Shown: positions 1 through 45,644 of the stretch, one piece after another
Position numbering within the stretch: position 1 is the stretch's first letter
How the letters are laid out: each line of letters begins with the position of its first letter
Origin: Acidobacteriota bacterium
GTDB taxonomy: Bacteria; Acidobacteriota; Vicinamibacteria; Vicinamibacterales; JACPPN01
Assembly: GCA_016190995.1 (NCBI GenBank)
Contig: JACPPN010000141.1
Span: 1 to 45,644 of the forward strand
Direction of reading: 5' to 3'
Length of the DNA: 45,644 nt
Notes under the pieces: model-generated
Databases searched by the model: none
Told to the model about the DNA's origin: nothing
Seen by the model: the letters and a program-made list of their open reading frames with translations, nothing else
Translations under genes and position numbers: made by a program

Positions 1-662
1 TCCCACCTGTTCATCGCGAGCGCCGCGTCCAGGAGGCGCTTTTCCTCTTCACGCGAGATGCGCCGATCGCGAACGGTCTCTCCCTTGCGGCTCAATCGAA
101 CGCCGAACCGATGGAAGGGTGACTTGTCGATGAGCGACGGGCGTTGTGCCTGGCCCCAGTGAATCGCGGCACGCAGGACCGCGAGCACGCGATGAAGCGT
201 CGACATCTCAACGCGTCGGGCATAGTCCGTCGTTTTGAATCGGTTGACGATGTCCGGATCCTCCAGCATTTTGATCGGAAGATCGCCGAAGTACTGTTTC
301 AGTACCTTGATGTGGCCGGCCACCGTGACGGCGCTCCGAATACCCGACGGCTTGACGTGGCGCTCGAAGTAGGCGTCGAGAAATCCCGCGACGTGCTGGA
401 TGTCGGTCGCCGCCCGTTTGGTCTCGGGCGTGGTTCGCGGGTCTCGACCTGCCTTGATCTCGCCGATGAACAGCCGCTCCCAGTCGCGCGCCTGTTCCAT
501 GGATTCGATCGGGCGCTGCTTTCCCGGATCCATTCGCGGCACCGCGAACTCGTTGACTTGCATCCGATATCGAACGCCGCGGTGCGTGACGTCGAACCAC
601 AGGTGCTCGAGGCATCGGCGTCCGTTTCGACACGATCCGCGGCATCGTCGTCTGATAGCCAT
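1..662 (-). CDS. Tyrosine recombinase/integrase, N-terminal part (runs off window start)
   Basis: Manual reverse-strand translation from ATG at 662: MAIRRRCRGSCRNGRRCLEHLWFDVTHRG...AGFLDAYFERHVKPSG...LHRVLAVLRAAIHWGQAQRPSLIDKSPFHRFGVRLSRKGETVRDRRISREEEKRLLDAALAMNRW. Typical core-binding domain leading into catalytic domain; no stop before the window edge, so absent from the ORF track. Confidence 0.85.
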   Translation of the reverse strand, partial: MAIRRRCRGSCRNGRRCLEHLWFDVTHRGVRYRMQVNEFAVPRMDPGKQRPIESMEQARDWERLFIGEIKAGRDPRTTPETKRAATDIQHVAGFLDAYFERHVKPSGIRSAVTVAGHIKVLKQYFGDLPIKMLEDPDIVNRFKTTDYARRVEMSTLHRVLAVLRAAIHWGQAQRPSLIDKSPFHRFGVRLSRKGETVRDRRISREEEKRLLDAALAMNRW

Positions 663-702
663 GGGTTCCCTCTTTCGTCGGCGAGTGGTGCAAGCGTTGT
701 TC

Positions 703-972
703 CTACGTGACCCGCGTCGGCGCGCCGCGCGCGATCCAGTCGAGCACGTCGCGCGGGTAGAACCGTCTTCCCCTGACGCCGAACCGTTGTGAGGTTAACA
801 GGCCGCGCAAGTACGCGCGGCGAACAGTCTCCTCATGGCAGCCTATGAACGCCGCGACTTCCATCGCGGTGAGCAGACGATTCGGCAGTTCGCCGTACAT
901 CCGTGCGGGTGGCATCGGCGACTGTTCTTCGCTTTTGGTGTGCAACGACTCGGTGAAGGCGCTCCGCTTCAT
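703..972 (-). CDS. Excisionase/MerR-like helix-turn-helix DNA-binding protein
   Basis: MKRSAFTESLH...LLTAMEVAAFIGCHEETVRRAYLRGLLTSQRFGVRGRRFYPRDVLDWIARG: HTH_17/excisionase pattern, directly upstream of the integrase on the same strand. Confidence 0.7.
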   Translation of the reverse strand: MKRSAFTESLHTKSEEQSPMPPARMYGELPNRLLTAMEVAAFIGCHEETVRRAYLRGLLTSQRFGVRGRRFYPRDVLDWIARGAPTRVT

Positions 973-1492
973 GGCTCCCTCCAGACGAAACAGGTTGACT
1001 GCGAATGGACGAGTGGCGGTCGGTGGCGGATGTTCGGCACCGACCGCCGCGCTCGCGTCGTCCCTCAGTCGCTGTCGTCCGAGGTAACCCCGAACGCGTC
1101 GCAAGACTGGGTGTGGGACCGTCGGCGCGCTCGTGGATGTGCAGGAGCGCCTCGGACATCCCACGCGAGGGCTCGCAGCGGCATCTCCTGAGGAGATGGC
1201 GTGGGTTGCCCATACCAGAGGGGCCGGCCCATCTCGGCGCTACCTCGATGACGTCCAGTTGCCTCAGATTGCCTCGTGCGGTCCCACCGCCGTCGCTCGC
1301 CCACGACCGTACGGAAGCGCCAGCGCGTGTCAACGCTTCCCTCGCACGCTCGGCGCCTTCGGCGGCGTTGACACGCGCCGACGCTTCCGTCTCGTTGCTC
1401 TTATCGAGCGACGGCCACGTCCGCCGACTATCGAAGCAGATTGCGTTTATCCACCTCTGGATGTAGTTATCAGTGTCTGATATATTAATCAT

Positions 1493-1705
1493 ATGCACGA
1501 TGGGAGTGGGCGGCGCGTGTTCGGGATCGACAATGCCCATCCAGTCCGGCTGACACGCGGACCCGCCAGCCGATCGTCCTCCGTATGCGATCACGTGCAT
1601 CGTGGTGAGCTAGTGCGGCATTATTCGCATCGCGATGCGGACTCTCTGATCGACGATTTCTGGCGAGAAGTCGAGGCCATCTTGAAGAAGGAAGGCATCG
1701 AATGA
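1493..1705 (+). CDS. TumE-like (DUF6516) toxin, short or N-terminally truncated
   Basis: RRVFGIDNAHPVR...DHVHRGELVRHYSHRDADSLIDDFWREVEAILKKEG resembles the DUF6516/TumE C-terminal half; ATGA overlap with the following HTH gene. Confidence 0.55.
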   Translation: MHDGSGRRVFGIDNAHPVRLTRGPASRSSSVCDHVHRGELVRHYSHRDADSLIDDFWREVEAILKKEGIE

Positions 1706-2067
1706 GGAAGACGTTGAAGGTCGGGATTGCGCCGCGCGAGGCGATCGCCCGTTACACCCGCGATGTCGTGGCGGGCCGCCGGCGACGCGCGGCCGACGAT
1801 CCTGACATTTGGTTTACCTCGGTCGAGAGCTTCGCCAAGATTCTGTCCGAGCGGAACCGCGGGCTGTTGGCGCTCATCGCCGAACGGCGACCCGATTCGA
1901 TCGACGCGCTGGCGACGGCAAGCGGGCGCGCGAAGAGCAACCTCTCACGCACGCTGCACGCGATGGAACGCTACGGCCTGGTCCGGCTGGAGAAAAGCAA
2001 AGGCCGCAAGCTCAGGCCCATTGTGACGTTCGAGACGGTCGAATTGAAGCTGACGGTCGCCGCGTAA
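1702..2067 (+). CDS. TumA-like HTH antitoxin (COG4190-type predicted transcriptional regulator)
   Basis: SVESFAKILSERNRGLLALIAERRPDSIDALATASGRAKSNLSRTLHAMERYGLVRLEKSKGRKLRPIVTFETVELKL; winged-HTH; overlaps the upstream toxin. Confidence 0.65.
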   Translation: MRKTLKVGIAPREAIARYTRDVVAGRRRRAADDPDIWFTSVESFAKILSERNRGLLALIAERRPDSIDALATASGRAKSNLSRTLHAMERYGLVRLEKSKGRKLRPIVTFETVELKLTVAA

Positions 2068-2159
2068 CACCAACGCGCCTGTGAGCGTTTCCCCAGGGTT
2101 AATCAGCGTCAGCTTTATTCCTGAGGTCACGGATCTCGGCGGCGCCGGGATGGGAAGCA

Positions 2160-2275
2160 ATGGGCTCGAGACGGAGCTTCAGACGCCGTTGCCGAGGCGG
2201 ACAAAACGACGGGTGGAGTTGACGGAAGCGGGGCGTCTCTTTCTGAGATCGGCCCATCGTGATGAGGTGGGTTGA
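2160..2275 (+). pseudogene. LysR-family regulator HTH relic
   Basis: LETELQTPLPRRTKRRVELTEAGRLFLRSAH matches the conserved LysR wHTH segment; no start region or effector domain. Confidence 0.6.
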
Positions 2276-2542
2276 CTGACAAAAGGCAGCGGTTCATTGC
2301 TTGAATGTCGGGGACCCCTGCGCCCCGCCAAGCGCGTCGCTTGGGGAGGCCCGTACGCGCCGCGCCGCGCGGTGTCGCTTCCCGCTGCCTCTGCTCGCCG
2401 ACCGCCCGCAGTTGGCGGCGGCGCTCCCAGACGCCGGTCCGTGCCTTCCGCAGCTCCTCGTCCATGTAGCTCGGCCGCCCTTGGCACGATCGGCTCGATT
2501 TGACTTACTACCCACTAGCCGTGTAGCATGTAACGGTAGCCG

Positions 2543-2833
2543 GTGATCCAGTCCTTTGCCGATGAGACCACTTCCGACTTGTTCCGCGAACGGAATACTC
2601 GCGCGGCTCGTCGAATTCAGCGCGACATCTGGCGAACCGCACAACGGAAGCTCAAGGCGCTCGACGCAGCTGCGCGACTTGATGACGTGAAGATTCCAGC
2701 GGGTAATCGACTCGAACAATTGAAGGGCGACCAAGCGGGTCGGTACAGCATTCGAATCAATGATCAATACCGGGTCACGTTCCGGTGGGAGCAGGGACAT
2801 GCCTACGAAGTCCGCGTCGAAGACTATCATTAG
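2543..2833 (+). CDS. higB: HigB/RelE-superfamily toxin
   Basis: KLKALDAAARLDDVKIPAGNRLEQLKGDQAGRYSIRINDQYRVTFRWEQGHAYEVRVEDYH: HigB 'killer protein' signature; GTG start; overlaps higA. Confidence 0.9.
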   Translation: MIQSFADETTSDLFRERNTRAARRIQRDIWRTAQRKLKALDAAARLDDVKIPAGNRLEQLKGDQAGRYSIRINDQYRVTFRWEQGHAYEVRVEDYH

Positions 2834-3104
2834 GGATCCGAGTTGGTTTGGTCCGGCGATCCCTCCCGGCGAGATCCTGCTCGAAGAGTTTCTGAAGCCG
2901 ATGGGCATGGCGCAGGTCGACGCCGCCCGCCGCCTTGGGATCTCGCTGAACCGCCTGAACGAGATCGTGCTCGGCAAGCGCAGCATCACAGCGGACACTG
3001 CCTTGCGCCTCGCGCGCTTGTTGAAGACGTCTCCGCAGTTCTGGATGCGGCTGCAAGCGGACTGGGATCTGCATCGCGCGATCGAGGCGCGGAAAGCCTC
3101 TTGA
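2799..3104 (+). CDS. higA: HigA antitoxin, XRE-type HTH
   Basis: IPPGEILLEEFLKPMGMAQVDAARRLGISLNRLNEIVLGKRSITADTALRLARLLKTSPQFWMRLQADWDL. Confidence 0.92.
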   Translation: MPTKSASKTIIRDPSWFGPAIPPGEILLEEFLKPMGMAQVDAARRLGISLNRLNEIVLGKRSITADTALRLARLLKTSPQFWMRLQADWDLHRAIEARKAS

Positions 3105-3169
3105 GACGTCGCGCCACCAGCTCTGCCGTGACTGACAACTGACGGACAATCGGTAGCGGCTAGAGCGAA

Positions 3170-3353
3170 TCGTCGTAGCGGGTCTCCGCGTGACGCACGT
3201 GGGCGGCGACCGTCACCTGCACCACATCCTCGTCGAGGCGCTTGGCGGCCGCCGACGTCCCACGCGGCCGCTGTACTTTTGGCAGGCGTGCGTGGTGATC
3301 CGTTCCGAACGATCGGGCGGGCAGCCGGAGTAGAGCTGGCGGATGAGGGCCGC
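3170..3353 (-). pseudogene. DUF2293 gene fragment, diverged partial copy of 7155-7337
   Basis: Near-identical nucleotide stretch (cgtcgtagcgggtctccgcgtgacgc...gggcagccggrgtagagctggc) with a 1-nt deletion (gccgacgtcc versus gccgaacgtcc) that breaks the frame. Confidence 0.8.
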
Positions 3354-3384
3354 TGCAGGAGGCCTTTGCAGCGCGAGGCGGAGC

Positions 3385-3570
3385 AGTGCCCCTGGCTCAA
3401 GCCGATGGTCGACTCCGGTGAGATCTTTCACCCGCTGCGATGGATACCCGCCGATGCCTACCAACTCCTGACGGACCTGCCACGCCTCGAAGCGGCGGGC
3501 GTGATCGTCCGCGTGCCTGGCACCTGGCGCGCCAGTCGCCCTCCCCGCCCTCAGGTGAGCGCCACGTCGG
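3385..3570 (+). pseudogene. SNF2-family helicase N-terminal/associated-domain fragment
   Basis: REAEQCPWLKPMVDSGEIFHPLRWIPADAYQLLTDLPRLEAAGVIVRVPGTWRASRPPRPQVSATSG resembles the segment preceding the helicase core in bacterial SNF2 proteins. Confidence 0.55.
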
Positions 3571-3609
3571 GGCCAAGACACCCTCTGGCCGGACGTACGT
3601 CCGCAACGG

Positions 3610-3690
3610 ATGGAGAAGGGCGAAGGCCGCAAGCTCAGGCCGGTGGTGACGTTCGAGCAGGTCGAATTGAGACTGACGTTGGCGGCGTGA
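3610..3690 (+). pseudogene. TumA-like antitoxin C-terminal fragment (second copy)
   Basis: MEKGEGRKLRPVVTFEQVELRLTLAA* versus LEKSKGRKLRPIVTFETVELKLTVAA* at 1990-2067. Confidence 0.75.
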
Positions 3691-4104
3691 GGATCGGCGT
3701 CACCCTTTGCGCCACCGCGCTGAATACCGCTCCCTGAACATCACCACGTGCTCTGACTCGATCTCATCCCTCTCGATGATCTCAATCGTGTAGGCGGTCG
3801 GCCTTCCCGTCTCTTGGGCGGCCCACGCACGCGCGTAGGCATCCAGGACAAACCGCTCAACCCGATCCCTCTGCCGCGAAGATCGGGTCGGACGGAGAGA
3901 CTCGAGATGCTGCCTTCAATGCGGCCGAGCCGCTGCGACTCGATCGCATCGAGCACATCTCCACGGGCCCGAATGCTGGAGCGTTCGCCGTGCCCGATCC
4001 GGACGCCTTCGAGCTCGTCGTCTCGTCTTCCGCCTTGATCCGTAGTCAGCTGCGACGATCCGGACGCAGTCTCACGTCGCGCACGGGCTAACCTCCGTCA
4101 CCAC

Positions 4105-4245
4105 TCACGACGGCGTCCGGAAGTTCGCTAGGCCGGGCCACTCGGCAGGCCGCTTGGTCAGAAACGCCTCGATCCCTTCGGCGCATCCTCCAGCAGCAGG
4201 TTGCAGGCCGTGCTGTCGCGCACGAAGGCCGCAGCTGAGGGCCCG
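4105..4245 (-). pseudogene. Enoyl-CoA hydratase C-terminal relic with frameshift
   Basis: FVRDSTACNLLLEDA in one frame continues as EGIEAFLTKRPAEWPGLANF in another; crotonase C-terminal pattern. Confidence 0.4.
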
Positions 4246-4246
4246 T

Positions 4247-5845
4247 CTACGGCCTGCTGACGTACACGGGTTGGTGTGTGAGGCGCAGCATGAATCGGCC
4301 GTTCGAGGTAGAAACCGTCTTGCGCATTGGCTGCATCTGACGGATCCCCGTGATGACCCCTTCCAGCGTTGCCGAGGGAACGCCCACGTCCAGTTGCACG
4401 TCCAATCCCGGCTCACCGTCCTCAGGCAAGAGGGCGGCTTGCGGGTCGCGCCAGGCTATCCACACGCCGCCGCCAGGTTTCGTAACCCGATAGACTCTCG
4501 CCTTTCCATCGGACATCTTGACCCGCTCGATCGCCCGATAGCCGGTGAGATGACCCATAAGCTGTTGGATGGCGTAGAAGAGCGGGTAGCGCTCCTGCAC
4601 CTGACCCGTAAAAGGGGCAAGCTTCAGAGCTCCCCCCCAGGCCGAGATCCCGGCGCCTGCCCGAAAAGCCTTGCTGGTGGCAAAAGGCAGATCACTGGTG
4701 AACGAGAGATTGATGACGGTAATCCCCTGTTCGGCGGCGATCACGGTGCGCTGCACGTGGTCGGACGCGACGAAACCGCGCGTCCACGCCAGGGTCGCGG
4801 CATCTCCATTCACGAGCTTCGTGAAGTAGGCCGCGAGGCGGCAGCGATCGGCCTCGGTCGCGGGAGCGGCAATGACACCGAGCGAGCTGCCTGTGCAAGA
4901 GGTGGCGGTGCCCCATCCGATGTATGAAGTGGGCGTGGTATCGCTGACGATCACGGGCTTCGAGTAGCCCCGCTGTGAGGTCTCGTATCGGAGCCAGCGC
5001 ACCACATGTTCGATCTCGTACGGGTCCCCGAGGTTGTGGATGTTCAGCACGTCAAACCGCTCGGGATGGTCCAGGACGGCGCGCATGTCGGCGAGGCCGT
5101 GGTGCGTGTCGACACGCCGAGTGCGCGCCCACACGCTGTCGTATTGCGCGGGGCTGGTCACGTTCATGTCCACCGGCGTGAGGAGAAACGCGGCGTGCGC
5201 GATCAGCACGCGATCCGATGCCTGGTGCGCCGCTTCGTACGCCAGTCGCAGTGCTTCGAGATAGTCGGCCACCGGCTCGGGCTCGTAGCTGGAAAACTCG
5301 CTGCCGATCTCGACATGACGAACCGGCCATCTGAGGCCGGGCATGTCGGCGACGCCGTCCCCGTCGTAGCGCTCGACGACGGCGCGCACCCAGCGCTGAA
5401 AGTGCCCCTGGTACTGCGGCTTGGGGCTCGCATTCGTCACCTTGAGCAGCCTCACGTCCTTGGAGCCCCAGGTGCTGTGCGGCTTCAGCGCTACGGTGAG
5501 CTCAGTGAAGCCGTGCTTCTGATACTCGCGCACGAAGAGATCGAGCTTCGAGAAGTCGATTAGCAGGTTGGGGCCTTTCTGCATCGCGCCCCAGTCGGTC
5601 ACCTCGCCGAGCAGCTTCATGGCCGGCATGCCAGTCTCGGCGAAGGTGCGGGCCATGGACACGACGAAGTGCGCAGTGTTGACGATCGCGTACTCGAGTC
5701 CAACAGCAAGGCCGCCTGCCGGAGGAAATCGGCCTGCCTGCTGGCTTGACGCTACCGCGGGCACGAGAAGGACAAGCAGCACAACGACGCATCGACTTCG
5801 GCGACCACTTGCAGTCATTGGACCTCGCATGTTTCGGCGATCCAT
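4247..5845 (-). CDS. Secreted glycoside hydrolase-like (TIM-barrel) protein
   Basis: 532 aa; signal peptide CVVVLLVLLVPAVASSQQ; FAETGMPAMKLLGEVTDWGAMQ, RHVEIGSEFSSYEPEPVADYLEALRLAYEAAHQ, FDVLNIHNLGD suggest a GH39/GHL-like fold. Confidence 0.65.
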   Translation of the reverse strand: MDRRNMRGPMTASGRRSRCVVVLLVLLVPAVASSQQAGRFPPAGGLAVGLEYAIVNTAHFVVSMARTFAETGMPAMKLLGEVTDWGAMQKGPNLLIDFSKLDLFVREYQKHGFTELTVALKPHSTWGSKDVRLLKVTNASPKPQYQGHFQRWVRAVVERYDGDGVADMPGLRWPVRHVEIGSEFSSYEPEPVADYLEALRLAYEAAHQASDRVLIAHAAFLLTPVDMNVTSPAQYDSVWARTRRVDTHHGLADMRAVLDHPERFDVLNIHNLGDPYEIEHVVRWLRYETSQRGYSKPVIVSDTTPTSYIGWGTATSCTGSSLGVIAAPATEADRCRLAAYFTKLVNGDAATLAWTRGFVASDHVQRTVIAAEQGITVINLSFTSDLPFATSKAFRAGAGISAWGGALKLAPFTGQVQERYPLFYAIQQLMGHLTGYRAIERVKMSDGKARVYRVTKPGGGVWIAWRDPQAALLPEDGEPGLDVQLDVGVPSATLEGVITGIRQMQPMRKTVSTSNGRFMLRLTHQPVYVSRP

Positions 5846-6093
5846 ACTGTGGCATCAGGCACCACGAGCTGCCAACCCGAGATTTCCGCGTCGAGCTGAT
5901 CCGCCGGCACGACGCGGATGACGAGTCTCCAGGCAGGCGCCGTGCAGCGCTCGGCCTTCAGCCAACTCACTTCCATTCCCAGCCGCTCCGACATGACGGC
6001 CCAGCCGATCGTCAAACTCACTCCCCCTTCTGTGCCGAGCACAAGCGCATCGGCGAGGAGACCAGCGCGACCCATACTGAGGTGCGGCGAAGC

Positions 6094-6254
6094 GTGCTGA
6101 TAACGAGACGCACCCTTCTGGTGAACTACCTCTTCTATCTGCTCTACGCCATTATCGGGATGGAGATCCTGCTCGAGGCGATGGGAGCCAACGGAGCGGC
6201 GGGATTAAGCAGTTCATGTTGATGCTCTCGTACGTGATCGCGCTGTTCGCGTAA
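6094..6254 (+). pseudogene. YggT-like membrane protein relic with frameshift
   Basis: VLITRRTLLVNYLFYLLYAIIGMEILLEAMGANGAAG (frameshift) KQFMLMLSYVIALFA*. Confidence 0.4.
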
Positions 6255-6311
6255 GCGATTCTGCACATCGCCGTCCACGGACTGCTTCGCGTGATCGACG
6301 ACCTCCCTCAC

Positions 6312-6340
6312 TTGACATGGCCAAGTATCTTGGCTACACT
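6312..6340 (+). promoter_or_regulatory. Candidate sigma70 promoter with operator palindrome in the spacer
   Basis: TTGACA (6312-6317), 17-bp spacer, TACACT (6335-6340); spacer contains GCCAAG-tat-CTTGGC (6320-6334). Confidence 0.6.
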
Positions 6341-6347
6341 GTTGCCA

Positions 6348-6590
6348 ATGAAACGGGTCAAAATCGGCGAGTTTCGCGACCGGGCGAGCGAACTCATTCA
6401 GCGCGCGGCCAGTGGAGAGACGGTGGTCATCCTCAACCGCGATCGTGAGGTCGCGAAGATCGTGCCCATCACAACGAAGACTGACCGAGCCGGTGGCCTG
6501 GTCGGCTGCCTCGCCGGCACCGCGGAAGTCCGGGGCGACATCGAGTTGCCGATCGCATCCCCCGACGCCTGGTTCCGGGACCTTTCGTGA
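6348..6590 (+). CDS. Phd/YefM-family antitoxin
   Basis: MKRVKIGEFRDRASELIQRAASGETVVILNRDREVAKIVPI. Confidence 0.9.
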   Translation: MKRVKIGEFRDRASELIQRAASGETVVILNRDREVAKIVPITTKTDRAGGLVGCLAGTAEVRGDIELPIASPDAWFRDLS

Positions 6591-6994
6591 AGTACGTGCT
6601 GGACACACAGGCGTGGCTCTGGTCTGTACTCGATCATCCTCGTCTGGGCCGTCGCGCCCGCGCGGCGTTGGGCGCGCTCCCCGCGCAGGAGCGCATCGGG
6701 ATCGCCGCGATCTCCCTGAAGGAAGCCGCGTGGCACCTCGCCCACGGGAGGGTCGTGGTCGACAAGGGTTTCGGACCGTGGCCGTTGTGGTTGCGCACAG
6801 CGGCGGCGTCGCCGCACCTCGAAGTGCTTCCCCTCACGGTCGATGTGGCGATCGAATCGGAGCAACTGGGCGACGCGTTCCCGCCCGATCCGGCCGACCG
6901 GCTCATTGCGGCCACCGCGCGCGTCCACGACCTGACGCTCATCACCTCCGATCGGCCGATCCGGAAGAGCGGCGTCGTGCGCACGCTATGGTAG
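6587..6994 (+). CDS. PIN-domain toxin (VapC-like)
   Basis: MKYVLDTQAWLWSVLDHPRLG...IGIAAISLKEAAWHLAHGR...FPPDPADRLIAATARVHDLTLITSDRPIRKS; GTG start overlaps antitoxin stop. Confidence 0.9.
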   Translation: MKYVLDTQAWLWSVLDHPRLGRRARAALGALPAQERIGIAAISLKEAAWHLAHGRVVVDKGFGPWPLWLRTAAASPHLEVLPLTVDVAIESEQLGDAFPPDPADRLIAATARVHDLTLITSDRPIRKSGVVRTLW

Positions 6995-7063
6995 CCGGCG
7001 CCTGACGCTCGTTGCGACCCAACATCATTGCTCGTCCCTGCGTGACGTGCGTGGCCCTCGTAG

Positions 7064-7759
7064 CTATGCTTTGCGCCACCGCGCCATCACGCGGTCGACC
7101 TGCTCGCGGACGCGATCGCGCGCGTCCAAGCGCTCGACGCCGCGCGCCAAGAGCTCGTCGTAGCGGGTCTCCGCGTGACGCATGTGGGCGGCGACCGCCA
7201 CCTGCACCACATCCTGGTCGAGACGCTTGGCGGCCGCCGAACGTCCCACGCGGCCGCTGTATTTCTGGCAGGCGTGCGTGGCGATCCGTTCCGGACGATC
7301 GGGCGGGCAGCCGGGGTAGAGCTGGCGAATGCGGGCCGCGAAGCGCGTGACGAAGTCAGCATCCAGTTCGGCGCGCCGTTCGGCCTCGCGCTCGCGGCGC
7401 CTCGCCCGCGCCTCGGCGTCATTCAGGCATTCGGCTTCGGCGCGCTCGAGCGCCGGTTCTTCAACCAGCAATCCCTGGCGCTCGTACTGCTTGCGCGCAC
7501 GACTCCACTTGAGCACCACGGCCGCCAGCCGGGAATGCCTCCGAGCGCGCCGCGTGAGCGCCGCGTCCCCCGAAGGCAGAAAGACGAGGTGGTCGAGATC
7601 TCCACAGGTGAGGCAGAGGGCCCCGCGATCGCCGGCAAGAAAGATCATGGCGCGCCGGCCGAGATCCTCGCCACATTCGTCGCAGCGCGAGTCCCGGGTC
7701 GAGATGAACACACGCAGGTCGCGAGAGGTGCGATCGAGGGCGACGCCGACAATCGACAT
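7064..7759 (-). CDS. DUF2293 domain-containing protein
   Basis: CDECGEDLG...LCLTCGDLDHLVFLPSGDAALTRRARRHS...RQLYPGCPPDRPERIATHACQKYSGRVGRSAAAKRLDQDVVQVAVAAHMRHAETRYDELL. Confidence 0.85.
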   Translation of the reverse strand: MSIVGVALDRTSRDLRVFISTRDSRCDECGEDLGRRAMIFLAGDRGALCLTCGDLDHLVFLPSGDAALTRRARRHSRLAAVVLKWSRARKQYERQGLLVEEPALERAEAECLNDAEARARRREREAERRAELDADFVTRFAARIRQLYPGCPPDRPERIATHACQKYSGRVGRSAAAKRLDQDVVQVAVAAHMRHAETRYDELLARGVERLDARDRVREQVDRVMARWRKA

Positions 7760-7878
7760 GTCAAACGTCCTGTGGCGTGAACGCTATGACATGGAAGGCG
7801 GCAGTGCGAGCACGTCGCGGCGGTGACCGGCGGCCGTGAACACCGGAACCAACAAGACCTCGCAAAATCGTGTTCGCC

Positions 7879-8007
7879 TCAGCGATGGTTCGATACGACG
7901 GATCCAGTCCACTGCTCGTATGCTCGTTTAGAGGCAGCGTGGTGGGCCTGGCGTCGGTCGAGCAGGGACACGAGGGCGCCCGTGTCGAGGAGCAGCTCAC
8001 CGGCCAC
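7879..8007 (-). pseudogene. Truncated PIN-domain toxin
   Basis: VAGELLLDTGALVSLLDRRQAHHAASKRAYEQWTGSVVSNHR*: PIN N-terminus ends after about 42 aa; overlaps the RHH antitoxin stop. Confidence 0.65.
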
Positions 8008-8251
8008 GTCGGAGGCTCTCAAGGATGTAGTGGCGATGCCGCGTCGCCAGGTCGGGCACGCCTGAATCCAGCGAACCAATCAGGTGCCGAGCGCGATCGG
8101 CTGGCGTCGATCTTGTCTGCTCATCGGCGCGAAGAAACGCCTGCAGAGCCAGTCGGACGATCTCGGAGTTCTTCCGTTGGAACCGGCGCGAAGCGCGTCG
8201 CAACGCGCGGCCCAGCTCGGCCGGCAAGCGGACGGTGAGTTGTTCTTGCAC
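7997..8251 (-). CDS. Ribbon-helix-helix antitoxin
   Basis: MQEQLTVRLPAELGRALRRASRRFQRKNSEIVRLALQAFL. Confidence 0.8.
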   Translation of the reverse strand: MQEQLTVRLPAELGRALRRASRRFQRKNSEIVRLALQAFLRADEQTRSTPADRARHLIGSLDSGVPDLATRHRHYILESLRRGR

Positions 8252-8793
8252 GACTCCTCCTGCATGACATTGTAATGCAATGAGGTCGAACGCGCCAGAG
8301 GGCTGGCGCGTTCGACTGAGCTCACAGTCCGGACTTCGAGGTGAAAAGCCGATGTCACCGGCCGTTGCCCAATTCCGCTAAGATTCGCGCAGTGAGGTGC
8401 GTACGTCGGCGCCGTTCCGGTGCGCAACCGCAGGGTTGCTCGGGATTCACATGAACCGTGCGGCCGGCTGCGCGCTCCGGCGCCATCAAGCGCAGCCGCA
8501 GTGACTCACCTCGTTCGAAAAAGTCAGTCGCTCAATCTCATTCGCCTCTCCCGCGTCCTTCGAATCCTGCGGTTTCACGCACACGACCTGAGGCTGGTGC
8601 CTTCCTTGACCACGTACGTGCGCTGGGGGAAGGGCCCGAAGATGCGGCTTCGCTTCACAAAGAATGCCGATCCGAAGCTCGAGGAAGCGTACAGCAGGCA
8701 CTACGTGTGGCCGGGCAAGGGTTCGTTTTGCCCCTCGGGTCTCGGCCGCCCCACAGGGTGAAACGGGACAGCTGGATCCGTAGAAAGGAAGGG

Positions 8794-9888
8794 TTACCCG
8801 TGCTTCCTCGGACACCGTCTGTGGCACGCACGGCAATAACGGCGGCCGCAGGTGTGACACGGCAAGAAACACCCGTCGCATAGATAGTGAACGTGGTCGT
8901 CGCACAGGTCGACGACACGAGTCGGTCTCGCACAGCCGTCGCAGCAGCGGGGTTCGAGGGCGCGGTTCAGCGCATTCCAGGAGAACGTCACCTCCGACTT
9001 GGCGTTGCGTCGCAAGAGCTGCACCCTGAACCGATACGCCGGAGCGGTGCAGGCGATGACGGCCAGCGGCCACAGGCGTACCCGCGCCGAGTACCGCTCG
9101 ACCACGTCGGCCACGCGTGCTCGATAGGCGTGGGCGGTCGCATCGAGTCGGTGCATCTCGCTGGCACGCATCTCCGGTCGCGTCGCGCGTTGAACCTTGC
9201 GCCGAATCTCCTGATGGATCCCGTCGAAGTACTCGCGAAGCCGGCGCAAGTCTCCCGTTCGGCGCCGTTCGAGACTTGTGAGGAAATCCTGGAGCCGGTG
9301 CCGGACCAGACCGGCTGCCGCGCGGCTGGCCACGATCGCGGCTGCCTGCAGTCGAGGACCGAGATCCGGCACGAGGCTCGCGTCGCGCGGCTCCGCCGCC
9401 TCCAGCACCGCCGGCCAGTCGGCCACGGAGCCAGCATCGGGATTGATCCAGAGCTCGAGGAGTCCTCCCCGGCGCTCGTCCGCCAGCGCCTCGTATTCCA
9501 TGACGAAGCAGAAGTAGATCGTCTGCACCGAGACGCACTCGCGAAGGCGCACGACGCCGTTGCGGACGGTGATCCCGCGCTCCAACTCCTGCACCGGGTC
9601 GATCGGCTTGAGACGAGGAAATGGCGCATCGACGAAGGCCAGGCGTGTCGCGGGATCGAGGAGCGCGCCCAGGGTCTCAACGAGCGGTGAATCGTGGTCG
9701 ATACGGATGGCTTCCGTAGCCGCGGTCGCGGAATCGGTTTGTGGGTCGAACACGAGGTGTTGGTACTCGCGCAGTCCAACGCGCGAGGCGAGTTCCGGCG
9801 GCAAGACCACGTGAAGGTTGGCCCCATCTGTTTCGGCGAGCGCGCCGCGGGTCTTCAAGACGGTCGCGGTGAACTCCTGGAGCGTCAC
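8794..9888 (-). CDS. Uncharacterised protein with C-terminal Cys/His-rich zinc-binding module, partner of the SNF2 helicase
   Basis: 364 aa; C-terminus CCDGCARPTRVVDLCDDHVHYLCDGCFLPCHTCGRRYCRACHRRCPRKHG; begins 2 bp after the helicase gene ends. Confidence 0.75.
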   Translation of the reverse strand: MTLQEFTATVLKTRGALAETDGANLHVVLPPELASRVGLREYQHLVFDPQTDSATAATEAIRIDHDSPLVETLGALLDPATRLAFVDAPFPRLKPIDPVQELERGITVRNGVVRLRECVSVQTIYFCFVMEYEALADERRGGLLELWINPDAGSVADWPAVLEAAEPRDASLVPDLGPRLQAAAIVASRAAAGLVRHRLQDFLTSLERRRTGDLRRLREYFDGIHQEIRRKVQRATRPEMRASEMHRLDATAHAYRARVADVVERYSARVRLWPLAVIACTAPAYRFRVQLLRRNAKSEVTFSWNALNRALEPRCCDGCARPTRVVDLCDDHVHYLCDGCFLPCHTCGRRYCRACHRRCPRKHG

Positions 9889-9890
9889 CG

Positions 9891-12359
9891 TTACACCTCG
9901 TAGTCCTCGCGAAACACCGCTTGATCCAGTGCTCGCGTGTCACGATAACGCTGCCGGGCCGCCGCCAGACGCTCACTCAACGCGTTGAAGGCCTGTTCGG
10001 GATCGCCCGCCGCGGCACTGCTCACCCAGAGGTCCATGACGAGACTCGCGAAGTCCTGCTCCTCGTCGAGCTCGCCCAGGATCATCTCCATCTCGCCAGC
10101 CACGAGCTCGAACAGGTTGATCTTCTCGTGCAGCACGCGCAGGATCTGTTCCTCAATGCTCCCGCGCAGGCACAGGTTGAACACGTACACGTCACGGGTC
10201 TGTCCGATGCGATGCACGCGCCCGACGCGTTGCTCGATCGAGGCCGGGTTCCACGGCAGGTCGTAGTTGATCACCGTGCGACAGAATTGCAGGTTGCGTC
10301 CCTCGGCGCCCACGTCGGTCGAAACGAGCACGCGCGCGCCCGACGCGAAGGCGGCGATTGCGTGATCCTTCTCCGCTCCGCTCAATCCACCGTGAAAGAT
10401 GGCGGTCGCGAATCCGGCTTCCTCGAGGGCTGTCTGGACTTCCTCGAGTGTGGCGAGAAACCGCGTGAACACGATGGCCTTCTCATTCGATCGCTGAAGC
10501 AGATCCACGAGCGCCGTGGGCTTCGCCGCCATCCCCACACGGCCGGGTACTCGCCGTGCCCGTCGAATCCATTCACCGTCGGCTCCGGCCCGCTGCAATC
10601 CCTGGGCGAGCGCGGCGCCGCTACTGCCAGCCTGCTGCTGCAGCGTCATCAGGGCGACCCGATCCATGGTGCCGGCCCCCATGTACCGTTCTCGAATCCA
10701 GGCCGAGACGTCGTCCAGATAGGCAGCCTCCTCGTCACTTGGCTGGACGACCACGGTGGCGGCCAGACGTCGCGGCAACCGCAGATCGATGTGCGCACGC
10801 GTGTTCCGCACCATGACTTCCCGCAGCAGCGCCCGCAATTTCTCACGCCGCGCCGGCTCCTGCAGCGCGTCGAGCCGTCCATACTCCCGGCGAAAGCGGG
10901 TCTCGGTGCTCAGCACTCCTGGACGCAGGAGCAGGATCAGGTTGTAGAGCTCCGTGAGGTGGTTTCCAACCGGCGTCGCGCTCAACAGAAAGAGAAACCG
11001 TTTCTTGAGGTCGTTGACGAGCTGCCACGCCGCGGTGCTGCGCCGCTTCAGACGGTGTGCCTCGTCGACGACGACGAGGTCGTAGTCGATGCGGCTGAGA
11101 ATCGCGCGATTCGCAGCCTGACGGGCGAGGGGCAGCGAGGCGACGATGATCGGGTGTCTGGTCCAGAACCCGTCGCCGTTGCCTGTGTGCCGGCCGGGTT
11201 CTGCGGCCGCAGCCTCGAGACGAAACTTGGCCGATAGCTCCTCGACCCACTGTCCAACGAGCGACGACGGCGTGAGAATGAGGGCCCGTCGAACCAAGCC
11301 GCGCACCCAGTACTCTTTGAGGGCCAGGCAGGCCTCAATCGTCTTCCCGAGACCGACTTCGTCGGCGAGGAGCACACGGCCGCGGAAATCGCGCAGGATG
11401 CGCCGGACGGTCTCCAGCTGATACCAGAAATGTTCGACATCCTGGACATCAGAGAGCGAGATTAGCTCGTCGAAGTCTCTCTGCAGCCGCACTATGGCGT
11501 ACTCACGCCACAACAGCGCCTCACGCGACGGCGGCGGCGATACCTCCGGCAAGGATGGCAAGAAGGCCGGGTCGAACTCGACCGTCATCGAGATCGGCGG
11601 GATCGTGGGCTCCGGCAGGGCTGCAATCGCGACGGCGGGGCGTGCCGGCGCAACGCCCGGTCCGTCGCCCGTGGGAGGGGTCACTAATGGCGTCGCGGCC
11701 GGATTCGCGCCGCCGACGATAGCCGGCCGGTCCTGAGTACCCATGGGCTTGGGCATTGGTCGGCCGCGCGCGAATCCCCTTGTGACCTTGGCGAGAGCGC
11801 CGGGCTTCGTCGCACGGCTCGCGACTTCGACGACGCGGGTTCCCGGTCCGTAGAGGTCAGCCTGTCCGGTTTCGGCCGCCCGTTTGGCGCGGGCTGCGGC
11901 CCGTCGTCCTTTACGGCACTGCTCGATCAGGACCTTTACTGCCGCGCGATGGGGCTCCGCCTCACGTCCTCGTCCGAGCCGCCGAAGAAGCTCCCGAGCC
12001 AGCGTCTCCCCTCGATCGAACTCGCCGGCGGCCAAGCTCGCGTCCGCAGCATAGAAAACCAATGGGGTAGGGACCTCGTCGACTGGCACGTGCTCGAAGT
12101 GTCGAAGCCCTTTCTCGAAGCGCCGCATGACGAAAGAGATCTCGGCCAGATGGAGATGAGCTTCCGCGTGGCTGGCGTCGATCCGGAGGACTCTCTCCAG
12201 CAGGCGCTCGGCGCGATCCATGCGCTTCGCTCGCCATTCGACTTCCGCCTCGAACAACAGTTGGTCGCACTGCACCGCGTGGAGCTGCCGGGCTTTCCGA
12301 TGCCGAAGCCGCTCTGCGCGTTTTTTCTCTTTGGCTTCGCGCCGTCGTTGATTGGTCAT
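9891..12359 (-). CDS. SNF2/RapA-type DEAD/DEAH helicase with N-terminal TPR-like region
   Basis: MTNQRRREAKEKK...; GRVLLADEVGLGKTIEACLALKEYW; ALILTPSSLVGQW; DLVVVDEAHRLK; FLLSATPVGNHLTELYNL; VSTDVGAEGRNLQFCRTVINYDLPWNPASIEQRVGRVHRIGQ. ORF extends to 12428; MTNQ at 12359 is an alternative start. Confidence 0.93.
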   Translation of the reverse strand: MTNQRRREAKEKKRAERLRHRKARQLHAVQCDQLLFEAEVEWRAKRMDRAERLLERVLRIDASHAEAHLHLAEISFVMRRFEKGLRHFEHVPVDEVPTPLVFYAADASLAAGEFDRGETLARELLRRLGRGREAEPHRAAVKVLIEQCRKGRRAAARAKRAAETGQADLYGPGTRVVEVASRATKPGALAKVTRGFARGRPMPKPMGTQDRPAIVGGANPAATPLVTPPTGDGPGVAPARPAVAIAALPEPTIPPISMTVEFDPAFLPSLPEVSPPPSREALLWREYAIVRLQRDFDELISLSDVQDVEHFWYQLETVRRILRDFRGRVLLADEVGLGKTIEACLALKEYWVRGLVRRALILTPSSLVGQWVEELSAKFRLEAAAAEPGRHTGNGDGFWTRHPIIVASLPLARQAANRAILSRIDYDLVVVDEAHRLKRRSTAAWQLVNDLKKRFLFLLSATPVGNHLTELYNLILLLRPGVLSTETRFRREYGRLDALQEPARREKLRALLREVMVRNTRAHIDLRLPRRLAATVVVQPSDEEAAYLDDVSAWIRERYMGAGTMDRVALMTLQQQAGSSGAALAQGLQRAGADGEWIRRARRVPGRVGMAAKPTALVDLLQRSNEKAIVFTRFLATLEEVQTALEEAGFATAIFHGGLSGAEKDHAIAAFASGARVLVSTDVGAEGRNLQFCRTVINYDLPWNPASIEQRVGRVHRIGQTRDVYVFNLCLRGSIEEQILRVLHEKINLFELVAGEMEMILGELDEEQDFASLVMDLWVSSAAAGDPEQAFNALSERLAAARQRYRDTRALDQAVFREDYEV

Positions 12360-12631
12360 CTGAGCCGCGCGACCACTGCGTCGGTCGCGTGAGATCGCGG
12401 GACCGCGCCATGAGGAATCCACGACCAAGCGGCGTGGAGGGACATTCGACAGGATCCTACCGCGGCCGGCCGGGTTCGTGACCCTCGAGAACGTGAAAGG
12501 GGGCGCCAGACGTCGGGAGATGCTCGCCCTGGAGAAGCCCTTGCGAGACTCAACTTGCCGTCGCCGTACATGCGGGCGTAGTGCTCAAGCTTCCCAGCGG
12601 CCGGCGGTGACCCGCAGACAGATGTGAGAGC

Positions 12632-12647
12632 GTGATGTAACCACATC
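12632..12647 (+). promoter_or_regulatory. Inverted repeat upstream of the Phd/VapC module (candidate operator)
   Basis: TGATGT-aacc-ACATCA, perfect 6-bp arms, about 38 bp upstream of the antitoxin start. Confidence 0.45.
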
Positions 12648-12684
12648 ATGATAGACTTGTAGTCACTTCAGTGCAGGAGGCTCA

Positions 12685-12957
12685 ATGGAAACCGTTGGGA
12701 TTCGCGAGCTCAAGGCCCATCTGAGTCGGCATTTGAAGCGAGTTCGGTCTGGTGCGCGCCTGGTGGTCACGGAGCGGGGGCACTGCATCGCGACCATCAA
12801 TCCGATCAAGACACCAGCTGACGTCGGCTGGGCCCACCAGATGGTCGCCGAAGGGCGGGCCCGCTGGGGCGGCGGCAAGCCTGTGGGCTGCAGCCGACCG
12901 GTCCCGGTCGCTCCCGGCCGGACCGTCTCGGCGGCGGTGCTCGAGGATCGCCGGTGA
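12685..12957 (+). CDS. Phd/YefM-family antitoxin
   Basis: METVGIRELKAHLSRHLKRVRSGARLVVTERGHCIATINPI. Confidence 0.88.
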   Translation: METVGIRELKAHLSRHLKRVRSGARLVVTERGHCIATINPIKTPADVGWAHQMVAEGRARWGGGKPVGCSRPVPVAPGRTVSAAVLEDRR

Positions 12958-13421
12958 CGCTGTACCTCGACACGAGCAGCTTGGTGAAGCTCTACGTCGC
13001 TGAGCCGGGCACAGACGCCGTGCGCAGATTCGTAAACGCGGCGACGATTGTCGCCACGTCGATGGTTGCCTACCCGGAAACCCGCGCGGCGCTTGCGCGG
13101 CGGCGCAGAGAAGGAGCGCTTCGTTCGGCCGCTTTCATGGCGGCCAAACGCACCTTCGAAGCGGACTGGCCGAAGTACTTCGCCGTCGAAGCGTCAGCGT
13201 CGCTCTGTCGAGAGGCTGGCGAGTTCGCGGAGCGATATCGGCTCCGGGGCTACGACGGCGTCCATTTGGCTTCGTTCGCTGAAGTCGCGCGGCAAGCCGG
13301 AACCCGGCAGGCGCGCTTCTCGAGCTTTGATGACAGGCTCAATCGGGCTGCACGGTCGCTTCGCCGGAGGCTCGCGCGCGCCCGTGCATCCGGCCCTGCG
13401 CGGCGGGCGACCGAGCGTTGA
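12954..13421 (+). CDS. PIN-domain toxin (VapC-like)
   Basis: MTLYLDTSSLVKLYVAEPGTDAVRRFV...MVAYPETRAALARRRREG...YDGVHLASFAEVARQ. Confidence 0.9.
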   Translation: MTLYLDTSSLVKLYVAEPGTDAVRRFVNAATIVATSMVAYPETRAALARRRREGALRSAAFMAAKRTFEADWPKYFAVEASASLCREAGEFAERYRLRGYDGVHLASFAEVARQAGTRQARFSSFDDRLNRAARSLRRRLARARASGPARRATER

Positions 13422-13459
13422 CCGCAGCCGCATGACCTGCCCAGACAACCGGTACCACC

Positions 13460-13850
13460 TTGGAACGCGGCGCGGACGGCGAGCTCGAGATGCTGGCCGC
13501 GGCCGCGCCGCCGATGCTCGGCGCGGAGTATCTGACAGCGCCCGTCCTGGAAGCGCTCTGGATCGAGCTGGGAGCAGCGTTCCAATCGGAGCTCGCCGAA
13601 TCGAAGACCTCGGTTCAGGAGTTTCTGCGCCGCAAGAGCCCCGCCTGGAACCTCGTTGGCCGCGTGCTCGAAGGCCTGCGCCACCCGGATGCGATCGCGC
13701 GCATCGACCCCGGAGACGCGCTGAAGACGACACTCCGTCCATATCAGCAGGCCGGCGTACGCTGGCTGCACCTGCTGTCCGCGCTCGGTCTCGGCGCCTG
13801 TCTTGCCGACGACATGGGATTGGGCAAGACGATGCAGGTGCTGGGGCAAG
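13460..13850 (+). pseudogene. SNF2-family helicase central relic with internal deletion
   Basis: [33 protein letters not shown]...[15 protein letters not shown] jumps to [59 protein letters not shown], then homology stops. Confidence 0.75.
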
Positions 13851-13852
13851 GG

Positions 13853-14033
13853 GTTCGTCGTCGTCACGTCGAGGGATGGTGCAAACCGGATGTACGAGCG
13901 TGGCACCTTCTCGTTCCAGAGAGGTGATGTCGGTGGCCAGGTCCGAGACTCGGAGGGGAAGCGGTGGCAGGTGACCCCCGAGGCGCTGGTGCGCGAGAGC
14001 GGTGAGCGTCTGCGGCGCGCGACCTCGCAATGA
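13853..14033 (+). pseudogene. Possible DUF3179-like C-terminal fragment fused behind the SNF2 relic
   Basis: [54 protein letters not shown], in a different frame from the SNF2 relic. Confidence 0.35.
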
Positions 14034-14086
14034 GCTTGTCACTTTGTTCTGAAACGCTCCGTAGGCGTCGGGCGCGAGTGACTGTA

Positions 14087-14929
14087 TCATAGCTCATCAC
14101 TCGTGATCTCGCCGCGGGGCAGCGTAGCGGTCTTGTGCATTCGAACGAGGAAATACGCAGCCGTAATCCACAGGAACGCGACGGTGAGCCAAGCCACGAG
14201 CGAAGTACTGAGCGCAAAAGGATTCGTCGCGCCCGGGACCGCCGACGGAACGATGTCGTGGGTGTTATTGATCGCGGCGTGCAGGAGCATGACAAGCAGC
14301 AGACTGCCTTTGGTGCGCCAATAGAGCCACGCCGCTGCGACGGACAGCGCGGTCACCTGCAGCAGGTACAGCGGGAATGATTGTCCAAACGTGTCGCTTT
14401 CTGGAACGAAGAACAGTGGCAAGTGCCAGCTGGCCCAAATTATTCCCAGGATGACGCTAGCGGGCGCGAGGCCGAAGCGGTCTGACAGGCGCGGAAGGGC
14501 GTACCCCCGCCATCCGATTTCTTCGCCCGCCTGCACCCATGTCGAGAACACGATCGGTGCTGCCATGAGGTACCACGCCTCCTGACCGAAACGCGGCCAT
14601 ACGCCGGTGGCGAAGCGATGCACGAGGGCGACCGACAGTTTGACCGCCGGTATGTAGCCTACGGCGAACACGTACCATCGCGCGCCGACCCGCCACTTGA
14701 AGACCCGGCAGAGCAACGCCCGAGTTGCCCCGCGTCCCTCGGCTCGCTCCGTAAGTGCGAGAGCAACCAGAGCCGGAGCGAAGACGCCGAGGAGGAACAC
14801 CGCGCCGGCGAATACCGCGAGCGCGGGGGAGGCCGGCGGGGACCCGCGTGCGATCGCACGGGCCCCCGTCCAGCAGATCCACGTTGCGGCATAGGTGAGC
14901 GAGAAAAACTTGAGGAGAGGACGCGTCAT
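14087..14929 (-). CDS. CPBP-family intramembrane metalloprotease
   Basis: VQAGEEIGWRGYALPRL...ILGIIWASWHLPLFF...LLLVMLLHAAINNT: EExxxR and HxxxN motifs in a polytopic protein. Confidence 0.92.
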   Translation of the reverse strand: MTRPLLKFFSLTYAATWICWTGARAIARGSPPASPALAVFAGAVFLLGVFAPALVALALTERAEGRGATRALLCRVFKWRVGARWYVFAVGYIPAVKLSVALVHRFATGVWPRFGQEAWYLMAAPIVFSTWVQAGEEIGWRGYALPRLSDRFGLAPASVILGIIWASWHLPLFFVPESDTFGQSFPLYLLQVTALSVAAAWLYWRTKGSLLLVMLLHAAINNTHDIVPSAVPGATNPFALSTSLVAWLTVAFLWITAAYFLVRMHKTATLPRGEITSDEL

Positions 14930-15261
14930 GGGTTCAGCTCGCGAACGGCCTGCATGATGGCATCGACACCATCACAGCCACGGATGGCTATTGAAGCTGC
15001 TCACGCACCGGGTCTCAGGGCTCGAGAACGACCAGGAGCTGATGAAAAGGTTGACCGAGGGGCAAGGAAGAACCTGGGGAGTCGACAGTGTTCTGACGCG
15101 ATGGTTCAACGACTCACCCCTGTGGTAACGGCCTACCGTGAACGAGCGGGGAGCGTGCTAGGATCGTCTGCCACCCGTAGCTCGCGCTGTTTGGCGCCGC
15201 GAGCGAAGGGTGGCGCGGCTTGCCCGCCTTCCGCCTACTGCCCGCGAGCAGTATCTGACCC

Positions 15262-16014
15262 TCAAAACCGCCCCGCATCCACTTTGAGCGTTTCGCCTGT
15301 GATGCTGCTGGACGCATCACAGGCGAGAAACAGCGCGGCCTCAGCGACTTCGCGCGGGTCGACCCAGCGGCCGAGCGCCGCCGCGTCCGTGTAGTGCTCG
15401 CGGATGATCTGTTCGGCCGGTTTCCCCTCGAGGGCCGCGCGCCGGGCGATCACGCGATCCATCAGCTCTCCGGTTACCGCGCCGGGGCAGAGCGCATTGA
15501 CGCGCACACCGCTCGGGCCCACTTCCCGCGCCAGCGCCTGCGTCATTCCGACAATCGCGAACTTGGTCGCACAATACGCGGCACGCATCGGATAGCCTCC
15601 AAGGCCCATCAGCGAAGACATGTTAACGATGACGCCGGCACGCTGCGCCGTCATGATCCGCGCCGCCTCTTTCAGGCAGAGCATTGCGCCGCGCAGGTTG
15701 ATCGCCACGCACTCGTCCCACAGCGCGACGTCCATCTCGGCCAGCGGCAGAATCGGACCGGGAATGCCTGCGTTGTTAATCAGGATGTCCAACCGGCCGT
15801 GCCGCGCCAGAATGGCCTCGAACAGCCCCCGCGTATCCGATTCGCGCGACACGTCGGCCTCGAAGGCTTCGCCGCCGATCGTGCCGGCGACGGCGTCGAT
15901 TGACGCCCGGGTGCGCCCCGCCACAATCACCTGTGCGCCGGCAGCGGCGAACCGTTCTGCGATGGCCTTCCCGATGCCGGTGCCGCCGCCCGTGATCAGG
16001 GCGATTTTTCGCAT
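15262..16014 (-). CDS. SDR-family oxidoreductase
   Basis: ALITGGGTGIGKAIAERFAAAGAQVIVAGR...LDILINNAGIPG...MRAAYCATKFAIVGMTQALAREVGPSGVRVNALCPGAV; ORF reaches 16041, MRK start at 16014 preferred. Confidence 0.95.
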   Translation of the reverse strand: MRKIALITGGGTGIGKAIAERFAAAGAQVIVAGRTRASIDAVAGTIGGEAFEADVSRESDTRGLFEAILARHGRLDILINNAGIPGPILPLAEMDVALWDECVAINLRGAMLCLKEAARIMTAQRAGVIVNMSSLMGLGGYPMRAAYCATKFAIVGMTQALAREVGPSGVRVNALCPGAVTGELMDRVIARRAALEGKPAEQIIREHYTDAAALGRWVDPREVAEAALFLACDASSSITGETLKVDAGRF

Positions 16015-16033
16015 CAAGGCCCATTGTGTCGCG

Positions 16034-16140
16034 TCAGGCATGTGCGGCTCTTTCGCTGAAGAAACGTTCCGGATCGAAGAGCGGCAGCTCGGGCTCCCGC
16101 CCCAGCATGAAGTCTCCCATCAGACGCCCCATCTGGCCTC
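16034..16140 (-). pseudogene. FAD-dependent oxidoreductase C-terminal relic
   Basis: GQMGRLMGDFMLGREPELPLFDPERFFSERAAHA* in a frame not listed as an ORF; typical DAO-family C-terminus. Confidence 0.5.
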
Positions 16141-16551
16141 GCTCGCTGGAGCTCGACTCGCTTCGATCGCTCGGGGCCCCTGCGCGGGCTGCCGCGCTGG
16201 ACCCCGGTCGCCGCGACGGCAGGCGCTACCCATGCCGCCAGCGCCGTGCGTCTGAATCTCGTACGGCCGGAGTCGGCTGCCGGACGAAAGGCTCATCGCC
16301 TGTTCACGGCAAATGGCGCCGCCCGATCCGTGCGAATTGGGCTTCGCGGGAGAACCACGGCGTATTGCTGGCAGAATCGGCGGGGATTATATCGGATCGG
16401 CGAGGCGGCGTCCGGGAATGGGCTTGTTCAGCCGAGCGCGGCCGAGGGTCCGACGCGTGATCAACGACAATTAAATCTGCCGGGCGGCAAAAGTAGTTGA
16501 CGTCGATCAGACGCGCCCAAGGAGGTGAACGCGTCGCCCGCGGGAGAAACG

Positions 16552-16626
16552 TCAGCCGGGCAGGTTCCGCGCCTTGCCGTTCCGAAAACTGTCGATGAAG
16601 ATGTTCGTGTCGACAGCGTATTTCAC
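16552..16626 (-). pseudogene. PIN-domain (VapC) N-terminal relic
   Basis: VKYAVDTNIFIDSFRNGKARNLPG*. Confidence 0.65.
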
Positions 16627-16719
16627 GACTCACCGATCCTCGAACCCATCGTCGACGCCCCCGCCTTCGGCGGGACAGCGGCGGCCGAATGATGAAGATC
16701 CCTGCACAGATCAAGTTGG

Positions 16720-17136
16720 TCAGCCGCGAAAGCCTGCCTTGTGTAGCCGCTGGCTGGTTGAGCGCAGCCGGTCGACAAGGTCCAGCAGTTCCTTCGAGTC
16801 CACCGGCTTGAGCCGGACCCTCGCGACCAGGGTGTGAATCTCTGTTTCCTGTTCCTCGGTCAGCGGTCTTCCGGTGAGAACTATAGCCGGAACTTCAGCG
16901 GTCGCAGTATGGCTGCGCAGGAAACGAAGCAAATCCAAGCCGGACTGCCTCCCTGGGAAGATTACGTCCAATACCACCAAGTCGACGCATTCTGATTCCA
17001 GAAGCCTGACTCCGACAGCTGGAGTCGCCGCGTCGACGACCGCATAACCTTCCTGCGAGAGCAGCCGGGTTAACCAGCAACGAATACTCTCATCGTCCTC
17101 TACGACGAGGATTCGGCCGGTCTTGCGTTTTTCCAT
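16720..17136 (-). CDS. Stand-alone response regulator receiver protein
   Basis: RILVVEDDESIRCWLTRLLSQEGYAVVDAAT...DLVVLDVIFPG...PAIVLTGRPL...LKPVDSKELLDLVDRL. Confidence 0.9.
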   Translation of the reverse strand: MEKRKTGRILVVEDDESIRCWLTRLLSQEGYAVVDAATPAVGVRLLESECVDLVVLDVIFPGRQSGLDLLRFLRSHTATAEVPAIVLTGRPLTEEQETEIHTLVARVRLKPVDSKELLDLVDRLRSTSQRLHKAGFRG

Positions 17137-18068
17137 TGCGAGCTCGTAACCGCGCCGGGAACCATCTGCGCGGACGGCAGTGTCACGAAAGTCGTGCGCA
17201 TCGGTCCTCGGCTAGCGTTCGATAGACCTGGAGTCTCTGCGGGCCACAAGACATCTCCTAAGGCCGGAACGGTGACAGATGAAGCAAGGTTTCTGTCTAG
17301 TAGCGAAGGTTCGCCTGTCCCGGTAGTGTGTTGTCACTCGGCGGTTTGAGGCGAAGCTTCGCTACCGAACGGCCATGAATGAGCGGCTCATGGGCGACGC
17401 CGAATGAGGCGCATCTCTCGAGGTCACAAAGAGCGCTTTCAACATCAACGCAAGCTTTCGGCCAAGCCGGAGAGCTTGTTCATTCCATTCGTGGATCCGT
17501 CCGGCAGGGTTCTTGCGGCCCATCGAGAACTTAGTGGCGTTGAGTGGCGATGGACCCGGCTGGAAATCGTTGAGTTCAGGAGCCTTGGCCGTCAATGAAG
17601 CGCGCATGGGAGGCTCAAGCCGGCAGGCCAAGACGTTGGCTCCTCCTTTCCGGGAGGCCTAAGCCGACGTCCGTAACTCTCGCCACGTCAACAGGTTCAA
17701 GTTCCCTGGCCAATGTACTGGCCACCAGGGCGGGAGCTTGTCCGGCTCCGACCGCCGCTTGGAGCCGGGGCTCGATTGTGCGGTCCCTGCCGGCCATCTA
17801 TGGACGGGCCTTCCGATCTGTGGACGGGCGTCCATGGATGCGCCGCTACGACGCAACCATGTCACGCGTCGGGCCGGTTCCGGCGGCCACCGTTACGGCT
17901 CTGGCTGCGGCCTGGAAGCGGCCCGCGGAACAGCGCGGAGAAAGTTTTCTTGGCCGAGGATAAGAGTCGAGGAGATCGCTCGGGCACTGAAGTTGCTCCC
18001 GCGAGAGGCGCCTTGTCACAGCCGGGAGGGGCGAAGTCAGCGACAACGATCAGCGCTTTCGTTCTCGA

Positions 18069-18692
18069 TTGGCCTCGGATGATCAGATCCGTGCTCAATT
18101 GCGACGCGTTCTGGTTGAGGAGCACAGGCCTGAACAGCTCTCGAGGCTTTGGCCGCGCACACCGACGATGCGACGAAGTCAGGTTTCTCGTACCCAGCCC
18201 GGTGGAACGCCGTTGCAGCGAGAAGACCGCTGGACTGCAGATCGCGGTTCCTCGTCCACTTCGTCTCGCACTCCTACGGCGCGCCTAGACGAACTCCACA
18301 AACACATAGCCTATTCAAGAAGATTAGCGCGCTTGTGGGAATTCATCGAGGAGAACTATTGGAAGACTGACCTTCGTCTCCCCGAAGCAGCTCGAGCTGC
18401 AGGAGTAAGCAGAGACTATCTGAACGTGCTGCTCAGACAATTCGCGGGGATGACGTTCAGGCAGCTTCTCAACAGATATCGCGTGGAAAAATGTCTCGAC
18501 GCGATCCGCGAGAGAGATTATTCCCTGACTGAAACCTCCAGCATGTGCGGCTTTGCCAGTCTGACGACCTTCGAACGACATTTCAAACGCTGGACTGGCC
18601 GCCTTCCAAAGGACTACAGGAAGTGGTTCCTGGAGTGCTACACTCACGGCGCACAAAGAACCAAGCGTGACCGCAGGGGTGACTCCGTCTGA
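18069..18692 (+). CDS. AraC-family transcriptional regulator (start uncertain, N-terminus possibly degraded)
   Basis: FIEENYWKTDLRLPEAARAAGVSRDYLNVLLRQFAGMTFRQLLNRYRVEKCLDAIRERDYSLTETSSMCGFASLTTFERHFKRWTGRLPKDYRK. Confidence 0.75.
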   Translation: MASDDQIRAQLRRVLVEEHRPEQLSRLWPRTPTMRRSQVSRTQPGGTPLQREDRWTADRGSSSTSSRTPTARLDELHKHIAYSRRLARLWEFIEENYWKTDLRLPEAARAAGVSRDYLNVLLRQFAGMTFRQLLNRYRVEKCLDAIRERDYSLTETSSMCGFASLTTFERHFKRWTGRLPKDYRKWFLECYTHGAQRTKRDRRGDSV

Positions 18693-19272
18693 GTGGGAGT
18701 ACCTAGCGAGAAGAGCTCACCGCATTGCGATTTCCGGCCACAAGATCACGATTCCTGAAGAAAGCGCGGCGTTTTCTGGAGTGCTGCGGCTCTGCGAACT
18801 CACTATAATGCGGCCCGGTCATGAAACACCACCAGATGTTGGGGAGCCTAAAGCAAGCCTGACACACGTGTGACGCAATGCACCACAGCCGGATGGCTGG
18901 GTTGAGCGAATCGGTCCGGGCCGGCGCCGTAGCCCGACTGCGAGCTGGCAGTGTCAGGCCCCCCGCTCGATGTGTATTGCGGCATGCTTTGGAAGCTCGC
19001 GCCTCGGGTACGACGCGTAGCGTGCTTTCGCCAGAGGGAGACGCCAGCACGAAACTGACCGGTGGCATCGCTGCCACCGCTCCCACGGGACCTATCTCTC
19101 GCGGAACCGATCCGGCGATCAGCGGGTGGATCCTGTCTCGACCGAGCACCGACTTTCAGCTTTCAGTCCCCGGGACTCCGCGCTACGTTTCGGCTCTTAG
19201 TCCTCGCGCTGATGGCCCGGACCAAGCAGCGGCGACAGACGCAGTGCATTCTGCTGTCATCTTAGACGGCTT

Positions 19273-19902
19273 ATGCGAACCCTCATTCTGGTCCCGATCA
19301 TTCACACCGAACGCGATCTGGGATCGCTCCTAGAGAGAGTGAGGGAGGAGTATGTCCAACGGTACGGCCTGGCGAAGTGGGAACAGCATCGCAAGGCAAT
19401 CCACGACGTCTGGGCGGAGATTCGCCGGCGGCTGAAGGCTCTGGACTTGTCGTATGCGAGTGTCCGCTTGTACCAGGACGGACTGCCTGTGTGTGGGCGG
19501 GAAGTGGACATCATCAAGGAAGTGGCTGCCCAGGGAAGCAAGAATCATCAGCTCCTCTTGGAGCTGATGCAACGGGGAGCCAAGCTGATGGGCACCGAAG
19601 ACCCACAACTGCTTCGAAGGGAGTATCGACTGCTGAAGGACGCCCTCGCCGCTGGCACTCCGCTGGAGGATAGCGGCGTCGCGGTCCGAGAGGACGATCA
19701 AAGCCGGCGCCTGCTGGCCGAACGTGATCGCTATGTCGCCAGACGAATCAAGACCACCTTATTGCGCGGCGAGATTGGCTTGCTCTTCTTGGGTCTGGCC
19801 CATGCCGTGGAGCACCTGCTGGAAGCAGACATCCTTGTGACGAACCTCCTCCCCGCGCTCCGAACGGGACCCGCCGCTGACAGGAACACGCTGAACCGGT
19901 AA
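19273..19902 (+). CDS. Conserved hypothetical protein at the 5' end of the gvp locus
   Basis: 209 aa, MRTLILVPIIHTERDLGSLLERVREEY...; ends 8 bp before the sigma-54 activator; no family recognised. Confidence 0.7.
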   Translation: MRTLILVPIIHTERDLGSLLERVREEYVQRYGLAKWEQHRKAIHDVWAEIRRRLKALDLSYASVRLYQDGLPVCGREVDIIKEVAAQGSKNHQLLLELMQRGAKLMGTEDPQLLRREYRLLKDALAAGTPLEDSGVAVREDDQSRRLLAERDRYVARRIKTTLLRGEIGLLFLGLAHAVEHLLEADILVTNLLPALRTGPAADRNTLNR

Positions 19903-19910
19903 GAAGTCCA

Positions 19911-21461
19911 ATGCCTGACCCGGCCTGCGCCCTTGTTGTAGATGACATGGAGGAGGCCCGTTGGGTCCTCTCCAATCTCCTCAGGGGGGAGGGTGTGGTG
20001 CCGGTAGCGGCCGCGAACGGGGAAGAGGCTCTGACCCGCCTTCGGCACCAGTCGTTCAACGTGGTGCTTCTCGATGTCCGCTTGCCGGATATGGACGGTT
20101 TGGCAGTGCTGACGCACATCAAGGGGCAGCAGAAGGACGTGCCCGTGATCATGTTCACGGGGTACGGGACTCCGAAGGACGCGGTCCGCTTGCTGAAAGC
20201 CGGGGCGTACGACTACCTAACCAAGCCCTTCAACAACGACGAGGCCCTCGGGACCATCCGCCGGGCCCTCGAAACATCGCCGCCTGAGCGCGAGTTCCGG
20301 CGATTCCGCGACGAGGCCCCGCGGCCGGCTCCCTTATCTGAAACGATGGGGAGCAGCCATGCTGTTCGAGACCTGATGGTGCAAGTGGCACGGGTCGCCC
20401 CGACGAACTTCTCTGTCTTGATTACCGGTGAGACCGGAGTGGGCAAGGAACTGGTGGCCCGCGCCGTTCATGGGTGTAGCGCCCGTGCTGGCAGGGCATT
20501 CGTGACCGTGGATTGCGGCGCCATTCCGGAGACCCTCATTGAGAATGAGCTGTTCGGACATGAGAAAGGCGCCTTCACCGGTGCCGATCGGGCTATGGCC
20601 GGGGCCTTCGAGCTGGCCCCCGGGGGGACGCTGTTCCTCGATGAGATAGGGAACCTGCCCCTGCCAATGCAGGCGAAGCTGCTGCAAGCCATCGACGAGA
20701 GACGAATTCAGCGGCTTGGCAGTGGGAAGACCCTGCAGCTCGATCTGCGGATACTCGCCGCAACCAACGAAGATCTGCACGCGATGGTGGAGCGACGCAC
20801 GTTTCGCCGGGATCTGTACCATCGCCTGGTGGAGTTCACGATTTCTGTCCCTCCGCTGAGAGAGCGGAAAGAGGACCTTCCGTTCCTCGTCAAACGCTTC
20901 TTGGATCTTACCAATCAGGAATTGGGCAAAAGCGTGCGAGGCCTTCAGGAGGCGGCTTGGAACGAAGTTCAGCTCTACGACTGGCCCGGCAACGTTCGGG
21001 AGTTACGCAATGTTGTTCGCCGTGCGGTGCTGCTCGCCGATAGCAAGGACGAGCTGATCACGTCGCGCCACCTAACCATAGGCGGGCCAACGAGCCAGGG
21101 GCACGGCCGCTACTCGTGCTCACCCATGGATTGCTCGGCTTGCGGTGACGGCTGGTCGCTCGTCTGTGCAGGGCTGCAACAGGATTGGGCCTCATGGCTG
21201 AGCAAGTTTGGCACCCATCCTCCGCTGAAAGAGGCCATGCGGCGAGCGGCAGGTCGGGTGGAGTACGTACTCTTAAACCAGGCGCTGCAACAGGCCAAGG
21301 GCAATAAGGCTGAAGCTGCTCGGCTCCTACATGTCGACTATAAGACTGTTCTTACGAAGTTGAAAGCTCATAGTATTTTCGATCCCGTCAGATCAGAGGA
21401 AGGGGCAGTCCATGACCACCAAGCGCAGCGAGGAGTTCGACGAGGGGAAACGCCGGCTTGA
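19911..21461 (+). CDS. Sigma-54-dependent response regulator (NtrC family), probable gvp regulator
   Basis: Receiver ALVVDDMEEARWVL...VVLLDVRLPDMDG; AAA+ GETGVGKELVARAVH, GHEKGAFTGADRAM, GGTLFLDEIGNLPL; Fis-type C-terminus GNKAEAARLLHVDYKTVLTKLK. Confidence 0.95.
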   Translation: MPDPACALVVDDMEEARWVLSNLLRGEGVVPVAAANGEEALTRLRHQSFNVVLLDVRLPDMDGLAVLTHIKGQQKDVPVIMFTGYGTPKDAVRLLKAGAYDYLTKPFNNDEALGTIRRALETSPPEREFRRFRDEAPRPAPLSETMGSSHAVRDLMVQVARVAPTNFSVLITGETGVGKELVARAVHGCSARAGRAFVTVDCGAIPETLIENELFGHEKGAFTGADRAMAGAFELAPGGTLFLDEIGNLPLPMQAKLLQAIDERRIQRLGSGKTLQLDLRILAATNEDLHAMVERRTFRRDLYHRLVEFTISVPPLRERKEDLPFLVKRFLDLTNQELGKSVRGLQEAAWNEVQLYDWPGNVRELRNVVRRAVLLADSKDELITSRHLTIGGPTSQGHGRYSCSPMDCSACGDGWSLVCAGLQQDWASWLSKFGTHPPLKEAMRRAAGRVEYVLLNQALQQAKGNKAEAARLLHVDYKTVLTKLKAHSIFDPVRSEEGAVHDHQAQRGVRRGETPA

Positions 21462-22011
21462 AGAAATCGGGCGCAGGCTCGGGAACCTGTTCGGAAAGCC
21501 AGGCCCAGCCAAGAGGCAGCAGTCCGGGCTTGGCGCGTTTCTCGGCGGGCTCGGCGGCCTCATCGAACAGGTGAGCGACCTGGCAGAGAAGGCCGAACAG
21601 GCGGGAGGCGAAGTGACCGAGACCGGCGAGTTCGGTGTGGGATCGGAGAAACCGGTCCGGGCGGTGTACGGGTTTACGGTCAAGGTCGGTCTCGGCGAGA
21701 AAGGGCTCAAGGTTGAACCTTTCGGAAACGTCCGCAAAGACGAGCACAGCGGTCAGGTTGTCGTGAGACCGATTCGGGAGCCGATGTCCGATGTGTTCGA
21801 CGAACCGGACCACATTCTGATTGTGGCCGAGGTGCCGGGGATCATGCAGGAGGATGTCCGGCTGGAACTGCACGAGGACATCCTCACGCTTGCCGCGGAG
21901 CGGGGCGATACGAGATACCGCAAAGAAGTGCTCTTGCCGAGGAGTGTTTCACCCGACAAGATGAGTTTCAGCTGTCGCAATGGGATTCTGAACGTCAAGC
22001 TCCCCAAGTAG
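21412..22011 (+). CDS. gvpH: GvpH-like gas vesicle protein with Hsp20 alpha-crystallin domain
   Basis: N-terminal LGAFLGGLGGLIEQVSDLAEKAEQ; C-terminal PMSDVFDEPDHILIVAEVPGIMQEDVRLELHEDILTLAAERGDTRYRKEVLLPRSVSPDKMSFSCRNGILNVKLPK. Confidence 0.85.
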   Translation: MTTKRSEEFDEGKRRLEEIGRRLGNLFGKPGPAKRQQSGLGAFLGGLGGLIEQVSDLAEKAEQAGGEVTETGEFGVGSEKPVRAVYGFTVKVGLGEKGLKVEPFGNVRKDEHSGQVVVRPIREPMSDVFDEPDHILIVAEVPGIMQEDVRLELHEDILTLAAERGDTRYRKEVLLPRSVSPDKMSFSCRNGILNVKLPK

Positions 22012-22036
22012 CGCAGCCCTTCGCTTCTGACATTCA

Positions 22037-24199
22037 ATGGCTAAAGATGCGGACACTAGGGAGATGAACGCCGACGGCACCCTGCACCTGAAAGTGACCG
22101 AGGCGCTCGCCAAGGACGTCGGTCGAGCGCTGGCCAGGATGGATCCTGCTGATATCAAGGCCCTTGGAGCTGAGATTGGCGACATCGTGGAGGTTTCCGG
22201 AAAGCGCAGCACCGCCTGCAAGCTCATGCCGGCTTACAAGGAAGAACGCGCGGGGTCCCGGATCCAGCTCGACGGCCTCTCGCGGACAAATGCAGGCGTG
22301 GCTCTCGACGATGTCATATCGGTGCGCAAGGTGCGCGCGCAGCCCAGTCAGCGGCTAGTCCTGTCTCCCACTACCGTTGCCCCGACGGACCGCGACCTGA
22401 CCTACATCGGGAACTTGCTTGATGGCCTGCCGGTGATGGAAGGCGATCAGATTCGGGCCATCCTGTTCGGGAGCCGTCACATCGACTTTGTCGTCCGGGA
22501 GACCGGCCCCAAGGGGCCGGTTATCATCGTGCCCACGACGGCTCTCAGAGTGGAACCGCCGCGCGCGGAAAAGGATGCTCACCGGACCGGCCGTCCCACC
22601 CTGTCCTACGAGGACATCGGCGGGCTCAAGCGCCAGCTCCAGCGCGTGAGAGAAATCATCGAGCTCCCCTTGCGCTATCCGGAAGTGTTCGCCCGCCTGG
22701 GGATTGACGCACCCAAGGGGGTTCTCCTCCATGGACCGCCGGGGTGCGGGAAGACGCTGATCGCGCGGGCCGTTGCCCACGAAACGGACGCGAGCTTCTT
22801 CGCGATCACCGGGCCGGAAATCGTCCACAAGTTCTATGGGGAGAGCGAGGCTCACTTACGCAGGATCTTTGACGAGGCCACCAAACGCGCCCCGAGCATC
22901 ATCTTCATTGACGAGATCGACGCCATCGCCCCCCGTCGCGAAACCGTTGTTGGTGACGTGGAGAAGCGGGTCGTCGCCCAACTGCTGGGCCTAATGGACG
23001 GCCTCAAAGCTCGCGGGCAGGTCCTCGTCATTGCGGCGACCAACCTCCCCAACGCCCTCGACCCGGCGTTGCGGCGGCCCGGGCGCTTCGATCGGGAGAT
23101 TGTCATTCCCATCCCGGACCGCCATGGTCGGCTGGAGATCTTGGAGATTCACAGCCGGGGCATGCCGTTGGCCAAGGATGTCGATCTCGTCTATCTGGGT
23201 GAGATCACCCACGGTTTCGTGGGCGCCGATCTGGAAGCGCTCTGCCGTGAGGCGGCCATGAACTGCCTGCGGCGGATCATGCCCGAGATTGATTTTGCGC
23301 AAGCGATGATCCCTCGCGCGGCGCTGGCGGAGCTCGAAGTCCGGCGGGAGGATTTCCTGTCGGCGTTGCGTGAAGTGGAACCCTCGGCCTTGCGCGAAGT
23401 CTTCGTCGAGATGCCCAGTACGACCTGGGATGATGTCGGCGGGCTCGAAGACGTGAAACGGCTGCTCCGAGAGGCCGTGGAGTGGCCGGTCAAGTACCCG
23501 GACCTGTTCGCGGCGGCCGGTGTGAAGCCGCCGAAAGGGATCGTGCTCACCGGGCCGCCGGGCTGTGGCAAGACGCTCCTGGTCCAGGCTCTGGCCAATG
23601 CCACCCAGGTGAATTTCATCGCGGTGAAAGGCCCGGCGTTGTTGTCGAAGTATGTCGGCGAATCGGAACGGGGTGTGCGAGAGGTGTTCCGCAAAGCCAA
23701 GCAGGCATCTCCGTGCATCGTCTTTTTTGACGAGATCGACGCCTTGCTCCCGACGCGCTCGAGCGGCGCTACAGACTCTCACGTCAGTGAACGGGTCGTT
23801 GGACAGTTCCTGGCTGAGTTGGACGGGGTGGAGAAGCTCACGGGCGTGCTCGTCGTGGCGGCGACGAACCGGCCGGACATCCTTGACCCGGCCCTGATGC
23901 GCGCGGGGCGCCTGGACGTGGTGGTGGAGATCTCGCAGCCCAATGAAGAGGAACGTCTGGCAATCCTCAAGGTGCACACGCGTGGCAAATCCGTGAGTAC
24001 GAACGTGTGTCTTGAGGCGGTCGCTGCTCAAACCGACGGCCTGACCGGCGCCGATCTCGAGGCGATCTGCCAGCGCGCCGCGCTGAACGCCGTTCGAGAA
24101 CTGATTTCTGCGAGCCCGGATGTGGCAGACGGCAAGGACATCGCTGTGGTGATTGAACGCCGCCACCTTGAAACGGCTGTGCAGGAGAGCAACCGGTGA
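22037..24199 (+). CDS. Cdc48/p97 (VAT)-type AAA+ ATPase with N domain and two AAA modules
   Basis: N-domain LKVTEALAKDVGRALARMDPADIKALGAEIGDIVEVSGKR; D1 GPPGCGKTLIARAVAHE / IIFIDEIDAIAPRR; D2 GPPGCGKTLLVQALANA / IVFFDEIDALLPTR. Confidence 0.95.
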   Translation: MAKDADTREMNADGTLHLKVTEALAKDVGRALARMDPADIKALGAEIGDIVEVSGKRSTACKLMPAYKEERAGSRIQLDGLSRTNAGVALDDVISVRKVRAQPSQRLVLSPTTVAPTDRDLTYIGNLLDGLPVMEGDQIRAILFGSRHIDFVVRETGPKGPVIIVPTTALRVEPPRAEKDAHRTGRPTLSYEDIGGLKRQLQRVREIIELPLRYPEVFARLGIDAPKGVLLHGPPGCGKTLIARAVAHETDASFFAITGPEIVHKFYGESEAHLRRIFDEATKRAPSIIFIDEIDAIAPRRETVVGDVEKRVVAQLLGLMDGLKARGQVLVIAATNLPNALDPALRRPGRFDREIVIPIPDRHGRLEILEIHSRGMPLAKDVDLVYLGEITHGFVGADLEALCREAAMNCLRRIMPEIDFAQAMIPRAALAELEVRREDFLSALREVEPSALREVFVEMPSTTWDDVGGLEDVKRLLREAVEWPVKYPDLFAAAGVKPPKGIVLTGPPGCGKTLLVQALANATQVNFIAVKGPALLSKYVGESERGVREVFRKAKQASPCIVFFDEIDALLPTRSSGATDSHVSERVVGQFLAELDGVEKLTGVLVVAATNRPDILDPALMRAGRLDVVVEISQPNEEERLAILKVHTRGKSVSTNVCLEAVAAQTDGLTGADLEAICQRAALNAVRELISASPDVADGKDIAVVIERRHLETAVQESNR

Positions 24200-25038
24200 A
24201 GGAATCGCAAGACGCGACCACGGCCACCGGCGTCTACCTCTACTGCCTGGCGCGTCCCACGTGCCTCTCAGTTGTGACAGATCTCGCTGAGCACGGTGTT
24301 GGCGTCGATGAGGGGTACGGGGTGTCCTCGCTGGAGCACGATGGGGTGGTTGCCGTTGTCGGGCGGGTCGATCCCGGTGAGTTTCACGATGAGAACATGC
24401 AGACGTTGAAGTGGGTTGGTCCCCGTGCTCTGCGTCACGAAGCCGTTGTAGAAGCAATTATGGTCACATCCCCGGTCCTGCCGGTCAAATTTGGGACGAT
24501 CTTCAGCTCGCTGACGAGTCTCGAAAGTCTGCTGGCCCGCCATCACGACACCATCTCGCGAACTCTGGAGGAACTGTGCGACAAGGCCGAGTGGAGCGTG
24601 AAGGGCTACCTCGAGGAAGAGGCCGCCCGCCGACATCTCGCTGCTGCGGACCTCGCCGTTCAATCCCGGCTTGCGCGGCTCTCGCCGGCGCCGGGCGCGC
24701 GCTACTTTCAGCAGAAGCAAGTGGACGCCATGATTGACGGGGCCCTGCGGGTGTGGGTGAAGAACGTGACCCAGGACATCCACGCGGCGCTCGCGGCGCA
24801 TTCTGCGGAGTCGACCAAATTGAGCATCCGATCCAGCACCGCGAGCGCACGCTCGGAACCACCGATCCTCAACGACAGCTTCCTGGTGAGCCGGTCTGCG
24901 TTGCCCGGCTTTTGCGCCGCTGTTGAAGGTCAGAAACGAGCTTACAGTGAGAACGGTCTGACGCTAGAAGTACGAGGGCCCTGGCCGCCCTACAATTTTT
25001 GTCCGAATCTCACCGGTTCTGGCCCGGACGATCGATGA
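24196..25038 (+). CDS. gvpF: GvpL/GvpF family gas vesicle protein
   Basis: GVYLYCLARP...EAIMVTSPVLPVKFGTIFSSLTSLESLL...LTLEVRGPWPPYNF; GTGA overlap with the AAA+ gene. Confidence 0.92.
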   Translation: MKESQDATTATGVYLYCLARPTCLSVVTDLAEHGVGVDEGYGVSSLEHDGVVAVVGRVDPGEFHDENMQTLKWVGPRALRHEAVVEAIMVTSPVLPVKFGTIFSSLTSLESLLARHHDTISRTLEELCDKAEWSVKGYLEEEAARRHLAAADLAVQSRLARLSPAPGARYFQQKQVDAMIDGALRVWVKNVTQDIHAALAAHSAESTKLSIRSSTASARSEPPILNDSFLVSRSALPGFCAAVEGQKRAYSENGLTLEVRGPWPPYNFCPNLTGSGPDDR

Positions 25039-26567
25039 AAAAGAGCGCCGCTTTCGCCGCAGCGGACGAGCCTTTGACCGACAAGACAGCGACGCTGCGC
25101 CCGGCCACGCCGTTGGAAGGCTGGTACGAGAGACTCTACACGATGCTCTTGGCGAGTATCCCATTCTCGCTCATCGTGATCGACCGGTCGCTGCAGATCG
25201 TCTCCGCCAACCGCAATTTCCTCGAGAAATCGCGGCGTCGCGAGCGCGATACGCTGGGTGCTCGCGTCAGTGAGATCTTCCCGAGCGCGATCTTGGGTTA
25301 CACACGCCTGGAAGCCAAGATCCAGAGGGTCTTCGAAACCGGAAAGCCGCTGGACGGCGAGCAAATGACCTACCGCGCACCTGGTATCCCGACGCGGATC
25401 TATTACTACACGGTTGTCCCGATCAAACGGGACGACGGGATGGTCGAGAACGCGCTGCTCCTGATGGACGACATCACCGAGAAGGTGAACCTGATCGAAA
25501 AGACCCGCTGGATCGAAGGCCACCTGGCGAGTGTGGTTGAGAATGCCAACGACCTCGTGATCTCCACCGATTCAGAGGGGCGCGTCATCACGTGGAATCC
25601 GGCTGCGGAGCACGTCTCTGGCTATCGAGCCGAGGAAGTGGGAGGACGACAGCTCGCCGACCTGTGCGACCCGGGCCAGCGACAAGAGATGACAGCGATC
25701 ATTCAGCAGCTCGTCACCGGACACGAGGTGAAGTCCCTTGAACTGAACCTTCTCGCGAGTTCCGGGAAGTCGGTTCCGGTTGCCTGGTCGTGTTCGCCGA
25801 TGCGCGACGACTCGGGGCACGTGAGTGGCGTCGTGGCGGTTGGACGAGACCTGTCTGAGCGCCGGGCGTTCGAGATGCAGCTGTTCCAGAGCGAGAAGCT
25901 CGCTGCCCTGGGCATCATGGCGGGGGGCATCGCTCATGAGCTGCGCAATCCCCTCTCGGTCAGTTTCTCCGCGGCACAGTTTCTGCTCGCGCAGCCACTG
26001 GACGAGACGTTCCGCGAGGAATGCATCCAGAAAGTCATCAGCGGCATCCAGAGGGCGTCTACGATCATCGAGACGCTGCTGCACTTCGCCAAGCCCTCGG
26101 AAAACGCTCGACTACAACCGGTCGACCTGGGGGCGCTGGTGCGGGAGACCGTGCGTCTTGTCGCCCACCAAGCGAGACTCCAAAAGGTCAAGCTGAGTCT
26201 GCACTCTTCCCTGTCGCCCGTGTCGATCCTGGGGAATGCGAACCTTCTGCAACAGGTGGTCATGAACCTGATCTTGAACGCCTGCCAGGCGATGCCCACC
26301 GGTGGCGACCTCGCGATCGCGGTGGACCACGAGGAGGCCGATGCAATCGTGCGTATGCAGGATTCGGGTTGCGGGATCTCGCCGACGAACCTGAGAAAGA
26401 TCTTTGACCCGTTCTTCACCACACGGCCGATCGGGAGTGGCACAGGCCTGGGGCTGACCATGAGCTACACGATTGTGGAACAACATCGGGGCAGCCTTGA
26501 GGTAGAAAGTGTGGAAGGCCAGGGCAGTACGTTTACCGTCCGCCTACCGCTCGCGCCATGGGGCTAG
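25035..26567 (+). CDS. PAS-domain sensor histidine kinase
   Basis: SIPFSLIVIDRSLQIVSANRNFLEKS; LGIMAGGIAHELRNPLSVSFSAAQFL (H box); NLILNACQAMPTGG; IFDPFFTTRPIGSGTGLGLTMSYTIVEQHRG; ATGA overlap with gvpF. Confidence 0.95.
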   Translation: MKKSAAFAAADEPLTDKTATLRPATPLEGWYERLYTMLLASIPFSLIVIDRSLQIVSANRNFLEKSRRRERDTLGARVSEIFPSAILGYTRLEAKIQRVFETGKPLDGEQMTYRAPGIPTRIYYYTVVPIKRDDGMVENALLLMDDITEKVNLIEKTRWIEGHLASVVENANDLVISTDSEGRVITWNPAAEHVSGYRAEEVGGRQLADLCDPGQRQEMTAIIQQLVTGHEVKSLELNLLASSGKSVPVAWSCSPMRDDSGHVSGVVAVGRDLSERRAFEMQLFQSEKLAALGIMAGGIAHELRNPLSVSFSAAQFLLAQPLDETFREECIQKVISGIQRASTIIETLLHFAKPSENARLQPVDLGALVRETVRLVAHQARLQKVKLSLHSSLSPVSILGNANLLQQVVMNLILNACQAMPTGGDLAIAVDHEEADAIVRMQDSGCGISPTNLRKIFDPFFTTRPIGSGTGLGLTMSYTIVEQHRGSLEVESVEGQGSTFTVRLPLAPWG

Positions 26568-27019
26568 GACATAGGATTACATGGGTGATGCGACGGTTGA
26601 GTGCGGCGGCGACGGCTCGGTGTGTCCTCGTTGTAGACGATGACGCGGATGTGTGCTGGGCCTTGGACAGGCTGCTGCAGGGCGAGGGCTTCACGGTCTT
26701 GACGGTGGGGAGCGGCGCCGAAGCCCTCGCGGCCCTCAAGGAGACAGTGTTCCGTGTGATCCTCGTCGATGCCAAGCTCGCGGACATCGAAGGGATCGAT
26801 CTGGCGCAACGCATTCAGGCTGAAACACCGAGTAAGGCTCCGCTGATCTTGGTCTCCGGGTACTTCTACGCTGACGACAAGGTCGTGCAGGAGTGCTTGG
26901 GGAAAGGGCTCTTTTCCACCTTCGTCACGAAGCCGTTTCTTCACGAGGATCTGCGCCGAGCCGTTCGAAAGGCCCTATGGAGAGGAGCCGGCGTCGCGAG
27001 TATGGAGTGCCTTCCATAG
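26558..27019 (+). CDS. Response regulator receiver protein paired with the histidine kinase
   Basis: CVLVVDDDADVCWALDRLLQGEGFTVLTV...VILVDAKLADIEGIDL...FVTKPFLHEDLRRAV; overlaps HK 3' end. Confidence 0.92.
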   Translation: MGLGHRITWVMRRLSAAATARCVLVVDDDADVCWALDRLLQGEGFTVLTVGSGAEALAALKETVFRVILVDAKLADIEGIDLAQRIQAETPSKAPLILVSGYFYADDKVVQECLGKGLFSTFVTKPFLHEDLRRAVRKALWRGAGVASMECLP

Positions 27020-27124
27020 CGCCGCCTCCCCAGTATCATGATGCACCAACTGGGTCTGACAATCCACGCGACCCGTCACGCCAACGGCTTCTCACCCAGC
27101 ATAGGTTTCCGATTTCATTATCTT

Positions 27125-27158
27125 GCCTGGAATTCGACGACCGAGTCGTTTGCCAGGC
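27125..27158 (+). promoter_or_regulatory. 34-bp nested dyad upstream of gvpA (candidate regulator binding site)
   Basis: GCCTGG-aatt-CGAC-gaccga-GTCG-tttg-CCAGGC: two concentric perfect arms with symmetric spacing. Confidence 0.55.
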
Positions 27159-27203
27159 TTCGCTCGCGGGCAACGGTGACGTGAGAAACTCGAGGTCTCG
27201 TCG

Positions 27204-27220
27204 TGCGCACACTTCTTGCT
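27204..27220 (+). promoter_or_regulatory. Weak candidate sigma-54 -24/-12 promoter upstream of gvpA
   Basis: tgcGCAC-N5-TTGCT compared with TGGCAC-N5-TTGCW; the GG of the -24 box is imperfect. About 90 bp upstream of gvpA, with an upstream dyad. Confidence 0.3.
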
Positions 27221-27310
27221 AGTTCCCTTCCGGGTCCCTCCCTGGACGCGCAGTGCCCAATGCCGTCTTCTCAGAAATCTATCTCAAGGGGAGAAAGGAG
27301 GTGAGTGCGG

Positions 27311-27529
27311 TTGGCCAAAGTACAGAAATCGACGGACTCCTCAAGCTTGGCAGAAGTCGTGGACCGGATCCTGGAAAAAGGGATCGTGATCGACGCGTGG
27401 GCCAAGGTGTCGCTGGTCGGCATCGAGCTACTCTCGATCGAGGCGCGTGTTGTGATCGCGTCGGTCGAGACCTATCTGAAGTACGCGGAGGCGATCGGTC
27501 TTACAGCCAGCGCGGCTGCGCCGGCGTAG
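27311..27529 (+). CDS. gvpA: Major gas vesicle structural protein GvpA
   Basis: [68 protein letters not shown] at 27311 is well placed after AAAGGAGG (27294-27301); ORF track uses GTG at 27305. Confidence 0.97.
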
Positions 27530-27617
27530 GGACCGGCGCGATCGAGTCCGCACCGGTGAGGGAACCCGAGGGGCCCCCTTCCCCGGTCGGCGCCGGCCGA
27601 AAGGAGAAAGAGTTCTC

Positions 27618-28649
27618 ATGATGGGCACTAGCTTTAGAGACGAGATGCAGGCACTGACCGACAGCATCCTCACCTCGACGCGAGCGCGCAAGGGTACGGT
27701 GGACACGATCAAAGCGCAAGCCGACAGCATGTTGACGGCGTTTGCCCGGGACCGTGCGGCGGCGGCGGAGACCCAGAACGCCGCTCGATCGGCCGAGCGC
27801 CAGGCCAGAGCCACGGGCCGTCGGGCTCGCGTCGTGGAGGTCCGAACGATGCGCCAACGGTTTCGCCGCGACCACGAGCGGATGTGGCGAGATCTCCCGC
27901 GGCGGCTCGCCCAAACCGACAGGACCATCGTCGCCTATGTGGCATCCCGCTTGGCTGACTCGGCAACAGTCCGTCGCCGGATGGCCAAGGCCCAAGACCG
28001 GATGGCGAAATCGCAACGGGACGGGCTGGCGGCCGGCCGCCGGAGCCGCTCCGGAGCGGTGGTCGATCTCACGGACGGCTTTGGTACGGCCCGCCGAGTC
28101 AGCGCACAGCGGCTTGCGGGAGGCCTGGAAGCATTCATGACAGAGCTGCAATCCCGCGTAGCCAGCCTGCTCGCCAATGCACGCACGGCTCGCACGGAGG
28201 GCCGACGCGAAACGGCGAAGGAACTGGAACAGGTGATCACAGCCGTGCGAAACCGAACGGACGCGATTGCGGCCGACACGCGAGGGCTCTTGAATGGATT
28301 TCGGCGATCGCACGCCGACATGGCCGGCCGACTCCAGGACGACCTAACCTCTGGCGCAAAAGAGCGCCGCGCCGAAGTCGGTCGCCTGCTGGCCGGCTTC
28401 AGATCCTGGCTTGGGGCACTCTCGGAGGATCTTCTGGCCGCCCACCACATCTGGAATAGCTTGCCGCCCGTCCAGCCCGCCGTCGCGACGCGGCGAGCGA
28501 CCCCCGCGATGCGGGCCGGGGCCGTGGGAGGCGATCGGTGGGCGAAGGCGCGTGTGCAGGCGGAAGCAGCCGCACGAAGCGAAGCCGAGGAAGACAGAAG
28601 CAAGCGAGAGGCGCGCGCGACCGGCCGAAAAGGCAAGAGTGCACCCTAG
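27618..28649 (+). CDS. gvpC: GvpC-like gas vesicle outer-surface/scaffold protein
   Basis: Immediately downstream of gvpA; LEAFMTELQSRVASLLANARTARTEGRRETAKEL resembles the GvpC repeat LLAFHKELQETSQQFLSATAQARIAQAEKQAQEL; LLNGF to LLAGF period is exactly 33 residues. Confidence 0.75.
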   Translation: MMGTSFRDEMQALTDSILTSTRARKGTVDTIKAQADSMLTAFARDRAAAAETQNAARSAERQARATGRRARVVEVRTMRQRFRRDHERMWRDLPRRLAQTDRTIVAYVASRLADSATVRRRMAKAQDRMAKSQRDGLAAGRRSRSGAVVDLTDGFGTARRVSAQRLAGGLEAFMTELQSRVASLLANARTARTEGRRETAKELEQVITAVRNRTDAIAADTRGLLNGFRRSHADMAGRLQDDLTSGAKERRAEVGRLLAGFRSWLGALSEDLLAAHHIWNSLPPVQPAVATRRATPAMRAGAVGGDRWAKARVQAEAAARSEAEEDRSKREARATGRKGKSAP

Positions 28650-28736
28650 GAACGCTGATCCAGCCAGCTCTTTTTGCTGCGCGCTGAGAAGAGTGGCTGG
28701 TCGGCCGCGTCGGCGCGCGAGGAGCCTGTGCCGCGT

Positions 28737-29771
28737 ATGAGCTACCAGGAAGAACTGACCGTCCTGACCTTGGAGAAGCAGCCCGACTTCGTTGAGACTC
28801 CCTACATCGAGAGTCTCACCACGCGGGCCCTCGACTATGTCAGAGCGGGGTATCCGGTCCATTTCTGCGGGCCTGCCGGCACCGGTAAGACTGCTCTGGC
28901 GATGCACGTGGCCGCCAGGCTGGGCCGGCAGGTCATTTTGATCCACGGCGACGACGAGTTTGGGAGCTCCGACCTGATTGGCGGACAGTTGGGCTATCGA
29001 TCGACCAAGGTGATTGACAACTTCATCCACTCGGTCCTGAAAAAAGAAGAGAGTGTCTCCAAGCAGTGGGTGGACAACCGGCTGACGACGGCGTGCAAAT
29101 ACGGATTCACCCTCATCTACGACGAGTTCACCAGGTCTCGGCCCGAGGCCAACAACGTGCTGCTCGCGATTCTGGGAGAGCGATTGCTCGAGCTGCCCAG
29201 CGTGCGTCTCGGAGAGGGCTACATTCAGGTGCACCCGCATTTCAGCGCCATTTTTACCAGCAACCCTGAGGAGTACGCCGGCGTCCACAAGACTCAAGAT
29301 GCCCTGATGGACCGCATGATCTCGCTCAAGCTGGATCACCCTGACCTCGAGACCGAGGTGGGTATCACGCAGGCGAAATCGGGCATCCCATGGAGAGACG
29401 CGAAAGCGATTGTGGCTATCGTCCGCGAGTTCCGCACCCTCGGCGTGAACAACGCGCGCCCGACGATCCGAGCCTGCATCATGCTCGGCCGTATCGTCGC
29501 GATGCGGGGCGGCACGGTGGCCGCCGGCGATCCGACGTTTCGGGAGCTGTGCCGCGACGTGTTGAACGCTGACTACATCAAAGTCACGCGCGATGGGCAA
29601 GCGGCCGGTCTCGAGCGGCTGGATGAGATCATCGAAAAGTGCTGCCCCCGCTCGTCCACACTCGTTGTGATCGCGGCGGAATCCCCAAGGACGGCTCCAC
29701 CACCCGCCCGCCGCAGGCAGCCGCTTGTCAACGTGGCATCGGCAGCGGAGGGAGCTCATCATGGGGCTTGA
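28737..29771 (+). CDS. gvpN: Gas vesicle protein GvpN (MoxR-type AAA+ ATPase)
   Basis: PDFVETPYIESLTTRALDYVRAGYPVHFCGPAGTGKTALAMHVAARLGRQVILIHGDDEFGSSDLIGG...LIYDEFTRSRPEANNVLLAILGERLLELP...FTSNPEEYAGVHKTQDALMDRMI. Confidence 0.97.
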   Translation: MSYQEELTVLTLEKQPDFVETPYIESLTTRALDYVRAGYPVHFCGPAGTGKTALAMHVAARLGRQVILIHGDDEFGSSDLIGGQLGYRSTKVIDNFIHSVLKKEESVSKQWVDNRLTTACKYGFTLIYDEFTRSRPEANNVLLAILGERLLELPSVRLGEGYIQVHPHFSAIFTSNPEEYAGVHKTQDALMDRMISLKLDHPDLETEVGITQAKSGIPWRDAKAIVAIVREFRTLGVNNARPTIRACIMLGRIVAMRGGTVAAGDPTFRELCRDVLNADYIKVTRDGQAAGLERLDEIIEKCCPRSSTLVVIAAESPRTAPPPARRRQPLVNVASAAEGAHHGA

Positions 29772-30087
29772 CAGGCGGGGTGTGCAACAGATTCGAACCA
29801 TGGCGAGGCTGGTCGATGGTCGCCGCAGCCGCACCGCGCACGGCGCGTTGCTGGAGCTTTCCATGCTCGAAATGGAAAAGCAGCGACTCCTGCGGGAGAT
29901 GCAGCGAGCCGAACGGCGATGCACCGAGATTCGGAGGCGAGTGGCTGACATCAACGTCAAGGAACAGCGACTCCACCGGTTTACCGAAAATCGTGGGAGC
30001 GCGGCGCCAGAGCAACCGCTCGCCTCACCACTTCCGACCTATGCAGTCCCGACGGAGAAGCTGCGAAGAAGGCGGCTGTCTTACTGA
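29761..30087 (+). CDS. GvpV-like coiled-coil protein
   Basis: ALLELSMLEMEKQRLLREMQRAERRCTEIRRRVADINVKEQRLHRF; overlaps the gvpN 3' end and lies between gvpN and gvpF as gvpV does in other clusters. Confidence 0.6.
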   Translation: MGLDRRGVQQIRTMARLVDGRRSRTAHGALLELSMLEMEKQRLLREMQRAERRCTEIRRRVADINVKEQRLHRFTENRGSAAPEQPLASPLPTYAVPTEKLRRRRLSY

Positions 30088-30139
30088 GCGGGGCGGAGTC
30101 CTGCGCGCCAGTCGCTCGCGCTTCACCGGAGTCGCGCCC

Positions 30140-30355
30140 ATGAGGAACATTCCGACTTCTCGTGATGCCAAGTCCTCCTTGCGAGGAGCGGCGTTTCAAA
30201 CGGTGTGGACCCTGAACAGCCGCGGCGTCGCGTGTCGCATGCGCAAAGAGATCATGACGCTGCGGCGACTGCGTCAGGATCCATTGGATCTGGTGAGCGG
30301 ACACGCCCTGCGCGGCTGGATGCGTATCCGCCGTGGCACTGTCATGGTGACCTGA
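30140..30355 (+). CDS. Small uncharacterised gvp-locus protein (about 71 aa)
   Basis: MRNIPTSRDAKSSLRGAAFQTVWTLNSRGVACRMRKEIMTLRRLRQDPLDLVSGHALRGWMRIRRGTVMVT*; its TGA overlaps the ATG of the next gvpF (TGATG). Confidence 0.5.
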   Translation: MRNIPTSRDAKSSLRGAAFQTVWTLNSRGVACRMRKEIMTLRRLRQDPLDLVSGHALRGWMRIRRGTVMVT

Positions 30356-31158
30356 TGTCAACAGAAACGCGTGACATCGCGCGCACAACGACGCCAAGGC
30401 CGGCGGCCAGGCTGGACTCCGGGCCGGCACGCTACGTGTACGGCATCACTTACGGGAGCATGCATCGGCGGTACGTAGGTCTTGGCCTCGATGGCGCTAC
30501 GGTGTACGCCATCGGCCTCGGGCCGATCGCCGCGCTGGTGAGCAACGTAGCCACGAAGCGGTTTCGACCCGAGCGCGGCAAGCTCGCGGCCCACCACGGC
30601 GTCATCAAGAGGTGTGCCGGGGAAGGAGCGGTTCTGCCGGTGGCGTTCGGGACCATCGCTGACAGCGACGACGCCGTACGAGAGATCCTGGAGAAGAACA
30701 GGGAGGCGTTCCTGGAACAATTGAATGGCGTTCGCGGGAAGGTCGAGATGGGCCTCCGCGTCGCCTGGGACGTCCCCAACATCTTCGAATATTTCGTGAA
30801 ACATCACGTGGAGCTGGCAGCGTTGCGCGATCACGTGTTTGGCAAACAGCGCGGTCCCTCCCATGAGGACAAGATCGAGCTGGGTCGCTTGTTCGATCAC
30901 TTGCTGGGCGAGGAACGGGAGGCTCACACCGAAAAGGTGGAAGACATCTTGTCGGCGCGGTGTGCCGAGATCAAGCGCAATCCGCCGCGGAACGAACGGG
31001 AGGTGATGAACCTCGCCTGTTTGGTCGAACGGGAGGCGCTGAAAGGATTCGAGGACGGCGTGTTTGCGGCGGCCAGGCTCTTCGATAACAACTTCGCCTT
31101 TGATTTCAACGGACCATGGGCTCCGTACAATTTCGTCAGCGTGGCGCTGGAGCTGTGA
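30355..31158 (+). CDS. gvpF: GvpL/GvpF family gas vesicle protein (second copy)
   Basis: RYVYGITYGSMHRRYVGLGLDG...AVLPVAFGTIADSDDAVREIL...FDFNGPWAPYNFVSVALEL. Confidence 0.94.
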   Translation: MSTETRDIARTTTPRPAARLDSGPARYVYGITYGSMHRRYVGLGLDGATVYAIGLGPIAALVSNVATKRFRPERGKLAAHHGVIKRCAGEGAVLPVAFGTIADSDDAVREILEKNREAFLEQLNGVRGKVEMGLRVAWDVPNIFEYFVKHHVELAALRDHVFGKQRGPSHEDKIELGRLFDHLLGEEREAHTEKVEDILSARCAEIKRNPPRNEREVMNLACLVEREALKGFEDGVFAAARLFDNNFAFDFNGPWAPYNFVSVALEL

Positions 31159-31565
31159 CCGCTCGCATGTTCCTCGTGGACGATTTATTGCTGGCGCCGT
31201 TCTCAGGCCTGCTTTGGGTCTTCAAACAGATCTATGAGGCGGCCGAGCAGGAACAGGCCCAAGAGGCGGAATCCCTGACCGAGTCCCTCGGCGAGCTGTA
31301 CCGAAAGCTCGAGACCGGAGCGGTGACGGAAGAAGAGTTTGCAGCCGGAGAAAAGATGCTCCTCGACCGACTGGAGGCAATCCAAGGCCGGGACGAAGAT
31401 GTCCAGGAAGAGCCTGAGGATGAATCCGAAGTTACTCAAGCCGAAGACGAGGAGATCGAGGATGTCCCTGCAGAGATAGAGGACCATTTCGACGGGCAAG
31501 AGAGCGAGGACGAGCCCAAAGAGAACGGGATCGACCAAGACCCCGAAGCGAGCCATAACAAATAG
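31155..31565 (+). CDS. gvpG: Gas vesicle protein GvpG with acidic C-terminal extension
   Basis: MFLVDDLLLAPFSGLLWVFKQIYEAAEQEQAQEAESLTESLGELYRKLETGAVTEEEFAAGEKMLLDRLEAI; start GTG 31155 or ATG 31167. Confidence 0.92.
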   Translation: MTARMFLVDDLLLAPFSGLLWVFKQIYEAAEQEQAQEAESLTESLGELYRKLETGAVTEEEFAAGEKMLLDRLEAIQGRDEDVQEEPEDESEVTQAEDEEIEDVPAEIEDHFDGQESEDEPKENGIDQDPEASHNK

Positions 31566-31628
31566 GAAACGTGGAGAGGTTGAACCCCCTTCGTTCACCG
31601 GACGCAACCGCCGCAAGAGGAGGGCAAG

Positions 31629-31982
31629 ATGGAGTCAGGTAACGAACCCGGGCCGGCGGAGTTGCGCGCGAGCGAGCCCGGAACGAGCGAGCGTAGTGTT
31701 GGCGAAGTTGGAGGGCCGCTAAAATCCGCAAGGGCTTCCGGGTCCGAGAGACCTGGCGGGGCGGACCAGATAGCGCTCGAACGGCTTCTCGCGATGGCAC
31801 AACGATACCGGAACGAAGGACGACTGTGGCTGGCGATGGAGCTGTACTGGAAGCTCGTCGAGAAGCACCCAGAAGCGCCGCAATCGGACGTTGCACAGCG
31901 CGCGTTGCTGAAGCTGGCCGGCGACTATGGGCGCGACGGGTTCCGCCACGTCGCTCGCGGCATCTACGAGCGCCTGTTGTAA
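31629..31982 (+). CDS. Small TPR-like protein of the gvp locus (gvpW-position)
   Basis: ALERLLAMAQRYRNEGRLWLAMELYWKLVEKHPEAPQSDVAQRALLKLAGDYGRDGFRHVARGIYERLL; lies between gvpG and a gvpJ-type gene. Confidence 0.6.
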   Translation: MESGNEPGPAELRASEPGTSERSVGEVGGPLKSARASGSERPGGADQIALERLLAMAQRYRNEGRLWLAMELYWKLVEKHPEAPQSDVAQRALLKLAGDYGRDGFRHVARGIYERLL

Positions 31983-31997
31983 CCGGGAGGGGGACCC

Positions 31998-32219
31998 GTG
32001 GCAAGGTGGGATCCAGAAAGCGTCTCGCTGTGCGAGACCCTTGATCGGGTGTTGAACAAGGGAGTGGTGGTTGGAGGGGAGATCGTGATCTCAGTGGCGG
32101 AAATCGATCTTCTCTACCTCGGCGTACAGCTCATGCTCACTTCGGTCGAAACCGCATCCCAGCTCAAACTGACCTTGAGACCGCCGGCGTGGGCTGGCTC
32201 GTCGCCGAGCATCGTATGA
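31998..32219 (+). CDS. gvpJ: GvpA-family minor protein (GvpJ/GvpS type)
   Basis: SVSLCETLDRVLNKGVVVGGEIVISVAEIDLLYLGVQLMLTSVETA; GTG start. Confidence 0.9.
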   Translation: MARWDPESVSLCETLDRVLNKGVVVGGEIVISVAEIDLLYLGVQLMLTSVETASQLKLTLRPPAWAGSSPSIV

Positions 32220-32560
32220 CACGTGAAGGCGGCGTTCTGGCGCGACAGTCCACCAGCGAGGCTCCCGGGGTGATGGGTTCGATCGCCTTCGCCCAGCCAC
32301 CGCGAATCACGCTGGACCCAGAGGACATCAAGAAGGGGCTGGGTCAACTGGTCCTAACCGTGATCCAGTTGATCCGGGAGCTCTTGGAACGACAGGCGCT
32401 CCGGCGCATCAACGCCGGCTCTCTCACGGAGGAGGAGATTGAACGGTTGGGCCTGACCTTCTTGCGGCTCGGCGAGCAGATGGTGTGGCTCAAGAACGAG
32501 TTCGGGCTCGCGGATGAGGATCTGAACCTGGACCTCGGTCCTCTTGGTAGGCTGATCTAG
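32216..32560 (+). CDS. gvpK: Gas vesicle protein GvpK
   Basis: ITLDPEDIKKGLGQLVLTVIQLIRELLERQALRRINAGSLTEEEIERLGLTFLRLGEQMVWLKNEFGLADEDLNLDLGPLG; ATGA overlap with gvpJ. Confidence 0.96.
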   Translation: MTREGGVLARQSTSEAPGVMGSIAFAQPPRITLDPEDIKKGLGQLVLTVIQLIRELLERQALRRINAGSLTEEEIERLGLTFLRLGEQMVWLKNEFGLADEDLNLDLGPLGRLI

Positions 32561-32569
32561 GCACCGCGC

Positions 32570-32902
32570 ATGGCGATCGCGCAAGCAGGTGTGCAACACG
32601 CAGTAGGGTCCGCAACGTTAGCGGACGTCCTTGAGCGGGTCCTGGACAAGGGTCTCGTTATTGCCGGTGACATCAAGATCAAGCTTGTCGATATTGAACT
32701 GCTCACGATCCAGATTCGTCTGTTGATCTGCTCGGTCGACAAGGCGCGTGAGATGGGCATCGATTGGTGGATGACGAATTCCTACCTTAGCTCCCACGGC
32801 AAGCGACACGAGGAGGCGGTGGAGCATAAGCACAAACTGGCGGCTCTGCGAGAGCGCCTCGCTCAAATGGAGGCGCAGGTCGAATTCATGTGTCGGCCTT
32901 GA
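32570..32902 (+). CDS. GvpA-family minor protein (GvpJ/M/S type) with coiled-coil C-terminal extension
   Basis: TLADVLERVLDKGLVIAGDIKIKLVDIELLTIQIRLLICSVDKAREMGIDWW, then KHKLAALRERLAQMEAQVEFMCRP. Confidence 0.92.
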   Translation: MAIAQAGVQHAVGSATLADVLERVLDKGLVIAGDIKIKLVDIELLTIQIRLLICSVDKAREMGIDWWMTNSYLSSHGKRHEEAVEHKHKLAALRERLAQMEAQVEFMCRP

Positions 32903-32953
32903 TCGACTCGCGGGTTGGCGAGGGTTGGCAAGACAGGATGTGAGTTCGTTTGG

Positions 32954-33214
32954 CTAGAATCGCCTGAGGCGCATGCTTGAAACCATGCTCGACACTCTCA
33001 CTGGCCCCCGGTGTGGCTGCTGACGCGACGACAAGCTTGGAGAGGCAAGCGACGGCGGCAGCGTGCAGCCCCGCCAGTTCTGGACGCACTGCCACATCTC
33101 GTCGAGGTCGGCACGAAGCACGGTGAGATCCTGCTGCAGGTCGCGCAGGTCCACCCGAATCTTCTCGAGGTCAGTTTCAACGCTGGGCATGTGTTGCTTC
33201 CCCTCGCGGGCCAT
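32954..33214 (-). CDS. Small coiled-coil protein convergent to the gvp cluster
   Basis: MAREGKQHMPSVETDLEKIRVDLRDLQQDLTVLRADLDEMWQCV: clear heptad pattern; no recognised family. Confidence 0.4.
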   Translation of the reverse strand: MAREGKQHMPSVETDLEKIRVDLRDLQQDLTVLRADLDEMWQCVQNWRGCTLPPSLASPSLSSRQQPHRGPVRVSSMVSSMRLRRF

Positions 33215-33690
33215 GCTCGGCCCTCCCCCCATACTGCGTGTCTTCCTCTCGGGTGACCACACCTGAAACGGTGCTTGAGTAAACCACAAAGTCGCAAGCT
33301 TGTTTTCAACTTTTCGCGGGCATTACGAAATTGTTATCGCAGGCCTGCCTGATCCCGTCGCGAAACGCGCTTTCGCTCGCCTGAGACTTACACTTTTGTC
33401 TTGAGGTGAGACAGACCGGTCTAGAAGGCAGGTTATCGGAGTGGAGTCAGCGGGCCGAGCGAACATGAACGCGTCTTTGGCCTCGGGAAAGCCTCTGTTT
33501 CCGGCGCGTCAGCGCTGGCGCGGGCCGCATGGTGTGCTGGGACGACATGGCACTCGAGCAGTCGTAGCGCTTGCGGGCGGAGGCGAGGGGTCACCGAGTG
33601 CCTGAGAGAAAAAAGGCCGGGCGCGTCGTTGAGGCGGGATTCCTCGACGCGATCATGCGGTGAGGACGTGCGGCATTCTGCCGCGGTTCC

Positions 33691-34014
33691 TCACGCGGTC
33701 TTGCTGCGGGCGAGGGTCGGCCGCCGAGTGAGCAGGTGACGTCGCCGATCGCCGCGGAACCGAAGCTGCGGCCGCCGGAGATCCATTTCCCATCCCGGCG
33801 AGTGATACGTGCACGACGTGCAACGCAGGCACACCCGCTTCTGCTCGAAGTGCAGCACCAGATCGTGGCCGTGCAGCAGGCGGCACATGACTTCGCTCAC
33901 ACGCTTCAACCTTCGGGCAAGGAACCCGCCCTGTGCCAGCTGCGCATCAACATCATCGCTGTCCGGCTGCGCCGCCGGTCGGGCGGTGGCGAGGCGAGGA
34001 TAGTCGATCACCAT
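33691..34014 (-). CDS. Conserved hypothetical protein with CxxC knuckle
   Basis: MVIDYPRL...VMCRLLHGHDLVLHFEQKRVCLRCTSCTYHSPGWEMD. Confidence 0.55.
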   Translation of the reverse strand: MVIDYPRLATARPAAQPDSDDVDAQLAQGGFLARRLKRVSEVMCRLLHGHDLVLHFEQKRVCLRCTSCTYHSPGWEMDLRRPQLRFRGDRRRHLLTRRPTLARSKTA

Positions 34015-34416
34015 ATTGCGTCGGTCTCTCCTGGGTCCGTCCGTGGACCCACTCATGAACAGAACGTAGAGCTCCGATGCGCAGGCCCGCGGGCACTCTA
34101 CCAAGAGCTGTGCCAGACGCAGTCCGTTCCCAACCATCCATTTCCCAATGCCTTACGGCAGTTCAGGTGGCGTCGTGGGAATGTAGCTCCAGGGAGTACA
34201 TACCTGTAGTACGGGGCTTCACGGCATAGTCGCGGCGGAGGGGCGCAGCTGTGGCCGTAGATGAACCAGCGCGTGGTGCAAGTCCCGCTGGGGGAAATTC
34301 CAGTCACAGATGCCGGAAACTTGGCGCCATGCAACCGTTCGCCGGTGAGCCGTGTTTCTCCAGGCGATGTCTACGGCTCGAGAAGTCCTGGAATGACGAT
34401 TGCTCTCAGGACTAAA

Positions 34417-34430
34417 CGTCACGCGTGACG
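34417..34430. promoter_or_regulatory. Perfect 14-bp palindrome upstream of the cytochrome c gene
   Basis: CGTCACGCGTGACG, about 66 bp upstream of ATG 34496. Confidence 0.4.
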
Positions 34431-34495
34431 GTCTCTCGAATGGCCGAACGGGTTCAACCACTGTGTCGGGATTCCGTTATTCACGGAGAGGATTC

Positions 34496-34840
34496 ATGCA
34501 TTCGGTGATGATTGGTGTCGTGGCGGCCGTGCTGCTGGCCGCGTCTGCGGAGGCGCAGGAGAAAGCCAAACTCGAGCGCGGCAGGCAGGTGTACGCCGAG
34601 CAGAAGTGCACGATGTGCCACTCGATCGAGGGGAAAGGGAACAAGAAGGGGCCCCTCGACGCCGTGGGTAGCAAGCTGACGGCTGACGAAATCCGGCAGT
34701 GGCATCTGGATCCGAAAACGATGGCGGAGAAGACGAAGTCCGTGCGTAAGCCCGCCATGCCGGCATATGCCAAGCTGCCGACGGCGGATCTCGACGCGCT
34801 CGTGGCCTACCTGCAGACTCTGAAGAAAGACGGGCAGTAA
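34496..34840 (+). CDS. Secreted c-type cytochrome
   Basis: Signal peptide MHSVMIGVVAAVLLAASAEAQ; heme motif CTMCH; ADLDALVAYLQTLKK. Confidence 0.93.
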   Translation: MHSVMIGVVAAVLLAASAEAQEKAKLERGRQVYAEQKCTMCHSIEGKGNKKGPLDAVGSKLTADEIRQWHLDPKTMAEKTKSVRKPAMPAYAKLPTADLDALVAYLQTLKKDGQ

Positions 34841-34986
34841 GGAGTCCCCGCAAGACCCGGAACGGGCCCGGCAACGGTCTCCACGCCGACCGACGGCGAG
34901 GCACACCCGTCGTTGTTCGCGTCGCCTGACGTTCGCGCGTAAGCGACCCGCATCCTTCGCGATCGTCGCGCGGTGACGTCTACCAC

Positions 34987-35125
34987 CTAGGAGCGTGTCT
35001 GAGTAATCCGAACACGCTCCTAGTAGGCCGGCTTCGCCGGCAGAAAACGCCAATGTTTCGAACATCTCGCGCGCGCAGCGCGCCTACTAGGAGCCCGTTC
35101 ACGCATTACTCGGACGGGCTCCTAG
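34987..35125. repeat. Nested palindromic (MITE/BIME-like) element with two hairpins
   Basis: CTAGGAGCGTGT-N13-ACACGCTCCTAG (34987-35023); CCTAGTAGGC (35019-35028) pairs GCCTACTAGG (35082-35091); CTAGGAGCCCGT-N15-ACGGGCTCCTAG (35087-35125). Confidence 0.9.
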
Positions 35126-35868
35126 ACAATGATGCCCTTGCGAACGGCGTACAACACGATCTCCGCCGTGTTGTGCAGATTGAGCTTCTGCATCAGATTC
35201 GATCGATGTGTTTCCACGGTCGAGAGGCCAAGGTCGAGCAGCGTGGCAACTTCTTTGTTCGAGCGTCCTTCTGCGAGGAGTTGAAGCACCTCTTTTTCGC
35301 GATCCGTCAGCAGGTGGTACGAATCGGTGAGACCGCGCGCTTGCAGGCGGCGCACATAGTCTTCGACGAGCACAGCCGTCACTGCCGGACTGAAGAACGG
35401 TTTGCCGGATGCAACCGCCCGGATCGCGGGGAGCAGGTCTTCATCTGTTGCGTTTTTCAGGAGGTAGGCGCGAGCACCGGCCGCGAGCGCCCGGATGATG
35501 TAGGACTCGTCTGAGTGCATGCTGAGGATGATGACGCGCGGCGGCCGTTCGAATTTCTGAGCGCGGGCCGCGACGTCGATCCCGTTCAGCTTGGGCATCC
35601 CGATGTCCACAATCAGGATGTCCGGCTGGTGTTCCTCACACAGCCTCACAGCCTCCAAACCGTCTGCAGCTTCCGCAACGACCACCAGGTCGGAAGCGGT
35701 CTCCAGCAAGCTCTTCACACCGCGGCGGACGATGCCGTGGTCGTCAGCGACCAGTATTCGCAAGCGCGGCCTCCGTGGTTCGGATCGCCAGCGGGAGGCG
35801 GATGCTGAGGGTCGTCCCGGCGCCCGGCGCACTGTGAACCGCCATAACCCCACCCAGCTCCCGAACAC
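35122..35868 (-). CDS. NarL/FixJ-family response regulator (LuxR-type HTH)
   Basis: RILVADDHGIVRRGVKSLLETA...ILIVDIGMPKLNGID...LTDREKEVLQLLAEGRSNKEVATLLDLGLSTVETHRSNLMQKL; true start may be near 35765. Confidence 0.95.
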   Translation of the reverse strand: MFGSWVGLWRFTVRRAPGRPSASASRWRSEPRRPRLRILVADDHGIVRRGVKSLLETASDLVVVAEAADGLEAVRLCEEHQPDILIVDIGMPKLNGIDVAARAQKFERPPRVIILSMHSDESYIIRALAAGARAYLLKNATDEDLLPAIRAVASGKPFFSPAVTAVLVEDYVRRLQARGLTDSYHLLTDREKEVLQLLAEGRSNKEVATLLDLGLSTVETHRSNLMQKLNLHNTAEIVLYAVRKGIIV

Positions 35869-37120
35869 GTTCCTCGATGCCCCGCAGGCCCATCCCGGTG
35901 TGCCGCTGCGCCGGATCGAAGCCTACACCGTCATCGGTGACCGACACGTTCAAGCCCTCCGGATCGCCGGTGAGACGCACGTGGACGCGACCTGGTCTTG
36001 CATGACGTACACAGTTGGTGAGCGCTTCCTGCACAACCCGATACACACACGTCCGATGCTGATCCGGTAAGGCGTCGAACTCCCCATCGACATCCAGATC
36101 CACTGGCATACCGTACCGGCGCGCGAAATCGCGTACGTGCCACTCCAGGGCTGGTTGCAAACCGAGATCGTCGAGCATGCTTGGACGAAGTCCGAGCGCG
36201 AGATCCCGCACGGTGTGGACGATGTCATCGACGAGTTGCCTGCACTCGGCGACCGCGGCGCCCAGTCGCGCCTCGGCGGGCGCTCTCAGTCGGTCGATGC
36301 GTCCCAGCTCCATCCTCAGCGCGGTGAGCACCTGTCCCACATGATCGTGCAGCTCCCTGGAGAGTTTCTTTCGTTCTTCCTCTTGCGTTGCGACGAGCTG
36401 CTGCGACAGGTCGCGCATCTGGTGTTCAGCCTCCTGGGCGGTCCGGCGCTGCTCTTCGGACCGGCGCTCGAGCACGCGCAGCCGAATGACAGCCGTGAGG
36501 GCGACGACGAGCCCGAGCAGGAGGCTTCTCCAGAGCAGCTTGTACAGATCGCTGCGCAAGGCGGCGTGCCGGCGAGTCACCTCCGCCTGCTGGGCCGTCA
36601 GGTTGGCGTTGTTGAGCTGCTCGATTTCCTCCGTAATTGTGAGGACCGCTTCGCGGCGCGGCAGCACCTCGCGGCGGAGAAACCTGGCGCTCTGGAGTAT
36701 TTTCTCGGCGGGGGTCCAGTCGAAGAGGGGATCGAAGGTCTGCCAATACTCATCGAGCTTGGCTTGAAGGCCCAGGATCTGTTCGTCACTTTCGCGGCGT
36801 CCGCGAGCCAGCGCCCGAAGTTCGGCCACGGTCGACATGTTGGTGCGGCGGAATTCAGCCAGTTGCTCGCGGTACTCCGGCGCCCGCTCACGCGCGGTAT
36901 CCAGCAGGTAGTCCCGTACGAAAATGCCTGACAGGTGCACATCGGCACGCAGGCGCCGGAGCTTGGTGTCCACGTTTCGATGGTGCGTGTTGAGTTGATC
37001 GAGCTGCGTGTAGATCTCCTGCGCCCTGCGGGACGCTGCGAGCACCGACATCATGACCAGCAGGAGGAGACCGCCAAGGGCCAGCGCCGCCACAGGCCAC
37101 GTCGTGAATCGCATGAGCAC
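35744..37120 (-). CDS. Sensor histidine kinase (HisKA_3/NarX-like)
   Basis: Two TM segments, CHASE3-like periplasmic helices, EEERKKLSRELHDHVGQVLTALRMEL, VVQEALTNCVRHA, DDGVGFDP, GMGLRGIEERV. Confidence 0.95.
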   Translation of the reverse strand: MLMRFTTWPVAALALGGLLLLVMMSVLAASRRAQEIYTQLDQLNTHHRNVDTKLRRLRADVHLSGIFVRDYLLDTARERAPEYREQLAEFRRTNMSTVAELRALARGRRESDEQILGLQAKLDEYWQTFDPLFDWTPAEKILQSARFLRREVLPRREAVLTITEEIEQLNNANLTAQQAEVTRRHAALRSDLYKLLWRSLLLGLVVALTAVIRLRVLERRSEEQRRTAQEAEHQMRDLSQQLVATQEEERKKLSRELHDHVGQVLTALRMELGRIDRLRAPAEARLGAAVAECRQLVDDIVHTVRDLALGLRPSMLDDLGLQPALEWHVRDFARRYGMPVDLDVDGEFDALPDQHRTCVYRVVQEALTNCVRHARPGRVHVRLTGDPEGLNVSVTDDGVGFDPAQRHTGMGLRGIEERVRELGGVMAVHSAPGAGTTLSIRLPLAIRTTEAALANTGR

Positions 37121-37341
37121 CTCCGAACGATCCCGCGAAGGACGGTCAGTCTAAGCGTACTCCGGCGGACCCTGTTGGTGCATCCGGTCAACAGGGGAGA
37201 GCCGCCGGGCCCGCGCGTCCTGAGTCGATTCCGGCTTCCCCCCAAGAACCACCAGACATCCCCTCTGAACCGGATAGCTCTCGCGGCTGCCCCTGCGGTC
37301 TACTGGGTTGCGAAGAGACGCCGCTTCAGGGGTCGCACACC

Positions 37342-38928
37342 ATGATGCAGCAACTCACAGCGGATGTGGCGGACGCGCGGACGGACGCAGCGGTCGGACC
37401 GTGGCTGAGGGCCTCCTGCGCCAATGAACAAGTCATCGTGCTGGCCAACCGGCAGCCGTTCAGACATGACTACGACCGGCAGGGCGGCATCGTCGTGAGG
37501 CATTCGCATTCGGGCGTTGTCAACGCCGTCGAACCGTTGCTGTCCGCGTGTTCCGGTGTGTGGGTGGCACACGGTGGAGGAACGGCCGATCGGGCTGCCG
37601 TGGGACATCGGGACAGCGTCGAGGTGCCGCCCGGCAATCCGGCCTATCGGCTCCGGCGGGTCTGGCTCGACGAACGGGAGGAACGGGGCTACTACGATGG
37701 TTTCGCAAATGAAGCCCTGTGGCCGTTGTGCCACCGCGCCTACGTGAAGCCGATCTTCCGCACGGACGACTTCAACATGTATCGAACTGTCAACGAGCGC
37801 TTCGCGGACGCCGTCCGCGACGAGGCCATCAGCGAATCCCCGCTCGTCCTGGTGCAGGACTACCATTTCGCGCTCGCGCCGCAACTGATTCGCGAGCGCC
37901 TTCGCCGGAGCGTGATCGTCACCTTCTGGCATATCCCATGGCCTCCTTGGCAGGACCTCGAGGTGTGCCCCTGGGGCCGCCACCTGCTGGAAGGGGTGCT
38001 GGGCAGCAACATTGTCGGGTTCCAGACGCCGTCGGATTGCGGGCATTTCATCGAGGCCGTCGACCGTAGCCTGGAGGCGCAGATCGACCACGATCGCCAT
38101 GTCATCACGTACGCCGGCCGTCGCGTCCTGGTGCGTGCCTATCCGGTCTCGATCGAGTGGCCGAGCCAATGGGCGGCCTGCTCGCCGTCCGTCGAGACTT
38201 GCCGCAAGGATGTGCGGGCGGGGCTCCGGTTGCGGCCGGACGTCCGACTCGGCGTGGGCGTGGATCGGATGGACTACACGAAAGGGCTCGAAGAAAAGTT
38301 CGGGGCCATCGAGCGGCTGCTCGATCGGTACCCCGAACTCAGGAACTCCTTCGCGTTTGTGCAACTGGCACAACCGACCAGGGCGCGACTGCCCGCGTAT
38401 CGCGAGCTCCGCGCGCGCCTAATGACTGCGGTCGAGCGAATCAACCGGCGCTTCGGTGGCGCGGGCCGCGGCCCGATCACGCTGCTCGAGGGCGACCACG
38501 CGCCACAGGACGTGTTCCGATATCTGCGCGCGGCCGATCTCTGCTACGTGGCAAGTCTTCACGATGGGATGAACCTGGTGAGCAAGGAGTTTGTCGGCGC
38601 GAGAGAGGACGAACAGGGTGTCCTCGTTCTCAGTAGGTTTGCCGGTGCCGCGGGCGAGCTCGGTGACGCGCTGATTGTCAATCCGTTGGATCTCGATGGC
38701 ACGGCAGACGCGCTGGCGCAGGCCCTTCGCATGGACCAGCGCGAACAGCGCAAGCGGATGCGGAACATGCGAGCGGTGGTCGCGCGATCGAGCGCCTACA
38801 CGTGGGCGGGACGGATCGTGTCCGACGCGGAGCGCCTGCGAGATGCCCGCCACGGGGGGACCACAACCGTCGTCGGATTGCGATCGCGGCCCCTATCCCG
38901 GCAAAGCCTCACTTTCGGAAACCGGTAG
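37342..38928 (+). CDS. otsA: Alpha,alpha-trehalose-phosphate synthase
   Basis: VLANRQPFRHDY; LVLVQDYHFALAPQLIRERL; FWHIPWPPW; GVDRMDYTKGLEEKFGAIERLLDRYPE; LHDGMNLVSKEFVGAR; LSRFAGAAGEL. Confidence 0.96.
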   Translation: MMQQLTADVADARTDAAVGPWLRASCANEQVIVLANRQPFRHDYDRQGGIVVRHSHSGVVNAVEPLLSACSGVWVAHGGGTADRAAVGHRDSVEVPPGNPAYRLRRVWLDEREERGYYDGFANEALWPLCHRAYVKPIFRTDDFNMYRTVNERFADAVRDEAISESPLVLVQDYHFALAPQLIRERLRRSVIVTFWHIPWPPWQDLEVCPWGRHLLEGVLGSNIVGFQTPSDCGHFIEAVDRSLEAQIDHDRHVITYAGRRVLVRAYPVSIEWPSQWAACSPSVETCRKDVRAGLRLRPDVRLGVGVDRMDYTKGLEEKFGAIERLLDRYPELRNSFAFVQLAQPTRARLPAYRELRARLMTAVERINRRFGGAGRGPITLLEGDHAPQDVFRYLRAADLCYVASLHDGMNLVSKEFVGAREDEQGVLVLSRFAGAAGELGDALIVNPLDLDGTADALAQALRMDQREQRKRMRNMRAVVARSSAYTWAGRIVSDAERLRDARHGGTTTVVGLRSRPLSRQSLTFGNR

Positions 38929-38962
38929 GCGGACGCGCGTCAAGGAGACTCGGGAGGCGCCG

Positions 38963-39310
38963 ATGCAGGCACATGCCGAGATGCTGATCTGCGTGCAGCG
39001 TGAATGGAACGGGTGGCGGACGGCGCAAGTCCGATTGCGAGATCTTCAGGATGTCCACTGGTTCCAGCCGAGCCGGGCACCGAACCCGCTGGTGCACGGC
39101 TACATATCCTGCGCGAACATCGTCGCTGGCCAGATTCCGCACGACTGCGAATGTACGCGTTCGCCGCATCGGCTGCTCGTTTGCGTCCTCAAGCGACACA
39201 GTACCGCAGCGGCGTATGCGGAGGTTGCGAGACGCGCTGACGAACAGCATACAGGGCCGCCGAGCGCACGCGCGCCGCGCTATCGCCATGAATCGTGTCA
39301 CTCGTGCTGA
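38963..39310 (+). CDS. Hypothetical protein
   Basis: MQAHAEMLICVQREWNGWRTAQVRLRDLQDVHWFQPSRAPNPLVHGYISCANIVAGQIPHDCECTRSPHRLLVCVL; ATG with GGGAGG upstream; no family recognised. Confidence 0.35.
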   Translation: MQAHAEMLICVQREWNGWRTAQVRLRDLQDVHWFQPSRAPNPLVHGYISCANIVAGQIPHDCECTRSPHRLLVCVLKRHSTAAAYAEVARRADEQHTGPPSARAPRYRHESCHSC

Positions 39311-39737
39311 ATTGTCGCGCGAAGCCCGCCATCCCCGCACAGACGCGTCACGGGCGAGGGCACCGCCGAGTCCGTGTGCGGCGCTTTCTGTTCAGCCGAG
39401 CTGCCAGCATTTGATCGATCGCGGCGACGGGGCGTTCTGTTCTTCGATCCGGCAAGTCCTTTTGGCGATTCCGCCCGAGACACGCACGTTCATCAGAGAC
39501 GTACTGGGCGTCATTGAGGAGCTCGACAGGTTTCCACCTGCACGGCGAGATTCCAGCCCTCGGCCCTGGACGGCCGAGTTCGATCTGCGCTCTCATCGGG
39601 CCCCATCTCAAGCGCGCTGGAGACTTGTCTCGGGAAGGCGCTATGGTAAGATTGAGTGTTAGCGTCGGCCCTGGGGATAGTGGCCCTGGACATTTAGAAT
39701 CAATAGGTTATACGCGGCCAAAAGCTCAAGAGGTCTT

Positions 39738-39902
39738 ACCACAGAGGCTGCAGAGGGCACCGAAAATCAGTAACGAAGCTGTGACTCAAACCGACGGGTA
39801 GGAACAACGCCTCAGTGGCGCTGAAGCTTCGTTACAAGGAATCATGGACCGGTGGCTCTGTGGGCTCTGTGCACGCTGTGGTGAGGGCTGTGCCTCTGTG
39901 GT
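39738..39902. repeat. Imperfect palindromic intergenic element (ACCACAGAG family)
   Basis: Outer arms ACCACAGAGGC (39738-39748) / GCCTCTGTGGT (39892-39902); inner arms GTAACGAAGCT (39770-39780) / AGCTTCGTTAC (39825-39835). Confidence 0.8.
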
Positions 39903-39935
39903 GAGACCGTACGCTGAAGTCCTGCACGGCACCAG

Positions 39936-40418
39936 ATGTCGCAGGCTGATCCGATGGCTCACGACGACATGATGCGCGCCGCGCTCGACCAAGCGCGCCG
40001 GGCGCTGGCCGTCGACGAGGTGCCCGTCGGGGCAGTGGTCGTGCTCGGTGGGAAGATCGTCGGAGCTGGCTTCAATCAGCCGATTTGGCGGCACGACCCT
40101 ACGGCCCATGCCGAGATCGTCGCGCTTCGCGACGCGGCGTCGCGGCTCGCCAACTATCGGTTGGCAGGCTCGACCCTCTACGTCACGGTCGAACCGTGCC
40201 TCATGTGCGTCGGGGCGATCGTGCACGCGCGCGTGGACACGCTGGTGTTCGGCACACCGGAGCCGAAAGCGGGCGCGGTGGTTTCGACAATGCGCGCCTT
40301 CGAGCATCCGGCCCTGAACCATCGAGTGAACGCGATCAGCGGCGTGCTTGAAGAGGAGTGCCGCGAGATCATCCGGGAGTTCTTCCGCGAAAGGCGCGGG
40401 AAGGTGGGATCAATCTGA
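39936..40418 (+). CDS. tadA: tRNA adenosine(34) deaminase
   Basis: DPTAHAEIVALRDAASRLANYRLAGSTLYVTVEPCLMCVGAIVHARVDTLVFG: HAE and PCxxC deaminase motifs. Confidence 0.95.
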   Translation: MSQADPMAHDDMMRAALDQARRALAVDEVPVGAVVVLGGKIVGAGFNQPIWRHDPTAHAEIVALRDAASRLANYRLAGSTLYVTVEPCLMCVGAIVHARVDTLVFGTPEPKAGAVVSTMRAFEHPALNHRVNAISGVLEEECREIIREFFRERRGKVGSI

Positions 40419-40538
40419 CCACAGAGCGCACAGGGGACACAGAGATCCAGAAGCAACAGGTCGTCGCTTGTTCTGCAGGGTAGCTCCGCGAAGGCGACGG
40501 AGACCGGGGCCCACCGCGCGCTTCTTTTCTCGATCTCT

Positions 40539-40591
40539 GTAGAACAAACGCCGGAGAACGTGTTTTCCTGACAAGAAAGCGTTTGTTCTAC
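40539..40591. repeat. 13-bp perfect inverted repeat with 27-nt loop
   Basis: GTAGAACAAACGC (40539-40551) / GCGTTTGTTCTAC (40579-40591). Confidence 0.85.
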
Positions 40592-40698
40592 TAGATCGGC
40601 GGGCCCGACGGGCCCGCGCCAGCGCGGGTGCCCAGTGGTTTGGTTGCGGGGCAGCCGCGCTGTGGTCTCTGCGGTGAATCAACAGCCTCACGACGTGC

Positions 40699-40789
40699 GG
40701 AGAGGTACCGAAGTGGTCGTAACGGGGGCGCCTCGAAAGCGTCTTGTCGGGTAACCGGCACGGGGGTTCGAATCCCCCCCTCTCCGCCA
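40699..40789 (+). tRNA. tRNA-Ser (anticodon CGA)
   Basis: GGAGAGG acceptor pairs CCTCTCC, discriminator G, encoded CCA; anticodon loop CTCGAAA; long variable arm TGTCGGGTAACCGGCAC; T-arm CGGGGGTTCGAATCCCCC. Confidence 0.96.
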
Positions 40790-40903
40790 ACCCTTCTTTT
40801 CATCCACCGCGGCCCCCGCTGCGAGCTCTGCCTTCGTATTCCTGTGACCCGTGCGAGACTGCGGCGCTTGACCGCTCAGCTGCGGCGCCCCTAAGCTGCC
40901 AAC

Positions 40904-41512
40904 ATGGCACTTGGACCGTGGCTTCAGCTGTTCGACGCCGTGGGCGGGCTGGTCGACGTGTCGAGGCGCTGGCGGGCGGGCAGCCGCACTCCGCGGACCG
41001 ATGCGCTGTCGTCGTCGTCGACGGCCGGTATTGGCCAGCTCGAGGCGCGCCTTGCGGGCGTCGTGGTTGCCGCTCTGAGAGAGGCGTTCGATCGCGATCG
41101 CGCGCGCCTGGATCTGGAGCGCACGGCGCTCGAGGCCGAGCGCGAACGCGCGCAACAGGCGTTCGGTGCCGAGCTGCTGCGTCAGGAGGCGGATCGGCTG
41201 ATCTTCCAGATGCGCCTCATCGCCGCCATGAGCCTGATTGCCTGGATAACCTCGGCCGTGTTCATTCCCTGGCTTCCAGGAATCCGCCACGGCATGCCGC
41301 GCATTCTTCTCGGTTCCGGCTGGGCCGCGCTCATCGCGACGATAGCGGCCGCGCTTGCGGCCCATGCGACCTTGATACGGGAGCTTGCCGCGATGCGAGC
41401 AACGCCTGTATCTGGACCGCTGCTGCGGCGGGCGTGGATTGAGCCCCTCGCCGCCATCCTGCTCATCGTGGGGCTGACTCTGACCGCAGCCAGTCTTCTC
41501 GCCAGTCTGTGA
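40904..41512 (+). CDS. Hypothetical membrane protein with coiled-coil segment
   Basis: Basic helical stretch LDLERTALEAERERAQQAF followed by three hydrophobic segments. Confidence 0.65.
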   Translation: MALGPWLQLFDAVGGLVDVSRRWRAGSRTPRTDALSSSSTAGIGQLEARLAGVVVAALREAFDRDRARLDLERTALEAERERAQQAFGAELLRQEADRLIFQMRLIAAMSLIAWITSAVFIPWLPGIRHGMPRILLGSGWAALIATIAAALAAHATLIRELAAMRATPVSGPLLRRAWIEPLAAILLIVGLTLTAASLLASL

Positions 41513-41753
41513 GCGGATCACTATTTGCTCGGATTCTGCTGACGACTCCGTGTCCAGCAGCCAATAGTGCAAGTCCGGCGTCGCCCCGAATACAGCCGGA
41601 CCTGTACCACGGGCTGCCAAGTCCTGACGAGGGGCCCGGGCTGCGTGCTGCGCTGTCGAAGACGCCGCTGGAGGCCCATACACCAGCCGGACGCCCCAAT
41701 GACGCACGACTGATGTGCGAGCGAACGGCGGCCGACAGATAATCCGGGGTCCA

Positions 41754-44012
41754 ATGGAACGACCGAGCCTTTCCGACGAGCGCATCGATCAGGCACTTGA
41801 ATCGCTCATTCGCGGCACAAACGGAGATCCGTTTGCCGTGCTGGGTCCGCACTTGGTCACGGTGGATGGCCGGACCGCGCTCGCCATCCGGGCGTGCCAG
41901 CCTCATGCGGCCGGTCTCGAGGTGATACGGCGATCACCCTTGGGCTCACCGGTGGTGCCGATGACGCGCCGTCATCCGGCCGGCGTCTTCGAGGCGGTCC
42001 TCGAGTCCGAAGACTCGATCATCGACTACCGGTTGCGGGTCACCATGCGCAATGGGCACTCGATCGAGGTCGATGATCCGTACCGTTACGGCCAGATTCT
42101 GAGCGAGTTCGACATCCATCTGTTCGGCGAGGGCAGGCTCTATCGCGCGTTCGAGCGCTTCGGCGCGCACCCGATGCGCGTGGGTGATGCTGACGGGGTG
42201 CACTTCGTGATCTGGGCTCCCAACGCCGAACGTGTCAGCGTCGTCGGCGATCTCAACAACTGGGACGGCCGCGTTCACGGGATGCGCCAGCTCACGCCCA
42301 GCGGGGTCTGGGAGCTCTTCGTTCCGGGACTGCACGAGGGCGAGCGCTACAAGTTCGAGATCCGCGCGCGCGCGCACGGCCTTCTGCTGCACAAGGCCGA
42401 CCCGTTCGGCTTTCAGTTCGAGGTCCCGCCACAGTCGGCTGCCATCGTCCATCGGCTGGATCGGCATGTCTGGCGCGACGAGCGATGGATGTCGGAGCGT
42501 GCGCAGAAGAGCTCCTGGTACGAGCGACCGCTCGCCATCTACGAAGTGCACCTTGCGTCCTGGGCACGCGCCGTCGGTGAAGGCGATCGGCCGCTGACCT
42601 ATCGGGAGCTGGCGGCGCGCCTGATCCCGTACGTCAGGGACATGGGCTACACCCACATTGAGCTGCTTCCGGTCATGGAACATCCGTTCGGCGGCTCGTG
42701 GGGATATCAGGTGACCGGCTTTTTCGCGCCGACGGCGCGGCTCGGATCGGCCGACGACTTCCGCGCGCTCGTCGACGCATGTCATCGGGAAGGCATCGGG
42801 GTCATCCTGGATTGGGTGCCGGCGCATTTCCCGAGGGACGCCCACGGGCTCGCGAGATTCGACGGTACGGCGCTGTACGAACACGAAGATCCGCGCCAGG
42901 GCGAGCACCAGGACTGGGGCACGCTGCTTTTCAACTACGGGCGAAACGAGGTCCGCAATTTTCTGCTGACGAATGCCCTCTTCTGGCTGGACCAGTATCA
43001 CATCGACGGCCTGCGGGTCGACGCGGTGGCGTCGATGCTGTACCTGGACTACTCGCGGCGCGCCGACCAGTGGGTGCCCAACAAGTACGGCGGCCGCGAG
43101 AATCTGGATGCCATCGAGTTCATTCGGGAGCTGAACACCCGCACGCATGCCGAGTATCCGGGCACGATGACCATTGCCGAGGAATCGACCGCGTGGCCCG
43201 CGGTCAGCCGTCCGGTGTACGTCGGCGGTCTCGGCTTCTCGTACAAGTGGAACATGGGATGGATGCACGACATCCTCCAGTACGTGGGTCAGGATCCCAT
43301 CTACCGGAAGTACTCGCATCGCAACGTGACCTTCTCGATGCTGTACGCCTATACCGAGAACTTCATCCTGCCCTTCTCGCACGACGAGGTCGTGCACGGC
43401 AAGCGATCGCTCATCGAGAAGATTCCGGGCGACCGGTGGCAGCAGAGCGCGACGCTTCGCGCGCTGTTCGGGTTCATGTATGGCCACCCCGGCAAGAAGC
43501 TCATGTTCATGGGAAACGAGTTCGGCCAGCTTCGCGAGTGGAATCACGACCGCAGCCTCGACTGGCATCTGCTCGCGGAGCGGCATCACGCGGGCATTCG
43601 CCTGTGGGTGCGCGACCTGAATGCGGTGTACCAGGCGGAACGGTCGCTTCACGAAATGGACTTCACGTCCGACGGCTTCCAGTGGATTGACTGCAACGAC
43701 AACGAGAACAGCATCGTCGCATTCGTGCGGCGGGCGCGCGACGCGTCCGATTACGTGATCATCGTGCTGAACTTCACGCCTGTCCCCCGGTTCGGGTATC
43801 GCGTCGGCGTCCCCGAGCCGGGAAGGTATCGCGAGCTTCTCAACAGTGACGGCGGTGTCTACGGTGGGAGCGACCTGGGCAACGGCGGCTCCGTCGATTC
43901 CGATCCGGTCCCGCAGCACGGCCACCCGCAGTCATTGAGCCTCGTCCTGCCGCCCGTGTCATGCCTCGTCTTCAAGATCAATCGCGCGGCAGCCGCCGCG
44001 GCGACATCGTGA
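41754..44012 (+). CDS. glgB: 1,4-alpha-glucan branching enzyme
   Basis: DPFAVLGPH; VHFVIWAPNAERVSVVGDLNNWDGR; LLPVMEHPFGGSWGYQVTGFFAPT; GLRVDAVASMLYLDYSR; TIAEESTAWP; LPFSHDEVVHGK. Confidence 0.97.
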   Translation: MERPSLSDERIDQALESLIRGTNGDPFAVLGPHLVTVDGRTALAIRACQPHAAGLEVIRRSPLGSPVVPMTRRHPAGVFEAVLESEDSIIDYRLRVTMRNGHSIEVDDPYRYGQILSEFDIHLFGEGRLYRAFERFGAHPMRVGDADGVHFVIWAPNAERVSVVGDLNNWDGRVHGMRQLTPSGVWELFVPGLHEGERYKFEIRARAHGLLLHKADPFGFQFEVPPQSAAIVHRLDRHVWRDERWMSERAQKSSWYERPLAIYEVHLASWARAVGEGDRPLTYRELAARLIPYVRDMGYTHIELLPVMEHPFGGSWGYQVTGFFAPTARLGSADDFRALVDACHREGIGVILDWVPAHFPRDAHGLARFDGTALYEHEDPRQGEHQDWGTLLFNYGRNEVRNFLLTNALFWLDQYHIDGLRVDAVASMLYLDYSRRADQWVPNKYGGRENLDAIEFIRELNTRTHAEYPGTMTIAEESTAWPAVSRPVYVGGLGFSYKWNMGWMHDILQYVGQDPIYRKYSHRNVTFSMLYAYTENFILPFSHDEVVHGKRSLIEKIPGDRWQQSATLRALFGFMYGHPGKKLMFMGNEFGQLREWNHDRSLDWHLLAERHHAGIRLWVRDLNAVYQAERSLHEMDFTSDGFQWIDCNDNENSIVAFVRRARDASDYVIIVLNFTPVPRFGYRVGVPEPGRYRELLNSDGGVYGGSDLGNGGSVDSDPVPQHGHPQSLSLVLPPVSCLVFKINRAAAAAATS

Positions 44013-44028
44013 GACAGCTTCGAAGCTG

Positions 44029-45219
44029 ATGCGACTTCTCGGTTCCCGCCCCGCCGCGGTCGTGCTCGTCACCTGTGCGACGTTTGTCGACGTCCTCGCG
44101 TACTCGTCGGCGATTCCGATTTTTCCCAATCTCGGCACGCGATTGGGAGCGAGCCCGACGGTTATCGGGCTGTTGTTCTCAGCGTTCGGCTTCAGCCTGC
44201 TCGCGGTCTCGATCCCGATGGGCGCTGTTTCGGACCGAATCGGCCGGAAGAAGCCACTGGTCGCCGGCATGCTCGCGCTGGCCGCCGCGACCCTGATGCT
44301 TGCGTGGCTGCACACCATCCCGTGGCTCTTTGTGGCGCGCTTGATGCAAGGTGCCGCAGACGCCGTCACGTGGGTCGTCGGCTTTGCGCTTCTCGCGGAT
44401 CTCTATGGACCGACCGAGCGCGGTCGTGTCATGGGCAGCGTGATTTCCGCGACGACCGTGTCGCTGATGATCGGGCCGCCATTCGGCGGATGGCTGTACG
44501 AGATGGGCGGCATGACCCTGCCGTTTGTCAGCGTGGCTCTGCTGGCCGCAGGCGTCGCGCTCGCCTTTGCCATGCAGCCGGACACCCGTCCCGGCCCCAG
44601 CGCGTCGAGTGGGCGGATGAGCGAGGTGCTGCTGGCGCCGGCCATGGTGCGATGCGCCTTCGCGGCGGCCGCCGCGGCCGCCACGCTCACGATGATTGAA
44701 CCGGTGTGGCCATTGTTTCTCGACACGCGCCTCGGGCTGCACCCCGCCGAGATCGGCCTGCTGTTCGGAATCGGTGCGGTCACGTCCGCCATGCTTCACC
44801 CGTGGTACGGCCGCCTGAGCGATCGGTTCGGGGGCCGGCGCCTCACCGTGGCGGGGCTGCTCGGCGGCGCGCTGGCGATGCCGTTGATGGCCGGGCCCGA
44901 CAGCATGGTTTCCGCTGCGGTTCGAATGGTGTTGTTATCGGCGGCGATTGGGCTTGCTATCACACCGTCGCTGAGCTTCATCGCCGAAGCGGCATCGGCG
45001 GCTGGCGTTGAGACGTTCGGCGTGGTGTATGGGATCTACAACGTCGCGTGGGGCGCCGGCGTCCTTGTGGGTCCCGCCCTCGGCGGCTTCCTCTACGAGA
45101 GGATTGGGTTCCAGTGGTTGTGCCTCGTATGGGCGCCCTGTCTCGTGACCGCCGCCTGGGTCATCGGTCGGGCCCGGCTGGTGCCTGCGGCCAAGCCCGT
45201 CGTGGAAGCTTCCGGGTGA
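44029..45219 (+). CDS. MFS transporter
   Basis: 12-TM pattern; IPMGAVSDRIGRKKPLV; MLHPWYGRLSDRFGGRRLTVAGLL. Confidence 0.92.
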   Translation: MRLLGSRPAAVVLVTCATFVDVLAYSSAIPIFPNLGTRLGASPTVIGLLFSAFGFSLLAVSIPMGAVSDRIGRKKPLVAGMLALAAATLMLAWLHTIPWLFVARLMQGAADAVTWVVGFALLADLYGPTERGRVMGSVISATTVSLMIGPPFGGWLYEMGGMTLPFVSVALLAAGVALAFAMQPDTRPGPSASSGRMSEVLLAPAMVRCAFAAAAAAATLTMIEPVWPLFLDTRLGLHPAEIGLLFGIGAVTSAMLHPWYGRLSDRFGGRRLTVAGLLGGALAMPLMAGPDSMVSAAVRMVLLSAAIGLAITPSLSFIAEAASAAGVETFGVVYGIYNVAWGAGVLVGPALGGFLYERIGFQWLCLVWAPCLVTAAWVIGRARLVPAAKPVVEASG

Positions 45220-45233
45220 GAGGATGTGAGCGG

Positions 45234-45572
45234 ATGCGACTCGAGCAGCCTCATCAATTGACCCTGGACGAGGCTAAACAGCGGATCAACCAGCTCGCGG
45301 ACCCGCTCATAGAGGGACCGCACCCGGCGGGCGTCGAGATCCGGGACGCCGAGAAGGTGTGGTCCGGCGACGTCCTGGCATTCTGCTTCGACGCGCGAAA
45401 GGGTTTCTTTCGCACGATGATTCACGGCGCGGTGAACGTCGGCGGCGACATCGTCGTGTTCGACTGCGACATTCCGGCCTTCGTGATCATGTTCGTCGGC
45501 GAGCAGCGGATTCTTGACGCCGCTCCACTCGGTGCGACCGTCCTTCACGAGATCGTCGAAGCTGTAGTGTGA
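45234..45572 (+). CDS. Polyhydroxyalkanoic acid system-like protein (PHA_gran_rgn family) with altered C-terminus
   Basis: PHQLTLDEAKQRINQLADPLI...GDVLAFCFDARKGFFRTMIHGAVNVGGDIVVFDCDIPAFVIMFVGEQRI; last about 23 aa are antisense to an EVE-domain-like start. Confidence 0.5.
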   Translation: MRLEQPHQLTLDEAKQRINQLADPLIEGPHPAGVEIRDAEKVWSGDVLAFCFDARKGFFRTMIHGAVNVGGDIVVFDCDIPAFVIMFVGEQRILDAAPLGATVLHEIVEAVV

Positions 45573-45599
45573 GGGTTCTTCCTTGAAGAGCCAGTTCAC
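45503..45599 (-). pseudogene. EVE-domain protein N-terminal fragment
   Basis: MNWLFKEEPSHYSFDDLVKDGRTEWSGVKNPL is the classic EVE-domain N-terminus; downstream translation loses similarity. Confidence 0.6.
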
Positions 45600-45644
45600 G
45601 AGACAACCTCCTCTGAAGATCCGGCTGAGGGCTGACTACTTCAA

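Follow-up and report, generated by a model that had tools for sequence, protein, structure and literature searches.

Regulation of gas vesicle genes

Classical NtrC-type enhancers, such as that of glnA, are inverted repeats about 100-300 bp upstream of the -24/-12 promoter element and are often paired two helical turns apart; the NtrC consensus is TGCACC-N5-GGTGCA. The closest described gas vesicle system is that of Serratia sp. ATCC 39006, in which gvpA1 depends on the NtrC-family protein GvrA, a sigma-54 site precedes the gvpA1 start mapped by 5' RACE, and full expression takes all of gvrA, gvrB and gvrC (PMC4982088). A Serratia rpoN mutant lacks gas vesicles, according to a passage of PMC11778176 that cites Hill 2021. 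The Serratia gas vesicle texts examined (PMC4982088) make no mention of an enhancer sequence or upstream activating site, and we found no described gvpA enhancer in the literature searched.

The gvr-gvp cluster

The window is the whole 45,644-nucleotide stretch of Acidobacteriota DNA that was analysed. Its gene order is gvrA, a 199-aa gene, a CDC48-type ATPase gene, gvpF/L, gvrB, gvrC and then gvpA, with the following features:

19911-21461, + strand: gvrA-like NtrC-family response regulator, predicted enhancer-binding protein (Pfam PF00072, PF00158, PF02954)
21412-22011, + strand: 199-aa gene of the gvrA operon, order kept in relatives; in the position of Serratia gvpH and named by position only
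22037-24199, + strand: CDC48-type AAA+ ATPase gene of the gvr operon (PF00004 twice, PF02359; synteny); in the position of Serratia gvpZ and named by position only
24196-25038, + strand: gvpF/gvpL-type gene of the gvr operon (PF06386)
24999-26567, + strand: gvrB-like PAS sensor histidine kinase (PF08448, PF00512, PF02518; synteny)
26558-27019, + strand: gvrC-like single-domain response regulator (PF00072 at residues 23-137 of 153; synteny); its last codons carry the enhancer candidate
26975-26982, + strand: CTATGGAG, possible extra half-site, weak, inside gvrC; the full site follows 25 bp downstream
27000-27019, no strand: GTATGGAGTGCCTTCCATAG, predicted enhancer (UAS) for an NtrC-type activator, matching CTATGGAATNNATTCCATAG and overlapping the last bases of gvrC, stop codon included
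27125-27158, no strand: dyad GCCTGGaattCGACgaccgaGTCGtttgCCAGGC, between enhancer and promoter, about chance level, found in no relative; no function assigned
27205-27220, + strand: predicted sigma-54 -24/-12 promoter GCGCAC-N5-TTGCT (matrix rank, distance to gvpA, conservation in locus L045)
27311-27529, + strand: gvpA, main gas vesicle shell protein (PF00741), with Shine-Dalgarno AGGAGG at 27296-27301

As in Serratia sp. ATCC 39006, a (here predicted) sigma-54 site precedes gvpA, the cluster encodes an NtrC-family activator together with gvrB and gvrC, and the genes run gvrA ... gvrB-gvrC. Unlike in Serratia, the gvr genes of the window lie directly upstream of gvpA and on the same strand, and Serratia adds SmaR quorum-sensing repression. 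One gvpF-type gene was seen in the gvr operon of the window. The 19911-21461 product has a receiver domain (Response_reg), an AAA+ Sigma54_activat domain with the GAFTGA motif and a Fis-type helix-turn-helix (HTH_8). The gvrA-like genes of the relatives are located in the same conserved cluster, and the GvrA-type DNA-binding helix, GNKxxAARxLxxDYKTxxxKxKxYGI, is nearly invariant among them.

The closest relative by gvrC (66% identical) and gvpN (83% identical) is L045, which is titled Nitrospirae; gvpA of the window probably starts at TTG 27311, which aligns with the ATG of L045. None of the other genomes among 396 drawn from the phylum carries the gvrC-like protein, so that this sample yields no close vertical relative, and this, with the nearest cluster being titled Nitrospirae, suggests that the cluster at 19911-32902 was gained by horizontal transfer.

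The predicted gvpA promoter

The loci compared were 80 with close GvpA relatives from public genomes, plus further loci from same-order genomes; their choice rested on close similarity of GvpA, and they are not independent of one another. A scan of the 300 bp upstream of gvpA yields near-perfect TGGCAC-N5-TTGC elements, which typically stand 60-120 nt ahead of gvpA. Among the groups that have them are beta-, gamma- and deltaproteobacteria, Acidobacteria, Rokubacteria and Victivallales. The 41 elements that score at least 13/15 lie 62-121 nt from the gvpA start (median 94), and the corresponding distance in the window is 109.

The window element reads GCGCAC ACTTC TTGCT. Its -12 part is a perfect TTGC at N5 spacing, and its -24 box departs from TGGCAC: GCGCAC keeps the G at -24 and has C at -25, a variant also seen in L045. 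By a matrix built from 41 gvpA promoters of other genomes, the window excluded, it scores 9.0 bits, and the runner-up within the intergenic region scores 2.2. L045 retains the block GCGCACAsTTCTTGCTA in DNA that, upstream of the promoter, resembles the window no more than shuffled DNA does. The genome also encodes rpoN (PF04552 match on contig C6, E 4.7e-65). Comparison across phyla, together with the presence of rpoN, thus supports 27205-27220 as the sigma-54 promoter of gvpA, with a predicted transcription start at about 27231. With C here at -25, a position held by G in nearly all relatives, the element could be a weak promoter or a false call. The original prediction had tentatively proposed this -24/-12-like sequence, about 50 bp downstream of the dyad, in front of gvpA and in the same locus as an NtrC-family activator gene at 19911-21461. 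The promoter is upheld by its matrix rank (4 of about 91,000 positions on both strands), its usual distance from gvpA and its conservation in L045, while PF00741 confirms gvpA and the three domains named above confirm the activator.

A scan for a sigma-70 promoter of gvpA gave only one weak match, on the minus strand at 27062-27035. Elsewhere in the window lie its two best sigma-54-like sites, at 34389-34404 (+ strand, TGGAATGACGATTGCT, 13.7 bits) and 34115 (- strand, 14.4 bits). Between the former and an ATG at 34497, which falls within the cytochrome c ORF 34400-34840, there are 108 nt, a distance that matches the one at gvpA; neither site has the enhancer palindrome described below nearby.

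In relatives, the first ~25 nt of the predicted gvpA mRNAs often hold a lineage-specific inverted repeat (for example in L056, L093, L086, L020 and L016): ACGAAG-N13/14-CTTCGT in betaproteobacteria, AGGCATGCCT in deltaproteobacteria and TGTGCAGC hairpins in Methylococcaceae. Such repeats could be 5' hairpins or operators, and the window's own gvpA leader has none.

A palindrome upstream of gvpA

The best inverted repeats in the upstream regions of the relatives are recurrent, among them CTAGGGAATTCATTCCATAG, CTATGGAATGAATTCCCTAG, CTAGGGAATCGATTCCATAG and similar sequences. Enumeration of exact dyads returned CTATGG-N8-CCATAG, TATGGA-N6-TCCATA, ATGGAA-N4-TTCCAT and GGAAT-N2-ATTCC. They share a single register, which corresponds to CTATGGAATNNATTCCATAG, and as many as 9 of 80 regions carry them, as against 1-3 in shuffles; they are also well above their level in downstream control regions. 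This 20-bp palindrome matches at 14 or more of 18 consensus positions in 35 of 85 upstream regions (window included), where 0.05 would be expected, and the other 50 fall below that threshold. Enhancer-like sites number 39 in 33,870 upstream positions versus 7 in 1,002,832 positions elsewhere in the same loci, and so are about 165-fold rarer per position outside the upstream regions (7 in 1.0 Mb). Measured from the predicted start, the palindromes are centred between -92 and -326 (median 163; 221 in the window), and second palindromes are often found 19-24 bp away, in tandem at about two helical turns. The palindrome is present before gvpA at L084, where the gvr genes face the opposite way, and in Acidobacteria that lack gvrB and gvrC at that place. 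In 31 of 33 training loci it is free of overlap with the upstream ORF by the test used, and therefore coding constraint does not explain it.

The layout is like that of classical NtrC enhancers, with inverted repeats upstream and pairs two turns apart; the sequence, CTATGGAATNNATTCCATAG, is unlike the classical NtrC consensus and may bear some likeness to the AtoC site.

In the window, GTATGGAGTGCCTTCCATAG at 27000-27019 contains a perfect TATGGA-N6-TCCATA. It matches 15 of the 18 consensus positions, the next best site in the window matching 12, and it is the only match at three or fewer mismatches in the 3.8-Mb genome, where control matches are none. A held-out matrix, whose training set excluded the window, L045 and the G012 locus, gives it 22.3 bits, as against 6.1 for the next site in the window; in 47.4 million random positions that score is never attained. 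It lies about 120 bp upstream of the dyad, outside the stretch covered by the original prediction. The possible half-site CTATGGAG pairs with 27013-27023 as an inverted repeat and has no independent support. The cluster's own NtrC-type regulator probably binds 27000-27019, to judge from the comparisons above. The link between regulator and palindrome is mainly one of co-occurrence: a divergent DNA-binding helix was seen in two regulators only (L085 and L092), both from loci without the palindrome, and two such cases are too few to serve as proof.

Further enhancer-like palindromes occur beyond the tested regions, at -888 (L049), -2553 (L084), -634 (L035), -705 (L068), -494 (L061), -1631 (L030) and -5652 (L052) relative to gvpA, and perhaps precede further gvp genes or gvpA copies. 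A draw of 395 genomes from the order to which a Shewanella locus belongs gave one other gvpA genome, G535. Its two gvpA genes (L100 and L102) have strong elements of the sigma-54 type (20.4 and 23.0 bits), and both are preceded by the variant GTATGG-N8-CCATAC, suggesting that the outer base pair has drifted in a lineage-specific way.

Proposed regulation and alternatives

We consider it likely that the gvpA operon is sigma-54-dependent, with the GvrA-like regulator acting from 27000-27019 on the -24/-12 element at 27205-27220. The sequence itself shows the palindrome, which recurs across phyla and is unique in this genome, as well as a promoter, a regulator and a gene order that are conserved. 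What we infer is that GvrA binds the palindrome, that GvrB phosphorylates GvrA, that the DNA loops and where transcription starts; the steps would run as follows. Sigma-54 RNA polymerase would wait in a closed complex at 27205-27220, and the GvrA-like regulator (19911-21461) would probably be phosphorylated by the GvrB-like kinase. GvrA-phosphate, as a pair of dimers or a higher oligomer, would then occupy the palindrome, about 221 bp upstream of ~27231, and would reach the polymerase by DNA looping and so open the promoter. The dyad at 27125-27158 would sit in the looped-out DNA, where it requires no function.

The original prediction had instead made that dyad the enhancer, bound by the NtrC-like protein and serving the same sigma-54 promoter, a reading that we regard as very unlikely. 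The symmetric 34-bp nested palindrome that it described is there as written, with pairing in 11 of 14 arm positions (6 outer, 4 inner and 1 between), and its place ~50 bp upstream of the -24 box speaks for it. So does the rarity of its exact outer arms, GCCTGG-N(10-30)-CCAGGC, which occur once in the window with 0.14 expected; this is the sole measure that favours the dyad, and it was picked after the dyad had been seen. Against it, 32% of shuffles of the ~290-bp intergenic region reach that region's best inverted-repeat score (p = 0.32), and inverted repeats of comparable grade (at least 10/14 pairs, 4-8 nt loop) number 217 in the window, where Markov-1 random sequence gives 142-191; for 11/14 pairs or more the numbers are 49 versus 13-32. 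Its RNA fold (z = -1.59) is equalled by 15 of 200 shuffles, and we rejected a terminator role for it in view of this ordinary fold and the absence of a T-run. The dyad hardly rises above chance. The search of orthologous gvp promoters that had been proposed as a check found its outer arms at no other locus among all relatives examined, L045 and G012 included, and the palindrome at 27000-27019 is a better enhancer candidate. Near chance and missing from every relative examined, the dyad yields to that palindrome as our candidate for the gvpA enhancer.

Two further alternatives accept the palindrome and give it another role. It is improbable, though less so than an enhancer at the dyad, that 27000-27019 is bound by some other gvpA regulator, a repressor or a global factor, in place of GvrA. 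Binding by GvrA is deduced from sequence comparison, and Serratia gvpA1 is subject to other factors too, SmaR repressing it directly (PMC4982088). The palindrome nevertheless does not cover the promoter but stands upstream of it, as far off as an enhancer would, and is single-copy in the genome; it tracks the gvr-gvp cluster in phyla that have few regulators in common, and tandem palindromes two turns apart fit an oligomeric activator. Least likely of all, and hardly to be expected, is an RNA hairpin that ends the gvr transcript, as a terminator or processing site, with the promoter elsewhere. An RNA stem would indeed form, and the window palindrome overlaps the gvrC stop codon, but no T-run follows it and the terminator scan lists none there. 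The tandem copies two turns apart speak against a hairpin, as do the general lack of overlap with upstream ORFs and the occurrence of the palindrome before gvpA both with reversed gvr genes and in Acidobacteria without adjacent gvrB and gvrC.

Implications for gas vesicle control

The circuit with GvrA at 27000-27019 is of a known kind in outline; the enhancer motif and its spread appear to be new within the literature searched. One enterobacterium has provided the genetic account of gas vesicle control: it requires GvrA and sigma-54, and no enhancer is named for it in the texts found. On balance we think it probable that CTATGGAATNNATTCCATAG is an undescribed portable enhancer code, and that the GvrA-type activator and its site travelled with the gvr-gvp cluster across several phyla. 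The recurrent sequence before gvpA offers a testable target, indicating which clusters GvrA-type regulators would control, where they would bind and which bases to change. If the proposal is true, the flotation of unrelated bacteria would be under one sigma-54 switch. The regulatory site tends to accompany both its regulator and the structural genes.
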